Shown here: one piece after another, positions 1-64,000 of the stretch | Numbering within the stretch: the stretch's first letter is position 1 | How the letters are laid out: each line of letters opens with the position of its first letter | Assembly: GCA_030829955.1 (NCBI GenBank) | Contig: JAURNY010000009.1 | Location: 1-64,000, forward strand | Origin: Gammaproteobacteria bacterium | Lineage (GTDB): Bacteria > Pseudomonadota > Gammaproteobacteria > Eutrophobiales > Eutrophobiaceae | Direction: 5' to 3' | Length of the DNA: 64,000 nt | Program-made: the position numbers and the translations under genes | The notes under the pieces: generated by a model | Database searches by the model: none | The model's input: only the letters and a program-made list of their open reading frames with translations | Told to the model about the DNA's origin: nothing

Positions 1-1
1 C

Positions 2-571
2 CGTGAACTGATCGATGAGCATTTGGACATATGTCTTGAAGCCGGCCTGAACGTTGAAGGTATCAATGCCGAAGTGGCAGCTGGCCAGTGGGAATTCCAG
101 ATTTTTGCAAAGAGTGCGGCACGCGCCGGAGATGAAATTTGGCTAGCACGTTATTTACTTGAACGCACAGCAGAAAAATATGATCTTGCAGTTTCCTGGC
201 ATCCAAAACCATTAGGTGATACCGACTGGAATGGTTCAGGTATGCATGCAAACTTCTCAAATAGTGAAATGCGTGAATCAGGTAAAGAAGAAGTCTTTAC
301 CAAAATCTGCGAAAGCTTTGGTAAAAACATAAAACGCCATATCGATGTATATGGCGCTGACAATGACCAACGTTTAACCGGTAAACACGAAACCCAATCT
401 ATTAATCAGTTTAGCTATGGTGTTTCTGACCGTGGCGCATCTATCCGAATTCCAGTTAGCACTGTAGAAGATGGATGGAAAGGCCGGCTTGAAGATCGTC
501 GTCCTGCTGCAAATGCTGATCCATATAAAGTAGCGGCAGCTATCATTAAAACGACGAAAGAAGCAGGTTAA
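2..571 (+). CDS. Glutamine synthetase, type II-like, C-terminal part (5' end outside window)
   Basis: Glutamine synthetase ligates ammonia to glutamate using ATP. Only about the last 189 residues are present; the reading frame is open from the window edge. The sequence has the type II (eukaryote-like, GlnII) signatures: GINAEVAAGQWEFQIF, a WHPKPLGDTDWNGSGMHAN block, and EDRRPAANADPY near the end. The bacterial type I signature for the C-terminal glutamate flap region and the adenylylated tyrosine region are not seen. The protein ends at the length expected for a beta-grasp GS without a type I C-terminal extension. A strong terminator follows, so it is the last gene of its unit. Whether it is the main GS or a paralogue cannot be told here. 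Confidence 0.9.
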   Translation, partial: RELIDEHLDICLEAGLNVEGINAEVAAGQWEFQIFAKSAARAGDEIWLARYLLERTAEKYDLAVSWHPKPLGDTDWNGSGMHANFSNSEMRESGKEEVFTKICESFGKNIKRHIDVYGADNDQRLTGKHETQSINQFSYGVSDRGASIRIPVSTVEDGWKGRLEDRRPAANADPYKVAAAIIKTTKEAG

Positions 572-595
572 TAAATTCATAATCTCTTTTGATTT

Positions 596-630
596 AACCG
601 GGAATAGAGTTATTTGTTCCCGGTTTTTTT
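596..630 (+). terminator. Rho-independent terminator after glutamine synthetase
   Basis: Nine-base inverted arms AACCGGGAA (596-604) and TTCCCGGTT (617-625) are followed by a run of T to position 630. This is a classical intrinsic terminator 25 bases after the GS stop codon. It has no T run on the other strand, so it acts in one direction. Confidence 0.9.
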
Positions 631-780
631 ATGCATGGTTTGCTCTAAACTGTTTGTATCAAAACGTTTTTTCTAAAATACACTGTTTTTTATGTGCTAA
701 TCAGCGTAGTACTAGTTTTGATTTAGCATTATTCATCATGTGGTTAGCTGTTTGTGCAAATGCCGTCATCCGTTGTTGTC

Positions 781-1128
781 TCAAAAACTATCAATTACTA
801 ATTTATCCAATGCAACTTGCATGCACATTAACCATTGATCTCGCTCTTGTTCCCCAATAGGGAAAGGCAAATGTCTTGCGCGTAATCTTGGATGACCAAA
901 CGCTGCAATATATCGTTCAGGGCCACCCATACAGCCACTTAAAAACATGAATAATTTTTCATAGGAACTTCGTAAATCTTTATCATGCAAAGCACGAATT
1001 ATTTTTGCTTTAAGATTCGTTTCCATTTCATCATAGAAATTATCAACCAGCCTGCGTAACGCTTCATCGCCGCCAATCAATTCATAGGTCGAAGGCGGAC
1101 GTCTATCTTTATCCTCTCGCTCACTCAT
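781..1128 (-). CDS. Group II truncated haemoglobin
   Basis: A 115-residue 2-over-2 globin that binds haem and probably O2 or NO. Family landmarks seen are FYDEM near residue 31 (B helix, Tyr32), the CMGGPERY turn, GHPRLRARHLPF with the likely proximal His86, and the group II Trp99 in DQWLMCM. Length is normal for the TrHbO group. Its start overlaps the stop of the L,D-transpeptidase gene by 8 bases (ATGAGTGA), so it is translated last in a tightly packed operon. The physiological ligand cannot be read from sequence. Confidence 0.93.
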   Translation of the reverse strand: MSEREDKDRRPPSTYELIGGDEALRRLVDNFYDEMETNLKAKIIRALHDKDLRSSYEKLFMFLSGCMGGPERYIAAFGHPRLRARHLPFPIGEQERDQWLMCMQVALDKLVIDSF

Positions 1129-1612
1129 TGATTAAAACATGATCACCTACGTTTACCATATCAAACAGTTCAACCACATCATCATTACGCATTCGAATAC
1201 AACCATGTGAACCGGGCTTGCCCATATCTACATCATCAGGTGAACCATGGATATATATGTACCGTTGATACGTGTCCAAATTACCGCCTTTATTCCTACC
1301 TTCTTCCAGACCACTTAGCCAGAGTATGCGGGTTAAAATCCAGTCGCGTTCCGAATGAAGTTCACGCAAAGCAGGTTCAAATATTTCACCTGTCGGTAAA
1401 CGACCGACGAATACAGTATTCAACTTTTCTCCATCACCAATTTTTTCAGCAATTACGTGTTCACCTCTTGGGGTACAGCCGCTATCAATGAGTTCACCAA
1501 CACCATTTTTTGCAGTCGAAATCGAATACTGTTTGATTTCTTTTTCATTTTTATAAAAAGTTAAGGTCTGTTTTGAAATAGAAACTTGCAATCTGTTTTT
1601 TATTTCATTCAT
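1121..1612 (-). CDS. L,D-transpeptidase (YkuD domain)
   Basis: A 163-residue protein with a YkuD catalytic domain. These enzymes form or rearrange 3-3 cross-links or attach proteins to peptidoglycan. The active site motif is visible as IHGSPDDVDMGKPGSHGCIRM, with the catalytic Cys near residue 138 and the conserved His before it. No convincing signal peptide is seen at the N-terminus (MNEIKNRLQVSISKQT), and the protein is short, essentially the catalytic domain alone, which leaves its export route unclear. It overlaps both neighbours by 8 bases. Confidence 0.88.
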   Translation of the reverse strand: MNEIKNRLQVSISKQTLTFYKNEKEIKQYSISTAKNGVGELIDSGCTPRGEHVIAEKIGDGEKLNTVFVGRLPTGEIFEPALRELHSERDWILTRILWLSGLEEGRNKGGNLDTYQRYIYIHGSPDDVDMGKPGSHGCIRMRNDDVVELFDMVNVGDHVLINE

Positions 1613-3101
1613 TTATGTCGATTCTTTCTATATTTTTCATTGCATCAAAATTGCCATCCGTTGCCAGTGTATAACCACTAATATCCTTACGTCTGGCAAG
1701 AATTGTATCTTCATACCATAGTGGCACATAGGGTAACACTTTCAACAGATAATCCTGTAATTTACGATAAATTATCGCCTGACTTGTTAAATCGTTCTCA
1801 CTTTCTGCTGCTTCAATGAAATTATCGACATTATCATCTTGCAATCTACCCCGGTTAGCGCCTGTCGGAGGAAATGATTCGCTATGAAATACATATCGGA
1901 AAATATCCGGCATCTTCAAACCCACCCACGATAAACTATATAACTGGAAGCGCCCCTGTTTGATGTCCGAATAAAATGTACCCCAGTCATAACTTTGAAT
2001 TTTGATTTCAATACCAACCTGTTTTAATTGATTCTGGATAATGGTTGCCAATCTTAAACGAAAAGGGTTATTTGAAATTTTATAACTCAAGCGTAATGGT
2101 TTGCTCTCATTAAAACCCAACTCTTTTAATATTTCTCTTGCTTTATCTGGACGAAAATCAACGCCATGCATATCCATATGTCCTGCCCAATGTGCAGCAG
2201 AAAAAATAGCACCTGCTAATCGGGCATTATCTTTCATGACATATTTAATAATTGCTTCTCGGTCGATAGCGTAAGCAATCGCTCTTCGTATTTTCTCTTG
2301 TCCTATTAACTCATCTTGAAGATTGAAACCAATATAGGTAAATGTATCTCCTTCATGCTTTTCAATAGCAACAGACTCCTTATCAGCTAACCAGTCGACG
2401 ACTTCAGGTGATAAATCTCCTTGCACCAGATCAAGTTCACCGCGCAATAATTTCAGTATTCTGACTGTTGGGTCTTTAACTGTAAGAAAATTAAAGCGCT
2501 GTTTATCTCTGTTCCTGTTTAATACAAGTCTGGATTCATCATCCCATCCGAAAAAACTAAATGAACCACTGCCAATAGGATATTTTTGAAAATTATGTTT
2601 GGCTTTAATTAAATCAGCTGGCATGACACTGATCACCAATCTGCCTGGAAATAATGGATCATCCATATTTAAATGAAAATCGACTGTTCGCTCATCTACT
2701 ATCTCTATTGACTTGATTATGGTAATTGAACCACGATGAGGTGATATTGTTTTTTCATCTAACACCGAATCATAAGTTGCCTTTATGTCTTGGGCGGTTA
2801 TTGGCTTACCATGATGAAATGGCTGGGAATTATCATTCAATGTAAAACGATAATGTTTCAAACTAATTTGCTGCCAATTAGTGATATCAGGTATCACTCG
2901 AAACTGATCATCAAAATTAATCAGACTTTGATAGAGTAAACGTGTAATACGGTAGGAGACTGCATCTGTAGCATAACGTGGATCAAGTGTAACTGGCGAG
3001 GCATTCAAACCTATACTGATTTCAGTTTTATCAGGTTCACTACAAGCGAATAGAAAAGTGCAACCAATAAAAAAGACAAGTCGTAATGCTAATGTTCGCA
3101 T
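1605..3101 (-). CDS. ABC transporter substrate-binding lipoprotein, family 5 (peptide/oligopeptide type)
   Basis: A 498-residue extracytoplasmic solute-binding protein of the DppA/OppA type. It has a lipoprotein signal with lipobox LFAC and acylated Cys20, then the family 5 core starting ISIGLNASPVTLDPRYATDAVSYRITRLLY. The C-terminal half contains the typical SGS/IAYAIDREAI and KAREILKELGFN segments. No permease or ATPase genes lie beside it, so it may work with a transporter encoded elsewhere or act in cell-wall peptide recycling, which the neighbouring L,D-transpeptidase would fit. Its ATG overlaps the rlmD stop codon (TAATG). Confidence 0.88.
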   Translation of the reverse strand: MRTLALRLVFFIGCTFLFACSEPDKTEISIGLNASPVTLDPRYATDAVSYRITRLLYQSLINFDDQFRVIPDITNWQQISLKHYRFTLNDNSQPFHHGKPITAQDIKATYDSVLDEKTISPHRGSITIIKSIEIVDERTVDFHLNMDDPLFPGRLVISVMPADLIKAKHNFQKYPIGSGSFSFFGWDDESRLVLNRNRDKQRFNFLTVKDPTVRILKLLRGELDLVQGDLSPEVVDWLADKESVAIEKHEGDTFTYIGFNLQDELIGQEKIRRAIAYAIDREAIIKYVMKDNARLAGAIFSAAHWAGHMDMHGVDFRPDKAREILKELGFNESKPLRLSYKISNNPFRLRLATIIQNQLKQVGIEIKIQSYDWGTFYSDIKQGRFQLYSLSWVGLKMPDIFRYVFHSESFPPTGANRGRLQDDNVDNFIEAAESENDLTSQAIIYRKLQDYLLKVLPYVPLWYEDTILARRKDISGYTLATDGNFDAMKNIERIDINE

Positions 3102-4435
3102 TACTGTTTTTTAAATACAGCTATCGATTCCACGTGAGAGGTATGAGGGAACATATCCATGATACCAGCCTGACAAAGACGATAACTTTTTTCATGCACA
3201 AGAATGCCTGCATCACGAGCAAGTGTTGCCGGATTACAGGAGACATAAACAATTAATTCAATATCTTTTAAATTTAATGCCTGAATGATTTCCTTTGCGC
3301 CAGTACGTGCTGGGTCAAGCAATAATTTACTATAATGCTGTTGCATAAAAGGATAGATCATCTCTTTTGCCGCAAGATCAGCAACATGAAAATCTATATT
3401 ATCTATATTATTATTTTGCGCATTAGCTTTTGCGCGCTCTATCAAACCCGCATCTCCTTCAACACCTATTACTTTCCCGGCAATAGTTGCAAGAGGTAAC
3501 GTAAAATTACCAATACCACAAAACAAATCCAGCACCCTGTCTTCCGGATTTAACTCCAGATATGAAATCGCTTTATTAATCATCTGACGATTGATCTCGA
3601 TATTGATCTGCGTAAAGTCAGTCGGCAAGAAAGACATCGTCAAATTATAATCAGGTAAACTATATTGCAGACTTTGAACAGGTTCTTCATCTAAACGATG
3701 TATTGTGTCATACCCGCCGGGTTGTAGATATAAACGAAAATCATATTTTATTTGAAATAATTTCATTTTTTCTAAATCACTTCCTGTAAATGGCGTCAAA
3801 TGCCTAAAGACTAATGCCGTTGTATTATCACTAACCGCTATTTCTATCTGAGGTATCTGATCAAAATTACTCAACGATGAAATCAATTCACTTAATAACG
3901 GTAAGTTTTTTCCAACCTTGGGATGAAGTACTACACAGGAATTAATGTCGGCAACAAAAGGACTGCGCCTCTCGCGAAAACCCACCAATGTTCTTTCTTT
4001 TTTAGTAACGTGCTTGACTGCTAATCTTGCCTTGTGACGATAACCAATAGTGGGTCCGCACAAAGGCGATAATATTTCCTCGGGATTAACATTGCCGATA
4101 TGCTCAAACTGTTCCATCAATACCGATTGTTTATGCTGTAACTGTGTTTCTGCATTCAAATGCTGCATACTACAACCACCGCAATAACCAAAGTACTCAC
4201 AATCCGGTGTTTGTCTTGTTTTACTGCGATTTAAAACATTCTCAACAATGCCTTCATCGAATTTGGAACGGGTATCCGTGTAATTAAATTCTACAGTTTC
4301 ATTTGGCAAAGCATAATCAATAAATGTTGTTTTTCCATTGATCTGTGCAATACCTCGTCCTTCATGGGATAGGGTGTGAATATCTGCCTGAAAAAGTCCT
4401 TGCGGCAACTTTTTACGTCGTCGTCTTCTGCTCAT
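3101..4435 (-). CDS. rlmD: 23S rRNA (uracil-1939-C5)-methyltransferase RlmD
   Basis: A 444-residue SAM-dependent RNA m5U methyltransferase. A TRAM domain occupies roughly residues 10-70. The iron-sulfur cysteines are C79, C85, C88 and C167 (CEYFGYCGGC and INSC). The Rossmann methyltransferase fold has the DLFCGIGNFTLPLA SAM motif, and the catalytic cysteine is C400 in YVSCNPATLARDAG. The start MSRRRRRKK is typical. The intact iron-sulfur ligand set favours RlmD over RlmC. It heads the string rlmD, lipoprotein, L,D-transpeptidase, globin. Confidence 0.95.
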   Translation of the reverse strand: MSRRRRRKKLPQGLFQADIHTLSHEGRGIAQINGKTTFIDYALPNETVEFNYTDTRSKFDEGIVENVLNRSKTRQTPDCEYFGYCGGCSMQHLNAETQLQHKQSVLMEQFEHIGNVNPEEILSPLCGPTIGYRHKARLAVKHVTKKERTLVGFRERRSPFVADINSCVVLHPKVGKNLPLLSELISSLSNFDQIPQIEIAVSDNTTALVFRHLTPFTGSDLEKMKLFQIKYDFRLYLQPGGYDTIHRLDEEPVQSLQYSLPDYNLTMSFLPTDFTQINIEINRQMINKAISYLELNPEDRVLDLFCGIGNFTLPLATIAGKVIGVEGDAGLIERAKANAQNNNIDNIDFHVADLAAKEMIYPFMQQHYSKLLLDPARTGAKEIIQALNLKDIELIVYVSCNPATLARDAGILVHEKSYRLCQAGIMDMFPHTSHVESIAVFKKQ

Positions 4436-4450
4436 AGATAATTATTTGTA

Positions 4451-5227
4451 TTAGCCTTGCCAGGCATCTAGAAATTCTATGAAGTGAGGTTTATTTTCTT
4501 CGATAAGTAATGTTTTCACTAAATTGCATTCTTTTTCATATGCATCTGGAACAAGTCTTCCACGTATTAATTCATAACGCAGATAGACAAGATAGGTGTT
4601 TAAAACATCCGTTTCACAATAATTCCTGATCCCTTCTATATCACCTGCATTATAACTATCCCACACCTTATCACCGCTCATACCCATCTTGCCCGGGAAA
4701 CCTAAAATCGTTGCAATTTGATCGAGTGGCGCCTTACATTGCGGCATATATCCTGATAACACATCCATTAAATCAGTATGTCGAGTGTGAAACCGTGATA
4801 AATAATTGTTCCATTTAAAACTATTATCATAATCACCATTTTCCCAATAACGTTGTGCGACAACACCATGTAATAGTGATCGATAATGCAAAACCGGTAA
4901 ATCAAAGCCACTACCGTTCCATGACACAATCGTGGGTGTATATTTATCCAAGCCTTCAAAGAAGCGTTCGATTAATTCTATTTCTTCGGACTCTGCTGTA
5001 CCAAGTGACCAGCAGTTCAGTTTATCACCACTACGCAAGACAAGGGAAATCGCCACAATCTTATGCATGTAATGACGAAGAAAATCATTATTACAATCTG
5101 TCTCCTGACGACGATGACTAAACATCAATTCAGCGGCCGCCTCATTTTGCAGTCCTTCCAGTTGGTACAGTTTTTTTCCAGACTCAATGTCGGGCACGGT
5201 TTCAATATCAAAAACAAGTATATTCAT
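4451..5227 (-). CDS. Predicted 3'-5' exonuclease, PolB-like (DEDD superfamily)
   Basis: A 258-residue stand-alone exonuclease domain related to the proofreading domain of family B DNA polymerases. The DEDD acid residues can be placed: FDIETVPD at the N-terminus (D6, E8), VSWNGSGFDLPVL in the middle and YCETDVLNTYLVYLRY near the C-terminus. No polymerase domain is present. It lies 15 bases upstream of rlmD on the same strand, so the two are probably co-transcribed. The substrate in the cell is not known for this family as far as the sequence tells. Confidence 0.88.
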   Translation of the reverse strand: MNILVFDIETVPDIESGKKLYQLEGLQNEAAAELMFSHRRQETDCNNDFLRHYMHKIVAISLVLRSGDKLNCWSLGTAESEEIELIERFFEGLDKYTPTIVSWNGSGFDLPVLHYRSLLHGVVAQRYWENGDYDNSFKWNNYLSRFHTRHTDLMDVLSGYMPQCKAPLDQIATILGFPGKMGMSGDKVWDSYNAGDIEGIRNYCETDVLNTYLVYLRYELIRGRLVPDAYEKECNLVKTLLIEENKPHFIEFLDAWQG

Positions 5228-5263
5228 TAGATTTTATTTAAGTAATAACCAACATAACGCGTC

Positions 5264-5584
5264 TTAAGGAACGCCACTATAAAAATATAATATCTTTTCA
5301 AATTCTAACCCACTCACTTCAAAATCATTATCATTTAACACACTTTCAAGCGAAGAAAATAATCCGACAGCAAATAAATCTTCCTATAACTCTGCTCTGC
5401 TAATTTTTTCTTCATTACTATCATGAGATTCAGACCATTCAAAAAAATAATCTCTTACCCAAGCATAATCAATTAATCTAGCAATAAAAATCGAAGTAAT
5501 CGGCTTCAGGCTCATTGTCCGATATTGTTTAATTTCTAACTCCTGAGTATAAGCAATTTCATTTTGTTCAACTTCACAGGCTAG
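5264..5584 (-). pseudogene. Decayed coding remnant directly behind cysM
   Basis: The frame continues straight on from the cysM stop and reads about 40 codons of protein-like sequence past an in-frame ATG (5513-5515). It then hits one in-frame TAG at 5384-5386 and continues for about 40 more codons, including LFAVGLFSSLESVL, before a final TAA at 5264-5266. The downstream piece resembles the end of EAL/HDOD (YuxH-type) signalling proteins, which carry a similar FxxGLFSxLD segment; this match is from memory and weak. No other gene fills this 357-base gap. Either it is a dying gene fragment or chance. Confidence 0.4.
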
Positions 5585-6487
5585 TCATGAAGGGAATACA
5601 TTTGTAGAAACATAACGATCACCACGATCACAGACTATAGAAACAATGACTGCATTCTCTAATTCTTCTGATAACTGCAATGCCGCTGCCATTGCGCCAC
5701 CGGAAGAGATACCTGCAAATATACCTTCCTGTGCGCCGAGTTGGCGTGTGGTTTCTTCAGCGAGCTCTTGACCAATATCAATAATGCGATCGACTCTGGG
5801 TGGTTCATATATTTTTGGTAAATATTCCTGTGGCCAGCGACGAATACCGGGGATCTTTGCACCATCTGCCGGTTGCACGCCAATAATTTGTATTTCGGAA
5901 TTCTGTTCTTTTAAATAACGTGATGTACCCATGATCGTGCCTGTTGTTCCCATGGAACTGACAAAGTGTGTAACCTTACCATTAGTGTCACGCCATATTT
6001 CAGGGCCAGTACCTTCATAATGTGCACGCGGATTATTGGGATTGGCAAATTGATCAAGAATAATGCCTTTGCCCTGCTTTTCCATTTCACGAGAAACATC
6101 TATGGCTTCTTCCATACTGCCTTTGGTAGAGGTTAAAACAATCTCAGCACCGAATGCTTTCATGGTTGCCCTGCGTTCCACACTCATACTTTCCGGCATT
6201 ACAAGAATCATCTTGTAACCTTTAATCGCAGTTGCCATTGCCAATGCAATACCAGTATTCCCGCTGGTTGCTTCGATTAAGGTATCACCGGGTTTGATAT
6301 CACCACGTGCCTCTGCATGTTTAATCATACTTAATGCAGGTCTGTCTTTTACTGAACCAGCAGGATTATTACCTTCAAGTTTTGCAAGAATTACATTACT
6401 GGTATTACCGGGCAGTCGTTGCAATCTTACTAAAGGTGTATTACCAACAAATGATTCCATTGTTGGAAAGTCGGATAAATTATTCAT
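5585..6487 (-). CDS. cysM: Cysteine synthase B (O-acetylserine sulfhydrylase)
   Basis: PLP enzyme making cysteine from O-acetylserine and sulfide or thiosulfate. NNPAGSVKDRPAL carries the PLP lysine, and EATSGNTGIALA and SSMGTTGT are the substrate and phosphate loops. The C-terminal GIFAGISSGGAM block is typical. The start at 6487 gives 300 residues, the normal CysM length. A longer frame reaches 6526, but the inner ATG has an AGGAA ribosome site five bases ahead and overlaps the rimI stop by 8 bases (ATGAATAA). CysM is favoured over CysK by RRWPQEYLPKIYEPPRVD and length. Confidence 0.94.
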   Translation of the reverse strand: MNNLSDFPTMESFVGNTPLVRLQRLPGNTSNVILAKLEGNNPAGSVKDRPALSMIKHAEARGDIKPGDTLIEATSGNTGIALAMATAIKGYKMILVMPESMSVERRATMKAFGAEIVLTSTKGSMEEAIDVSREMEKQGKGIILDQFANPNNPRAHYEGTGPEIWRDTNGKVTHFVSSMGTTGTIMGTSRYLKEQNSEIQIIGVQPADGAKIPGIRRWPQEYLPKIYEPPRVDRIIDIGQELAEETTRQLGAQEGIFAGISSGGAMAAALQLSEELENAVIVSIVCDRGDRYVSTNVFPS

Positions 6488-6974
6488 TCGTTTCCTGTTC
6501 GGCTGTTTTTGTTCTAGTTCTGGCAAGTATCAACGCATCTTCCCTGCCTGATTTGGCGGGATAATAATTACGACGAATACCGATTTCATTGAAGCCTAAA
6601 CTCATATACAAACTGATCGCTTCAAAATTGGATGGCCTGACTTCGAGAAAAGTCATATTCACATCATAATCATAAGCAACTTCCAATAAATGCTGCATTA
6701 ATTGTTTGCCTACTCCTTGTGAACGATAATCAGGATTAACACAAAGATTCAAAACATGTGATTCACCAACAGCAACTGTCATAATCCCATAGCCAACCAA
6801 CAATTCATCTTTCTCTATTACCCAACAACAATAACCCACACGTAAACAATCGATAAAGATTTGTTTACTCCATGGGTAATCATATGCGCGTTCTTCAATC
6901 GCCATAATGCCGTCCACATCTTCTTCCTGCATGGGACGAATATAAACTTCAGTTGGCTTTAAAATCGCACTCAT
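6480..6974 (-). CDS. rimI: Ribosomal protein S18-alanine N-acetyltransferase
   Basis: A 164-residue GNAT acetyltransferase that acetylates the N-terminal alanine of ribosomal protein S18 and possibly other proteins. The acetyl-CoA loop is DYRSQGVGKQLMQHL, and the RimI-type C-terminal segment RRNYYPAKSGREDALIL is present. It starts in an ATGA overlap with the uracil-DNA glycosylase gene and ends 8 bases inside cysM. The last 15 residues are a charged tail beyond the usual domain end. Confidence 0.93.
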   Translation of the reverse strand: MSAILKPTEVYIRPMQEEDVDGIMAIEERAYDYPWSKQIFIDCLRVGYCCWVIEKDELLVGYGIMTVAVGESHVLNLCVNPDYRSQGVGKQLMQHLLEVAYDYDVNMTFLEVRPSNFEAISLYMSLGFNEIGIRRNYYPAKSGREDALILARTRTKTAEQETNE

Positions 6975-7672
6975 GATTCACCATTGAAAATCTTTACTGC
7001 CATTTTTAAGTCTTCCCATGACTTACGTTTTTCTTTTGGTGAACGTAATAAATAAGCCGGGTGATAAGTAACCACGACAGGAATATTTGTATCGGTATCG
7101 GTATCGGCATAAACATAACGTTGACCGCGCATCTTGCCTATCGGTGTTTCATCCTTAAGCAGATTTTGAGCAGCTATGCGTCCAACACATAAAATAATTT
7201 TGGGTTTGATTAATGTGATCTGTTTTTTTAAAAAATTTTCGCATGCCTGTGCTTCTTCCAGACGAGGATCACGATTATTCGGCGGGCGACATTTTAAAAT
7301 ATTCGCAATAAACACCTGTTCGCGTTTTAAACCAATCGCCAATAACATTGCATTGAGTAATTCCCCTGCAAGCCCGACAAACGGTTCGCCTTGTTTATCT
7401 TCTTCTGCGCCAGGTGCTTCACCAATAATTAACCAATCAGCATTTGCATTACCGACACCATATACCGTTTGCGTACGTGATTCATGTAAAACACAGGCAG
7501 TACATTTAGCGACCTGTTTTTCCAATGTTCGTAATTTAGAACTAGCAGCTTGTTCTGCTGATTCATTTAAGATTGACTGATTTTCAACGGCACTCTCTAG
7601 TGAAGGCATATTGCGATCAACCCAGACATCGATACCGAGTGCTTTCAGATATTGAAGCTGGGTTGGCTGCAT
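6971..7672 (-). CDS. Uracil-DNA glycosylase, family 4 (iron-sulfur type)
   Basis: A 233-residue glycosylase that removes uracil from DNA. Motif A is [17 protein letters not shown] (residues 84-100), motif B is HPAYLLRSP near residue 201. Four cysteines suitable for a [4Fe-4S] cluster are C57 and C60 (KCTAC) plus one in [10 protein letters not shown] and one in AQACENFL. An N-terminal extension of about 45 residues precedes the domain, as in proteobacterial members sometimes described as phage SPO1 DNA polymerase-related. It begins 3 bases after the leuA stop codon. Confidence 0.92.
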
Positions 7673-7675
7673 AAC

Positions 7676-9217
7676 TTATAGTCTTTGCGGATGTGCACGC
7701 TGTTCCGGTGCCAGTGCTTTATTCAAAGCATCAATATAGGCCTTGGCAGAGGCAATCACGATATCAGTATCAGAACCCAGACCATTTACAATCCTACCTG
7801 ATTTATCAATTCGTACTGTTACCTCACCTTGCGAATCTGTTCCCGTGGTAATATTGTTCACGGAGTACAGTTGTAGATTACAACCACTATTCACCATGCT
7901 TTCGATCGCCTTAAAAGTTGCATCTACCGGACCACCACCTTCAGCTGCGGCATGTTTTTCACTCCCATCAATCGATAAGGTGATTTCGGCAATCGGTGTT
8001 TCACCTGTTTCCACTTTAGCTTTTAATGACACGAGCTTAATCTTTTCGTTGGCGCTTTCCTGAATGGTATCGCTGACCAATGCCTGTAAATCATCATCAA
8101 AGACTTCATGCTTTTTATCTGCCAATTCTTTGAAAGCAGAAAATGCAGCATTTAAATCTTCTTCTTTATCAAAACGTATACCCAATTCTTCCAAACGAGT
8201 TTTAAATGCATTTCGACCAGAGTGTTTACCCAATACCATACGATTGGTATTCCAACCTACATCTTCAGCGCGCATGATTTCATAAGTCTCACGACTTTTT
8301 AATACGCCATCCTGATGAATACCGGATTCATGTGCAAAGGCATTAGCACCAACTATCGCTTTATTTGGTTGGACAGGGAAGCCGGTAATGGTTGAAACTA
8401 ATCGTGAACAATGCACAATCTGCGTAGTATCCAGTTTGGTATCACAGGTAAAAATATCGCGACGAGTGCGAATAGACATCACCACTTCTTCGAGCGCAGC
8501 ATTACCGGCGCGTTCACCTAATCCATTAATTGTACATTCGACTTGTCGGGCACCATTCAATACCGCAGATAATGAATTACCCACCGCCAAACCCAGATCA
8601 TTATGACAATGTACAGAAAATATGGCTTTGTCTGAATTAGGAATGTTATTGATTAAGTTGCCAATCAGTTCACCAAAAAACTGTGGCAAGTTATAACCCA
8701 CGGTATCGGGAATATTTACTGTTGTGGCACCTGCATCAATCACGGCTTCCAATACACGACATAAGAAATCAAAATCTGAACGACCGGCATCTTCCGGCGA
8801 GAATTCAACATTGTCAGTGTAATTTCGGGCATGCTTGACTGCCTTTACAGCATTTTCAACCACTTCATCCGGCGTCATACGCAATTTTTCACGCATATGT
8901 ATTGGTGATGTTGCCAAAAAGGTATGGATACGTGATGACTTAGCTGGTTTCAATGCTTCGGCTGCGCGGTCTATATCCTTATCCAGCGCGCGCGCCAAAG
9001 CACAAACGGTGCTGTCGGTCACCATTTCGGCAACTGCTTTGACTGATTCAAAATCTCCAGGACTGGCAATCGGGAATCCAGCTTCAATAACATCGACCTT
9101 CATCTTTTCCAGTGCCTTGGCGATACGTAATTTTTCGTCTCTTGTCATCGATGCGCCCGGCGATTGTTCACCATCGCGCAAGGTCGTATCAAATATAATT
9201 AATTTGTCATCCATCAT
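7676..9217 (-). CDS. leuA: 2-isopropylmalate synthase
   Basis: First committed enzyme of leucine synthesis: acetyl-CoA plus 2-ketoisovalerate gives 2-isopropylmalate. The 513-residue protein opens with [19 protein letters not shown] and has the metal site [31 protein letters not shown], and the C-terminal leucine-binding regulatory domain (about residues 390-500). Two adjacent ATGs lie at 9217 and 9214; GGAG sits 4 and 7 bases upstream of them, so the second is at least as likely. A leucine-rich leader peptide lies upstream, which points to attenuation by leucine supply. Confidence 0.96.
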
Positions 9218-9329
9218 TCTGCTCCAATACTACGCCCAGTCTATTGTTTTCATAAGGGCAATACAAATAGGGATACTGCGTCAGGGACTTGCAATAGTTC
9301 AACAATATGTAGGTGAGATTACGTGCCCC

Positions 9330-9422
9330 TTAGGGCAGGAGGTTTAGAGGCAAGCAAGGCAAAACTAACTGCGCGGTTTGGCAGCTAATGTTTGAAGAAA
9401 TGTTTGTCTTTTTAAAGTCCAT
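9330..9422 (-). CDS. Leucine-rich leader peptide upstream of leuA (putative attenuator)
   Basis: A 30-codon frame on the same strand as leuA, ending 113 bases before it. Its last 12 residues are LVLPCLPLNLLP: six of these are Leu, using the codons TTA, TTG, TTG, CTA, CTC and CTG. Stalling at such a run is how LeuL-type leaders sense leucyl-tRNA. The stop codon lies within a small hairpin (TGCCC 9324-9328, GGGCA 9333-9337). No ribosome site is obvious ahead of the ATG and no clear intrinsic terminator with a U run is visible before leuA, so the readout mechanism is open. The gene call is by composition and position, not homology. Confidence 0.7.
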   Translation of the reverse strand: MDFKKTNISSNISCQTAQLVLPCLPLNLLP

Positions 9423-9428
9423 ATAAAA

Positions 9429-9456
9429 AATATAAACTCATTTTATTTATTTTCAA
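9429..9456 (-). promoter_or_regulatory. Possible sigma-70 promoter for the leuA leader
   Basis: TTGAAA (9451-9456) and TATATT (9429-9434) are spaced by 16 bases and lie at the 3' end of pssA. The expected start site falls on or next to the leader ATG at 9422, which would give a leaderless message and would explain the lack of a ribosome site. In AT-rich DNA such matches arise by chance, so this is tentative. Confidence 0.35.
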
Positions 9457-10210
9457 GTGTATCTTGTTCTTCTGTATTTTCCACTGCCATCCTGGCTACA
9501 CGATGCTTACGCACCATAAACAAGGTCAAGACAGGGCCCGAAATAGCGTAAATTAACGATAATCCGAACAATACTAATGGGGGTTGTACCGCCACCAAAC
9601 TAAACGCAGCGATAATAATAACAATCGCTACAAATGGAACACGGCCTTTGAGGTCGATATGTTTAAAACTGTGGTAACGAACATTACTTACCATGAGGAT
9701 ACCAAGCAATATCGTCGTTGGTAGACAAAATACCAGAAAGTTATGCCCATCATCGAAACCATAATCTGTCACTACCCAAATGGTGCTGGCAATAACTGCT
9801 GCCGCTGCGGGACTCGGTAATCCCTGAAAGAAACATTTATCCTGATTCATCGCCTGAGTATTAAATCTTGCCAAACGCAATGCAGCTGATGCCGCATAAA
9901 TAAAGGCCGCTAACCACCCAACCTTACCCATTTCACACAATGCCCACTGATACATTACCAATGCTGGAGCCAGACCAAACGATGCCAAATCAGACAAACT
10001 GTCATATTGCAAACCAAAATCACTTTGCGTATTGGTCAGCCTGGCAATCCGTCCATCCATACCATCCAGAATCATGGCAATAAAAATAGCAATGGCAGCT
10101 GCTTCAAAACTACTATTCATAGCTGCAACAATAGCGTAAAAACCGGCAAACAATGCCCCAGTTGTAAACAGATTTGGTAACAAATAAATACCGCGTCGAC
10201 GATTACTCAC
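9443..10210 (-). CDS. pssA: CDP-diacylglycerol-serine O-phosphatidyltransferase
   Basis: Integral membrane enzyme that makes phosphatidylserine from CDP-diacylglycerol and serine. The CDP-alcohol phosphotransferase signature is complete: DGMDGRIARLTNTQSDFG then YDSLSD, with acidic residues D49, D52, D70 and D74. Several hydrophobic membrane spans follow, and the C-terminal 25 residues are charged. At 255 residues it is the Bacillus-like PssA, not the soluble E. coli type. It follows the Psd-like gene by 83 bases in the ilv-psd-pss-leu string. Confidence 0.94.
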   Translation of the reverse strand: MSNRRRGIYLLPNLFTTGALFAGFYAIVAAMNSSFEAAAIAIFIAMILDGMDGRIARLTNTQSDFGLQYDSLSDLASFGLAPALVMYQWALCEMGKVGWLAAFIYAASAALRLARFNTQAMNQDKCFFQGLPSPAAAAVIASTIWVVTDYGFDDGHNFLVFCLPTTILLGILMVSNVRYHSFKHIDLKGRVPFVAIVIIIAAFSLVAVQPPLVLFGLSLIYAISGPVLTLFMVRKHRVARMAVENTEEQDTLENK

Positions 10211-10293
10211 AATCGATCATCCATACCTAATATTGAATATTGCCTGAGTGTAACGATGAATAAGTAATACTTAAAGGTCAAGATAGAAAGCAT

Positions 10294-10953
10294 TTATTCG
10301 ACCTTGTCCCTAATAACGCTTGCAGCTTCGGAGTGGATTAATTGTGCAAGAATTGTACTGCCAGATTTAACATGCTGACCAACTTCGACCTGAACCTTGC
10401 ATTCCAATGGCAGAAAAATATCGGTTAACCCGCCAAAATAAATATAGCCACATCGTTGTCCATGTCCGACACGTTCACCTGAATGTAAGTACACATGAAA
10501 GCGTCTAATGATGTCTCGCAAACGAATAGCAGTGACGATGTCATCACCTTCATCCGATTTGATATGAAAATCAAAGTGCCGACGTGATTCATGTTTGTCC
10601 GGTGATGAACACCAGTGATTACATAGCTTACCCTCAATCGGACTGCGCAATGAATAAGGATCAATAATTCTTGTGTTGATTTGAATTCGTTTTGAAAGGT
10701 TTTTTAGAAAAACCTCATCCGCTTCTTCTATCAATGTCACGACACCATAAACCGGACTAAGAACGGCTAATGGTTGTGGTGGTATATGACGGTAAGGATC
10801 TCTAAAAAGGTAGGCAAATACGATAAATAATAAAACACATATTATTAAATAGGCAATACCAAACACAAACTGACAAGCAATAGCAATGATTGCCAGTGCA
10901 AAAAGAAATATCCAACTTTCGCGGGCAATAAAAGTATAGCGGTTACTAGGCAT
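10294..10953 (-). CDS. Phosphatidylserine decarboxylase family protein, catalytic residues apparently lost
   Basis: A 219-residue protein matching short bacterial Psd: two N-terminal membrane spans (about residues 12-50), FRDPYRHIP, then the Psd beta-rich domain. True Psd has an Asp-His-Ser triad and self-cleaves at Gly-Ser to make a pyruvoyl group. Here the SPADG block reads SPVYG (Tyr69 for Asp), the HVNRAP block reads YSLRSP (Tyr100 for His) and the FGS cleavage site reads FGG (Gly175 for Ser). The reading frame is otherwise intact. It is probably not a standard decarboxylase. Its position beside pssA suggests a scaffold or regulatory role in phospholipid synthesis, which is inference. Confidence 0.8.
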   Translation of the reverse strand: MPSNRYTFIARESWIFLFALAIIAIACQFVFGIAYLIICVLLFIVFAYLFRDPYRHIPPQPLAVLSPVYGVVTLIEEADEVFLKNLSKRIQINTRIIDPYSLRSPIEGKLCNHWCSSPDKHESRRHFDFHIKSDEGDDIVTAIRLRDIIRRFHVYLHSGERVGHGQRCGYIYFGGLTDIFLPLECKVQVEVGQHVKSGSTILAQLIHSEAASVIRDKVE

Positions 10954-10994
10954 TAAAACTCAATATCCAATGTAACCGCCCTAATAATTTGAAT

Positions 10995-12035
<1,041 letters not shown>

Positions 12036-12049
12036 TTAAGTAAATAGAA

Positions 12050-12541
12050 TTAAGATTGAATGGCTTTATCGCCACGTGATATTCCGGACACACCAGAACG
12101 CACGACTTCCATAATCAGTTTTTCATCGAGCGCTTCGATGAAAGCATCCAGTTTTTCACCCGAACCTGTCATTTCGATGGTAAAGATATTTTCAGTCACA
12201 TCAATAATGCGACCACGGAAAATATCCACCATACGTTTAACTTCATCTCTGGCACTAACATTTGCAAGCACCTTGATCAACATCAACTCACGTTCGATAT
12301 GACGATAGTCGTTTAGATCAACAACCTTGATCACATCAACAAGTTTATTCAGTTGTTTATGGATTTGTTCAACCATCGCTTCAGAACCACCTGTAACCAA
12401 TGTCATTCTGGAAACCGAGGGATCTTCTGTTGGCGCAACCGTGAGTGATTCAATATTAAAGCCACGCGCAGAGAATAGTCCTGCAACTCGCGATAGAGCG
12501 CCAGCTTCATTTTCCATAAGTAAGGATAATATGTGGCGCAT
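12050..12541 (-). CDS. ilvH: Acetolactate synthase small (regulatory) subunit
   Basis: A 163-residue regulatory subunit that binds valine through its N-terminal ACT domain (MRHILSLLMENEAGALSRV to about residue 80) and activates the large subunit through its C-terminal domain. An upstream in-frame start reaches 12616, but that extension lies inside ilvB and lacks family similarity. The ATG at 12541, one base after the ilvB stop, gives the normal N-terminus MRHILS. It is coupled to ilvB and followed by ilvC. Confidence 0.95.
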   Translation of the reverse strand: MRHILSLLMENEAGALSRVAGLFSARGFNIESLTVAPTEDPSVSRMTLVTGGSEAMVEQIHKQLNKLVDVIKVVDLNDYRHIERELMLIKVLANVSARDEVKRMVDIFRGRIIDVTENIFTIEMTGSGEKLDAFIEALDEKLIMEVVRSGVSGISRGDKAIQS

Positions 12542-12542
12542 A

Positions 12543-14285
12543 TCAGGCAAGTTCCCTTTGTTCTGTATTTGAGTTTGGCGATAATTGCATCTCGTGATGC
12601 CCTTTACCATTAGCAATCATTGGATATACGTTTTCCGTCTGGTCTGTAATTACATCCATTAATACGGTACGGTCTTTATATGACAAGGCTTCTTTAAGCG
12701 CGTCTTCAACATCAGCAGTTTGCTCAACACGAATACCAATGTGGCCAAAACTTTCTGCCAGTTTGACAAAGTCTGGCAAGGAATCCATATAGGAATGTGA
12801 GTAACGACTGGAATAGAAAAATTCCTGCCATTGACGAACCATACCCATATAACGATTGTTCAAACTGATAATCTTGACGGGTGTATCATATTGCAAACAG
12901 GTTGATAATTCCTGAATACACATTACTAGACTAGCTTCACCACTGATACAACAAACAGTTTCATCAGGATGTGCAAGCTTTACACCTAATGCCGCGGGCA
13001 AACCAAATCCCATCGTTCCCAGACCACCGGAGTTAATCCAGCGACGAGGTTTATCAAATTTATAATATTGTGCAGCCCACATTTGATGCTGACCTACATC
13101 AGAAGTGATAAAAGCATCACCCTTGGTCAGTTCCCATAATTTTTCGATGACATATTGTGGTTTGATGACTGTGCTTTCACGATCATATTTCAAACAATCA
13201 ACCGCCGCCCATTCACCGATCTGCTTCCACCATGGCTCTAATACCTTGGTATCCGGTTTGGTTATTTCTGCCTTAATCATGGCAATTAAATCTTTAAGCA
13301 CATGCTTAACATCACCAACAATAGGCACATCAACCGGAACGTTTTTCGCAATCGATGATGGATCAACATCAATATGTACAATTTTTGCCTTTGGACAGAA
13401 TTTTTCCAAATCACCTGTAACACGATCATCAAATCTCGCACCAACAGCAATCAATACATCGCAATGATGCATCGCCATGTTGGCTTCATAAGTGCCATGC
13501 ATACCCAACATACCAATAAACTGTTTATCAGTTGCCTGATAAGCTCCCAATCCCATAAGGGTATTGGTAATTGGATAACCTAGTATCTTGGTAAAATCGT
13601 TCAGTTCCTTACTGGCTTCGCCCAGAATAACACCACCACCTGAATAGATCATAGGCCTCTTGGCGGACATAATTAATTTAACTGCTTTCTTGATTTGACC
13701 AGGATGACCCTTAACGACAGGTTTGTAAGAACGCATTTCAACTTCTTTCGGATATTCGTACTCACATGAATCCGCAGTCACGTCTTTGGGAATATCAACT
13801 ACAACAGGACCCGGGCGGCCACTGGTCGCCACGTAAAATGCCTTTTTGATAGTTGCCGCAAGATCTTTTACATCCTTAACCAGAAAATTGTGTTTAACAC
13901 ATGGACGAGTAATACCTATAGAGTCCACTTCCTGAAAAGCATCGTTACCAATCATATTGGTTGGGACCTGTCCTGTAAAAACAACCAGCGGAATAGAATC
14001 CATGTAGGCAGTCGCGATACCGGTCACCGCATTGGTCGCACCAGGACCGGAAGTCACCAGCACAACGCCTGGCTTACCTGTTGCACGGGCATAACCATCG
14101 GCAGCATGCGTAGCACCCTGCTCATGGCGCACGAGAATATGTTCCACATCTTTTTGCTTATACAATTCATCATAGATGTGTAACACCGCACCACCGGGAT
14201 AGCCAAACAAATGTTTGACTCCCTCATCTTTCAGTGCGCGACAGAAGATTTCTGCACCGCGAAGGATTTCTTTAGATTTAGCCAC
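12543..14285 (-). CDS. ilvB: Acetolactate synthase large (catalytic) subunit
   Basis: A 580-residue thiamine-diphosphate enzyme that condenses two pyruvates, or pyruvate with 2-ketobutyrate, in branched-chain amino acid synthesis. Seen are the N-terminal Pyr domain with the catalytic Glu in VRHEQGATHAADGYARATG, the FAD/central domain with GMHGTYEANMAMH, and the C-terminal ThDP site (GLGTMGFGLPAALG, then SGEASLVMCIQEL and NNRYMGMVRQWQ). In most family members the ThDP motif reads GDG; here it reads GEA. The symbol ilvI would be equally acceptable. It heads the ilv operon. Confidence 0.95.
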   Translation of the reverse strand: MAKSKEILRGAEIFCRALKDEGVKHLFGYPGGAVLHIYDELYKQKDVEHILVRHEQGATHAADGYARATGKPGVVLVTSGPGATNAVTGIATAYMDSIPLVVFTGQVPTNMIGNDAFQEVDSIGITRPCVKHNFLVKDVKDLAATIKKAFYVATSGRPGPVVVDIPKDVTADSCEYEYPKEVEMRSYKPVVKGHPGQIKKAVKLIMSAKRPMIYSGGGVILGEASKELNDFTKILGYPITNTLMGLGAYQATDKQFIGMLGMHGTYEANMAMHHCDVLIAVGARFDDRVTGDLEKFCPKAKIVHIDVDPSSIAKNVPVDVPIVGDVKHVLKDLIAMIKAEITKPDTKVLEPWWKQIGEWAAVDCLKYDRESTVIKPQYVIEKLWELTKGDAFITSDVGQHQMWAAQYYKFDKPRRWINSGGLGTMGFGLPAALGVKLAHPDETVCCISGEASLVMCIQELSTCLQYDTPVKIISLNNRYMGMVRQWQEFFYSSRYSHSYMDSLPDFVKLAESFGHIGIRVEQTADVEDALKEALSYKDRTVLMDVITDQTENVYPMIANGKGHHEMQLSPNSNTEQRELA

Positions 14286-14499
14286 AACTCTTAACCACTT
14301 GATATAATGTTTAATTATAGTCGAAACTGCGGGAAGTTACTTAGAATCTAGTGTCAGGTCAAGTTATGTCTTGTATTTAAGCGTATATGAAGTGTAGTTT
14401 CTTAAAAATAGCAATTTATGACCTTGGTATTGTCTGAGTCTTACCCTAAAAGACATTTCCGTTTATAGTAAAATTACTTCAACTCAATCAGGCTAATTG

Positions 14500-16212
14500 A
14501 TGAAAACAACAAATTTATTGCTCGGGACCTTGCGTGAGGCGCCTGCCGACGCTGAGGTAATAAGCCATCAGTACATGCTCCGTGCTGGCATGGTGAGACA
14601 ACTTGCCCGAGGTATCTATACCTGGCTGCCTCTTGGGCTGCGCGTGTTAAGAAAAGTAGAAAATATTGTCCGTGAGGAAATGGATCGTGCCGGCGCACAA
14701 GAGATGTTTATGCCTGCTGTGATACCCGCTGAACTCTGGCAGGAAACTGGTCGTTGGGATAAATATGGCCCTGATTTATTAAGACTGACCGACCGCCATG
14801 ATCGTGAATTTTGTTTCGGCCCAACTCATGAGGAGGTCATAACTGATCTAGTACGTCGGGAAATCAAAAGCTACAAGCAACTACCCTGTAACTTTTACCA
14901 AATCCAAACCAAATTCCGTGATGAAATTCGCCCTCGTTTTGGCATTATGCGTGGTCGTGAATTCCTGATGAAAGATGCTTATTCATTTCATCTGACCGGA
15001 GACTCATTACAGGAAACCTATGAACTGATGTTTCAAACCTATAGTTCAATTTTTACACGTCTGGGTTTGTACTTCAGGGCGGTAATGGCGGATTCCGGCA
15101 ATATTGGCGGCAATAGTTCGCATGAGTTTCATGTATTAGCTGAATCTGGAGAAGATTGCATTGTCTTTTCCGAGAATGGTAGTTACGCAGCAAACCTGGA
15201 AAGAGCGGAAACAATGCCGTGCACAGAATCACGACCTATTGCTACACAAACGATCGACACGGTTGATACTCAAAATCAACACAGTATTAGTGACGTTAGC
15301 CAGTTTTTAAACATTGCTGAATCACAATGTGTAAAAACACTCATTGTGAAAGGTGAAGAAAGTTTAGTCGCAATGGTTTTACGAGGCGATCACGAATTGA
15401 ATCATATTAAAGCTGAAAAGCTTGAAGGAGTGCTTAGTCCACTTACCTTTGCGGAAGAAGACGAAATCAAAGATTCGATCGGTTGTAAAATCGGCGCAAT
15501 CGGTCCGGTTGGTCTGAATATTCCAGTTTATATTGATCATGCCGCCGGACAACTTGCCGATTTTGTTTGTGGCGCAAATAAAGACGACAAACATTTAATT
15601 GGTGTTAACTGGGAACGGGATTGTCCTCTAAGCACCACAGTGGATATACGAAATGTTGTTGAGGGTGAAATAGCAGCTGATAGATCGGGTAAGTTAAAAT
15701 TTGCTCGTGGAATCGAAGTTGGCCATATATTTCAGTTGGGCGATAAATATAGTGCTAGCATGAAAGCGACCTGTCTTGATGAACAGGGTAAATCAATCAA
15801 GCTTACCATGGGCTGTTATGGCATTGGTGTTTCACGAATTGTTGCCGCGGCGATTGAACAAAATCATGATGATAAAGGCATTATATGGCCCGCAACAATC
15901 GCGCCATTCGAAGTTGCACTGGTACCTATCAACATGCACAAATCACAACGATTACGTGATGAGGTATTAAAACTTTATAATGAACTCCAGACAGCTGGAA
16001 TTGATGTCTTACTTGATGATCGAAAGGAACGTCCTGGAGTAATGTTTGCTGATATGGAATTAATCGGCATTCCTTATCGCATCGTCTTTAGTGAAAAAGG
16101 ACTTGATACGGGCAAGCTCGAATTTAAAGCCAGAACTGATAGCGACAACTCTGAGATAGAACTCGGCAGTGTCGTCAGTTTTCTGAAAAAAAAGCTTGAA
16201 AACGTTAGGTAA
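14500..16212 (+). CDS. proS: Prolyl-tRNA synthetase
   Basis: A 570-residue class II synthetase of the bacterial type. Motif 2 lies around [32 protein letters not shown], with the TxE-type loop [10 protein letters not shown] before it, motif 3 at [18 protein letters not shown] and the anticodon-binding domain at the end. The editing INS domain, which removes mischarged alanine, occupies about residues 225-400. A TTG lies three bases upstream of the ATG at 14500, but the ATG gives the standard [11 protein letters not shown] start. A TATAGT hexamer at 14464-14469 may be its -10 box. It is divergent from ilvB. Confidence 0.96.
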
Positions 16213-16625
16213 TATTTAATCCATCAAAAGCCCGTTGTTCAAGCCAATCAACTTAAACACTGGAAACATGGACATAAGCTGGACCTTTATATGTCCATGA
16301 TTCAAATATGGTTAATTTTTTACTCTCACCTGTCGCTATGACTTCAAAGCACCCATCAGTCAGATTTCTGACTACTCGATAGAACTAGCTATCTGGCTTT
16401 TAGACTTGTAGAAGCATAGTCCGGTATTGATGATCAACTTCAAAGATAATGCAAACAAATTATATCTGCTTACAGTAAGTTACTGCATAAGGAACATCAT
16501 GAAATGAAACTGTTTTTAACAATAAATAAAAAGACAGTGAGTGCGACTAACTTGCTTGAGTTAGGTATCACATACGACATTTTTCAATTTGAGAATAATT
16601 AAAACTAATCTGACTTATGCATTCA
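16213..16625. other. Intergenic gap, 413 bases, no clear gene
   Basis: Between the convergent ends of proS and yihY. It holds a 10-base inverted repeat (16267-16299), a 6-base one (AGTCAG/CTGACT near 16357-16372), and a 32-codon plus-strand frame at 16504-16602 that I do not recognise and that has no ribosome site. It could contain decayed coding sequence, but nothing can be supported. Confidence 0.5.
16267..16299. repeat. Inverted repeat between proS and yihY
   Basis: Perfect 10-base arms CATGGACATA (16267-16276) and TATGTCCATG (16290-16299) enclose a 13-base loop. It lies 55 bases after the proS stop. No T run follows immediately, so it is a weak terminator candidate; it may instead slow message decay. 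Confidence 0.6.
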
Positions 16626-17888
16626 CTATGCATTCTTGCTTTTTAAAAAATCAGACAGCGACACTGACAAAACTGACTCTAGTTCATTTCTATGTTCACT
16701 AATACGATCTTTCAATCTTTGCGATAGTATATCTTTGTCTAATTCTTCTGCAGAAACAGGCAGTTTGACAGGTAAAACCTCATGTAATTCATACAGCGTT
16801 GTTTCTGTCATATCGCGTGATAATAACCATTGCCCGTTGGAACTTTGATTAACCCACTCAGCATGCTCCAGATACTCAAGCAAGTCATTAAGTTGATGAT
16901 GAGGTAATTTAATAGTTTTCTTTCGAAAATCAGGGATACTTACTGTATGGCCAGATTGTTGTGCGTGATATAAATACTCAAGAACTTTTAATACATTAAC
17001 AAAACTCCAGCCAGCTTTACTCCGGTTTTCTATTTCATCCTGCAGTCGAAAAGATGTTAGACAAAATGACAAATGCGATCCAAATAAAACTATCGTCCAT
17101 GAAACATAAATCCAGATTAAAAATAAGGGAATAGCTGAAACAGCGCCGTAAATATTCTGATAGGTGGGCATACTCTTGATATATATACCAAAACCGTATT
17201 TTGCTAACTCAAAAAAAATTGCACACAATACTCCACCAGCTAGCGCAATTTTTTTCGGCACAAAACAATTCGGAATCAAAATATATATAAGTGTGAATGC
17301 AATCGATGTCGTCAAAAACGGCAACCAGCTTAATAATCGGGTTGTAATCTGATATGAAGTATCTGCATCGGCTATCACCGGCAATGAAAATAAATAAGAA
17401 GTTGCAGCCAAACCAATACCAATGAATAAAGGCCCCATAGTTAATACAGCCCAATACACTAATAAACGTGCAACCGGATTACGTTTTTTTCGAACATACC
17501 AGATACGATTAAATGCATTATCGATTGTTGCCATTAACATTAAGGCAATTATGATCAGTGCAAAACTACCTGAAATGGTTAATGAGGATGCCTTTCTAGA
17601 AAACTCTGTTAGATAATCCAGTAGGTTTTCACCAAACTGTGGTACAAAATTACTAAAAATAAATTCCTGAATAGCAGTTGATACATCTTGCAAAATGGGA
17701 ATCTTGCCAAACAGTCCAAACATAACGGCTAATAATGGGATGATTGACAATAATGTTGTAAAGGCAAGTGATGAGGCAGTTCTCATGCCCCCTGTCTCAT
17801 TGAAGTGACGAATAAAAAAATGAATAAAATAATAGCCATGAATCGCAAACGAGCGAATTCTTTTATGTATTTTTTCTATCTTATTCAT
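16626..17888 (-). CDS. YihY family inner membrane protein
   Basis: A 420-residue protein with an N-terminal membrane domain of about six spans (residues 30-290) carrying the family pattern GGMRTASSLAFTTLLSIIPLLAV, NRIWYVRKKRNPVARL and the conserved SAIPLFLIWIYVSWTIVLFGSHLSF block. A cytoplasmic tail of about 130 residues follows and looks like a winged-helix fold. Proteins of this family were once called RNase BN by mistake; their role is unknown. It is divergent from the arsC-like gene. Confidence 0.88.
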   Translation of the reverse strand: MNKIEKIHKRIRSFAIHGYYFIHFFIRHFNETGGMRTASSLAFTTLLSIIPLLAVMFGLFGKIPILQDVSTAIQEFIFSNFVPQFGENLLDYLTEFSRKASSLTISGSFALIIIALMLMATIDNAFNRIWYVRKKRNPVARLLVYWAVLTMGPLFIGIGLAATSYLFSLPVIADADTSYQITTRLLSWLPFLTTSIAFTLIYILIPNCFVPKKIALAGGVLCAIFFELAKYGFGIYIKSMPTYQNIYGAVSAIPLFLIWIYVSWTIVLFGSHLSFCLTSFRLQDEIENRSKAGWSFVNVLKVLEYLYHAQQSGHTVSIPDFRKKTIKLPHHQLNDLLEYLEHAEWVNQSSNGQWLLSRDMTETTLYELHEVLPVKLPVSAEELDKDILSQRLKDRISEHRNELESVLSVSLSDFLKSKNA

Positions 17889-17971
17889 ATTTTTATCAAT
17901 TTATGCAGGCTAATCACTACATTAACAATTTATGATTCTGCTATCATTGTACTTTATTCATTATAGACGGT

Positions 17972-19837
<1,866 letters not shown>

Positions 19838-19841
<4 letters not shown>

Positions 19842-20554
19842 AGTGAAGACTCCAGCATTTTTCTAACCAGTGGCACGGTAATCTTTCTTTTTTCTGCTAA
19901 TGAGTACTCATCAATGCGGTTTAAAATTTTCACCAAACTATGTAAGTCGCGTTCAACTCTCTGAATTAGATATTGCGCAACTTCATCCGGAAATTCAAAT
20001 CCTGATTTCTTTGCCAGTTGTTTCAAGATAACAATTTTTTGCTCATCACTTGGAATATCTAATTGAAATACCAGACCCCAGTTTAATCTTGATCTCAGAT
20101 CTTCGATGGATAAGTCTATATTTGCTGATGACGCATTACCGGCAATAATCATTGAGTGGCCATTATCCCTTAACTCGTTATATAACCACACCAGGGTTTG
20201 TTGCCACTCAATACTTTCACTGACACATTCAAGCGAATCAACACAAACCAGATTCAGCATACCAAGGTCATGTAGCATCTCCGGTTTGAATTCATGGATT
20301 TGTTCCAATGGAATATACGCAACCTGTCGCTGAGCTTGTCCGGCAAGCTTACATGCCGCCTGTAGCAGATGACTTTTTCCTGTTGCTGTTGCGCCCCATA
20401 AATAGAGATGTTGGGTTTCTTCGCCCGAGGCAATCTTCCTGATTAATTCCAATAGTTCGGTTTTTGTTTCTGTAAGAAACGTTTCAAACTCTATTTGCTG
20501 AAACTTTCCAAACTGTAGTGGAATCTGTTTAAGTGCAGAATGCTCTGCATTCAT
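19838..20554 (-). CDS. hda: DnaA regulatory inactivator Hda
   Basis: A 238-residue AAA+ protein homologous to the DnaA ATPase domain. With the sliding clamp it promotes ATP hydrolysis by DnaA and so prevents extra rounds of initiation. Walker A is GATATGKSHLLQA, Walker B is LVCVDSLE, and the arginine region SRLNWGLVFQLDIPSDEQK is present. The N-terminus has a short segment QIPLQFGKF that fits the clamp-binding box QLPLxF. It lies directly behind perM, overlapping by ATGA, the usual gammaproteobacterial arrangement. Confidence 0.93.
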
Positions 20555-21606
20555 GATGAATAAACTTGGCTGTTTATATATTGACGATGCATGTAACGCA
20601 GCATGACTGTAATGACTGCAGCAATAGGCAATGCTAATAACATACCAACGAATCCAAATAACTGTGCGCCAGCCATGACAGCAAATATTACCGCGACAGG
20701 ATGCAGACCGATACGATCACCAACCAGCAATGGTGACAACACCATGCCTTCCATTGCCTGTCCAAAACCAAATACTAGTAAAACATAAAATATATGAATC
20801 ACATCATGAAACTGCATAAAGGCTGCAATAGAGGCAATGATAATACCGACAATAAAACCAAGATAAGGCATGAAACTAACCAGACCAGATGTCATACCGA
20901 TCAACAGAGAGAACTCAATACCGACTATCCAGAGACCAATACTATAAATAAACCCGAGCGCAACCATCACAAGTAATTGTCCGCGTAAAAATTCTGCTAA
21001 AACTGCATCACATTCACTAGCAATTGTTTTCACATCGGCAAAATATTTTCTTGGTATCAGTTCTGCAATTCCGGCTACCAAATGATCCCAATCTCGCAGT
21101 AAATAAAAAGTGACTATAGGGATCAATATCAGATTACTTACCCATAACAAAACTGCTTGTCCCGATTCAGATAATTTAGTCATTAATTTACTGACTACAT
21201 TACCTAATGTTTGCCAATGTCCACTAAGTGAATCTCGCGCACCTTGCAGATTGATACTGCTTAAATCAACTGCCAGACGTTCAGATAAACTTGGGATCAA
21301 ACTGCTCTGGATATAATTGAAAATTTCCGGAATGCGTTGGAGCAAACCTGAGAGTTGTTCTTCTAATAACGGGAATATAATAAACAGTATTACCATTAAA
21401 ATAATAAACATAATGAAAAATACAATAACGACTGCCAGAGTACGACTTAGTTTTTTTGCTTCGAGTCCATCTGTAACAGGATCACCGAGATAGGCCAACA
21501 AGGCGCTAATCATAAAAGGTGTCAGGATTGGCGCTAATAAATAGATTAAATAACCACTAACAACCAGAACCGCCAACAAAAACCATTTTTGTGCATCAGA
21601 GATCAT
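20551..21606 (-). CDS. AI-2E family transporter (PerM-like)
   Basis: A 351-residue membrane protein with about seven to eight spans. Family landmarks are the N-terminal pair of helices (WFLLAVLVVSGYLIYLLAPILTPF), a long amphipathic middle section (residues 80-150), and the C-terminal segment GLVSFMPYLGFIVG and LSPLLVGDRIGLHPV. Members include the AI-2 exporter and Na+/H+ antiporters; the substrate here is not determinable. It is coupled to hda and follows the DUF2066 gene by 5 bases. Confidence 0.9.
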   Translation of the reverse strand: MISDAQKWFLLAVLVVSGYLIYLLAPILTPFMISALLAYLGDPVTDGLEAKKLSRTLAVVIVFFIMFIILMVILFIIFPLLEEQLSGLLQRIPEIFNYIQSSLIPSLSERLAVDLSSINLQGARDSLSGHWQTLGNVVSKLMTKLSESGQAVLLWVSNLILIPIVTFYLLRDWDHLVAGIAELIPRKYFADVKTIASECDAVLAEFLRGQLLVMVALGFIYSIGLWIVGIEFSLLIGMTSGLVSFMPYLGFIVGIIIASIAAFMQFHDVIHIFYVLLVFGFGQAMEGMVLSPLLVGDRIGLHPVAVIFAVMAGAQLFGFVGMLLALPIAAVITVMLRYMHRQYINSQVYSS

Positions 21607-21611
21607 AGTTA

Positions 21612-22634
21612 TTACTTAAGTGAATAGCGGCTATCTATGTCATTACCGTTGACACGAATAACATTACCTAATTGCAATGCCTGATTAATTGCCAATCGCC
21701 CGCCATGACTTACTAATTCAAGCTCAATAGTACCTTGAGAAACTTGCTTAACCATTAACTGCGTTACAGCCTGTATTGACTCCAAATAATTAACTACCCT
21801 GGCATAATCATTAAAACTGTTTACATTGTCGACAGTTAAATTGATAACTTTGATGCCTGAATTACTGATATTGGCATATTTTTCAGCCATTCTGTCTGTT
21901 AGAGCATCTATTGTATCCGGTAATAGTCCATCTCCAGTTGTTGACCAGCCTGATGACTGCCCATCAACAAGTAAAGTCCATTTCGCATTCATATCAAGTC
22001 CTGTGCTTCCGGTAATACGACCTACCAGGATGGCATCGACTTGATATCGTTTGGAAGCATCCTGAATTGGTTTCTCGAATCCAGCCCAGACATCACTTAC
22101 TGATAATTTGTTACTATCTTCCAAATCAAAAAGCGGGAATAATAGGGGAACACCCCTAGATTCTGCTGCCTTTTCCAACTGTGATAATAATTCCGGTGAT
22201 TCTTCCATGCTTAACATCTTACGCCCGCCCTTGGTTTCATAAGCAATCCATACCAAAACCGCCGGACGTTCTTTACCCCATAACGTCAACGCATAATTGC
22301 GAATTGCCTGATTTAATGAGGCTTCATCAAATTTCACTAGCAGATCAATTACATTACCCTGTTCTGTTACCGACTGCTGATAACGAAACTGTTGTACAAA
22401 GTCCTGTGAACGATTAATAATTTCGCTGGCACCAGACTGATTTGTAATTTGTCCATTGCCACTCAATTTAATTAAAACCTGCTGCATCGCTTGTTTTAAT
22501 GCGACAGAACGAGTACCGGCCGTTTCGTCCTGAACAGTAACCGATGTTTGATATAAACCGGACACATTAATAGCCAGCAATGAAGCTGACGAAAACATTA
22601 ATAACAAGCTGATAATTAATCGATAAACATTCAT
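21612..22634 (-). CDS. DUF2066 domain protein, probably periplasmic
   Basis: With the start at 22634 the protein has 340 residues and a good signal peptide (MNVYRLIISLLLMFSSASLLA). A longer in-frame start at 22670 would put 12 residues ahead of the signal and is less likely. The domain is conserved in gammaproteobacteria beside purM, perM and hda; its function is unknown. Conserved-looking segments are VLIKLSGNGQI near the N-terminus and VDAILVGRITGSTGLDMNAKWTLL in the middle. It is divergent from purM. Confidence 0.85.
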   Translation of the reverse strand: MNVYRLIISLLLMFSSASLLAINVSGLYQTSVTVQDETAGTRSVALKQAMQQVLIKLSGNGQITNQSGASEIINRSQDFVQQFRYQQSVTEQGNVIDLLVKFDEASLNQAIRNYALTLWGKERPAVLVWIAYETKGGRKMLSMEESPELLSQLEKAAESRGVPLLFPLFDLEDSNKLSVSDVWAGFEKPIQDASKRYQVDAILVGRITGSTGLDMNAKWTLLVDGQSSGWSTTGDGLLPDTIDALTDRMAEKYANISNSGIKVINLTVDNVNSFNDYARVVNYLESIQAVTQLMVKQVSQGTIELELVSHGGRLAINQALQLGNVIRVNGNDIDSRYSLK

Positions 22635-22708
22635 AAAGTTCAAGCTATTCAAGAGTTGGAAACAAGTCAAGGATTGCTACAGACAATCGACACCGATACC
22701 ATACCACT

Positions 22709-23755
22709 ATGGATAAAGAAAAAGATAAGAAGTTTACTTATGCCGATGCCGGAGTCAGTATTGAACACGGTAATGAACTTGTAAACCGGATTAAATCAGC
22801 GACAAAAAAGAGTCATCGTGCCGGTGTTATGGGCAATATTGGTGGCTTTGGTGCCCTATTTGACCTGGGAAGCCTGAATTATCAACATCCGGTGCTGGTT
22901 TCCGGTACAGACGGGGTTGGCACCAAGATTAAACTTGCCATCGATACCAACCGTCATGACACCATTGGCATTGATCTGGTGGCAATGTGTGTTAATGACC
23001 TTATTGTACAAGGTGCTGAACCACTATTTTTTCTAGATTATTTTGCCAGCTCAAAACTGGATGTAGATATTGCTGAAGCTGTTATTAAAGGTATCGCCAC
23101 AGGTTGTGAGCTTTCGAATTGTAGTTTAATTGGCGGTGAAACTGCGGAAATGCCGGGCATGTATGCGGATGGTGATTATGATCTCGCCGGCTTTTGTGTC
23201 GGTGTTGTTGAGAAAGAAGAGATCATTGATGGCAGCAATGTAGAAGAAAATAATGTATTGATCGCATTAAGTTCTAGTGGCTGTCATTCCAATGGGTATT
23301 CATTAGTCAGAAAGATCATTGATGATACCAATCAGGATTTGAAACAGTTAATCGATGGTCGTCCATTAATCGATTGCTTGCTTGAACCAACAAGTCTTTA
23401 CGTAAAAACTGTTTTACAACTGATCAAAACTGTAAAAATTAATGCCATAGCTCATATTACCGGTGGCGGATTAACAGAAAATATTCCTCGCGTCATTCCT
23501 GACCATCTTGCTGCTGAAATTGATTTAAACAGCTGGACGTTGCCACCTGTTTTTCAGTGGTTACAGGAGAAAGGTAATATAGAACAGCTTGAACTTTTGA
23601 AAACGTTTAACTGCGGTGCCGGGCTGGTAATTTGTGTCAATCCAAATGATAGTGAAGAGTGTTTGCGTCAGCTGGTCGATTCTGAATTTAATTCCTGGCA
23701 AATAGGAAAAATTATCAAGCGTGATGATAACGGAGAATCAGTTCAATATATTTAA
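22709..23755 (+). CDS. purM: Phosphoribosylformylglycinamidine cyclo-ligase (AIR synthetase)
   Basis: A 348-residue enzyme closing the imidazole ring in purine synthesis with [20 protein letters not shown] is the classical start; [50 protein letters not shown] and [13 protein letters not shown] are all present. It overlaps trmJ tail to tail by 4 bases. In many relatives purN follows purM; it does not here. Confidence 0.96.
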
Positions 23756-24480
23756 TCCTTATTTTTTTTCTGGATACTGGCTAAAAAGCCTCTGAGAATA
23801 CTCCATTCCGCTTCTTCCACTCTGGCTCGATTAAATAACCGGCGCATTCGATGCATAAGCCGTCCCGGATTATTTATATCGAGGAAGCCCTGTTGTTGCA
23901 TCGTATCCGCCAGATGTTCATATAGCATTTCCATTTTCTCATACGTAACAAGTTCGGTTTCGTTATCTCGATGTTCTATTTCAGGCACTATATAGGACTG
24001 CATCTTTAATTCGTAACAAATAATCTGAACTGCAGCTGCCAGATTCAATGATGAATATTCAGGATTGGCTGGTATTTGTAACATCATATTACTGAGTTCC
24101 AGTTCCTCATTACTCAAACCACTACTTTCTCTACCAAATAGTATTGCTGCATTGATTGATTGTGATTCATACACCTTTTCCGCGCACTGACGAGGTGTTA
24201 CAACTGGCCAGGGTAAACTTCGTTTACGCGCTGTAGTGGCTATGACTAATTCACAATCTTTTATTGCTTGTTTGATATCATCACAAACAATCGCATTTGC
24301 AAGTATATCATCTGCGCCAGTTGCCCTTGCAGTTGCCTCTGCCGAGGGATAAATTTTCGGATCTACAAGATAAAGTTGTGTTTGCCCCATTGTTTTCAAG
24401 GCACGTGCAGCAGCACCGATATTTCCCGGGTGTGTTGTACCAATCAGCACAATTCTGACTTGTTGTAGTTGTGAATTCAT
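23752..24480 (-). CDS. trmJ: tRNA (cytidine/uridine-2'-O-)-methyltransferase TrmJ
   Basis: A 242-residue SPOUT methyltransferase that modifies position 32 of certain tRNAs. The start [41 protein letters not shown] and [22 protein letters not shown] form the knotted SAM site, and a C-terminal helical domain of about 75 residues follows ([21 protein letters not shown]). A longer frame to 24552 would overlap suhB; the ATG at 24480 gives the family start. It is divergent from suhB. Confidence 0.93.
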
Positions 24481-24546
24481 TTTAAAAACTTCACTCAATA
24501 TATAAGGCAACGTAGAATAGCCGCATAATTCACAGGAATCTAATTT

Positions 24547-25323
24547 ATGCATCCGATGTTAAATATTGCGATCCGCGCAGCGAGAGCCGCCGGCGATATC
24601 ATTATTCGTGAAATGGATCGCGTGTCTGATCTTGATGTTGATAGTAAAGGCAAAAATGATTTTGTCACCGAGATCGACAAAAAAGCAGAACAAATCATTA
24701 TTAATACTATACAGCAGTCTTATCCTGAACATGCATTTCTTTGTGAAGAGTCCGGACAACAGGGGGAAAGTGATTTCATCTGGATTATTGATCCGCTTGA
24801 TGGCACCACCAATTTCATACACCAGTTTCCACATTATGCTGTTTCGATTGCTTTAGAGTTCAGAGGTCGACTGGATCAGGCAGTCATTTATGATCCATGT
24901 AAACAGGAATTATTTACCGCATCCAAAGGTAAAGGTGCGCAACTCAATAACAAGAAAATCAGGGTTAGTAATAAACATAATCTTGAAGGCGCTTTACTTG
25001 GTACCGGCTTTCCTTTTCGACAAGGTCAGGAAATAGAAACCTTTCTCGAAAGTTTTCGTCGCATACATCCACATGTTGCCGGTATTCGACGCGCCGGTTC
25101 AGCTGCACTTGATCTTGCTTATGTTGCCTGCGGCAGATTGGATGGTTACTGGGAATACAATCTGAATCCATGGGATATCGCTGCGGGCGCGCTACTGGTA
25201 CAGGAAGCGGGAGGTATAAATAGTGCACTACTCGGCGGAATTGATTTCCTGCAAAGTGGTAATATTATTTCTGCAAACCCCAAGGTCATGAAAGCTATGC
25301 TTCAATTAATTAATAAAAAGTAG
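24547..25323 (+). CDS. suhB: Inositol-1-monophosphatase
   Basis: A 258-residue Mg2+ phosphatase that also acts as a ribosomal RNA antitermination factor in enterics. The metal site motifs are ITFLCEES-like [28 protein letters not shown] and [17 protein letters not shown]. An AGGA at 24534-24537 stands nine bases before the ATG at 24547. It is followed after 16 bases by the UDP-xylose synthase gene on the same strand, so the sugar gene may be read with it. Confidence 0.94.
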
Positions 25324-25339
25324 CCGAAATAGTATTTTA

Positions 25340-26281
25340 ATGAAACAACGTATATTGGTAACTGGTGGTGCAGGCTTTTTAGGCTCTCATCTTTGCAAGC
25401 GTTTATTAAACGAGGGCAATGAAGTCTTGTGTCTTGATAACTTCTATACCGGTAATAAGGAGAACATTATTGAATTAATGAGTAATCCTTATTTTGAAGT
25501 TATTCGTCATGACATTACGTTTCCAGTCTATCTTGAAGTTGATCAAATTTATAATCTGGCCTGTCCCGCCAGCCCCATTTATTATCAGCGCCACCCAATA
25601 CAAACTAATAAAACCAGTATTTCTGGTGCCATTAATGTTTTGGGCCTGGCAAAGCGATTAAAGATCAGGGTACTACAGGCATCAACAAGTGAAATCTATG
25701 GTGACCCTACCGTACACCCGCAAACCGAAGATTACTGGGGTAATGTAAATTGTACTGGTATACGTTCCTGTTATGACGAGGGAAAACGTTGTGCCGAAAC
25801 ACTTTTTTTCGATTATCACCGCGAAGTTGGAGTAGATATAAGAGTGGCTCGTATCTTTAATACCTATGGACCCAATATGGCCATTAATGATGGGCGGGTT
25901 GTCAGTAACTTTATTGTTCAGACCTTATCAGGAAAGGATATTACAATTTATGGTGATGGTAGCCAAACACGTTCATTATGTTATGTAGACGATTTGATTG
26001 ATGGTCTAATTAAATTGATGAACACAGAATCCGTGCATCAGCCTATCAATCTAGGCAACCCACAGGAACGCTCAATTAAACAACTTGCGGAAGAGATCAT
26101 TGAATTAACAAAAAGCCAATCAACAATCATATATAAGGAACTACCTGAAGATGACCCCATGCAGCGCTGTCCAAACATTGATCGTGCAAAACAACTAATA
26201 AACTGGAAGCCGGAAATAGATTTTATAGACGGCATCGAAAAAACTATCCAATACTTCAAAAATAAACTTTTTGAAAACTAA
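25340..26281 (+). CDS. UDP-glucuronate decarboxylase (UDP-xylose synthase)
   Basis: A 313-residue extended short-chain dehydrogenase that turns UDP-glucuronate into UDP-xylose. [15 protein letters not shown] binds [15 protein letters not shown] is a marker of the UXS group, and the catalytic YxxxK is [29 protein letters not shown] and [12 protein letters not shown] follow. It starts the surface-sugar region. No UDP-glucose dehydrogenase is in the window to supply UDP-glucuronate. Confidence 0.92.
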
Positions 26282-26316
26282 TAGTCACCTAAAGCATTAA
26301 ATTATAATTTCAATAA

Positions 26317-27867
26317 ATGGTTCCACAAAAAAAAACAGCGCATATAGTACAAAATAGCTTTTTTCTTATTTGCCTGTTTATCTATTCAACAATACTTCTT
26401 GTATTTGTTTGCTCAAATCATTTATCTACCTTTGGTAACGATAGTATTAACTATCTAGTCATGGGCTTATATATGTCGCCCTGGCAAGAGGTAAATAAAG
26501 CTATTATTGAAATGTGGCCCTATCAGGAATATCCACCTTTGTATCCTGCCATACTGGCGATAACCGGCATTGTGCATGATTTACAATTCGCTCATGCAAT
26601 AACCGCAATATTTTTTGTTGTGTCACTTGTATTGTTTTACTTTTATCTGAGACAACAGAAACTTGAATGTTGGCCTGCATTTTTTATTGTTAGCATCTTT
26701 GCACTAAGCCCGGGGGCATGGATGAATAACATGGGCATACTTAGTGAAACTTTGTATTTATTAATCAGCTTTCTGTTTTTACTAACACTTGATCAACTAA
26801 AGCTGCCATCAAAGAAATACCTTATATACCTTGGAATACTATTAGGCTGCCTGATTCTAACCCGGACGATTGGTATCGCCATGTTATTAGCTTTTTCATT
26901 AATTGGTCTGGTGTTTTTTTTAAAAAAACAACAGAACCTCAAAACAATTGCAACACCGATAGTCATTGCGATAGTAATCAGCCTGTTATCAAAATTGTTT
27001 CTAAAGACCACTGTGCCTGATGATTATATTGATCAATTCAGTAAGCTACCCGGTTATGATTTTACCACTCAATATCAGGCAATTATTGATGGCTGGTTTA
27101 CCAGTTGGCAGTATTATTGGCTTGAAGATGCACATGTAGCATTTTATATCGCATGCGCACTGGGCATATTAACGATTGCCGGTTTATTACGCAGACTATT
27201 CGAACTCAAACCTGATGCTGTATATATCATTATATATCTGACTGTCATAATGATCTGGCCTCATCCTGGTCAGACATTTCGCTTTTTATTTCCTGTTATG
27301 CCTTTACTACTTTTTTTTGCTTATGATTTTATCAGTTATCTGGCTAATAATTATGCTAACAAACGTAGGGAATTGGTCCTGATACTATCCGTATTAATAG
27401 TTATAAATATGATTTTTCCGACACTGGTATTTACCTATTATCGTTATCAATCAGGTGTTGATACAGGCTTGAACAAATACAAAGAGTATTATTTGTTACC
27501 GGATTTGGCAGAAGCCAGACAAAAAGTAATGCAACAGCAAATGATGTTCGAGGATTTTAAACGTATTAAATTAACGACAAATCAGGATTCCGTCATTGCT
27601 TATTTTGAACCGGAATATGTAACTTATCTTGCTGAAAGAAGATCGGAATTTATCCGCTTTTATGAAACTGAAGCAGGCGAGGTGAAATTACATAAGCCTG
27701 ACAAGTCAGACTATGTATTATTGACAAGTTTGCACCCGCGTAAAACCAGGGAGCAAATAAATGGACTATATACTTATCAGTATTTTAAAGAATTTACTGA
27801 TATTGAATGGATTAGCAAATCAGATAACGAGACAAAGGTGTCTTATTTTCTAAAGGTTCTCAATTAA
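26317..27867 (+). CDS. GT-C type membrane glycosyltransferase (GT39/ArnT-like), first of three relatives
   Basis: A 516-residue protein with about ten membrane spans and a soluble C-terminal end. The first periplasmic loop has an acid residue in FGNDSINYLVM and an EYPPLYPAILAI motif, as in lipid-phosphate-sugar dependent transferases. It is similar in plan to proteins at 52001-53581 and 61128-62681, which share PPLYP and a similar spacing. It lies 35 bases after the UDP-xylose synthase gene, so a pentose donor is possible. Acceptor unknown. Its 3' end overlaps the facing glycosyltransferase gene by 18 bases. Confidence 0.72.
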   Translation: MVPQKKTAHIVQNSFFLICLFIYSTILLVFVCSNHLSTFGNDSINYLVMGLYMSPWQEVNKAIIEMWPYQEYPPLYPAILAITGIVHDLQFAHAITAIFFVVSLVLFYFYLRQQKLECWPAFFIVSIFALSPGAWMNNMGILSETLYLLISFLFLLTLDQLKLPSKKYLIYLGILLGCLILTRTIGIAMLLAFSLIGLVFFLKKQQNLKTIATPIVIAIVISLLSKLFLKTTVPDDYIDQFSKLPGYDFTTQYQAIIDGWFTSWQYYWLEDAHVAFYIACALGILTIAGLLRRLFELKPDAVYIIIYLTVIMIWPHPGQTFRFLFPVMPLLLFFAYDFISYLANNYANKRRELVLILSVLIVINMIFPTLVFTYYRYQSGVDTGLNKYKEYYLLPDLAEARQKVMQQQMMFEDFKRIKLTTNQDSVIAYFEPEYVTYLAERRSEFIRFYETEAGEVKLHKPDKSDYVLLTSLHPRKTREQINGLYTYQYFKEFTDIEWISKSDNETKVSYFLKVLN

Positions 27868-28914
27868 TTTACTTTCTACTGCTGTTACAAGCCTTTTCCA
27901 TGAAGGTAGAGCTGTATATTCTTTTTCACCTAAATTTATTAATTCCAGAATTCTTTTTGAAAATTGTTGAATATCGTCTGTATCCAGCAGAAGTTCTGGA
28001 TAATCAGCTAGAATCCAGTTGGTTGAATCCGTTCTACTTGCGATCACTGGCTTATTGCAGCTCATGGCTTCATACAACTTTACCGGATGACTATAGTTCC
28101 CAAACGCGGATTGTTTATTTATAACCAACAACATATCCATGCTATTGATAAAATTATTGACATCATCATCGGGCAAATAACCCAGATAGCTTGCTTGTTT
28201 TGGAATAGATATCCCCTTTTCTGTCTTTCCACATAATACAAATTTGATTGAGTCAACGTTAATAGATTCGATAATAGAAAATAAAGTATTTATTCCTCTG
28301 CTCGAAGTAATACTGCCGTGGTAACCAATTAGTTTCGGTTCAAGTGGTAATCCTAATTTTCTTCTACTTTCCAATTGATCTGCTTTTTGTATTTGTGGAT
28401 CAGCTGCCATCTGAAAAATATGAATATTATTATTGTCTCTGTATTTACCCATTAATTTTGCAAGTGACGGGCCGGCGACGGTAAGCAAGTCACATTTTTT
28501 TATTGCCCGATGCCACAACCAATGCACCGGTTTTGCATAAGGCAGATATGACTCATAGTTGTCATAAGCATCTATCATTACCTTACTATTTGTGACGCTA
28601 CTGTAATAAGCAGCCAAAATACCAAAGTAAGTATCCGAGCATGCAATTAACCAATCCGGATTAATTTGTATGAGGTATTCTCGCAAGTTTGAACGACCAA
28701 ATACATAATCTGGATAAATACTGATAGAACGCATCATTAATTGATCAATGACAACAGTTTCGTTTTCATTTTTTTTATAACTGAATAAAAACATACAAAC
28801 ATCATGTCCTGATTCAGACAAATATTTCGCCAGATAATAAAAACGACCATATGGGCGAGTCATTAAATCTTTTCCCATTGGCCGTCTTTTACAAAATAGA
28901 ACGATCTTCATCAA
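27850..28914 (-). CDS. Glycosyltransferase, group 1 (GT-B, GT4-like)
   Basis: A 354-residue cytoplasmic transferase, the last gene of the long polysaccharide operon. The C-terminal donor domain has LGYHGSITSSRGINTLF-like KLIGYHGSITSSRG and the motif HPVKLYEAMSCNKPVIAS around residue 285. The N-terminal half lacks an obvious signal or anchor but contains a start typical for the group (IVLFCKRRP). Donor and acceptor cannot be read. It converges on the GT-C gene with an 18-base overlap. Confidence 0.8.
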   Translation of the reverse strand: MMKIVLFCKRRPMGKDLMTRPYGRFYYLAKYLSESGHDVCMFLFSYKKNENETVVIDQLMMRSISIYPDYVFGRSNLREYLIQINPDWLIACSDTYFGILAAYYSSVTNSKVMIDAYDNYESYLPYAKPVHWLWHRAIKKCDLLTVAGPSLAKLMGKYRDNNNIHIFQMAADPQIQKADQLESRRKLGLPLEPKLIGYHGSITSSRGINTLFSIIESINVDSIKFVLCGKTEKGISIPKQASYLGYLPDDDVNNFINSMDMLLVINKQSAFGNYSHPVKLYEAMSCNKPVIASRTDSTNWILADYPELLLDTDDIQQFSKRILELINLGEKEYTALPSWKRLVTAVESKLIENL

Positions 28915-28926
28915 TTACATTCTGGT

Positions 28927-29736
28927 TTACTGCAGTATTTTGACTGTTTTATTTCCAATAAAACGTCTGTTTAGTGCGATCAGTAAGTATCTGAAATATC
29001 TGTATGGAATATACAAAAACCAATACACACTATAAATTATATTCATTAATAAGCCGGGGCTGTTTTTTTTATGAATTACTTTTTCTTCATCATAGCGTTG
29101 CCTAAAACCCGGCCAGTCTCTCTTTGAACTGATACCTACCTGACGCATCACAGACACAGTAACATTATAAGATTCAGATGTTGCTGATCTTCTATAAGCT
29201 CTCAACATCAGATCATAATCAAAATTGATTCCCAGAGATTCATCAAACCCTCCCAGCTGATTAAATAATTCTCTTGATACCAGTTGCCCTTGATGGCATG
29301 AACCCATTTTAAAATTGGTCAGAAAACCCAGTTCATGATTGAGAGAGGTGATAATCCTGCCATCTTCATAAAGAAAATTAACCAGGAATATATGAAAATC
29401 TTTTTTAGTGTTATTAATATTATTTTTAATGCTTTCCAGAGTATTTTCATCCAGTAGATAATCATCTGAATTTAAAAACATCAAGTATTGTCCTGTTGCA
29501 GCGGTAGCACCTTTATTCATTGCTTCAGCAATACCGCTATCACTTTCAGATAAAAAGTAACTGATATGGTTTTTGTATGCTTGAATAATTCCCAGCGTTT
29601 TGTCAGAAGACTCACCGTCAATGATGATAAATTCATAATCATTCATTTTTTGATTTATAACACTCTCTATTGTCATCTTTATATATCTTTCAGAGTTTTT
29701 ACAAACAGTAATGATGCTAAGTAATGGCTTATTCAT
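28927..29736 (-). CDS. Glycosyltransferase family 2
   Basis: A 269-residue GT-A enzyme. SIITVCKNSERYIKMTIESV is the nucleotide-sugar binding start, FIIIDGESSDKT follows, and FLNSDDYLL is the DxD-type metal motif. GSCHQGQLVSRELFNQLGGFDESLG is the acceptor-side segment common in O-antigen transferases. The C-terminus has a hydrophobic, basic tail that may touch the membrane. It overlaps the upstream transferase gene by 8 bases. Confidence 0.85.
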   Translation of the reverse strand: MNKPLLSIITVCKNSERYIKMTIESVINQKMNDYEFIIIDGESSDKTLGIIQAYKNHISYFLSESDSGIAEAMNKGATAATGQYLMFLNSDDYLLDENTLESIKNNINNTKKDFHIFLVNFLYEDGRIITSLNHELGFLTNFKMGSCHQGQLVSRELFNQLGGFDESLGINFDYDLMLRAYRRSATSESYNVTVSVMRQVGISSKRDWPGFRQRYDEEKVIHKKNSPGLLMNIIYSVYWFLYIPYRYFRYLLIALNRRFIGNKTVKILQ

Positions 29737-31114
29737 TGTAATTTATTCTGGTCTTCAGTACTTGTTTATAGAAATCATAGTGCGCATTGGCAATATGTTC
29801 GGCAGTATAGTTTTCTTTAACATGACGAACACAGTTGTCGGACATGCGATCAAGCAATGGCTTATTATTAAACAAAAAGTCTATGACTGCTAAAAATCGA
29901 TCAACGTCCTTATTTCTTACAAGAACACCCGTGGCTTTATCATTAAAATTTTGATTTTTTATATCTTTATCCAAAGCTATGCCATTGATTATTTGTTCGC
30001 ATATACCTCCTGTCGCTGTAGATACGACCGGCAAGCCGCATGCCATAGCCTCGGTAATTGTTAATCCCCAGGTTTCTGTATTACTTGCGTTTACATATAA
30101 ATCTGCCGCCTGATAATACAAAGACAATGTTTTTTTATCTTTTACATATTCCTTGTTTATGATCTGCAGATTGTCACAGGTTTTATTGATGCCCTTTTCA
30201 CCTATTGCAATAAAAACGATATTTGTATTTCTATTAATTGATGCAAACCGTTTTACCGCTTCAACAACCGTTTTATAATCCTTTGCTTTGCTTGAATAAA
30301 AATGATTTGCTATAAAAAGCAATACAAATGAATTTTTTTCTATTTCAAGCACATTTCTTGATAAATACTTATCTGCTGGCTTAAATAAATTTGCATCTAC
30401 ACCGTTGTTTATTACTTTATGTTCAAGTATAGAGTTGCTAATAAATGATTGACTGATTCTATGCATCAACCATTTTGATGGGCTAATAATATATAGCTTA
30501 CTTGAGCCGATAATTTCCCGCTTTCGCTGTTGATTAATTTTCGTGTTGTCCTTTCTTATCGCTGGATAACTATCCAGATATTGGCAATCGCCACAAGTCG
30601 TTTGCCATTTTTCACAATCCAGAGTGTAGGCACAGTGTCCGGTATATAACCATTCATCATGCAACGTTAATACTATGGGTTTAATCTTGCTTAGCTCTGT
30701 AAGTAATCGTATATCGAAATAACCACCATGCAGATTATGAAAATGTAATATATCTATATCATTTATATATTCGTATATCTTTCCGGACTGCTTATACGTA
30801 AATTCCTCATAACCCTGAGTCCATCTATAGAACATAGCCGGGCGAGCTATAGCTCTAAGCATTTTAGCCAGATAATGAAATAATTTATTTTTCTTAAACT
30901 TTTCTGAATATTTAGCTAAATCTATGAAAAACTGGGTATAAAAATTATTATTTTTATCCGGGTTAATTTCAAATATGCCTTCAACAGAACTTGATTTATT
31001 GCCGACTAATAATATTGATTGCCTGGTATCACGATTAAATAATTGATGTAGTTGCAGGGCCACTCCTTCTGCCCCGCCAGAAATATCACTTGTAGATACT
31101 TGCAGAACTTTCAA
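29729..31114 (-). CDS. Glycosyltransferase family 4-like, group 1
   Basis: A 461-residue GT-B transferase. The N-terminus VLQVSTSDISGGAEGVALQLHQLF is the acceptor-domain glycine loop, LHDEWLYTGHCAYTLDCEKWQTTCGDC carries a cluster of four cysteines typical for one GT4 subgroup, and NTETWGLTITEAMACGLPVVSTATGG is the donor EX7E motif. It lies one base after the neighbouring transferase gene stop. Sugar specificity is unknown. Confidence 0.86.
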   Translation of the reverse strand: MKVLQVSTSDISGGAEGVALQLHQLFNRDTRQSILLVGNKSSSVEGIFEINPDKNNNFYTQFFIDLAKYSEKFKKNKLFHYLAKMLRAIARPAMFYRWTQGYEEFTYKQSGKIYEYINDIDILHFHNLHGGYFDIRLLTELSKIKPIVLTLHDEWLYTGHCAYTLDCEKWQTTCGDCQYLDSYPAIRKDNTKINQQRKREIIGSSKLYIISPSKWLMHRISQSFISNSILEHKVINNGVDANLFKPADKYLSRNVLEIEKNSFVLLFIANHFYSSKAKDYKTVVEAVKRFASINRNTNIVFIAIGEKGINKTCDNLQIINKEYVKDKKTLSLYYQAADLYVNASNTETWGLTITEAMACGLPVVSTATGGICEQIINGIALDKDIKNQNFNDKATGVLVRNKDVDRFLAVIDFLFNNKPLLDRMSDNCVRHVKENYTAEHIANAHYDFYKQVLKTRINYNE

Positions 31115-31115
31115 G

Positions 31116-32033
31116 TTAATGCGGCGCGCCCAGTTTGCTTATGTTTTTATTAAACTGCCTGTGATGTTTCAGGTAATTAGTCATTCTTTTTAATATCGAA
31201 CCGGTTCTGAAATGTTTTAAGGCGGCACAGTATTGTCGACTCTCAGATATTTCATTGGTGAAATTGGTATTCGCTTCACCTATATCAGCACCATGTATAT
31301 TAGTAGTAGAGCAATGAGTACCACTACCGTCAAAGCCAATATTATTGACAAGCGAATTACCCGAATAAAGAGATAAACCATTTTCTACGAACATTGATGC
31401 ATACCAACGTATCGCCCATGAATCTACTTCGCCGGCATACTGTCTGCATAACATTTCCCAAAAGAAATAGGTATGGCCCTGATTAAATTGACTGATTTTC
31501 TTATTGTTAAGAATCTCCATAGCCAGCTCCTTGCTATCAGAACGGAAATACTTCCATGCTCGCCCCCATGTCGCCCAGCCCCAGGGTGATGGCTCTCTGT
31601 AAAAAAAAGAATCTGGCAATTCATCTTTCAGTCTAGGTAAGTATGATGATATATGCATAACATCATCATAATCACGATAATAACTCAATGCCTCATTCAT
31701 ATACTTTAAAAATGACGGTGATAAAACCAGATCATCTTCCAGCACAATAATGTCTTCATATTGTTCCAGTACATATGAGACACCCTGAATAATAGAATTT
31801 GCCAAACCTTTATTTTCTTTACTTTCCACCAGCTCGGCCTGAGGTAATGTGTTTTTTATTAATGCATTTACTGCGCATACATTTTTAATATCCTGATCAT
31901 TTTTTGCGCCATCACAAAACACATATATCTTTGATGAACTGACAAGATCATTTTTTAACAGGCTTTCCAGCATTTTTTCTGTGTGCCCAGGCCTGTTATA
32001 AACAAATATAGCTATGGGTGCCGTATCCATCAT
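31116..32033 (-). CDS. Glycosyltransferase family 2-like (HlpA-like group)
   Basis: A protein of about 305 residues. The start PIAIFVYNRPGHTEKMLESLLKN, the segment DIIVLEDDLVLSPSFL with a DxD-like motif, and PSPWGWATWGRAWKYF define a transferase group sometimes annotated as HlpA-like. A longer frame starts at 32072, but the ATG at 32033 overlaps the stop of the upstream gene as TGATG, which favours it or the next ATG at 32030. Its function is inferred from fold and position. Confidence 0.75.
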   Translation of the reverse strand: MMDTAPIAIFVYNRPGHTEKMLESLLKNDLVSSSKIYVFCDGAKNDQDIKNVCAVNALIKNTLPQAELVESKENKGLANSIIQGVSYVLEQYEDIIVLEDDLVLSPSFLKYMNEALSYYRDYDDVMHISSYLPRLKDELPDSFFYREPSPWGWATWGRAWKYFRSDSKELAMEILNNKKISQFNQGHTYFFWEMLCRQYAGEVDSWAIRWYASMFVENGLSLYSGNSLVNNIGFDGSGTHCSTTNIHGADIGEANTNFTNEISESRQYCAALKHFRTGSILKRMTNYLKHHRQFNKNISKLGAPH

Positions 32034-32863
32034 CAGGTTGTCAGTGTTAGATATTTTATTGTTCGATACCAAATTCTGAATATATTTAATGGCAACAGAT
32101 AAACAGGACTGATAAGTATTGCCAATTTACTTAACATTATCGGGTTAATATCGCATTTATTGCTAAACAAAAAACGCAGATCTGCCCTGTTTTTCTTTTT
32201 GAACTTTAAATTATTGTTATATATGTCGTGCTGTAAATATACGTTATTACTAGTCATCAACTTGTAATCTTGTCGATATGCTCTCATGGTAAATTCATAA
32301 TCAGAACCATAATGAGGCAGCATGCCTGATTTGAGTTTTCCTATGTTTTTTAAATCTGCCCAGCGAAGAAACAGTCCCCTGGTAGATAAACAATTAATCT
32401 CTTCCTGATTATCTGCCTTGTAAAAATTAAAGTGTTGCAGATCTACCCTGACACCTGTTTCTTCAATCGCTCCGGTTTCATTATTTTCTTGTCTTGCCAG
32501 TAATAATGTCTTGTCATTTTTTTTAATGGTTTCAATTCCATTTTTTAAAAAATCTTGATTAATTAGAACATCATCATTAATGATCAGGATGATTGAATCA
32601 CTTGTGACATCATGTTGCTGCAGCCAGTTAATTCCTTTATTTAAACATCCTGCCCACCATAAATTGCCATCACCTTGCAGTACTAACGTTTCCGGTAATA
32701 ACTGCCTGACCTGCCCGGCTGTATCATCAACCGAGCCATCATCGATTAATATTAATTTAAAGTTTTGGAATGTTTGTTTTTGTAAACAATCAACAAACTC
32801 CAACGTGATAGCGGCTCTGTTATAAACAGGTACTAATATATAGATTGTTGGTTCACTATACAT
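32033..32863 (-). CDS. Glycosyltransferase family 2
   Basis: A 276-residue GT-A enzyme. YILVPVYNRAAITLEFVDCL binds the nucleotide sugar, LILIDDGSVDDTA follows, DGNLWWAGCLNKGINW is a segment shared with rhamnosyltransferase-like enzymes, and LIINDDVLIN is the metal motif. Two hydrophobic stretches at the C-terminus could anchor it. It is in the middle of the operon and joined to its downstream neighbour by TGATG. Confidence 0.84.
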   Translation of the reverse strand: MYSEPTIYILVPVYNRAAITLEFVDCLQKQTFQNFKLILIDDGSVDDTAGQVRQLLPETLVLQGDGNLWWAGCLNKGINWLQQHDVTSDSIILIINDDVLINQDFLKNGIETIKKNDKTLLLARQENNETGAIEETGVRVDLQHFNFYKADNQEEINCLSTRGLFLRWADLKNIGKLKSGMLPHYGSDYEFTMRAYRQDYKLMTSNNVYLQHDIYNNNLKFKKKNRADLRFLFSNKCDINPIMLSKLAILISPVYLLPLNIFRIWYRTIKYLTLTT

Positions 32864-32876
32864 TTATCGGTATAGT

Positions 32877-34031
32877 TTATTCCCAGCAACGTCTGTAATA
32901 TTCAAAGTTATCGACTTTATTCAACACAGTTTTCACATAATCAATACCGGTCCATGCACTTGCCCTTTGTTTTCCTTTATTGATTAATTTATTTCTAAGT
33001 TCAGGTTTACTATACAAGCTATATATTTGATCGGCGATAGATTCATTGTTTTCCGGATCTGCATAAATAGCCCGATCGGCAAGTTGTTCTTTCATTCCCG
33101 ATACATCCATGGCAATAACAGGGCAACCTAACGCCATTGCTTCTAGTGGGGGAAGATTTTCCGGACCAAATAATGAGACATAAACCAATGCATATGCATG
33201 TTGATAGTATGCAATCATTTCTTCTTGTGTAACATAACCTAGAAAATAAACCTGATCCTGAATAGACAAATATTCAGCTGATCTCTTGATATATTCCTGA
33301 TTACCCTTGTCTGATCCTGTCAAAAAAAGTGGTAAACAAAGACCGTATTTATCTTTTAAGATTTTTAATCCATATAATAAATTGACATGGTTCTTATGTG
33401 GCCAAAACTGTGCAGGATAAAAAAGATAATTTTCAGGCAAGTTGTTACTGGGTAATTCTATTATTCTTGAACTTTTCAGGACATAAGATGGTGTCATTTG
33501 TGGAACGATACAAACACGTTCTGCTTCAATTTGATAATACGTCATAATTTCATTTTTTGCTGTTTCATTACCAGCTATAACCATTGCAGCACGTTGAATT
33601 GACTTCGAATATATTTGATTTCGCTTTTCCCATTCTATTATATTGCCTACTTCAGGAAAAAAAGGCTGTTTTCTATGCTGCACATCCCAAACAGTACATA
33701 TATAGGGTAATGACGTTTCAATATCTGTAGTAGGACCTACAAACCATAATAAATCTATTTTTAATTCCCTGAATTTATTATCCAGATTCATTTTATATTG
33801 GCGTTGCCTTTGTAACCATTTAAAAACACCCCGATAATATTTAATATCGTTTTCAATAAATTCCAATTTACCTGCCAAATCCGGTAAGGCGCTCCTGTCT
33901 CTTGCAACAATATAAATTTTATGATCACTATTATCTGATTCATGAATCAGACTTTCGATAATCTCTCTTTCGAAAGTATAGCCACCACCTACATCAGGCT
34001 GTCTGTCAGAAGTAATAACCGCAATACGCAT
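32877..34031 (-). CDS. Glycosyltransferase family 4, group 1
   Basis: A transferase of 384 residues when started at 34031. RIAVITSDRQPDVGGGYTFEREIIESL is the glycine-rich acceptor loop, LFYPAQFWPHKNHVNLLYGLKIL opens the donor domain, and SLFGPENLPPLEAMALGCPVIAMD is the EX7E motif. The upstream frame to 34073 lies within the methyltransferase gene; the ATG at 34031 shares one base with that gene's TAA, giving TAATG coupling. The pattern with PENLPP is like mannosyl/rhamnosyltransferases, but specificity is not established. Confidence 0.86.
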   Translation of the reverse strand: MRIAVITSDRQPDVGGGYTFEREIIESLIHESDNSDHKIYIVARDRSALPDLAGKLEFIENDIKYYRGVFKWLQRQRQYKMNLDNKFRELKIDLLWFVGPTTDIETSLPYICTVWDVQHRKQPFFPEVGNIIEWEKRNQIYSKSIQRAAMVIAGNETAKNEIMTYYQIEAERVCIVPQMTPSYVLKSSRIIELPSNNLPENYLFYPAQFWPHKNHVNLLYGLKILKDKYGLCLPLFLTGSDKGNQEYIKRSAEYLSIQDQVYFLGYVTQEEMIAYYQHAYALVYVSLFGPENLPPLEAMALGCPVIAMDVSGMKEQLADRAIYADPENNESIADQIYSLYSKPELRNKLINKGKQRASAWTGIDYVKTVLNKVDNFEYYRRCWE

Positions 34032-34798
34032 TAATTGTTGTCCATTATTTTTGCCGTAGCTACAGCATGCCATGAATGTTCATCTGCTGATTGCAGCGTC
34101 AACCAGTTATGTATTGCCAAACAGCTAAATCCTGCTGAAAATAAAAGATCATGGATTTCTTCATCAAAGAAATAACGCATATCATGAGATTCTGAAACGA
34201 CTATCGTATTGTCGCTATCAAGTATCCTGTAGTTTACTTTCACACAATTATTCTCTGTGTCATGAATGGGCTCAGCAATTCGCTTGTATATTTGACCTGC
34301 AACAGATACTTCTTTACTTCTGTTTTCAGGCGGCTCTGAAATCACGCCGGGGCCATACCAGAAATCAAAACAGAATATTCCATCATCCTTTAAATGATTT
34401 TTCACCATATCAAGATAGTTATGTAAATCCTGTTGTGAAATTAGATAACTTGTCACATGAAAAAGCGCCAGAACCGCATCAAACTTTCTGGAAAGATTCA
34501 TACTTCTAATATCTGCCTGGCGAAACTTCAGTCGTTGTTGCACATTAACATGCTGTGCCAGCTTTTTCTTTTCGGCATATCCAAGCATCTGTTGACTTTG
34601 GTCAACGCCATAGACCTGATAACCCTGTTGTGCAAGGTTCACCGCATGTTGGCCGGTACCACATCCAAGATCGAGTATAGATTGATATTGCCCTAAATAA
34701 TGATCCAGCAATGATCTTATGTATTTTGTTTCATTGCAGTAATCTTTATCGATATAAAGATCATCATAAAAATCGGCGTATTTTTCGAAAATACTCAA
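34031..34798 (-). CDS. Class I SAM-dependent methyltransferase
   Basis: A 255-residue small-molecule methyltransferase. Motif I is SILDLGCGTGQHAVNLAQQG (near residue 40), followed by VYGVDQSQQML and the FDAVLALFHVTSYL region. The sequence resembles methyltransferases that act on nucleotide-linked amino sugars after a DegT aminotransferase, which is its upstream neighbour with a 4-base ATGA overlap. An N-methylated amino sugar is a reasonable guess, not shown. Confidence 0.82.
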   Translation of the reverse strand: MSIFEKYADFYDDLYIDKDYCNETKYIRSLLDHYLGQYQSILDLGCGTGQHAVNLAQQGYQVYGVDQSQQMLGYAEKKKLAQHVNVQQRLKFRQADIRSMNLSRKFDAVLALFHVTSYLISQQDLHNYLDMVKNHLKDDGIFCFDFWYGPGVISEPPENRSKEVSVAGQIYKRIAEPIHDTENNCVKVNYRILDSDNTIVVSESHDMRYFFDEEIHDLLFSAGFSCLAIHNWLTLQSADEHSWHAVATAKIMDNN

Positions 34799-35907
34799 TT
34801 CAGTATTTGCTTTAGTGCACTAGCTACTTGATGTTGTTCTGACTCGGTAATACCAAGCCCGGAAGGTATATATAACCCTTGTCTGGCAATTCGTTCTGCA
34901 ACAGGATATTTTTTATCGTTGAATATACCGGAATTGGTAAATACCGGCTGTTCGTGCATAGGCCAAAAGAATGGTCGTGTACCGATTTTTTGTTCTGACA
35001 TCATTGCCATAACATCCTGTGCCGTTTTATTTATAGTTGAATTGTTTATAACGATACCAAAAACCCAATATATATTTGTTGCAAAGTTATTTTTTGGTAG
35101 TGCTAATACGACTCCTTCAATATCTGCAAGGAGTTGTTGATAAATTTGTCCTGTTTCTCTTTTCTTCCTGATTGATATATCAATATTTTCAAACTGTGCC
35201 AAGCCTACTGCTGCCTGCATGTTGCTCATTCTGAAATTCCAGCCCAGTTCTTCGTGTACAAAACGTTTATTAGGCTGAAAGCAAAGATTCATTAATAAAC
35301 GACATCGTTCTGCAAGATTGTCATCATTGGTTAATACCATGCCACCTTCACCAGTTGTAACCAGCTTGTTAGGATAAAAACTAAAGGTACTAATATCGCC
35401 AAAACTGCCACACGGTTTATCCATATATGTTTGTCCAAGCATTTCTGCTGCATCTTCAATGACGAACAGATTATGCCTATTGGCAATCGCTAAAATACTA
35501 TCTACATCTGCTGGTAATCCATAAATATGTATCATCATGATCGCGCGTGTTTTATCAGTAATGACTGATTCGATTTCACTGGAAGACATATTCCAGTCAT
35601 CATCATTACAATCCACCAATACCGGAATTGCTCCGGCGCGAACAATCGCAGAAACACAGGAGATAATAGTAAACGTCGGCACGATAACTTCGTCACCAGG
35701 TCCAATCTTCAATGCTGCCAGTGCAACTTCTAATGCAGCGCTACCATTACTTACGGCGATGGCATGTTTTCTATCTACATAGCTTGCCAGTGCTGATTCA
35801 AATCGCTCAATAAAAGGTCCTTCTGATGATATCCAGCCACTATCTATGCACTCGGCAAGATATTTTTTTTCATTTCCCACAAGAACAGGTGTATTGACAG
35901 GTATCAT
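34795..35907 (-). CDS. DegT/DnrJ/EryC1/StrS family sugar aminotransferase
   Basis: A 370-residue PLP aminotransferase that converts a keto sugar nucleotide into an amino sugar. The PLP lysine is K181 in TFSFYPNKLVTTGEGG, with D152 in EDAAEMLGQ. The start IPVNTPVLVGNEKKYLAECIDSGWISSEGPFI is very typical of GDP-perosamine synthase-like members. No sugar dehydratase is encoded nearby, so the keto substrate must come from elsewhere. It is linked by ATGA overlaps to the cupin and methyltransferase genes. Confidence 0.9.
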   Translation of the reverse strand: MIPVNTPVLVGNEKKYLAECIDSGWISSEGPFIERFESALASYVDRKHAIAVSNGSAALEVALAALKIGPGDEVIVPTFTIISCVSAIVRAGAIPVLVDCNDDDWNMSSSEIESVITDKTRAIMMIHIYGLPADVDSILAIANRHNLFVIEDAAEMLGQTYMDKPCGSFGDISTFSFYPNKLVTTGEGGMVLTNDDNLAERCRLLMNLCFQPNKRFVHEELGWNFRMSNMQAAVGLAQFENIDISIRKKRETGQIYQQLLADIEGVVLALPKNNFATNIYWVFGIVINNSTINKTAQDVMAMMSEQKIGTRPFFWPMHEQPVFTNSGIFNDKKYPVAERIARQGLYIPSGLGITESEQHQVASALKQILN

Positions 35908-36341
35908 TCTTCTAACTTTATATCGGTTGTATTATTGTCAATCCCAGTAAATCTGGTCTTGTCTGTATCGCCAACATAGGGTCCTTGTTTTACTTCAATC
36001 ATCTCGACTTCTTCCAGCACCTGAAAACCATGTCCGCCATTTATTAATAGAATTACATCACCAGCATTTAACACATAACTTTTTAGATAAGACTCTTCAT
36101 CACTATAAAAATCAACACGCAGACGTCCTTTACGCATTATTAATACTTCCTGCGTATAATTGACTTCTCTACTGATATGGTTGTGCCTATGTGCATCTAT
36201 CTTATGCCCCGCAGGGTGATGCATATAAGCCAATTGCTGAGAAAAACTGTCCGGTGTAAAAAACTCAACTCCATCTGCTTTATGCGAAGCAGGTATAACC
36301 AATGCCAATAGTTGTTCCTGATGTTTTATATTTTTAATCAT
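35904..36341 (-). CDS. Cupin-fold protein of the polysaccharide operon
   Basis: A 145-residue single cupin. HRHNHISREVNYTQEVLIMRKGRLRVDFY holds the first cupin motif with His residues and VLNAGDVILLINGGHGFQVLE the second. Similar small cupins in O-antigen loci include sugar-nucleotide isomerases and hypothetical metal-binding proteins. It overlaps the aminotransferase by 4 bases and the GT2 gene by 8, so the operon is tightly coupled. The reaction is not known; it may act on the same sugar as the aminotransferase. Confidence 0.75.
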   Translation of the reverse strand: MIKNIKHQEQLLALVIPASHKADGVEFFTPDSFSQQLAYMHHPAGHKIDAHRHNHISREVNYTQEVLIMRKGRLRVDFYSDEESYLKSYVLNAGDVILLINGGHGFQVLEEVEMIEVKQGPYVGDTDKTRFTGIDNNTTDIKLEE

Positions 36342-37179
36342 TTTGACTGTTATTTAATTGCTGATTTGATGCGAAAAAATATACGAAGAATGAGAAGAAT
36401 ATATATTGAATCATTTTTTCCTGTTTTTTATAACGCATGGCTAATGCCCTGAAGTGGTGCCCCAAACCTGAAAGCCCAAGATTCCTTAATATGGCAAACA
36501 AATGTTTAAACACTATTTGCTTATACCCGTTTAATTCTCTCTTCATATCTCCTGATATCATCTCGTCTAAATGACAGTGATATATAAAGGTCGGGGCTGA
36601 TAGATAAGAAAACCGATAATACTCTGCCAGCCTGATTGAAGTATCCCATTCCTGAAAGGCGACCAGTTTTTCATCCAAAGTCCCCATGTGTTGCAATGCG
36701 CCTTTTTCTACCAACAATCCGGGAAAGGTTGGTGCAGGACAATTTAGAATTTGCTTGTAAATATGACCTGAAAAAACCGGGTGCTTAAATAACTCAATCT
36801 CTTTTTCCGGATATTTAACAAAACAGGCGGAATAAACAACTTTATTACCATCTTTTTTAATTTGCTCCAGTCTACTTGCCACACTTTCTTCCAGATATTC
36901 ATCATCAGAATCAAGAAAACCTATCCATGTTGAATCAGATTCCTTTATGCCGATATTTCTGGCATGTTGCGCCCCTTTATTATTTTTTAATTGTATATAT
37001 TTAACTCTATTGTCGTTCGACTGAATTTTCCTTACTAATTCTGACGTATTATCAGTTGATGCATCATCAACCACTATAACTTCAAGATCAGAAAAAGTTT
37101 GATTAAGCACACTATAAACAGCACGTTCAATATATTTGCTTCTGTTATAGGCCGGGATAATTATCGAAACTTCTGGCAT
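36334..37179 (-). CDS. Glycosyltransferase family 2
   Basis: A 281-residue GT-A transferase. SIIIPAYNRSKYIERAVYSVLNQTF and LEVIVVDDASTDNT are the nucleotide-sugar part, IGFLDSDDEYLEESV is the DxD motif, and EWDTSIRLAEYYRF follows. A hydrophobic C-terminal end (YIFFSFFVYFFASN) may attach it to the membrane. It lies 3 bases after the large unknown gene upstream. Confidence 0.86.
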   Translation of the reverse strand: MPEVSIIIPAYNRSKYIERAVYSVLNQTFSDLEVIVVDDASTDNTSELVRKIQSNDNRVKYIQLKNNKGAQHARNIGIKESDSTWIGFLDSDDEYLEESVASRLEQIKKDGNKVVYSACFVKYPEKEIELFKHPVFSGHIYKQILNCPAPTFPGLLVEKGALQHMGTLDEKLVAFQEWDTSIRLAEYYRFSYLSAPTFIYHCHLDEMISGDMKRELNGYKQIVFKHLFAILRNLGLSGLGHHFRALAMRYKKQEKMIQYIFFSFFVYFFASNQQLNNSQND

Positions 37180-37182
37180 ATA

Positions 37183-38703
37183 TTAATTAATCAAATTACT
37201 TAACGTATTACTGATATTGTTTTTGTTTAACATAAAGTAATAGTTACTGTTTTCATTCGTTTCTGTTTTATTAACTGATTCTATTTTATTCAGTAATTCG
37301 TCAGCATCTTCTGCATACTCAAACACTCCGGATTCTATTCTATCTTCATATAGTTCATAACCCTGCTCTGAAATAATAATGGAAGGTATACGAAACGCGA
37401 GCGCCTCAATCAGCACCGTAGACCATGCGGTTATGTGGCAATCAACTCGCGGCAGCAAGGCATACAATGAACATTGTGTGGCATAATCCATCTCATAATT
37501 ATCTATTTGATATCCTGCCAATGTGTCTTTAATCATTTCCTTTTCTCCGGTTTGTCTCGGGTGCAGACGTATTAACCACAACCACTCATTTGGGGATTGG
37601 CTCATTGCCTGCAATAGATAATCTGGTGGAGAATCTGTAATAGGTTGCAACGTAACTAAAATGATTTTTTGATAATTTTTCCCATTCATAACAATGTCAG
37701 GAATTACATTATCTTTTTTCTTATATTTTTCTATAACATTAGCCAGCCATAAATAACCACCGATGAATGTCTTGTGATAAGGATAATTTTCAACACGGTA
37801 TCGATTAATATTTATTTCGGCCTCTTCACCCCAGCACCAGTATTGTTTTGGCAATAGTGCATATCCATTTTCAGGCAGTGCAAACCAATGACTGTACAAT
37901 CCGTGATACCTGCCCTGTTTCCCATGTTGTATGTCCACAGTATTTATGCCCAATGCTTTACTGGCTGCATTAAATGCCATGGTTTCTGGTCTGTAGTAAC
38001 AGGTATAAAAAGCCACGCTGGGGCTGATAATCTTCAATATTTTTAAATACCATCTCGAATATTTATTAAGTAGATCAATCTGCGCTTCCAGTTCATCCCA
38101 TTTGATATGACATCCGTCTGGTAAATATGAATTGATGTTATCCAGCTCTTCCAGTCCGAAAGTGTTGCTTTTGTAGGCTCTTCGCTGGAATCCAAATGTG
38201 GGGAATCGACTATTGTCTAGACCAATATGAATAACAGATGAATTATTGTCATATCGGGTTTGCTGTTCTTCCGAGCAGTGCAAATAAGAAATCCGATAGT
38301 TCTTTGATTGAGCTAATTGAAAAAGTGGATCGAGATGCCTGTTACCGCAGTTAAGTTCATTATCAGAATATTTTTCATCATGAAATGTTAAAAAAAGGCC
38401 GTCAATTTTTACCCAGTATAATTTATACAAATTTATAGATTGATAAATATCTTTTATTTTCCAGAAAAAATAACTGATGCACTTTTTTGATGAATAAACA
38501 TACGGATTAATTTTTTTTGTGTCGACTTGTAGTGTTTCTATATTTGCCTGTTCGCCTTCGATACTGCCATCGCAGTATGCCAGTTGCCACCAGAGTCTGA
38601 GCCGTATTAATGGCCATAGTTGAATATTATTCCAGCGAATAGCATTTACATTGCATGACTTCTCAATCTCAGCAAATAAGTCAACAACCTCTTTTTGGTT
38701 CAT
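37183..38703 (-). CDS. Uncharacterised surface-carbohydrate protein, possible GT-B transferase
   Basis: A 506-residue cytoplasmic protein that I cannot assign firmly. The second half has GT-B or CDP-glycerol transferase-like features: INTVDIQHGKQGRYHGLYSHW, PKQYWCWGEEAEININRY, LVTLQPITDSPP, WLWLIRLHPRQTG and DCHITAWSTVLIEALAFRIPSIII. Such sets occur in capsule and nonulosonate transferases and in a group called surface carbohydrate biosynthesis proteins. It is directly downstream of the CMP-sugar synthetase, so it may use a CMP-linked nonulosonate. That is inference from position. Confidence 0.6.
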   Translation of the reverse strand: MNQKEVVDLFAEIEKSCNVNAIRWNNIQLWPLIRLRLWWQLAYCDGSIEGEQANIETLQVDTKKINPYVYSSKKCISYFFWKIKDIYQSINLYKLYWVKIDGLFLTFHDEKYSDNELNCGNRHLDPLFQLAQSKNYRISYLHCSEEQQTRYDNNSSVIHIGLDNSRFPTFGFQRRAYKSNTFGLEELDNINSYLPDGCHIKWDELEAQIDLLNKYSRWYLKILKIISPSVAFYTCYYRPETMAFNAASKALGINTVDIQHGKQGRYHGLYSHWFALPENGYALLPKQYWCWGEEAEININRYRVENYPYHKTFIGGYLWLANVIEKYKKKDNVIPDIVMNGKNYQKIILVTLQPITDSPPDYLLQAMSQSPNEWLWLIRLHPRQTGEKEMIKDTLAGYQIDNYEMDYATQCSLYALLPRVDCHITAWSTVLIEALAFRIPSIIISEQGYELYEDRIESGVFEYAEDADELLNKIESVNKTETNENSNYYFMLNKNNISNTLSNLIN

Positions 38704-38723
38704 GACACTAATCAGGAATTTAG

Positions 38724-39416
38724 TTAACTATTGGCTAATACCGTTTCAGCGAAAAGCATGTCAATATTGTCATTAATATCTATCGATCTTGACTTCGGCA
38801 TCTCATAGCCCTTGATTCTTCCGGTAAAGAAATTACGATTTGTTAAGATCCTATTCCACCAGCCAATATAGTAACCACCATTAGGTTTAAAATATTGGTT
38901 AAAATATTTACTGTTTGTAATACCTGCTCTCAAATTATCAAACACGGGAAATACATCATCACCATTTTTAATCATAGCCAACTGTAATGGCTCTGAATAT
39001 TCATGCACACTAATTACAGAATCAACGTCTTCAGTTAATAAATTAACACCGCCCTTGATGTCGTCAGCGTTTCTGAATGGACAGGTCGGCAAAAAATAGG
39101 CGAACACATCGAATGGCTCAATTTCCTCCATCATAGCTAATAAGGCCTCAACTACAATCATCCTTGTCGTTGCGTACTTATCTGGGCGCTTATATATCTC
39201 AACCTCATTATATTGACCTGCCACTTCAGCAATTTTGTCTGAATCAGTAGAAACCAGTATCTTGTCAAAACAACCTGAATCAATTAAGGCTTCTATTGTG
39301 TAACTGATTAATGGTTTACCCGCTAAAGGATAAATATTTTTATCTTTAAGACGGGTCGAACCACCTCTTGCCGGGATGACAGCTAGTTTGCTTATATTCT
39401 GCTGCTGTGTACTCAT
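38724..39416 (-). CDS. CMP-sugar (acylneuraminate-type) cytidylyltransferase
   Basis: A 230-residue enzyme that activates a nonulosonic acid with CTP. KLAVIPARGGSTRLKDKNIYPLAGKPLISYTIEA is the CTP-binding start, VSTDSDKIAEVA, YFLPTCPFRNADDI and YYIGWWNR follow the NeuA/PseF/LegF pattern. It overlaps the aldolase gene by ATGA, which in turn overlaps the NeuB-like gene, so the three act as one module. Which nonulosonate is activated cannot be read. Confidence 0.87.
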   Translation of the reverse strand: MSTQQQNISKLAVIPARGGSTRLKDKNIYPLAGKPLISYTIEALIDSGCFDKILVSTDSDKIAEVAGQYNEVEIYKRPDKYATTRMIVVEALLAMMEEIEPFDVFAYFLPTCPFRNADDIKGGVNLLTEDVDSVISVHEYSEPLQLAMIKNGDDVFPVFDNLRAGITNSKYFNQYFKPNGGYYIGWWNRILTNRNFFTGRIKGYEMPKSRSIDINDNIDMLFAETVLANS

Positions 39417-40342
39417 AATTGACCTTTTATATCTTCAACAATTTTGACAATATCCTGATGCTGATCGTCAGGTAACATGCAAAGTGGTGGACGTTCAACG
39501 CGTGACATAATGCCAAGATGTTCCATCGCGGACTTTAGTGAAGGATGCCAACCATGCTTGAGTGCCATCCTGAAGAAAGGTCTTTCGAAATCGTTAATTA
39601 TTTTCCAACAGCCTTGCATATCATGTTTGGTGAAGGCATCGTAAAAATCAAAAGCTAACTGAGGAAAGAAACTGCCTATCCCGACAAGATATGCCTGACA
39701 GCCCATTGGACCAAATTGCATAAAATGACGTTTCGATCTACCTGTAGGCATAACAACAACTCTGTCTTTTAATATGTAGGTTGCTTCTTCAGTGTAAAGA
39801 TCCTGTTTGGAGTCTTCTTTTATCGCAATGACATTATCAATATCAGCTATATGATCCAGTAGCGGCATTGGATATAATTTATAACCTCTGATACTGTCCA
39901 GTAATTGCACATGGATTAACATTGCAATATCAACCTGATTAGCTATCTCTTCAAAGTGTTTATAAACCTGATCATCAAAATGATATCGCTCCATAAATAT
40001 CAGGCTGATCATATCAGCACCGGCATCTTTCGCCTTTCTGGCAACATCGATAGACACCTGTGTTGAGCACATCATTGGATCTGCACCAATAACAATGCAG
40101 TCACTATATTTTGATTTGATATAACTCGCTGTCAGTATATTTAGCTCGGTCACTTCATCATTGCTTAGTAAACTGAAACGACCGTTGTAAGCCATTAAAT
40201 AAAATATTCTGGCGCCGCTATTATATAGAAAGTCGATATATTCTTTTTGTTTTTCAACATCGACTTTATAGTCTGATGTAAACGGCGTTATTGTCGGGAA
40301 TATTGGGCCCCGTATTTTGTCTCTTAGGTTTGTATAGTTCAT
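39413..40342 (-). CDS. Dihydrodipicolinate synthase / N-acetylneuraminate lyase family aldolase, divergent
   Basis: A 309-residue class I aldolase barrel. The Schiff-base lysine is K175 in VIAIKEDSKQ. Two other family motifs are changed: the usual GTTGE-type loop reads AYNGRFS (residues 51-57), and the usual Tyr-Asn pair after strand five reads Ile143-His144 in MLIHVQL. Tyr there normally helps catalysis, so the chemistry is likely different from DapA and NanA. It is encoded between the NeuB-like and CMP-transferase genes with 4-base overlaps on both sides, so it probably provides or edits the precursor of the nonulosonate. Confidence 0.8.
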   Translation of the reverse strand: MNYTNLRDKIRGPIFPTITPFTSDYKVDVEKQKEYIDFLYNSGARIFYLMAYNGRFSLLSNDEVTELNILTASYIKSKYSDCIVIGADPMMCSTQVSIDVARKAKDAGADMISLIFMERYHFDDQVYKHFEEIANQVDIAMLIHVQLLDSIRGYKLYPMPLLDHIADIDNVIAIKEDSKQDLYTEEATYILKDRVVVMPTGRSKRHFMQFGPMGCQAYLVGIGSFFPQLAFDFYDAFTKHDMQGCWKIINDFERPFFRMALKHGWHPSLKSAMEHLGIMSRVERPPLCMLPDDQHQDIVKIVEDIKGQL

Positions 40343-41832
40343 ATTAGTTTAATCTTTATTTTTCTATCCTGAGTTCTTAGTTTACTAATATCCGGGTCGG
40401 TATATTTTGAATCATCTGTATAATGTGTCGTCGAAACCTCTTCAATAACACAGCCATTTTTACTGCTAAATGAATGTCTTGTACCAGCGTTGATGACGAC
40501 CGGATAACCAACTTTAAGTTTTATTACTTCATCATTTAGGATTAGTTTGCAATCGCCATGAATCAATTCAAACATTTCATCTTTTCTCATATGATAATGT
40601 TCAGGATGAGATTGGTTCTTGAACATCAGGATTAGTTTTTTGCAAAACTTCAGGTTGACCTTTGATACAATCAGCGCACCTGTTTTATCATAATTATCCA
40701 GACCATAATGCGCGGATATCTCCGCTTCATCCTTTTCAGTTGTCGTGACATTGGCCATTTCAAGCAACTTCAACGCCTGCTTCCTTATTTTTTTGACTGT
40801 TTCATCTTCATCAAACAACTTGAAACTTTTTTTCAGGACTGGCGCATCTTTTTTAATAGTTTTTTTCGCAGTTGCACCAATCAAATTTTTTCTTCTCTGC
40901 AACCAGCCCCACTCATCATCTACTTCGCCGGCATGAGCCTGGCCATCATGCAAAGGCATGGCGAAATAAATATCCTCATACTTTAATATTTGTCCTTTTT
41001 TAATATCTTTATTCAAATACACACCGCGTTTTAATTGGGTTAATGCTGCTACTTCATCATCCGAACGGCCTGTATACACTGATTGAAATCTATCAACGTC
41101 CTGCAATACCCTTTTCATATCAGCAGGACTGCATGAATATGCGTTCAGTGGTACTTCATCAGTTTCAATACCAACATGCTTTTCTATCAGGCTTGCACCT
41201 AGCGCTACAGCGTATGGTGCCAGTGAAGGTTCGTGTGGTGATTCATGCGTAGAAAAGCCTATTTCAATATCCGGAAATGTCTCTTTTAACAAGGTTATTC
41301 TCTCAAGATTGGCATGTGTATTTGGTGTTGGATATTCACCTACGCAATGCATAAAACTGAAGTTGCGTTTATATTTATTGAATAATTGATATACCTTTTT
41401 TAAATGCGTTAATTCTGCACCTGCAGTCGATATAACTATTTTCTTGTTGATCTGTGCAACTTCCTTCAATAATGCCCAATCATCTATTGAACAACTGGCA
41501 ATTTTTATAATTGATAGATCCAGTTCCTTAAACAAGGGCAAAGATTCATTGTCGAATGGCGTTGCGATGGTGCTTAATTTCTTTTTTCTGATGTATTCAA
41601 ATATTTTTTTGAAGTCTTCCTTGCCAAGCTCTGTTTCACGAAAACGTTTAACATATTTCAGATCGGATTCCAGATAATCCTTGTGAATAAAACTCTGGAG
41701 CTGCCTTAATTGCAGTTTAATACCGGCCTTGATATCAAAGCTGTTTGCTAAAGCTGCGAATTCATCAATAATCTTTTTCGCATGTTTTACACTGCCATTG
41801 TGGTTATTGGCCATTTCAAATATATAAAACAT
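40339..41832 (-). CDS. N-acetylneuraminate synthase-like enzyme fused to a SAF domain and a C-terminal cupin
   Basis: A 497-residue multidomain protein. Residues 1-245 form a NeuB barrel (IFEMANNHNGSVKHA, GIKLQLRQLQSF, TIATPFDNES, MHCVGEYPTP, IGFSTHESP, ALGASLIEKHVG). Residues about 265-345 are the SAF (antifreeze-like) domain (LKRGVYLNKDIKKGQ). Residues about 385-475 add a cupin with HPEHYHMRKDEMFELIHG and VINAGTRHSFSS, similar to D-lyxose isomerase-type cupins. NeuB condenses PEP with a sugar. The cupin could isomerise the sugar substrate or gate it. AGGG stands upstream of the ATG. Wzt precedes it by 26 bases. Confidence 0.85.
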   Translation of the reverse strand: MFYIFEMANNHNGSVKHAKKIIDEFAALANSFDIKAGIKLQLRQLQSFIHKDYLESDLKYVKRFRETELGKEDFKKIFEYIRKKKLSTIATPFDNESLPLFKELDLSIIKIASCSIDDWALLKEVAQINKKIVISTAGAELTHLKKVYQLFNKYKRNFSFMHCVGEYPTPNTHANLERITLLKETFPDIEIGFSTHESPHEPSLAPYAVALGASLIEKHVGIETDEVPLNAYSCSPADMKRVLQDVDRFQSVYTGRSDDEVAALTQLKRGVYLNKDIKKGQILKYEDIYFAMPLHDGQAHAGEVDDEWGWLQRRKNLIGATAKKTIKKDAPVLKKSFKLFDEDETVKKIRKQALKLLEMANVTTTEKDEAEISAHYGLDNYDKTGALIVSKVNLKFCKKLILMFKNQSHPEHYHMRKDEMFELIHGDCKLILNDEVIKLKVGYPVVINAGTRHSFSSKNGCVIEEVSTTHYTDDSKYTDPDISKLRTQDRKIKIKLI

Positions 41833-41858
41833 ATTTTACCCTGCTAAATTCATTAAAA

Positions 41859-43130
41859 TTAATTGATTGTCTGCCATGTACATTCAGGCGCGACCAGACA
41901 GCCTTTTCTATATAACTGTCTTTCTCCGCGTCGTGTTTTGGTATCGATCACCATAAAGCTTAATACAGCATCATGCCTGTCTATCTTGCCTATGTTTTTT
42001 TCACAGGCAGCAACTGTTAAATAATATTGTCCTGGCTTTAATAATTTTGCCGGCAAGGTGATAAGGTATTCAACATCGCCTGCTTCAGTTATTGACAGTG
42101 TTGACTCTTCCCAGTCTTCATCAGAAGTAAAAATGATATTATTTCCATACGCATCGTGTACCAGTGCTATGGCATAATAATCAGTGTTTGCTTCCCTGAT
42201 TGTCACACCCAGTTTGATTCTAATTTGCGAATCATACTCTACTTCCTGACGGTCTAAATTCTGTTCCATACTTACACTACTAATATAAATTGGCTTTTCA
42301 TCATTTCCTGTATGATTAAGTAAACTACTATCTGTAGTATTGTTAACCAGGCCTGACATGTATCTTTCAATCGCATCGTCTACAACACCCTGATATTGCA
42401 ACTTGCCTTCATCAATTACGATGGCTTCAGAGCATAATTGACGCACAGCACCAAGATTATGACTAACAAATAATACTGTGCGGCCTTCTCTGGCAACGTC
42501 ATTCATTTTACCGATGCATTTCTTCTGGAACTCCAGATCACCTACAGCCAGTACTTCATCAACTATCAAGATATCTGAAGACATATGTGCAGCGACAGCA
42601 AAACCTAAACGGGTTTTCATCCCGCTCGAATATCGTTTAACAGGGGTGTCGATATATTTTTCGACGCCTGAATAATCAATGATTTCATCGAGCCTGTCTG
42701 ACACCTGTTTTTTTGACATACCTAACAATACGCCATTGAGATAGATATTCTCTCTGCCCGTCATTTCCGGATGCATACCCGTGCCTATTTCCAGTAATGT
42801 TGCGACTTTACCCCGAACACGAATCTCACCCGTAGTTGGAGATGTTATTCTTGAAATTAACTTTAATAATGTTGATTTGCCAGCACCATTCCTACCAATG
42901 ATGCCAAGTTTGCTTCCTTGAGATATATCAAGACTGATATCCTGCAATGCCCATGATTCTGTATTCTTGATAGTTTCATACTTATTATTATTTATTTTGT
43001 CGTGTTCATTTTTATGAAATATATATTTATTAATAAAGCGGTGTATATCATGACTTAATGTGCCCGTACCGATTTCACCACGCATATATTTTTTCGATAG
43101 GCCCCGTATTTCAATTACATTTTCAGACAT
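41859..43130 (-). CDS. wzt: ABC transporter ATP-binding protein for polysaccharide export (Wzt)
   Basis: The ATPase that drives export of lipid-linked polysaccharide. The start at 43130 (MSENVIEIRGLSKKY) gives 423 residues; a frame to 43154 would begin with TTG and overlap wzm. Walker A is GIIGRNGAGKSTLLKLI, the signature is RYSSGMKTRLGFA, Walker B is DILIVDEVLAVGD. A C-terminal domain of about 150 residues (from IYISSVSM) is the carbohydrate-binding domain of O-antigen type Wzt, which reads the end of the glycan chain. This shows the glycan leaves by the ABC, not the Wzy, route. Confidence 0.93.
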   Translation of the reverse strand: MSENVIEIRGLSKKYMRGEIGTGTLSHDIHRFINKYIFHKNEHDKINNNKYETIKNTESWALQDISLDISQGSKLGIIGRNGAGKSTLLKLISRITSPTTGEIRVRGKVATLLEIGTGMHPEMTGRENIYLNGVLLGMSKKQVSDRLDEIIDYSGVEKYIDTPVKRYSSGMKTRLGFAVAAHMSSDILIVDEVLAVGDLEFQKKCIGKMNDVAREGRTVLFVSHNLGAVRQLCSEAIVIDEGKLQYQGVVDDAIERYMSGLVNNTTDSSLLNHTGNDEKPIYISSVSMEQNLDRQEVEYDSQIRIKLGVTIREANTDYYAIALVHDAYGNNIIFTSDEDWEESTLSITEAGDVEYLITLPAKLLKPGQYYLTVAACEKNIGKIDRHDAVLSFMVIDTKTRRGERQLYRKGCLVAPECTWQTIN

Positions 43131-43140
43131 AATCTTCTTA

Positions 43141-43989
43141 TTAAATATAATCAATATATGTTTGCTGACGTTTATTGAATACTATTAAGCCGGCAAACAA
43201 GATTAGCGAAGAAATAAATAATGAATACGCAATCCCTGCACTATTTATCTCGCCGACACCAAGAAATGCATACTTGAATCCTTCCAATATATGTGACAAC
43301 GGATTAAAAAACATAATTTGTCGATATTGCTCGTTTAGCATGCTTATTGGATAAATCACAGGGCTGGCATACATAAATAATTGCGTCATAAATGTGAATA
43401 CAAATTTTAAATCCCTGTACTTAACTGTGATTGACGTAATAAGTAAACCTGCACCCAATGCCAACATTGCTGTAATCATTAGATATAAAGGTAAAAGCTG
43501 CATTGAGGAATTTGGCGCTAAAACATTATCTGAACTTGAGTATATGTATATAAAGATAATTAAAAACAGGGAAAACTGGATGGCAAACTTCAATAATGAA
43601 GATATTATTTTTGATAGTGGGATAATGATTCTTGGGAAATATACCTTGCTATAAATACTGGTATTTTCATAGAACGTATCTGAAGTTTGCATCAAGCATT
43701 CATTAAAATAATTCCATACAATAATGCCAGACAAATAAAATAATGCTGGCGGCACCTCATCAGTCGGTATATTGGCTATATTCGTAAACACCAGAATATA
43801 AATTAGCATAACCAGCAAAGGCTGAGCTAAATACCATAAAGGTCCAAATATAGTTTGCTTATAGATTGTAATGACATCTCTTTTCACAAAGATCATTAAC
43901 AGATCTCTAAACTGCAATAGCTCTTTCAGTTCAGGATTGAACCACTTTTTATTTGATGTAATTACTGTATCCCACATATCTTCAGACAC
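43141..43989 (-). CDS. wzm: ABC transporter permease for polysaccharide export (Wzm)
   Basis: A 282-residue ABC-2 type membrane protein with six spans. Landmarks are LLQFRDLLMIFVKRDVITIYKQTIFGPLWYLAQPLL at the N-terminus (amphipathic gate helix then first span), and the FNPLSHILEGFKYAFLG segment near the end. It precedes wzt by 10 bases and follows the winged-helix gene by 52, so these three open the polysaccharide operon. Confidence 0.92.
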   Translation of the reverse strand: MSEDMWDTVITSNKKWFNPELKELLQFRDLLMIFVKRDVITIYKQTIFGPLWYLAQPLLVMLIYILVFTNIANIPTDEVPPALFYLSGIIVWNYFNECLMQTSDTFYENTSIYSKVYFPRIIIPLSKIISSLLKFAIQFSLFLIIFIYIYSSSDNVLAPNSSMQLLPLYLMITAMLALGAGLLITSITVKYRDLKFVFTFMTQLFMYASPVIYPISMLNEQYRQIMFFNPLSHILEGFKYAFLGVGEINSAGIAYSLFISSLILFAGLIVFNKRQQTYIDYI

Positions 43990-44041
43990 GCTACCGCCAT
44001 GCCATTATTAATAGCACCATTAATTAACAGACAACATTTAA

Positions 44042-44596
44042 TTATTTTGATGTTGTCTTGGATTCCCAAATCAACAACTTTGGTCTGCCCTTGATCGTCT
44101 TATCGAATTCTTTAAATTCCTTTTCACTTAAAACCAATGTTCTTATTTTTCTTCCGACATAACGTTCGGTTTTGCCAACCAGATCATCAAGGTTAAATTT
44201 GTCTATATCGCCCACTAACAACAAATCGATCAAGCCAGTGTCTTTTCCCTGTGCATAGTCATCAATTAAATAGGCATAACGTAAATTTCCCAGTCGCTCG
44301 ACAATGCTTTCAATAATCTGAACCATGCCCATTGATTTTTTAACCATGGACTGAAGTTCTGGGAATAAGGGATGAGATGCATTGGCCTGGTAATTCGTTT
44401 GACGACCATCTTTCTGACTCGTCAACAATCCTGCTTCTCTTAATTGTGATAATTCATCCTTAACCTGACTGGTTGAGGCACCAAACTCAGAAGCAAGGCC
44501 GCGTAAATAGGCCTGCTGATTTGGGTTAAGAAAAAGGCGCATCAAGATCTTGATGCGCATTTTTGAGGTAATTAGTCCTGTGAATAATGTATTCAA
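44042..44596 (-). CDS. Winged-helix transcriptional regulator with C-terminal nucleotidyltransferase-like domain
   Basis: A 184-residue protein. Residues 5-80 are a winged helix (LITSKMRIKILMRLFLNP, YLRGLASEFGASTSQVKDELSQLREAGLL). The rest (YAYLIDDYAQGKDTGLIDLLLVGDI) resembles a degenerate minimal nucleotidyltransferase domain. Such proteins precede polysaccharide export genes in various bacteria. The start codon is TTG at 44596; the next ATG (44560) would remove conserved residues LFTGLITSKM, so the TTG is favoured. A perfect palindrome over its own promoter implies autoregulation of the whole operon. Confidence 0.82.
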   Translation of the reverse strand: MNTLFTGLITSKMRIKILMRLFLNPNQQAYLRGLASEFGASTSQVKDELSQLREAGLLTSQKDGRQTNYQANASHPLFPELQSMVKKSMGMVQIIESIVERLGNLRYAYLIDDYAQGKDTGLIDLLLVGDIDKFNLDDLVGKTERYVGRKIRTLVLSEKEFKEFDKTIKGRPKLLIWESKTTSK

Positions 44597-44616
44597 TTTT
44601 AGCTATGTTTACGTTC

Positions 44617-44638
44617 TGTTTTATAGAACTATAAAACA
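44617..44638. promoter_or_regulatory. Perfect 22-base palindrome, probable operator of the winged-helix regulator
   Basis: Arms TGTTTTATAG (44617-44626) and CTATAAAACA (44629-44638) are exact reverse complements with a 2-base spacer. It lies 21 bases upstream of the regulator start and covers the -10 box of its promoter. This is the layout of a repressor operator. Who binds is inferred from adjacency. Confidence 0.75.
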
Positions 44639-44655
44639 TTTCATGCATCATGCAA
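44628..44655 (-). promoter_or_regulatory. Probable sigma-70 promoter of the polysaccharide operon
   Basis: TTGCAT (44650-44655) and TATAGT (44628-44633) are separated by 16 bases on the minus strand. The -10 box is inside the palindromic operator. It would transcribe the winged-helix gene, wzm, wzt and the genes after them. Confidence 0.6.
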
Positions 44656-44703
44656 GATAAATATAGATAACTAATTCACATAAAGAAAAATTTATGGATA
44701 GTC

Positions 44704-45894
44704 TTATTTACTATATAAATCAGTAATATAGCTAAAATATTTACTGGAAATAGCCGTCCAGTCATATTGCTCAACCGCGCTTTGGCGCGCTTGGGTAACA
44801 ATTTGCTCTTTCAGGTTATTATTCAGTATCAGTCTTTCTACTTGCCGCGCCATGTCAGTCATATCAGACGGTTTAAATAGTAATCCATTGGTTTCATGCT
44901 GGATGATTTCCCGTGACGATGGCAGATCTGAAGCAAGTACTGCACAGCCACAGCCCATTGCCTCAATCGTTACCAGACCAAAACCTTCATTAATAGTTGA
45001 TGGCATAACAAAAATTGATGATTGATTGAGCAACTGCGCTACTTGTTGTGGTGTTTTTGCACCATGCAGGATTATATTTTTTTCCAGACCTTCTTCTTTA
45101 ATATAATTATTAATGCGCTCCGATAGGTCGCCTTCACCAATAATATTTAATTCTATCTTCGGATAGTTCTTATATAAGTCGCGTATTACTTCAATCAGCT
45201 CCAGTATGCCTTTTTGATGAATCAGACGACCCACAAAGATCAGACTGAGCGGGTTTCTCTCTTCAGGCTTTTTCTGAATAGTAAAACACCCCTTTAGATC
45301 AACTCCCATAGGACAAACCTGAATATTATTATGATTTGCTCCAAGTTGATCCAGATAGTATTGCAATGATTTACTCACCAGCGTTATAGCATCGACATTT
45401 TCTATTATCCATCGCTTAAATATATTTAGAACATACGTATCCAGTTTAACGATATCACTCCCATGTATCGTACAAAGAACAGGGGGACATTGTATAAATG
45501 GAGCAATTTTCAGGAGACTCGCTATCAATCCTTGCGGAATCAACCAATGTGCATGTACAAAATCATAGTTATTTTTTTTTATTAATTTATATGCTGCAAT
45601 TACCTGTCCAAACAAAAAAAACGGCACTAGGAAATAATATGCCTTGTGCTTCTTCAGATTGGGCAAGATGCCATTACCCGATGTTAATTTTTCAAATCCT
45701 GAAAAAAAATATCTGTAGCGATAGATAGTTATGCCTGAAATATTTTCTTGTAGAGGTTGATCGTTAACATGCGGCGTTAATATATCAATCTCCATACCTT
45801 GCCTGGAAAGATTCAGACATAAATCGAGTACGAAACGGGGATCCGTTTCATTATGCTTACCAGGCAGTGTTGAAGTTAATACCAGTAACTTCAT
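44704..45894 (-). CDS. Glycosyltransferase family 4, group 1
   Basis: A 396-residue GT-B transferase. VLTSTLPGKHNETDPRFVLDLCLNLSRQG begins the acceptor domain, HAHWLIPQGL and TIHGSDIVKLD follow, and PSTINEGFGLVTIEAMGCGCAVLASD is the EX7E donor motif. It is the last gene of a three-gene set with the GT2 and GT-C genes upstream on the same strand (16 and 15 bases or overlap apart), distinct from the wzm-wzt operon. Confidence 0.87.
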   Translation of the reverse strand: MKLLVLTSTLPGKHNETDPRFVLDLCLNLSRQGMEIDILTPHVNDQPLQENISGITIYRYRYFFSGFEKLTSGNGILPNLKKHKAYYFLVPFFLFGQVIAAYKLIKKNNYDFVHAHWLIPQGLIASLLKIAPFIQCPPVLCTIHGSDIVKLDTYVLNIFKRWIIENVDAITLVSKSLQYYLDQLGANHNNIQVCPMGVDLKGCFTIQKKPEERNPLSLIFVGRLIHQKGILELIEVIRDLYKNYPKIELNIIGEGDLSERINNYIKEEGLEKNIILHGAKTPQQVAQLLNQSSIFVMPSTINEGFGLVTIEAMGCGCAVLASDLPSSREIIQHETNGLLFKPSDMTDMARQVERLILNNNLKEQIVTQARQSAVEQYDWTAISSKYFSYITDLYSK

Positions 45895-45909
45895 TTCGAT
45901 AATGGTATG

Positions 45910-46770
45910 TTAATTATTTTTTTGATTTTGACTATAAATCAAAAACGTAATTTGTTCAGAAATCAGGCCTATTAAAAAAATAAGCACTGAACTTATTAAT
46001 AGCAACATTCCCATGTTGGTAAATCTTCCATAAAGCATATAAGTGAAACCATAATACGTTAATCCGGAAAAAAATAGGCCCAAAGAAACCGGACCGAATA
46101 TTTTCAATGGAGAGTATAAAGAAGTAATTCTGAAGATGATTAGTAAAAAACGAAATCCATCTTTAATAATTTTAATGTGACTGCTTCCCTTTCTTTCCGG
46201 ACACTTGATAGGCAGATATAAAATACTATAACCGCTTCTAAATAAAGCCATAGTGATGGTTGTTGGATAAGAAAAACCATTCGGTAACAAATATAAATAT
46301 TGTCTAAAAATTTCTGCTCTCACTGCCCTAAAGCCAGAGGTTAGATCCTTGATATGATGACCAGACATATAACTTGCCAGTCGATTGTAAGCATAATTAG
46401 CCACTAGTCGATGACTGCCTGCATGCGAATCTGTTGTACGTGCCCCAACCACCATATCGTATCCATCTCTGATTTTATCCAGCATTGGATTAATATATTC
46501 TGGTACATGTTGACCATCTGCATCCATAAACACAAATACGTCACCACAGGCATGTCGCGCACCTGTTTTGATTGCTGCGCCATTACCCATGGAATAAGGG
46601 TGAGAAATCACTTTTACATTATATTCATTACAAACATCTACAGTGTTATCGGTCGAGCCATCATTAACAACTAGTATTTCACTGTTCGGGCAAACACGCC
46701 TGATTTCAGGCAATAGAACTCGTAACGATTCTGATTCATTACATGCTGGTAAAATTACACTTATATTCAT
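45910..46770 (-). CDS. Polyprenyl-phosphate sugar synthase-like glycosyltransferase family 2
   Basis: A 286-residue GT2 of the dolichyl-phosphate-mannose synthase type. NISVILPACNESESLRVLLPEI, ILVVNDGSTDNTVDV and FVFMDADGQHVPEYI (DxD) are seen, then RTTDSHAGSHRLVANYAYNRLASYMSG and two membrane spans at the C-terminus (about residues 220-275). These enzymes make a lipid-phosphate-sugar, the donor for GT-C transferases. Its start overlaps the GT-C gene stop by ATGA, so a donor-plus-transferase pair is likely. Confidence 0.85.
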   Translation of the reverse strand: MNISVILPACNESESLRVLLPEIRRVCPNSEILVVNDGSTDNTVDVCNEYNVKVISHPYSMGNGAAIKTGARHACGDVFVFMDADGQHVPEYINPMLDKIRDGYDMVVGARTTDSHAGSHRLVANYAYNRLASYMSGHHIKDLTSGFRAVRAEIFRQYLYLLPNGFSYPTTITMALFRSGYSILYLPIKCPERKGSSHIKIIKDGFRFLLIIFRITSLYSPLKIFGPVSLGLFFSGLTYYGFTYMLYGRFTNMGMLLLISSVLIFLIGLISEQITFLIYSQNQKNN

Positions 46771-48635
46771 AATTCAGTAGATTCTATTTCTTTTAATAGC
46801 TTCTGATAGGTAAAGTAATATTTAGGATTATGTCTAATAATATCTTTAATGTCATTGCGCATTTTTTCCAATTCATCGCGGCTTTGAGTTTTATTAATAA
46901 TATTCAGTTGTAAACCGTACTTCTCGGCTGAATGACTGATAAGAATAGAACTTTTAATATGCTGTAATGAATTTTTATAATCCATGTAAACGTACTCAAT
47001 AATTGCCAGAAACTCCAATAAGTAACTTTTTATATGATTATAGTTTTTATTTTCCAATAATCTTTTCAGCAACAATTCAAGGTTTCTAATTGTATTATCA
47101 TCACATTTTCCTTGTAATGCTAACAACAGATAGTTATCCAACAAAGCAATTATACGCTGACCTTTTGCTTTCGAATATGCAGCTTCAGAAACAATGGCAC
47201 TCCACGCTTCACTATCTTCCAACTGTTTAATAAAACATTCTTGCAGCTTCAATATGTTTAATCTAGCAAATACACTATTTTCTTCCTGCTTATCAATCTG
47301 ATGATAGGTTTTTATTGCATTGTCTGTATCACCATTTCTTATATATTGTGTTGCAAGGTAGTTTAATGATCGTTCTGACTGCGGCTGAAACCTTACCCAC
47401 TCAATTGCCTGAATCAAGGGGCGCGCCCAATTGCCAGACTCAAGAAATAATACTGTTGTTATCCACAATAAATACATTGAAATTAAAAAAAGGGGGATTC
47501 TCTTTTCTGTAAAATAGTTATAATAATTTACAGTAATAACACCTGCCAATAATGCTATACCGATACTCGGCAAATAATTTCTATGCTCAAAGTATAATTC
47601 CAAATTGACGAAACTTGCCTCCAAACTATGCATGAAAAAAAACCACAAGATACCTAGACTAACGATAGGCAATTTCTTTCTTTTTTTAATTGCAAACACA
47701 AGTAGACCGATGAGTATAAACCAGCATAATATTGTTTTAGGTGGGGAGAAAAATGACGTGGAAACAACATAATCATCATGAAACAGTGAGAAAGAACCAT
47801 ATGTAGGCAATATCAGTAGTTTTAAATAATCAATTATCACCACAGGTTGGGTTAACAATCTTTGCCATAAATTAAAATCGCGAAATTGATAAGATACTGC
47901 AATGCCAGATAAATTACTCAACAAATATATAGCGAGCAAGGCCAATGGCATCGCCAACACAATCGCCGCCCATTTTCGGTTTTGATTTAATACATTATTT
48001 TTTGAAAACAATGTCACTTCTATAACAATGATTAAAAGCAATAATAAAATTCCATTTTCTTTGGAGAGTATTGCCATTAAACAACATGACCAAATAATAG
48101 CCGCAGCAATTATTGGATTACAAATATTACTTTTGACAAGCAAATCTTCTCTTAGTCTAAACCAGACCAGCAGACCAGCTAACGTAAATAATGTTGCAAG
48201 TTGTGTCATTCTTTGAACAGCGTACAACACTGTTGTAAGGTGTATTGGATGTAACATCCAGTAACTAACTACAGTTAATATAAATACATTTTTTTCAGCT
48301 AAATTAAAGTCAGAACGATTTATAATAATTTTGCTTATAAAAAATAATAACAAACCATTTAGGCAATGAATTAACAGATTTATGGCTTTAAATAATTGTG
48401 GATTATCTGGCCAGGAATTGTGCTGAACTGCAAAGCTAAGCATGGATAACGGTCGGCCGGTTGGTCCGGAAAAATTACCCAGAATAAAATTTAGCCATCC
48501 GCGATTTACCAAATCAGATAAACCGGAAAGGTTATAGAAGTCATCAAATATAAACGGACTATTGAGGGCGGGTGTATAAATGAAAATAGTAATAACAAAC
48601 ACTACAATCAATAATAGTTTTATTTTTATAGCCAT
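46767..48635 (-). CDS. GT-C membrane glycosyltransferase with C-terminal helical-repeat region, next to pilin
   Basis: A 622-residue protein. About ten to eleven membrane spans occupy residues 1-410, and the first loop has the acid pair D31-D32 in FIFDDFYNL, with RPLSMLSFAVQHN and FKAINLLIHCLNGLLL, a plan shared with TMTC/PMT-type transferases. Residues 420-622 are helical, TPR-like. Members next to pilA in other bacteria, such as TfpW, attach sugars to pilin; I suggest a similar role here from the position and the coupled lipid-sugar synthase. It is separated from pilA by a strong terminator, so the expression is independent. Confidence 0.68.
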   Translation of the reverse strand: MAIKIKLLLIVVFVITIFIYTPALNSPFIFDDFYNLSGLSDLVNRGWLNFILGNFSGPTGRPLSMLSFAVQHNSWPDNPQLFKAINLLIHCLNGLLLFFISKIIINRSDFNLAEKNVFILTVVSYWMLHPIHLTTVLYAVQRMTQLATLFTLAGLLVWFRLREDLLVKSNICNPIIAAAIIWSCCLMAILSKENGILLLLLIIVIEVTLFSKNNVLNQNRKWAAIVLAMPLALLAIYLLSNLSGIAVSYQFRDFNLWQRLLTQPVVIIDYLKLLILPTYGSFSLFHDDYVVSTSFFSPPKTILCWFILIGLLVFAIKKRKKLPIVSLGILWFFFMHSLEASFVNLELYFEHRNYLPSIGIALLAGVITVNYYNYFTEKRIPLFLISMYLLWITTVLFLESGNWARPLIQAIEWVRFQPQSERSLNYLATQYIRNGDTDNAIKTYHQIDKQEENSVFARLNILKLQECFIKQLEDSEAWSAIVSEAAYSKAKGQRIIALLDNYLLLALQGKCDDNTIRNLELLLKRLLENKNYNHIKSYLLEFLAIIEYVYMDYKNSLQHIKSSILISHSAEKYGLQLNIINKTQSRDELEKMRNDIKDIIRHNPKYYFTYQKLLKEIESTEL

Positions 48636-48667
48636 AAATTAATCATAATTTTTTTTATCTTAAGCAT

Positions 48668-48693
48668 AAAAAAAGGCCACTAAGGTGGCCTTT
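48668..48693 (-). terminator. Intrinsic terminator behind pilA
   Basis: Read on the minus strand: AAAGGCCAC, a CTTA loop, GTGGCCTTT and four more T. The stem is nine base pairs (48672-48680 with 48685-48693). It lies 25 bases after the pilin stop and ends the pilin message, keeping pilin levels apart from the genes downstream. Confidence 0.9.
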
Positions 48694-48717
48694 CCTAAAT
48701 TGAGAATTAACTCAATA

Positions 48718-49173
48718 TTATTTACATGCACCAGGCAGGTATTTAGCTTCAACGTTACCTGGATTGTTTGCATTAGTACCACATTCCCAGGTTTTACCAC
48801 CATCTTGTGATGAAAGTACATAAGTGCTGCCTTGAATATTCGGGTTAACACCAGTTGTACCCATAGTTGCTATAACTTCTACAACACCACCGTTTGCTGC
48901 GCCTGCGCCATCTTGTATCTCTACAGTTGAGACATATTTACCAGTAGTGGTACTACCAACTGCTGTCAGATTTGAAGGCCATACACCCTTATCTTGGTAG
49001 TATTCTGACAAACCGGTTTTGAAACCAGCAGCAAGGTTAACAGCTTCAGTCATTTGTGCACGAGCGGTGTAGTCCTGATAAGAAGGGATAGCAACCGCTG
49101 CAAGAATGCCAATAATCGCAACCACGATCATCAATTCGATAAGGGTAAAACCCTGTTGAATTTGTTTCTTCAC
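48718..49173 (-). CDS. pilA: Type IV pilin, first copy (PilA-like major pilin)
   Basis: A 151-residue prepilin. An eight-residue leader MKKQIQQG is cut before the N-methylated Phe; the mature start FTLIELMIVVAIIGILA carries Glu5 and the hydrophobic assembly helix. Two C-terminal cysteines (WECG and PGACK) form the D-loop. The start is GTG at 49173 with AGGAG just upstream. A sigma-54 promoter, a 5' hairpin and its own terminator make this a single-gene, strongly regulated unit, fitting a major pilin controlled by PilS-PilR, encoded at 55921-58850. Confidence 0.94.
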   Translation of the reverse strand: MKKQIQQGFTLIELMIVVAIIGILAAVAIPSYQDYTARAQMTEAVNLAAGFKTGLSEYYQDKGVWPSNLTAVGSTTTGKYVSTVEIQDGAGAANGGVVEVIATMGTTGVNPNIQGSTYVLSSQDGGKTWECGTNANNPGNVEAKYLPGACK

Positions 49174-49201
49174 AGTATTTCTCCTATGTGATCATTAATC
49201 T

Positions 49202-49227
49202 ATCAACAATTTTCGAAAATAATTGAT
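49202..49227. repeat. Inverted repeat in the pilA 5' untranslated region
   Basis: A 26-base near-palindrome centred on TTCGAA; 11 of 13 pairs match, with two mismatches. It lies between the predicted start site (about 49240) and the pilin ribosome site, so the mRNA would begin with a hairpin that may protect the message. Confidence 0.6.
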
Positions 49228-49251
49228 GTACTTATTGTACACTTAGAGATT

Positions 49252-49267
49252 AGCATAAAATGTGCCA
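49252..49267 (-). promoter_or_regulatory. Sigma-54 promoter of pilA
   Basis: On the minus strand: TGGCAC, five bases, ATGCT. The invariant GG and GC are 12 bases apart as required for RpoN. It is about 80 bases before the pilin start, as in other gammaproteobacteria where PilR activates it. Confidence 0.8.
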
Positions 49268-49439
49268 GCAATCTCTGTACAAAACACATTAATATTCTCG
49301 CACTACAAATATTTATCTTTTTTAAATTGTTGTTATTAATAATTATTTTTTTGATATGTCAAATATTGATATACCTGCTGATAATATATTTAATATTTCA
49401 ATTCCCCAAAGTGTCTTAATGTGACGTAAACTGTCACTT

Positions 49440-51463
49440 TCAGATAATGCCAGCATTCCTAAACATCGTCTGCAAAGGCCTAAGTTCACTAGCAAAATGT
49501 TTCCATCTGCCTGATGAATGTTTAAACAAACCCTGTCGTATTTGCACATTACTGGCTGTTTTTACTGCACGCGAATTGTCCTGAAACTCTAGGCATGATG
49601 CGTCCCAGTCAAGATTCAAATAGCTAAACATGCGACGACTTTCATTCTCAATATCATTGATCAAATTTTCATATGAGACTTCCAGGATTTCATCCTGAAA
49701 TAATTTTATCCAATGCTGCATTAAACGATGATAATCAAGATAGTAATGACCAAGTTCATCAAGGTCATATGCAAACTTATATCCCTGAGCAAAATAATTG
49801 GTATAAATTGAAACACATGTGTCGAGTGGAAAACGCTGACAATGAATAACCTTCGCATTAGGAAAAAGGATCTTTATCAATCCAATTCTTAAAAAATTGC
49901 CTGGCAATTTATCCGTAACACGGATCTCATCCGTAGTAGAACGACATATCGTCTTCAAATATGCGTCCGTAATCTTGCTTAAATTTACTGTATTTTTTTT
50001 TATGTTCTGTTTCAAATCAGCATCTACAGAACATTTAAAATATGTTTCTTCCAGTTCCGGTAGCGCGGTTAATTCTCCTGCACCATAGACAAGCCTGTGA
50101 CATGAGACAATTTGTTCAATCAGAGTTGTGCCGGATCGAGGCATACCAACAATAAAGACAGGCAATTCAGAATCAGAAACTAAAAATGAATTATCTCTAA
50201 AAAACTCTTCCGGATAATAATCAATAATACTATCTATATAATTCGAGTTTAATTCCTTCTCATATTCAATCGACCTTCTTATTATTGTGTTACCATTGGT
50301 AAATTGTTGAAAAGCCTTTTCATAGCTTTTGTTTTTTAACAAGCAGTTCGCATATGCAAAATATAGATGAGCTTTATCCTTATCATTTATACAATTATTG
50401 ATATAAGTCTCAAGGGCGGCTGGGTCCAGACCTGATGTTTCATTTACAGAGATGTAATGCAATGTTTCGGCATGTTCTGGGCATTGTTCCAACACCTTTT
50501 GGTAATATGCCAATGCTTTTTCTGTTTCGCCAAGATCTTGCCATGCAATCCCGGCGTTCTTTAGCGCATCCAGAAAATCGGGTTTAAGAGACAGGGCTTT
50601 TTCATAATTTTTGATAGCATCACTATGTCGATCAAGATCGAGTAATACATTTGCCTTGTTATTAAATGCCTCATAATAATTACTATCAATATTTATTGCC
50701 TTGTCAAAATTCTCTATTGCTTCGTCATATTGATGATTGTCAAAGAGCAAATTACCCAGATTATTATAGGCTTCCCTGAAGTTTGAATCGTATTCTATGA
50801 CTTGATTAAAGCAGTTTTTTGCTTGTTGAAAATGCCCCTGAATTTTATAAACAAGGCCCATGTTATTGATTGCAGTAGTATTAGCGGGATCAATTATTAA
50901 TACTGTATCGATAATATCGCGAATATTTTCAAATTGATTTGTTTCAATTAATACAGTGGTCAGGTTATTGCGCGCATCAATATAATCTGGCTTGATATCA
51001 ATTGCCTTTCTGAATGATTGTTCGGCTTGCTCAGGTTCCTGCATCCCAACATATAGGATCCCCATATTATTAAACGCTTCGGCGTAATCAGGTTTAATAT
51101 TCAACGCTTGATGAAAGTTGCCTATCGCCTCACCATACTGCCCAACATCTTTGCATACCAAACCAAGATTGTTATAAAAATCTGCACGATGATTATTAGA
51201 CCTGATTGCCTTCTGTATAAGTATTTTTGCCGAATCGAAATGTTGAGTCTGATACTCAATCAACCCCAAAAGATGTAAGGCATCAGCATGTTCAGGCACA
51301 GAATCCAGAATCGTAAGATAAAGCTTTTTTGCATCATCAAATTGATTACTGCGATGCAGATTTAATGCATGCTGTAGTTGGGAACTAATTAACTCAGAGA
51401 GTTTATCAAAATTTTTTTTTTAGTTTTGTTTGAAAACAGTTTTTTAAACAATCTGTTTATCAT
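49440..51463 (-). CDS. TPR-sulfotransferase, start separated from the main frame by an A10 tract (frameshift or programmed slippage)
   Basis: The continuous frame (49440-51299 and upstream to the tract) encodes about 12 TPR units, then a sulfotransferase domain: 5'-phosphosulfate loop FIVGMPRSGTTLIEQI and a 3' segment HCQRFPLDTCVSIYTNY. No standard ATG starts this frame, although TPR sequence (LHRSNQFDDAKKLYLTIL) continues upstream of 51299. The only good start is ATG 51463, three bases after the second pilin stop. Reading from it, the frame is lost in an A10 run (51412-51421); one extra A restores MINRLFKKLFSN fused to the TPRs. It could be an assembly error, phase variation or transcriptional slippage. 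Enzymes of this type transfer sulfate from PAPS; the acceptor is unknown. Confidence 0.8.
51412..51421 (-). repeat. A10 homopolymer tract in the 5' end of the TPR-sulfotransferase gene
   Basis: Ten consecutive A on the coding strand (T on the plus strand), starting 42 bases after the ATG at 51463. With ten A the product stops after about 25 codons. Eleven A, or eight, give the full protein. Runs of this length are known to cause RNA polymerase slippage and replication slippage. Confidence 0.85.
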
Positions 51464-51466
51464 GAA

Positions 51467-51922
51467 TTATCTACATGCCGGAGGCAGAAATTTATTCTCT
51501 ATATCTGTTGTAGCTGCAGCCAAGCCGTTATTACCACAGTCCCATGTCAACCCGCCATCCTGAGTAGACAACGCATACAACCCGCCACTTATAGAACCGC
51601 TAACATTTGTATTTGCAAATGTTGAAGTTATAACAAGATCACCGGCAACTCCATTGCCAACAGTTATCGCGGTGTTATTCACATATGTTCCAGCCAAAGT
51701 CGTGCCAACAGCAGTCAAATTATGCGGCCATACTCCACTATTTTGATAATAATCAGACAAGCCCGTCTTAAATGCCGATGTGATAGAGATTGCCTCACTA
51801 ACCTGTGCCCTTGTTTGGTAATCAGTATAAGCAGGAATTGCAATCATTGCCAAAATACCGATGATCGCGACGACAATCATCAATTCCATCAATGTAAAAC
51901 CTTTTTCAATATAGAAGCGCAT
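51467..51922 (-). CDS. Type IV pilin, second copy
   Basis: A 151-residue prepilin related to the first pilin across its whole length: leader MRFYIEKG, then FTLMELMIVVAIIGILA with Glu5, FKTGLSDYYQNSGVWPHNLTAVGT and a closing cysteine pair (WDCG, PPACR). The start is ATG 51922 with only a weak ribosome site. No sigma-54 match is seen in the 77 bases before it, so it is probably expressed differently from pilA. It is followed after three bases by the start of the TPR-sulfotransferase gene, without a terminator. It may be a minor or alternative pilin. Confidence 0.92.
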   Translation of the reverse strand: MRFYIEKGFTLMELMIVVAIIGILAMIAIPAYTDYQTRAQVSEAISITSAFKTGLSDYYQNSGVWPHNLTAVGTTLAGTYVNNTAITVGNGVAGDLVITSTFANTNVSGSISGGLYALSTQDGGLTWDCGNNGLAAATTDIENKFLPPACR

Positions 51923-52000
51923 AATTCAAATCCCACTTAACCAATCAAATCCACCTACTGTTTGCTTACTAATTTTACCGTTCCAGTCCAGATGATATAC

Positions 52001-53581
52001 CTATTTTTGTTTTTCTGCTAAATAAGCTATGGCTGGTTTGTTAACATCATCACTTAAATATTTAGGGCGATATACATATTTATCCTTATTTTTAATGCGG
52101 TCCATCGGATAGAAAGCAGGATATTTTTCTTCAATATCAGAAAAATTGAATGAAATAATAAAATTACACAGATCAGTAATCCTGAAAAATTCGTCATCAG
52201 TAGCTGCAGCGTCAGGTAACACACCACTGATACGTTTGCTATGCAACATTATCAAGGGCGATTGAATACCTAATACACATTCATTTGCCGGTATGTGTAA
52301 TTTAATCTCGCGTAAAAATTCCAGCGTGTATTTTTGCTTCTCCAAATTATGAATTGCAAAATGTCTGTCTTTAGATAAAACCCATTCTCTATTTGTACTA
52401 TATTTTTCCAGCGCTGTGCCATCCAGATAGTTTTGCTTACCGGCAATTTCTATCATTGCAGGTAACAAAAGGCATAAAATAACTATAAAATACAGGTAAA
52501 ATAATTTTCCATTTGAAAAGAAATGATTCGATATTTTCTGAACTGCAATTAAATTATAAAAAAAATACAACGGCATGAGTGGATAAATAAACCTGGACAC
52601 ATAATGGATATCATCATAAGGCCATAAGATAATCACTGAAATAAATAACAATGTATAAATCGAGTCGATTTTCATTTCTATCAACCTTATACATAAGGCA
52701 TACATAAAAAGTATTATCAACGGAATATATATCAGGTAAGTCAGATAGCTAATACTTTCCAGTCTAAAAATACCAAATTGCCATACAAAGGCCTGAAATA
52801 ATATTTCGAATCTGTCAGACAGAATATAAAGATAGTCGTCCATATGGACCTGTCCAAAATATTGAACAAACTCTGCTGGATAACTTCGCGTATTATTTAT
52901 TGATGTAAATAGATTAATCAACAAAGGCGACAAGGCGACAAGAATAAGAAACAAAAAATTTTCCGGTTTTCTATAAAGAACTTCAAAAGCATAGGCTATT
53001 AATAATGTGACTCCTATCGCTTTACTTAAGACACTCAAGGCAACCAGAAGGGAAATCAGCAACCATTGCTGAAAATTTATTTCACTTTTTGAAATCATGA
53101 AAAAAACACAATAAACAAGCAAAATATATAAGAATTCACTCCACAACTCGTAAATAAAGATATGCGTGGATGGCAATAAAACTAAAATGAACAGCGTCAA
53201 TATCGAATGAAGTCTTGTTTGCTGATTACGCCTAAGCCAGAAATAAATAGCTATCAGTGACAAATTGAAAAAAATTACTGTAAATAAACTCGCCAGATAA
53301 AAACTATCCGAATCAACGCCAAACAGCCCTAGCAATAACGGATACAAAGGTGGAAAACGATTATGCTGCAATAAGAAATCAAAGACAGGTAGTTGTGCGG
53401 CATACCAGGGAGAATATATTTCAGCCAACATTAAAAAAATTGCATCATCCGAAAGAAAACCAACGGCTTCATTGTGCCCACATAATGTAATGATATAAAC
53501 AGAAACGCTAATCGTTAAAAAAAGAAAAAATAAAAATACATATTGACTATTTATTTGCTTCTCTTTCATGAAATTTAACAA
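52001..53581 (-). CDS. GT-C type membrane glycosyltransferase, second of three relatives
   Basis: A 526-residue protein with about ten membrane spans and a soluble C-terminal part of about 130 residues. The first loop has FLSDDAIFLMLAEIYSPW and FPPLYPLLLGLFG, matching the proteins at 26317 and 61128 in plan and in the PPLYP motif. It probably transfers a sugar from a lipid phosphate on the periplasmic side. It is upstream of the second pilin by 78 bases. An ATG four codons later is an equally possible start. Confidence 0.72.
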   Translation of the reverse strand: MLNFMKEKQINSQYVFLFFLFLTISVSVYIITLCGHNEAVGFLSDDAIFLMLAEIYSPWYAAQLPVFDFLLQHNRFPPLYPLLLGLFGVDSDSFYLASLFTVIFFNLSLIAIYFWLRRNQQTRLHSILTLFILVLLPSTHIFIYELWSEFLYILLVYCVFFMISKSEINFQQWLLISLLVALSVLSKAIGVTLLIAYAFEVLYRKPENFLFLILVALSPLLINLFTSINNTRSYPAEFVQYFGQVHMDDYLYILSDRFEILFQAFVWQFGIFRLESISYLTYLIYIPLIILFMYALCIRLIEMKIDSIYTLLFISVIILWPYDDIHYVSRFIYPLMPLYFFYNLIAVQKISNHFFSNGKLFYLYFIVILCLLLPAMIEIAGKQNYLDGTALEKYSTNREWVLSKDRHFAIHNLEKQKYTLEFLREIKLHIPANECVLGIQSPLIMLHSKRISGVLPDAAATDDEFFRITDLCNFIISFNFSDIEEKYPAFYPMDRIKNKDKYVYRPKYLSDDVNKPAIAYLAEKQK

Positions 53582-53620
53582 GTTATTATCTATTCATAAA
53601 TCAGAGCATGATATATATTG

Positions 53621-53938
53621 TTATTTTTTACCGCCTAATAACTTCAACAAGTCATTTGTTAATTTATTCACAAATTCCTCATTATACTCCCTGTCTTTTA
53701 AAGCCCACATAAATGTATTGCCAATCTTGGCTCTGGCATAGAAACCGGGAGCATTATCCTTTTTATATTGAATTGCCCTGTTGTGAATATTCGTTAGCAC
53801 CTTATCGAGTTTAATTTTATTCTTCTTGTTTGGAATACTATGCTCTGCATCATTTGGAAAGCGCTCGATAAACTCTTCGGCCAATGATAGTGAAAATTCA
53901 TCCAATTTTTTATTATTTTTCCAGAAGAAAATATTCAT
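53621..53938 (-). CDS. Small protein of unknown function (105 residues)
   Basis: No family recognised. The protein is soluble, charged and mostly helical in appearance: MNIFFWKNNKKLDEFSL at the start, a middle part rich in Lys and Asn, then APGFYARAKIGNTFMWAL and a helical end DLLKLLGGKK. It lies between two GT-C genes, 3 bases after the upstream gene stop, which suggests it is translated with it. It may be an accessory factor of the membrane transferase; this is only positional inference. Confidence 0.6.
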   Translation of the reverse strand: MNIFFWKNNKKLDEFSLSLAEEFIERFPNDAEHSIPNKKNKIKLDKVLTNIHNRAIQYKKDNAPGFYARAKIGNTFMWALKDREYNEEFVNKLTNDLLKLLGGKK

Positions 53939-53941
53939 ATC

Positions 53942-55888
53942 TTAATTGCCCGTTAATATTTTTTTTGCCGGGTTATCTGAAACATTCCATACATTTACAG
54001 ACATATTAAAATAGTTTTTTGCCATTTCATGGTCTCTCTTTAGCTCATAATATAGTCCTGAATAATAGAACAACCTTGCTTTATCTTCTTTTAATAGTGC
54101 CTGGTCAATTTTATCAAAGGCTTCATCTAATAATAGCTTGAGCAATGTTAAATCAGGCTTGTCGTCATTCAATATTGAATCAATTAATTCGAGTTTTCCG
54201 GAAAAAAGATAACATACTTTACTCGTTTCATTATTAATATATGAACCCTTATCATTTGTTTTGTATAAATTTATAAAAAATCGACAGTACTTATTCAACA
54301 CGATTTGCTTGTGCATCTTTTCCCAGGCATCTTCAGGTTCAACGTTTGATAATATCTGCTCCAGATAATTTACTGACTCTTCTTCCATTGACACTCTTTT
54401 ACTATGTCCAGCATTTGACTTATCAACCTTGCTTACCAAACCATTATCTATAACACCGTAATTATGAGGTAATGTATAAACGTAATATATTGGACGATCT
54501 GTATTGTCCAAGAAGTGTTTTGTTCTTCTGTTTTGCTCTCTGGCAGGCATTGTTAAGGGTAAAATATACCGATTAGACAAAATTAAACCCTTGTTGTGAT
54601 AGATAGTAACGTCTTGCCTATGACCAAGCACCGAATGCACATAGACCAATGGCCCCAGATCCATATCTCCATGTGTAAAAAGAACCGCCCCTTGTTCAAT
54701 ATTATTTAAAACAGCATACGCATAGTCCATTGCCCATGTATCATTAGCACGATAATTTGCTAATACTGATTGGGGAAATACGGAAACAAAAAGAATACAT
54801 AAAGTAAATATCTGGATATATCTCTTTTTAATATATGAATTCAGAAATTTAACTACGCCAGTAAGACCCGCAATTACCCAGAAAGCATACGCACAATAAG
54901 ATAACAACGGATAAACCCTGAAAACATTCTTGTCCCAGAGCTGGTAATCAAAACTAAGTAATAATATTAACAATAAAGAGTTACACAAAAATAAGGTGGT
55001 AATCGCAAAAGCAATATTTGTTTTAAATAAAGACCATTGAATGATAAAACCTAAAGCGCCCAGCATAAATCCAACATATCCATATTGCTGGATTAATTGA
55101 CTAATAAAAAAATAAACAAAATAAAGCTTATCCAGCAAGCTAGCAGTCTGACTATGATCCTGGCCGGCATAACCTTCTCTTGTAATAAAAAACCAGATTT
55201 CACTAAAACTTTCCAACGCCCCGTAAAAACTTATATAGGGATCATTATTACTATTTACTACCATCCATATGTAAGGTGATAATCCCATAATGATTCCAAA
55301 CAATGGCATTAATGAGACAAATTGCTTTCTTTCATGCCAAATCAGGATTAATAGTGCCGGTGTAGACAATACAATAAGCGGCCAATGATTCGCCAGCGCA
55401 ACCCCATACAGAAAAGCAAAAAGGAATAGTTTCTTAGGATGATCAATATGATTCATTGCCATAAAAAACAACATAAAGAACAATGCCACATTTAGAGTAT
55501 AAACCTCTGCAATAATAGCCTGCGACCAGAACATAGGTGATATGGAAATCATCAGGGCTGCTGTTGCTGATAAAAATCGTGACCGTGTTAATTGAAAGAT
55601 TATTGCTCCAATCACACCTATGCTGACTGTAGCAAATAAAGCACTAAGCAGATGTACTCTGAAAGCAATGGTTCCGAATGGTAGATAGGTAAACAGGTGC
55701 CCCAATAATGTATAAACAGGATAACCAGGGGGATGTGCAACCCCATTATAGTAAGAAGCAAGGACAAACAAAGCATCATCTTCCAATACAACACTTCGCG
55801 GCATACTCCAAAGATATAATAGGAAAGAAACCAATAGAACAGTTATGCTCTCCTTACTTATTAATCTATAAAGAGGGATTGATGTCAT
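53942..55888 (-). CDS. DUF2723-type GT-C membrane protein with C-terminal helical tail
   Basis: A 648-residue protein. RSVVLEDDALFVLASYYNGVAHPPGYPVYTLLGHLF is the DUF2723 (protein O-mannosyltransferase-like) start with acidic pair and HPPGYP. About ten spans end near residue 370, followed by a periplasmic region and a TPR-like tail (FYYSGLYYELKRDHEMAKNYF). It is likely a lipid-sugar dependent transferase. It lies 32 bases after pilR on the same strand, in the pilus region, and may be read with pilSR. Confidence 0.78.
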   Translation of the reverse strand: MTSIPLYRLISKESITVLLVSFLLYLWSMPRSVVLEDDALFVLASYYNGVAHPPGYPVYTLLGHLFTYLPFGTIAFRVHLLSALFATVSIGVIGAIIFQLTRSRFLSATAALMISISPMFWSQAIIAEVYTLNVALFFMLFFMAMNHIDHPKKLFLFAFLYGVALANHWPLIVLSTPALLILIWHERKQFVSLMPLFGIIMGLSPYIWMVVNSNNDPYISFYGALESFSEIWFFITREGYAGQDHSQTASLLDKLYFVYFFISQLIQQYGYVGFMLGALGFIIQWSLFKTNIAFAITTLFLCNSLLLILLLSFDYQLWDKNVFRVYPLLSYCAYAFWVIAGLTGVVKFLNSYIKKRYIQIFTLCILFVSVFPQSVLANYRANDTWAMDYAYAVLNNIEQGAVLFTHGDMDLGPLVYVHSVLGHRQDVTIYHNKGLILSNRYILPLTMPAREQNRRTKHFLDNTDRPIYYVYTLPHNYGVIDNGLVSKVDKSNAGHSKRVSMEEESVNYLEQILSNVEPEDAWEKMHKQIVLNKYCRFFINLYKTNDKGSYINNETSKVCYLFSGKLELIDSILNDDKPDLTLLKLLLDEAFDKIDQALLKEDKARLFYYSGLYYELKRDHEMAKNYFNMSVNVWNVSDNPAKKILTGN

Positions 55889-55920
55889 TTTTTTATAGAT
55901 GAAGTTCGATTAAGAAATAA

Positions 55921-57234
55921 CTATTCGATGTTTAGTTTTTCCAGTCGGTATCGTAATGCCCGAAAGCTAATACCTAGAATTTTTGCTGCTGCCGTTTTAT
56001 TCCAGCGGGTCTTTTCCAATGCTTCTATGATTTTTTGCTTTTCAATATCATCAAGCAATGTATTCAAGTCGTCAGCATCATTTATATTATTAAGAGCACA
56101 ATTGTCTACTATTCCTATATCTTGCTCGGTAATTAAATTGTCTGTGCAGAGCGCTATTGCTCTTTCAAGAATATTCTCAAGTTCTCTTATATTTCCAGGG
56201 TAAGTATATTCAATAAGTGCATCAAGTGCCGATTGAGATAATGCGGGTCTTGATGTAAAACCATTACTCGCCACCAGTTTATCCAGAATATGTTCGACTA
56301 AAAGCGGAATGTCATCCTGACGTTCACGTAATGGTGGAATATGTATATTAATAACATTAATTCTGAATAATAAATCTTGTCTGAAAAGCCCCTGTTTAAC
56401 TCGCTCAGTTAAATTGAAATTTGTCGCACTTAATATACGAACATTGACAGGAATCTCTTTTTGAGCACCAACAGGACGGATAACTTTCTCCTGTATTGCT
56501 CTTAATAATTTTACCTGCATAGACAGCGACAGCTCTGCCACTTCATCAAGAAATAATGTCCCGCCATTTGCCGCCTGAAATAAACCCTCTTTGTCAGAAA
56601 TAGCACCAGTAAAACTACCTTTTTTATGCCCAAAGAATTCACTTTCCATTAGTTCATGAGGAATTGCACCGCAGTTAATGGCGATGATAGGCTGATCTGA
56701 TCGAGGACCATTTTCGTGGATTAATCTGGCAACCAGTTCTTTTCCTGAACCTGACTCACCACTGATATAAATGGGGGCCTGACTACGCGCCACTTTTTCA
56801 ATCATTGTTTTCAGTTTATGAACAGATTGACTATCACCGATCAACTTACTCTTTATAAGAGTATTACTTTTAACAGTCTTAATTGCGTCTTCAACAATAT
56901 TTCGCAATGCATGTAAATCGACCGGTTTTGTTAAAAAATCAAATGCACCATTTTTCAAAGCCTGTATCGCACTATCCATACTCCCATGAGCAGTAATAAC
57001 TGCAACCGGAAGACCGGCATCATGAGATTGAATTTCACTGACAAAATCTACCCCATCCCCATCGGATAATTTCATATCAGTCAAACATAAATTAAATTTA
57101 TTATCTTTAAGTAATTTTCTTGCTGAAGATAAATCTTCAGCACACACACAATCAATCCCCATCCGTTGCAAGGTAATATTCAATAATTCACGAATATCCG
57201 GTTCATCATCAATGATTAGCACAAGCGCTGACAT
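55921..57234 (-). CDS. pilR: Sigma-54-dependent response regulator PilR
   Basis: A 437-residue NtrC-type activator. The receiver has D10-E11 and phosphorylation site D53 (LTDMKLSDGDG). The AAA+ domain has Walker A GESGSGKELVARLIHENG, the sigma-54 contact loop KKGSFTGA (a Ser in place of the usual Ala of GAFTGA) and LFLDEVAELSLSMQVKLLRAIQE. A Fis-type HTH, NKTAAAKILGISFRALRYRLEKL, ends the protein. It is coupled to pilS by 2 bases and probably drives the sigma-54 pilA promoter at 49252. Confidence 0.94.
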   Translation of the reverse strand: MSALVLIIDDEPDIRELLNITLQRMGIDCVCAEDLSSARKLLKDNKFNLCLTDMKLSDGDGVDFVSEIQSHDAGLPVAVITAHGSMDSAIQALKNGAFDFLTKPVDLHALRNIVEDAIKTVKSNTLIKSKLIGDSQSVHKLKTMIEKVARSQAPIYISGESGSGKELVARLIHENGPRSDQPIIAINCGAIPHELMESEFFGHKKGSFTGAISDKEGLFQAANGGTLFLDEVAELSLSMQVKLLRAIQEKVIRPVGAQKEIPVNVRILSATNFNLTERVKQGLFRQDLLFRINVINIHIPPLRERQDDIPLLVEHILDKLVASNGFTSRPALSQSALDALIEYTYPGNIRELENILERAIALCTDNLITEQDIGIVDNCALNNINDADDLNTLLDDIEKQKIIEALEKTRWNKTAAAKILGISFRALRYRLEKLNIE

Positions 57235-57236
57235 AG

Positions 57237-58850
57237 TTAATAGATACTCTTTTTCTCTTTATGCATGAAATAAATTCTAAAGGTAGTGCCTTTTTCATCG
57301 GATGACAAAACAGTAAGTGATGCATGGTTGGCATCACATATTTCTTTTGCAAGATAAAGCCCGAGACCCGTTCCTTTTTGTTCAGTGGTAAAAAATGGTT
57401 CGAACAGTTGTTCTATTATGATTGGTGACATTCCTTTACCATTATCAATAACATCAACATATGCTCGTTCTGATTCCGAATCAATCCCTGTCGCCAACGT
57501 AAACAGCTTATCTCCCTCACTATATCTCCTAGCATTATCGCATAGATTATTAAGTACCTGATGCAATTGTGTGTCATCGAATTTTACTTCAAGCAATTCT
57601 TCATGCTTTTTAAATTCAATAGTTCTATTACCAACGCCATAATTATTTTCAAAGCCGATTATAAAGCCATCAAGCCAATCATTTAGATTTAACATTCTGG
57701 GCAAAGGTGGCTCACGTCGGCTAATACTTAGGACATTTTCAATTATTGTATTCACTCTTAATGAATGGTCATTAATAATTTCTGTTAAACGTTTATCTTC
57801 ACTGCCCAGATTGGGGGATTCACTTATTAACTGTCCGGCGTGATTGATTGCTCCCAATGGATTTCTGATCTCATGCGCAATACTCGCTGCCAAACGACCT
57901 AGAGAGGCCAATTTCAGTTGTTGTGCACGCTGACGTAATGAAGCCGTATCTTCAAGAAATACCAAAACCTGGAAACTATTACCATAGTCCAATTTGAAGA
58001 ATGCGACAGATAATTCAGGATAATTTTCGCTACCAGCAATCTCAATATTTGCATTACCTTGCCCTGAGAGCCATTGTTGTATTGGTGTAATTAATTTAGC
58101 TGATATTTGTGACTCCAGCACATCTTTAGTAAATTGGGATTTAAATATTAACTTCTTCGCCGACTCATTTATTAACACTGGCTTGAGATTGTCATTTAAA
58201 ACCAGTATGCCGGATTGCATGGCTCTTACAATCTGTTTATTTAATTCTGCTAAATCTAAAAGTTCTTTTGCTCTTTGCTCTGCAAGTTCTTCAGAAGCCT
58301 GCGCTCTTGACGCTAGAAAATTACCTATAATGGCAGTAACAAAAAATGTCGCTCCTAAAATTCCAGCGTGAATGTAATTCACATCGCGAAAGGAAACAAA
58401 AAATTGAATGTAAAGCTCATGGGTAAGGACAGCTAGCGTTGCGATAGCCGCAAAGAGAATAGAAATTTTACCTGCACGTAAAATACTACCGCCAGCAACG
58501 GCTATAACAAGTAACATACCAAAACCGCTGCTCAAACCATTACTTGCATACATAAGCAAACTCAACATCACAATATCGATTAATGCATGAAACGCAATTT
58601 GAAGATTTAGGCGTGGATATTTTAAATTGATAAATACGGCAAAAATAACAGATGTAATTAAATAAAAATGGCTAGTAACGGAAAATAGACGGCTATAAAG
58701 AATACCTAATGGATTAGGTAATTGACCAATATAAATTAATACAACAAACAAACCAGAGAGCAGAATTCGATATATATTAAAATATTGTAAAGCGGCCCAG
58801 CTTCTTCTCTGCGCAGAATTTTCGGGATATTGCTTTATATCGTTTAGCAT
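57237..58850 (-). CDS. pilS: Sensor histidine kinase PilS
   Basis: A 537-residue kinase with six membrane spans (residues 25-190), a PAS-like segment (ILVLNDNLKPVLINESAKKLI), the H-box LGRLAASIAHEIRNPLGAINHAGQLI and the ATPase boxes LCDNARRYSEGD (N-box), DNGKGM, and GTGLGLYLAKEICDAN. In relatives PilS senses pilin in the membrane and phosphorylates PilR. It is divergent from sucC. Confidence 0.93.
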   Translation of the reverse strand: MLNDIKQYPENSAQRRSWAALQYFNIYRILLSGLFVVLIYIGQLPNPLGILYSRLFSVTSHFYLITSVIFAVFINLKYPRLNLQIAFHALIDIVMLSLLMYASNGLSSGFGMLLVIAVAGGSILRAGKISILFAAIATLAVLTHELYIQFFVSFRDVNYIHAGILGATFFVTAIIGNFLASRAQASEELAEQRAKELLDLAELNKQIVRAMQSGILVLNDNLKPVLINESAKKLIFKSQFTKDVLESQISAKLITPIQQWLSGQGNANIEIAGSENYPELSVAFFKLDYGNSFQVLVFLEDTASLRQRAQQLKLASLGRLAASIAHEIRNPLGAINHAGQLISESPNLGSEDKRLTEIINDHSLRVNTIIENVLSISRREPPLPRMLNLNDWLDGFIIGFENNYGVGNRTIEFKKHEELLEVKFDDTQLHQVLNNLCDNARRYSEGDKLFTLATGIDSESERAYVDVIDNGKGMSPIIIEQLFEPFFTTEQKGTGLGLYLAKEICDANHASLTVLSSDEKGTTFRIYFMHKEKKSIY

Positions 58851-59018
58851 TTGACTCTAAATAGAATAAAAAAATGTATAGTCATGTTACATTTCACACT
58901 AATGTTGGCTACACTATCTTAAGTGCATCAATTATATAATTCAGGCTTGTCTATTGCTAACAAATGCCGGATAAATAAAGTAAATTACACCAGATAAATC
59001 TATTTTCAGGGTTAAATT

Positions 59019-60185
59019 ATGAACTTACACGAGTATCAGGCAAAAAAACTATTTGAAGATTATGGAATTAGTGTGCCGCCTGGTAAACCAGCATTAACAG
59101 TAAAGGAAGCAATAAAAGCTGCATCAGAGCTGGGTGGCAATAAATGGGTAGTAAAAGCTCAAGTTCATGCGGGTGGCCGAGGTAAGGCTGGTGGCGTAAA
59201 ACTGGTTGAAGGTATAGAACAACTGGAGAGCACTGTTAAATCTTTACTCGGTAGTCGTTTGATCACCAAACAATCTGCTCCCAAGGGTCAGCCTGTTAAT
59301 TGTGTACTGATTTCTTCTATTTCAGATATCAAATATGAGCTTTATCTAGGTTTAGTAGTTGATCGTGCCAGTCGTCGAATAGCAATCATGGCATCAACTG
59401 AAGGCGGCATGGATATTGAAGAAGTTGCCGCCTCTACGCCAGAAAAAATCATCAATGTTATTGTCGATCCTGTATTAGGTCTGCAAAACCACCAATGTCG
59501 GCGTATAGGGTTTAATTTGGGTCTTGATGACAAACAAAGAAATCAGCTTGCATCGATACTTCATGGCTTATATCAGTTATTTGTCGAAAAAGATCTTGGT
59601 CTGGTAGAAATTAATCCCCTCATTATCAATACAAATGGTGATCTCGAAGCTTTGGATGCGAAGGTAAGCATTGATGATAATGCTCTATTTCGTCAATCCT
59701 ATTTAGAAGAATGGCGAGACCCTACTCAGGAAGATGAAAAAGAAAGCATCGCAAAACGCTTTGATCTTAACTACGTCACGCTTGAAGGAAATATTGCATG
59801 CATGGTGAATGGTGCGGGACTGGCTATGGCAACGATGGATATTATTAAATTGCATGGTGGCGAACCTGCAAACTTTCTTGATGTCGGTGGTGGCGCAACT
59901 GCAGACAGAGTTGCTGAAGCCTTTAAGCTGATTGTTTCCGATCAAAATGTAAAAGCAATTTTAGTGAATATATTTGGCGGTATTGTCCGCTGCGATCTTA
60001 TTGCTGAGGGCATTATTCAGGCTGTAAAGGAAGTTGGCGTTAATGTTCCTGTCGTTGTCAGACTGGAGGGAACTAATGTTAATGACGGCAAAAAGATTCT
60101 TGACGAAAGCGGGCTGACAATAATCACCGCGGATGATCTGACTGAAGCCGCGCAAAAAGTAGTAGCTGCAGCAGGAGGCAATTAA
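59019..60185 (+). CDS. sucC: Succinyl-CoA ligase, beta subunit
   Basis: A 388-residue ATP-grasp subunit of the TCA-cycle enzyme. [64 protein letters not shown] and [13 protein letters not shown] are diagnostic. A TATAAT at 58935-58940 may be part of its promoter. It is followed by sucD after 2 bases. No other TCA genes adjoin it, unlike the sdh-suc cluster of enterics. Confidence 0.96.
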
Positions 60186-60187
60186 TC

Positions 60188-61057
60188 ATGGCTATATTAA
60201 TTGATAAAAATACCAGAGTAATTGTTCAGGGCTTCACTGGTCGTCAAGGAACGTTTCATGCTGAGCAAGCGATTGCATATGGCACACAAGTTGTGGGCGG
60301 TGTTACACCGGGTCGTAATGGTGAAACACATCTCGACAAACCTGTGTTTGATACTGTTCAGGATGCAGTGGAAAACACCGGTGCGAATGCAAGTATGATT
60401 ATGGTGCCAGCTGCTTATGCAGCGGAAGCCATTACCGAAGCAGCCGAAGCAGGTATTGCTGTAATTGTATGCATTACAGAAGGTATCCCTGTCATGGATA
60501 TGGTAAAAGTTCGCGCTTATCTGGAAAGTAAACCAGACATTCGTTTAATTGGTCCTAACTGCCCAGGATTAATCACACCTGGACAATGCAAAATAGGCAT
60601 CATGCCAGGCAATATTCATCAGCCCGGGAAAATTGGCATCGTCTCACGCTCCGGCACTTTGACCTATGAAGCTGTCCATCAAACTACGCAAAATAGGCTT
60701 GGACAAAGCACATGCGTAGGCATTGGCGGCGACCCCATTCATGGAATGAACTTCATAGATTGTCTTGGTTTGTTTCAGGAAGACCCAGACACACATGGCA
60801 TTATCATGGTAGGTGAGATTGGTGGCACCGCTGAAGAAGAAGCTGCTAAATTCATAAAGGAAAACGTGACAAAACCGGTAGTAGGTTATATTGCCGGTGT
60901 TACGGCACCACCAGGCAAACGTATGGGTCATGCTGGTGCTATTATTTCCGGCGGTAAAGGTACTGCTGAAGATAAATTTGCAGCCTTAGAAGATGCCAAT
61001 GTCAAGACTGTCGGATCACCTGCTGAATTAGGCAGTGCAATTATTAAAATGATGTAA
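60188..61057 (+). CDS. sucD: Succinyl-CoA ligase, alpha subunit
   Basis: A 289-residue CoA-binding subunit. [70 protein letters not shown] and [10 protein letters not shown]-type [19 protein letters not shown] are present, the last carrying the phosphohistidine. It is translated with sucC. No terminator is evident before the next gene 70 bases on. Confidence 0.96.
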
Positions 61058-61127
61058 TTTTATTCAAATTTTAATTTAACATACATAAACGGCTTACTAT
61101 AAAACTTTCTAAGTTAATAATTTAATA

Positions 61128-62681
61128 TTGAAATACTACCTTATATACATTTCATGCTTATTATTCCTTTTTTTATTTGCAGCATTAATATTCAGTAATT
61201 TAACGCCGTATGGTTCTGCAACAACACCAGATTCATTAAGCTATCTTGATCTTGCATATAATATTAAAGATGGGAAAGGATTTGTAACGACTGATTTCTC
61301 TATTGAAAAAGCAGGGCATGACGCTGTATTAATACAACGCGCATGGCCACCACTCTACCCAAAGCTACTCTCCCTGTTTATAAGCAGCAATAATGATGTC
61401 AAGACGACGTCGAAGATTTCTTTTGTCTTATATTTAATTTCTGCCTGTCTATTATTTTTAATATTCAATCAATATTACAAAACCTTGTACTCTCTGATAC
61501 TTGCGTCTGCAATTATTATAACAATTCCTTTTATAACTGTTTTTACCTACATCTGGAGTGAAACTTTATTTATTACATGTTTGATCTTTCTTTTTTATAT
61601 AATAAAAATTTATTTATCTACACCATTTGAAAAAGAAATAGAAAAGTCATTTTTTTTATCATGCATAACATTGATACTAATTGCGTTAATGTTAACGAGA
61701 TATATTGGAATAGCCTATTCTATAATACTTCCAGCTTTATTTTTATACTCCAAGTCATGCAAAAAACATCAAATGCTCATTATTTTTTTTACGGGTATTT
61801 ATCTATCTGCAATTACTCTATTTTTATTTCAAAACTATTCTCTCACAGGGAGTATTTCCGGTTTCCAAAGACCAGAGTCTGATAAAACGCTAAGCGAGGT
61901 AATATTAGATATTTTTAGTGCGATACAAATTTTACTTCCGCAATCCTTTATTACTTATTGTTTAGTAATTCCTTTTATCGTCATATTTATATATGCGCAA
62001 AAAAAGCTTTATTCAGGTAAGCAAGCTGATGGCTTTCCTGATCTCAAATATTTATATATCTTGTTAGCAAGCTTAGTCAGCTATGTTATTTCTCTAATAA
62101 CTCTAAGGTCATTCAAGACCTTCGATACACTAGATATTAGGCTGATTGCTCCAGGATACTTAACATTAATATTATTAATGCTAATTTTACCCGCCTGTTT
62201 TAGTCCCGTCAGGCGAACAAAACATATTATAAATGGATTGATATTGGCAGGTTTACTGCTTTTTTCTTCAGCAGGTTATCTTCATTGGCAAAAAACAGGT
62301 GAAAATTGGTTACTGTTTTCTACTCCAAATCATCAACTAAGCAAAAATATTTTATATAATAACTTGACAATAAGAGATAACCTGAATTTACAAAAAAAAA
62401 TCTTTACCCAAAAAACGTCTGGGCAAGGTTATGTGGTCGTTACAAGGCCTTTAGTTTGTCGTTTTATTACGAAATTAAAATGTTTAAAAAAACCGGATGA
62501 TTTAACTATGGAAAATCTGGCAAAGTTAAATAAACTTCCAAAAGATTCAATGCTCGTGTTAAATGAACTGGAAATGAACTTGCTTACGGCAAATAAATAT
62601 CTGTCTGATTTTCGATTTAATGTTGAAAAATACGGAAATTTATTTTTAATAGACATTCCTTTTGGTATTAGCAAGAATTAA
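61128..62681 (+). CDS. GT-C type membrane glycosyltransferase, third relative
   Basis: A 517-residue protein with about ten membrane spans. ATTPDSLSYLDLAYNIKDGKG and RAWPPLYPKLLSLF match the first loop and PPLYP motif of the proteins at 26317 and 52001. A C-terminal soluble part follows the last span. The start codon is TTG at 61128 with no clear ribosome site. It sits between sucD and nadE, far from the other sugar genes on this side, and its GC content is very low, so it may be an insertion into a housekeeping string. Confidence 0.7.
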   Translation: MKYYLIYISCLLFLFLFAALIFSNLTPYGSATTPDSLSYLDLAYNIKDGKGFVTTDFSIEKAGHDAVLIQRAWPPLYPKLLSLFISSNNDVKTTSKISFVLYLISACLLFLIFNQYYKTLYSLILASAIIITIPFITVFTYIWSETLFITCLIFLFYIIKIYLSTPFEKEIEKSFFLSCITLILIALMLTRYIGIAYSIILPALFLYSKSCKKHQMLIIFFTGIYLSAITLFLFQNYSLTGSISGFQRPESDKTLSEVILDIFSAIQILLPQSFITYCLVIPFIVIFIYAQKKLYSGKQADGFPDLKYLYILLASLVSYVISLITLRSFKTFDTLDIRLIAPGYLTLILLMLILPACFSPVRRTKHIINGLILAGLLLFSSAGYLHWQKTGENWLLFSTPNHQLSKNILYNNLTIRDNLNLQKKIFTQKTSGQGYVVVTRPLVCRFITKLKCLKKPDDLTMENLAKLNKLPKDSMLVLNELEMNLLTANKYLSDFRFNVEKYGNLFLIDIPFGISKN

Positions 62682-62711
62682 TGTATTAATTAAACTTCGA
62701 TTCTGGATGTA

Positions 62712-64000
62712 ATGAACATAAAAATAATATTGGCGCAACTCAACTTTACAGTTGGTGATATCGAGGGTAACAAAAACAAGATTATTGATGCTATTTTAAA
62801 AAATCAAAGTAACAATATCTCAACTGTCATTATTTTTCCCGAACTATCAATTTGTTCTTATCCTCCTGAAGATCTGCTGCATCGTCCTGCCTTTTTGCAA
62901 AGAATAGAAGTAGCATTGAATGAAATAGTCAATGCAACAAAAGAAATTTATGTATTGGTTGGTTATCCGAAAAAGTCCAACGGAAAAATATTCAATGCCT
63001 GTAGTGTTATTTATAATGGTGAAATAATTAAAACCTATTTCAAACAAATACTGCCAAATTATGGTGTATTTGATGAAAAACGTTATTTTGAAGCCGGTAA
63101 TTCAAACTGCCTTTTCGACATTAATGGCATATCCATAGCGGTAACAATTTGCGAGGATATCTGGGAACAACAACCAACAAAAAATGCAGCTGATGCTGGT
63201 GCTAGAATTCTTTTTAATTTAAACGCATCGCCATACCATATTACTAAAAAACAACAGCGAGAAACGTTAATCAAACAACGCGCCAGGGAAAATAATTTAC
63301 ATATCGCTTATATCAACCTTGTTGGTGGACAGGATGAATTAATCTTTGATGGGTATTCCATGCTCATTAATGCAAATGGCGAAAATATTTTTGCAGCGCC
63401 TCAGTTTACAGAAGGTCTATATAGTTATGAACTCGACATAGAAAATAAAGAAATCACAAATACTGTTGCAATAGTAGACACCCCAGTAACAGAAGAAGCC
63501 TCCATATATCAGGCATTGGTTCTTGGCGTCAGGGACTATGTCAAAAAAAATAATTTTAGTGGTGTTGTTATAGGGCTGTCTGGTGGTATTGATTCTGCAT
63601 TGACAACGACGATTGCTGTTGATGCTTTGGGAGCTGAGAATGTTGAGGTACTTATTATGCCCTCACGTTACACCGCTCAAATGAGTATAAATGATGCCAT
63701 CAAACAAGCCGATACACTTGGTATTCGTCACGAAACTATCTCCATCGAACCCGCCTTTAATTCATTTCTGGGTTCATTATTTAATCGTTTTGAAAATTTG
63801 CCAACTGATATTACTGAAGAAAACATTCAGGCACGTTGTCGCGGCATATTATTAATGGCTTTATCCAACAAGACCGGAAAGTTACTCTTAACTACCGGAA
63901 ACAAAAGTGAAATGGCTGTTGGTTACTCCACTTTATATGGCGATATGTGTGGCGGTTTTGCGCCTTTAAAAGATGTCTGGAAAACAATGGTTTACAAATT
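62712..64000 (+). CDS. nadE: Glutamine-dependent NAD+ synthetase, 5' part (runs off the window)
   Basis: The frame starts at ATG 62712 and is open to the end, 429 codons. Residues 1-250 form a nitrilase-type glutaminase: catalytic Glu in FPELSICSYPPED, Lys in YFKQILPNYGVFDEKRYF and Cys in TICEDIWEQQP. The synthetase domain follows with PP-loop GLSGGIDSALT and NKSEMAVGYSTLYGDMCGGFAPLKDV. It makes NAD+ from deamido-NAD+ using glutamine. Start MNIKIILAQLNFTVGDIEGN is typical. Confidence 0.95.
   Translation, partial: MNIKIILAQLNFTVGDIEGNKNKIIDAILKNQSNNISTVIIFPELSICSYPPEDLLHRPAFLQRIEVALNEIVNATKEIYVLVGYPKKSNGKIFNACSVIYNGEIIKTYFKQILPNYGVFDEKRYFEAGNSNCLFDINGISIAVTICEDIWEQQPTKNAADAGARILFNLNASPYHITKKQQRETLIKQRARENNLHIAYINLVGGQDELIFDGYSMLINANGENIFAAPQFTEGLYSYELDIENKEITNTVAIVDTPVTEEASIYQALVLGVRDYVKKNNFSGVVIGLSGGIDSALTTTIAVDALGAENVEVLIMPSRYTAQMSINDAIKQADTLGIRHETISIEPAFNSFLGSLFNRFENLPTDITEENIQARCRGILLMALSNKTGKLLLTTGNKSEMAVGYSTLYGDMCGGFAPLKDVWKTMVYK

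Follow-up and report, generated by a model that had tools for sequence, protein, structure and literature searches.

The window analysed here, a stretch of 64,000 nucleotides from the draft genome of an uncultured gammaproteobacterium (32 contigs, 1.885 Mb, completeness rating 100%), carries on its reverse strand a long open frame of 659 codons with no stop (49440..51419). This frame codes for a TPR array and a Sulfotransfer_3 domain, and its putative start codon lies one base out of frame on the other side of a run of ten A's. The locus thus raises the question of whether the gene has been recently lost, is switched on and off, or still yields its full-length protein from an out-of-frame allele.

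The TPR-sulfotransferase gene lies directly behind a type IV pilin gene (51467..51922, reverse strand; Pilin PF00114 and N_methyl PF07963), whose TAA stop (51469-51467) is followed by exactly three bases and then by an ATG (51463-51461). An earlier, sequence-only reading had held this ATG to be the only good start, and both the coordinates and the N-termini of the syntenic TPR proteins of two relatives (genomes G068 and G072) bear this out. These proteins, each in one continuous frame, begin MIWQFIKKALPIF (G068) and MISQIIKKTLALF (G072), resembling MINRLFKKLF here, and share with it the N-terminus MI..(F/I)(I)KK (MIWQFIKK in G068 and MISQIIKK in G072 versus MINRLFKK). In the long frame, a TAA immediately before and overlapping the tract (51420..51422) bars any start further upstream, and the first ATG, GTG or TTG is a GTG at 51299. 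The stretch between the tract and this codon (51300..51411, reverse strand), already described as TPR-like, contains the first TPR and its preceding linker, as judged from profile matches (TPR_16 at 6e-7 and TPR_2 at 7e-7 for positions 51180-51419) and from homologues, which cover it at 30-40% identity and begin upstream of the first TPR. A genuine start within the long frame, named beforehand as what would overturn the proposal, was looked for and rejected, as none precedes GTG 51299, this codon has no evident SD sequence, and the homologues start further upstream. Because the first TPR precedes GTG 51299 and the syntenic N-termini match, we take 51463 to be the true start of the gene. Similarly, because syntenic proteins and homologues span both sides of the tract, the parts on either side of it most likely form one gene. 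A peptide from the first TPR such as LSELISSQLQHALNLHR would be obtainable only from a frame-restored product or from an earlier start. Annotators should be aware that an automatic start call at GTG 51299 would lose the first TPR and conceal the frame break.

The two frames meet at the A10 tract (51412..51421, T10 on the forward strand; nucleotides 43-52 of the gene). With ten A's, translation from ATG 51463 gives MINRLFKKLFSNKTKKKILINSLS*, a product of 24 residues ending at a TAA (51391-51389; short frame 51389..51463, reverse strand). Relative to the frame of the ATG, the long frame is shifted by -1, which equals the addition of one base, and the one-base offset previously noted is thus read directly from the frames and the tract. 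When the run length was changed in silico, 11 A's gave one continuous protein of 674 aa, as had been claimed; however, 8 A's restored the frame equally (673 aa), and the claim is corrected to this extent. Runs of 9, 10 and 12 A's gave only 18, 24 and 19 aa, respectively. By the limits of the two frames, the change of frame must fall within 51392-51419, that is, in 28 bases of which eight belong to the tract. With ten A's in the DNA, a full-length product would require slippage by RNA or DNA polymerase or by the ribosome. A/T runs of at least 10 are scarce in this genome, with nine in 1.885 Mb against about 50 expected under a first-order Markov model derived from the window (approximately fivefold fewer), and the chance that a random interval of 30 bases overlaps such a run is approximately 2e-4. 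Given that there are only nine such runs, the placement of the tract at the frame junction is more than chance. The run has the length of a poly(A) slippage site (at least nine A's) at a point where two frames meet and one extra A joins them; as in phase-variable loci, it also lies in the 5' part of the coding sequence and determines the reading frame by its length.

The protein encoded by the long frame combines TPR repeats with a PF13469 (Sulfotransfer_3) domain scoring 137.7 bits, well above the curated cut-off of 27. PF13469 includes tyrosylprotein sulfotransferases. The long frame carries LPVFIVGMPRSGTTLIEQI, with a PRSGTT motif that is common to the homologues and that we take to be the PAPS-binding motif. 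It also contains a second run, of nine A's (49993..50001, reverse strand), which is read in frame. Approximately 4.2% of substitutions in the long frame would create a stop, and its intactness would become unlikely (P 0.05) past about 3.6% of neutral change. As a stop is expected at about 3-4% substitution without selection and all 659 codons are open, the gene would be either still expressed or recently broken. Its surroundings include, besides the pilin gene, genes for GT-C-like proteins and a TMEM260-like O-mannosyltransferase; from these neighbours we would guess that its function is the sulfation of the pilin or of its glycan. No Rfam match was obtained at the locus, and a promoter-like excess was looked for and not seen.

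By its ProS sequence, the genome matches gammaproteobacterial MAGs, Thiotrichaceae UBA973 among them, at no more than 73% identity. Comparison with relatives places the gene in a partly shared order. In G068 and G072, sucCD, pilS, pilR, the pilin gene, a gene for a GT-C-like membrane protein and the TPR gene are followed by a small ORF resembling that at 53621-53938 of the window. The latter encodes a protein of 105 aa with no confident Pfam match, conserved beside the TPR gene in both genomes at 33-37% identity. The syntenic TPR proteins contain no break and no long run at the place of the tract, and the out-of-frame state is, as far as these two genomes indicate, not conserved. A sulfotransferase domain was not found in them; their C-terminal halves appear glycosyltransferase-like on reading the sequence, with only TPR-type families among the Pfam matches listed. 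A search of the genome contigs for relatives of the TPR-sulfotransferase returned none and no close orthologue was found, the nearest homologues being approximately 40% identical. The region following pilS-pilR (46767-58850 of the window) varies between genomes. In G001, the only genome of the same genus examined, two TMEM260-like genes occupy this place, with neither pilin nor TPR-sulfotransferase after pilR.

A pattern search recovered 48 A/T runs of at least nine across the genome. Apart from the tract at 51412..51421, 28 of them lie in ORFs of at least 150 aa, and the reading frame continues through all 28; five of these are runs of 10-11 A's, located in cysG-, ttcA- and RNase E-like genes and in two others. 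No second obviously split gene was seen among the 48 runs or at five of the G/C runs of at least eight, and of the genes with long A/T runs, that for the TPR-sulfotransferase is alone in being obviously broken. An A11 lying 16 bases past the ATG of a ttcA-like gene (positions 1501-1511 of locus L028; G000:C21:22309-22319), the longest A run of this genome, is in frame and equally exposed to slippage. At 26317-26335 of the window, an A9 run lies 10 bases past the start of a predicted membrane protein gene; it is likewise in frame, and a one-base change in it would abolish that protein. As the five other genes with A10-A11 runs are in normal frame, an A10 alone does not imply a switch.

We asked which history the tract at 51412..51421 would fit. 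The reading that we favour, and to which we give about an even chance, is that of an out-of-frame but leaky allele at a slippery A10, from which full-length protein would be made via transcripts with one added A and whose frame could be restored by replication slippage. The gene would start at 51463 behind the pilin gene and encode a single TPR-sulfotransferase, the present allele being one A out of frame. The DNA template with ten A's would mainly yield the 24-residue peptide, whereas slippage of RNA polymerase on the tract would add one A in a minority of transcripts and give the full-length protein of approximately 674 aa. If replication slipped between 10 and 11 (or 8) A's, individual cells would differ in whether the gene is fully on or fully off. 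Slippage on the A10, its direction and its amount are extrapolated from other bacteria. Transcripts of E. coli and Buchnera show an exponential increase of one-base insertions with the length of A/T runs, and +1 is the dominant direction of slippage in homopolymer runs (PMC5574713). At the A11 run of C. rodentium tssM1, slippage of RNA polymerase restores the frame to about 20% (PMC4256274), and A10 runs in Shigella spa13 and in Buchnera mur genes are listed as slippage sites (PMC6260861). Counting against the proposal, the break is not shared by the syntenic TPR genes of G068 and G072, and slippage of E. coli RNA polymerase is reported to be greater on runs of T than on runs of A (PMC6260861). 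At the level of replication, the A8/A9 run of B. subtilis swrA switches at 1e-4 to 1e-5 (PMC2831843). The arrangement may have been selected, or it may be a recent leaky loss-of-function allele, and the tract may act as an expression switch.

Plain gene decay has to be taken seriously, since TPR-sulfotransferase genes are broken at other places in two relatives. In G021 (C3, locus L098), the gene is interrupted in its middle, at a non-repetitive site near a short A run and away from long runs, and in G007 (C44, locus L108) it is broken twice, with one break near the start at an A7 run. According to this explanation, the gene would have been inactivated in this lineage or strain when the tract slipped by one base, and its remainder would not yet have decayed; a one-base loss on this path would produce the same DNA. 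The gene appears dispensable, as G001 does without it, and the genome is small (1.9 Mb versus 2.2-4 Mb in most relatives). Moreover, profiles TIGR01070 and PF00488 gave no match for MutS1/MutS_V in the assembly despite its completeness rating, whereas MutS_V is present in 34 of the 40 genomes searched, including G001; MutL is present. If MutS were truly absent, changes in run length would be more frequent. Nevertheless, the assembly also gave no match to an ABC permease-like gene located beside mutS in several relatives. Loss of this stretch is thus indistinguishable from the absence of a contig, and the MutS result carries little weight; the 28 intact coding runs also argue against strong run instability. 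The open long frame, with its own A9 run and its PRSGTT motif preserved, speaks against decay, and a fully null allele is unlikely if the A10 leaks by transcription slippage. On balance, we regard an early pseudogene as unlikely, while keeping it as a serious alternative.

More doubtful is selected phase variation, in which the tract would be a contingency locus switching a pilus-linked sulfation on and off. The 5' position of the run, the neighbouring pilin gene and the glycosyltransferase-rich surroundings fit such a role, and poly(A)/(T) runs, for which a role as switches has been proposed, are enriched at gene 5' ends (PMC2831843). However, no other gene of this genome shows the same arrangement: neither the 48 A/T runs nor the five G/C runs examined reveal several phase-variable loci, and no set of long tracts exists in surface genes. 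Variation in the length of the tract was not seen in the single genome of the species compared. We consider speculative and rather improbable the corresponding biological proposal that slippage on the A run sets the dose of a sulfotransferase coupled to the pilin and was selected as an on/off or low-dose switch through which the pilus or its glycan is sulfated. Our literature search found no papers on a phase-variable pilin sulfotransferase. Were it true, sulfation of the surface would be one more modification that bacteria turn on and off through slippage in simple sequences, and a gene that looks broken at the DNA level could still yield protein.

We hold it to be somewhat less probable than selected switching that the true genome has 11 A's and that the gene is an ordinary intact one misread in the consensus or assembly. 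The assembly is a draft in 32 contigs, errors occur in homopolymers, and a single one-base error would be the simplest change of all. Against this, the 28 other coding runs of at least nine, five of them of 10-11 A's, are in frame, and none of the window genes with runs of 8-9 bases is broken. A systematic or generic homopolymer error is unlikely on these grounds, which leaves one confined to this tract as the conceivable form.

Finally, the ribosome could join both frames into the same protein by a -1 shift on the A run, either programmed or as a minor side reaction, a route absent from the sequence-only reading. The zero frame AAA AAA AAA provides A_AA.A_AA.A, a known -1 heptamer, with the long frame in -1 and a weak hairpin past the tract (-4.4 kcal/mol, z -1.6; z -1.9 for a larger stretch). 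We judge this route very improbable: clear stimulators were not seen, with nothing SD-like in the 42 bases upstream and no strong structure downstream, conservation is lacking, and E. coli heptamers that have no stimulators exceed a background of approximately 0.05% by no more than 2- to 10-fold (PMC4066793).

Returning to the leaky allele at a slippery A10, one allele put out of frame at a homopolymer belongs to a well-known class, and switches based on A runs are known from Citrobacter tssM1 and Bacillus swrA. Sulfotransfer_3 (PF13469) TPR-sulfotransferases of gammaproteobacteria have the same architecture, in which the TPR array precedes a PRSGTT-bearing sulfotransferase domain; most of those of relatives are encoded in one frame, whereas here there are two, and the substrate is putative. 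A parallel in position is swrA of Bacillus subtilis (cited in PMC2831843), where the poly(A) also lies within the first tens of bases and a one-base change abolishes the protein; both alleles and their switching rates are known for swrA, in contrast to one allele from one genome here. Citrobacter rodentium tssM1 (PMC4256274) resembles our gene in being interrupted right past an A run and in being restored by one extra A; it has no ribosomal stimulators nearby, and no clear ones were seen here. It differs in that its run lies late in the gene, both products are functional and the 20% or so of restoration was measured, whereas here the run follows 42 bases after the start, the truncated product has 24 aa, and slippage is predicted from the sequence. 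In Blochmannia and Buchnera, whose genomes have more than 100 coding runs of at least nine and several such genes, against 28 and one here, poly(A) frameshifts are thought to be rescued by slippage (PMC3017870), likewise in an AT-rich setting and in genes that are intact except for one indel in a long run of A's.
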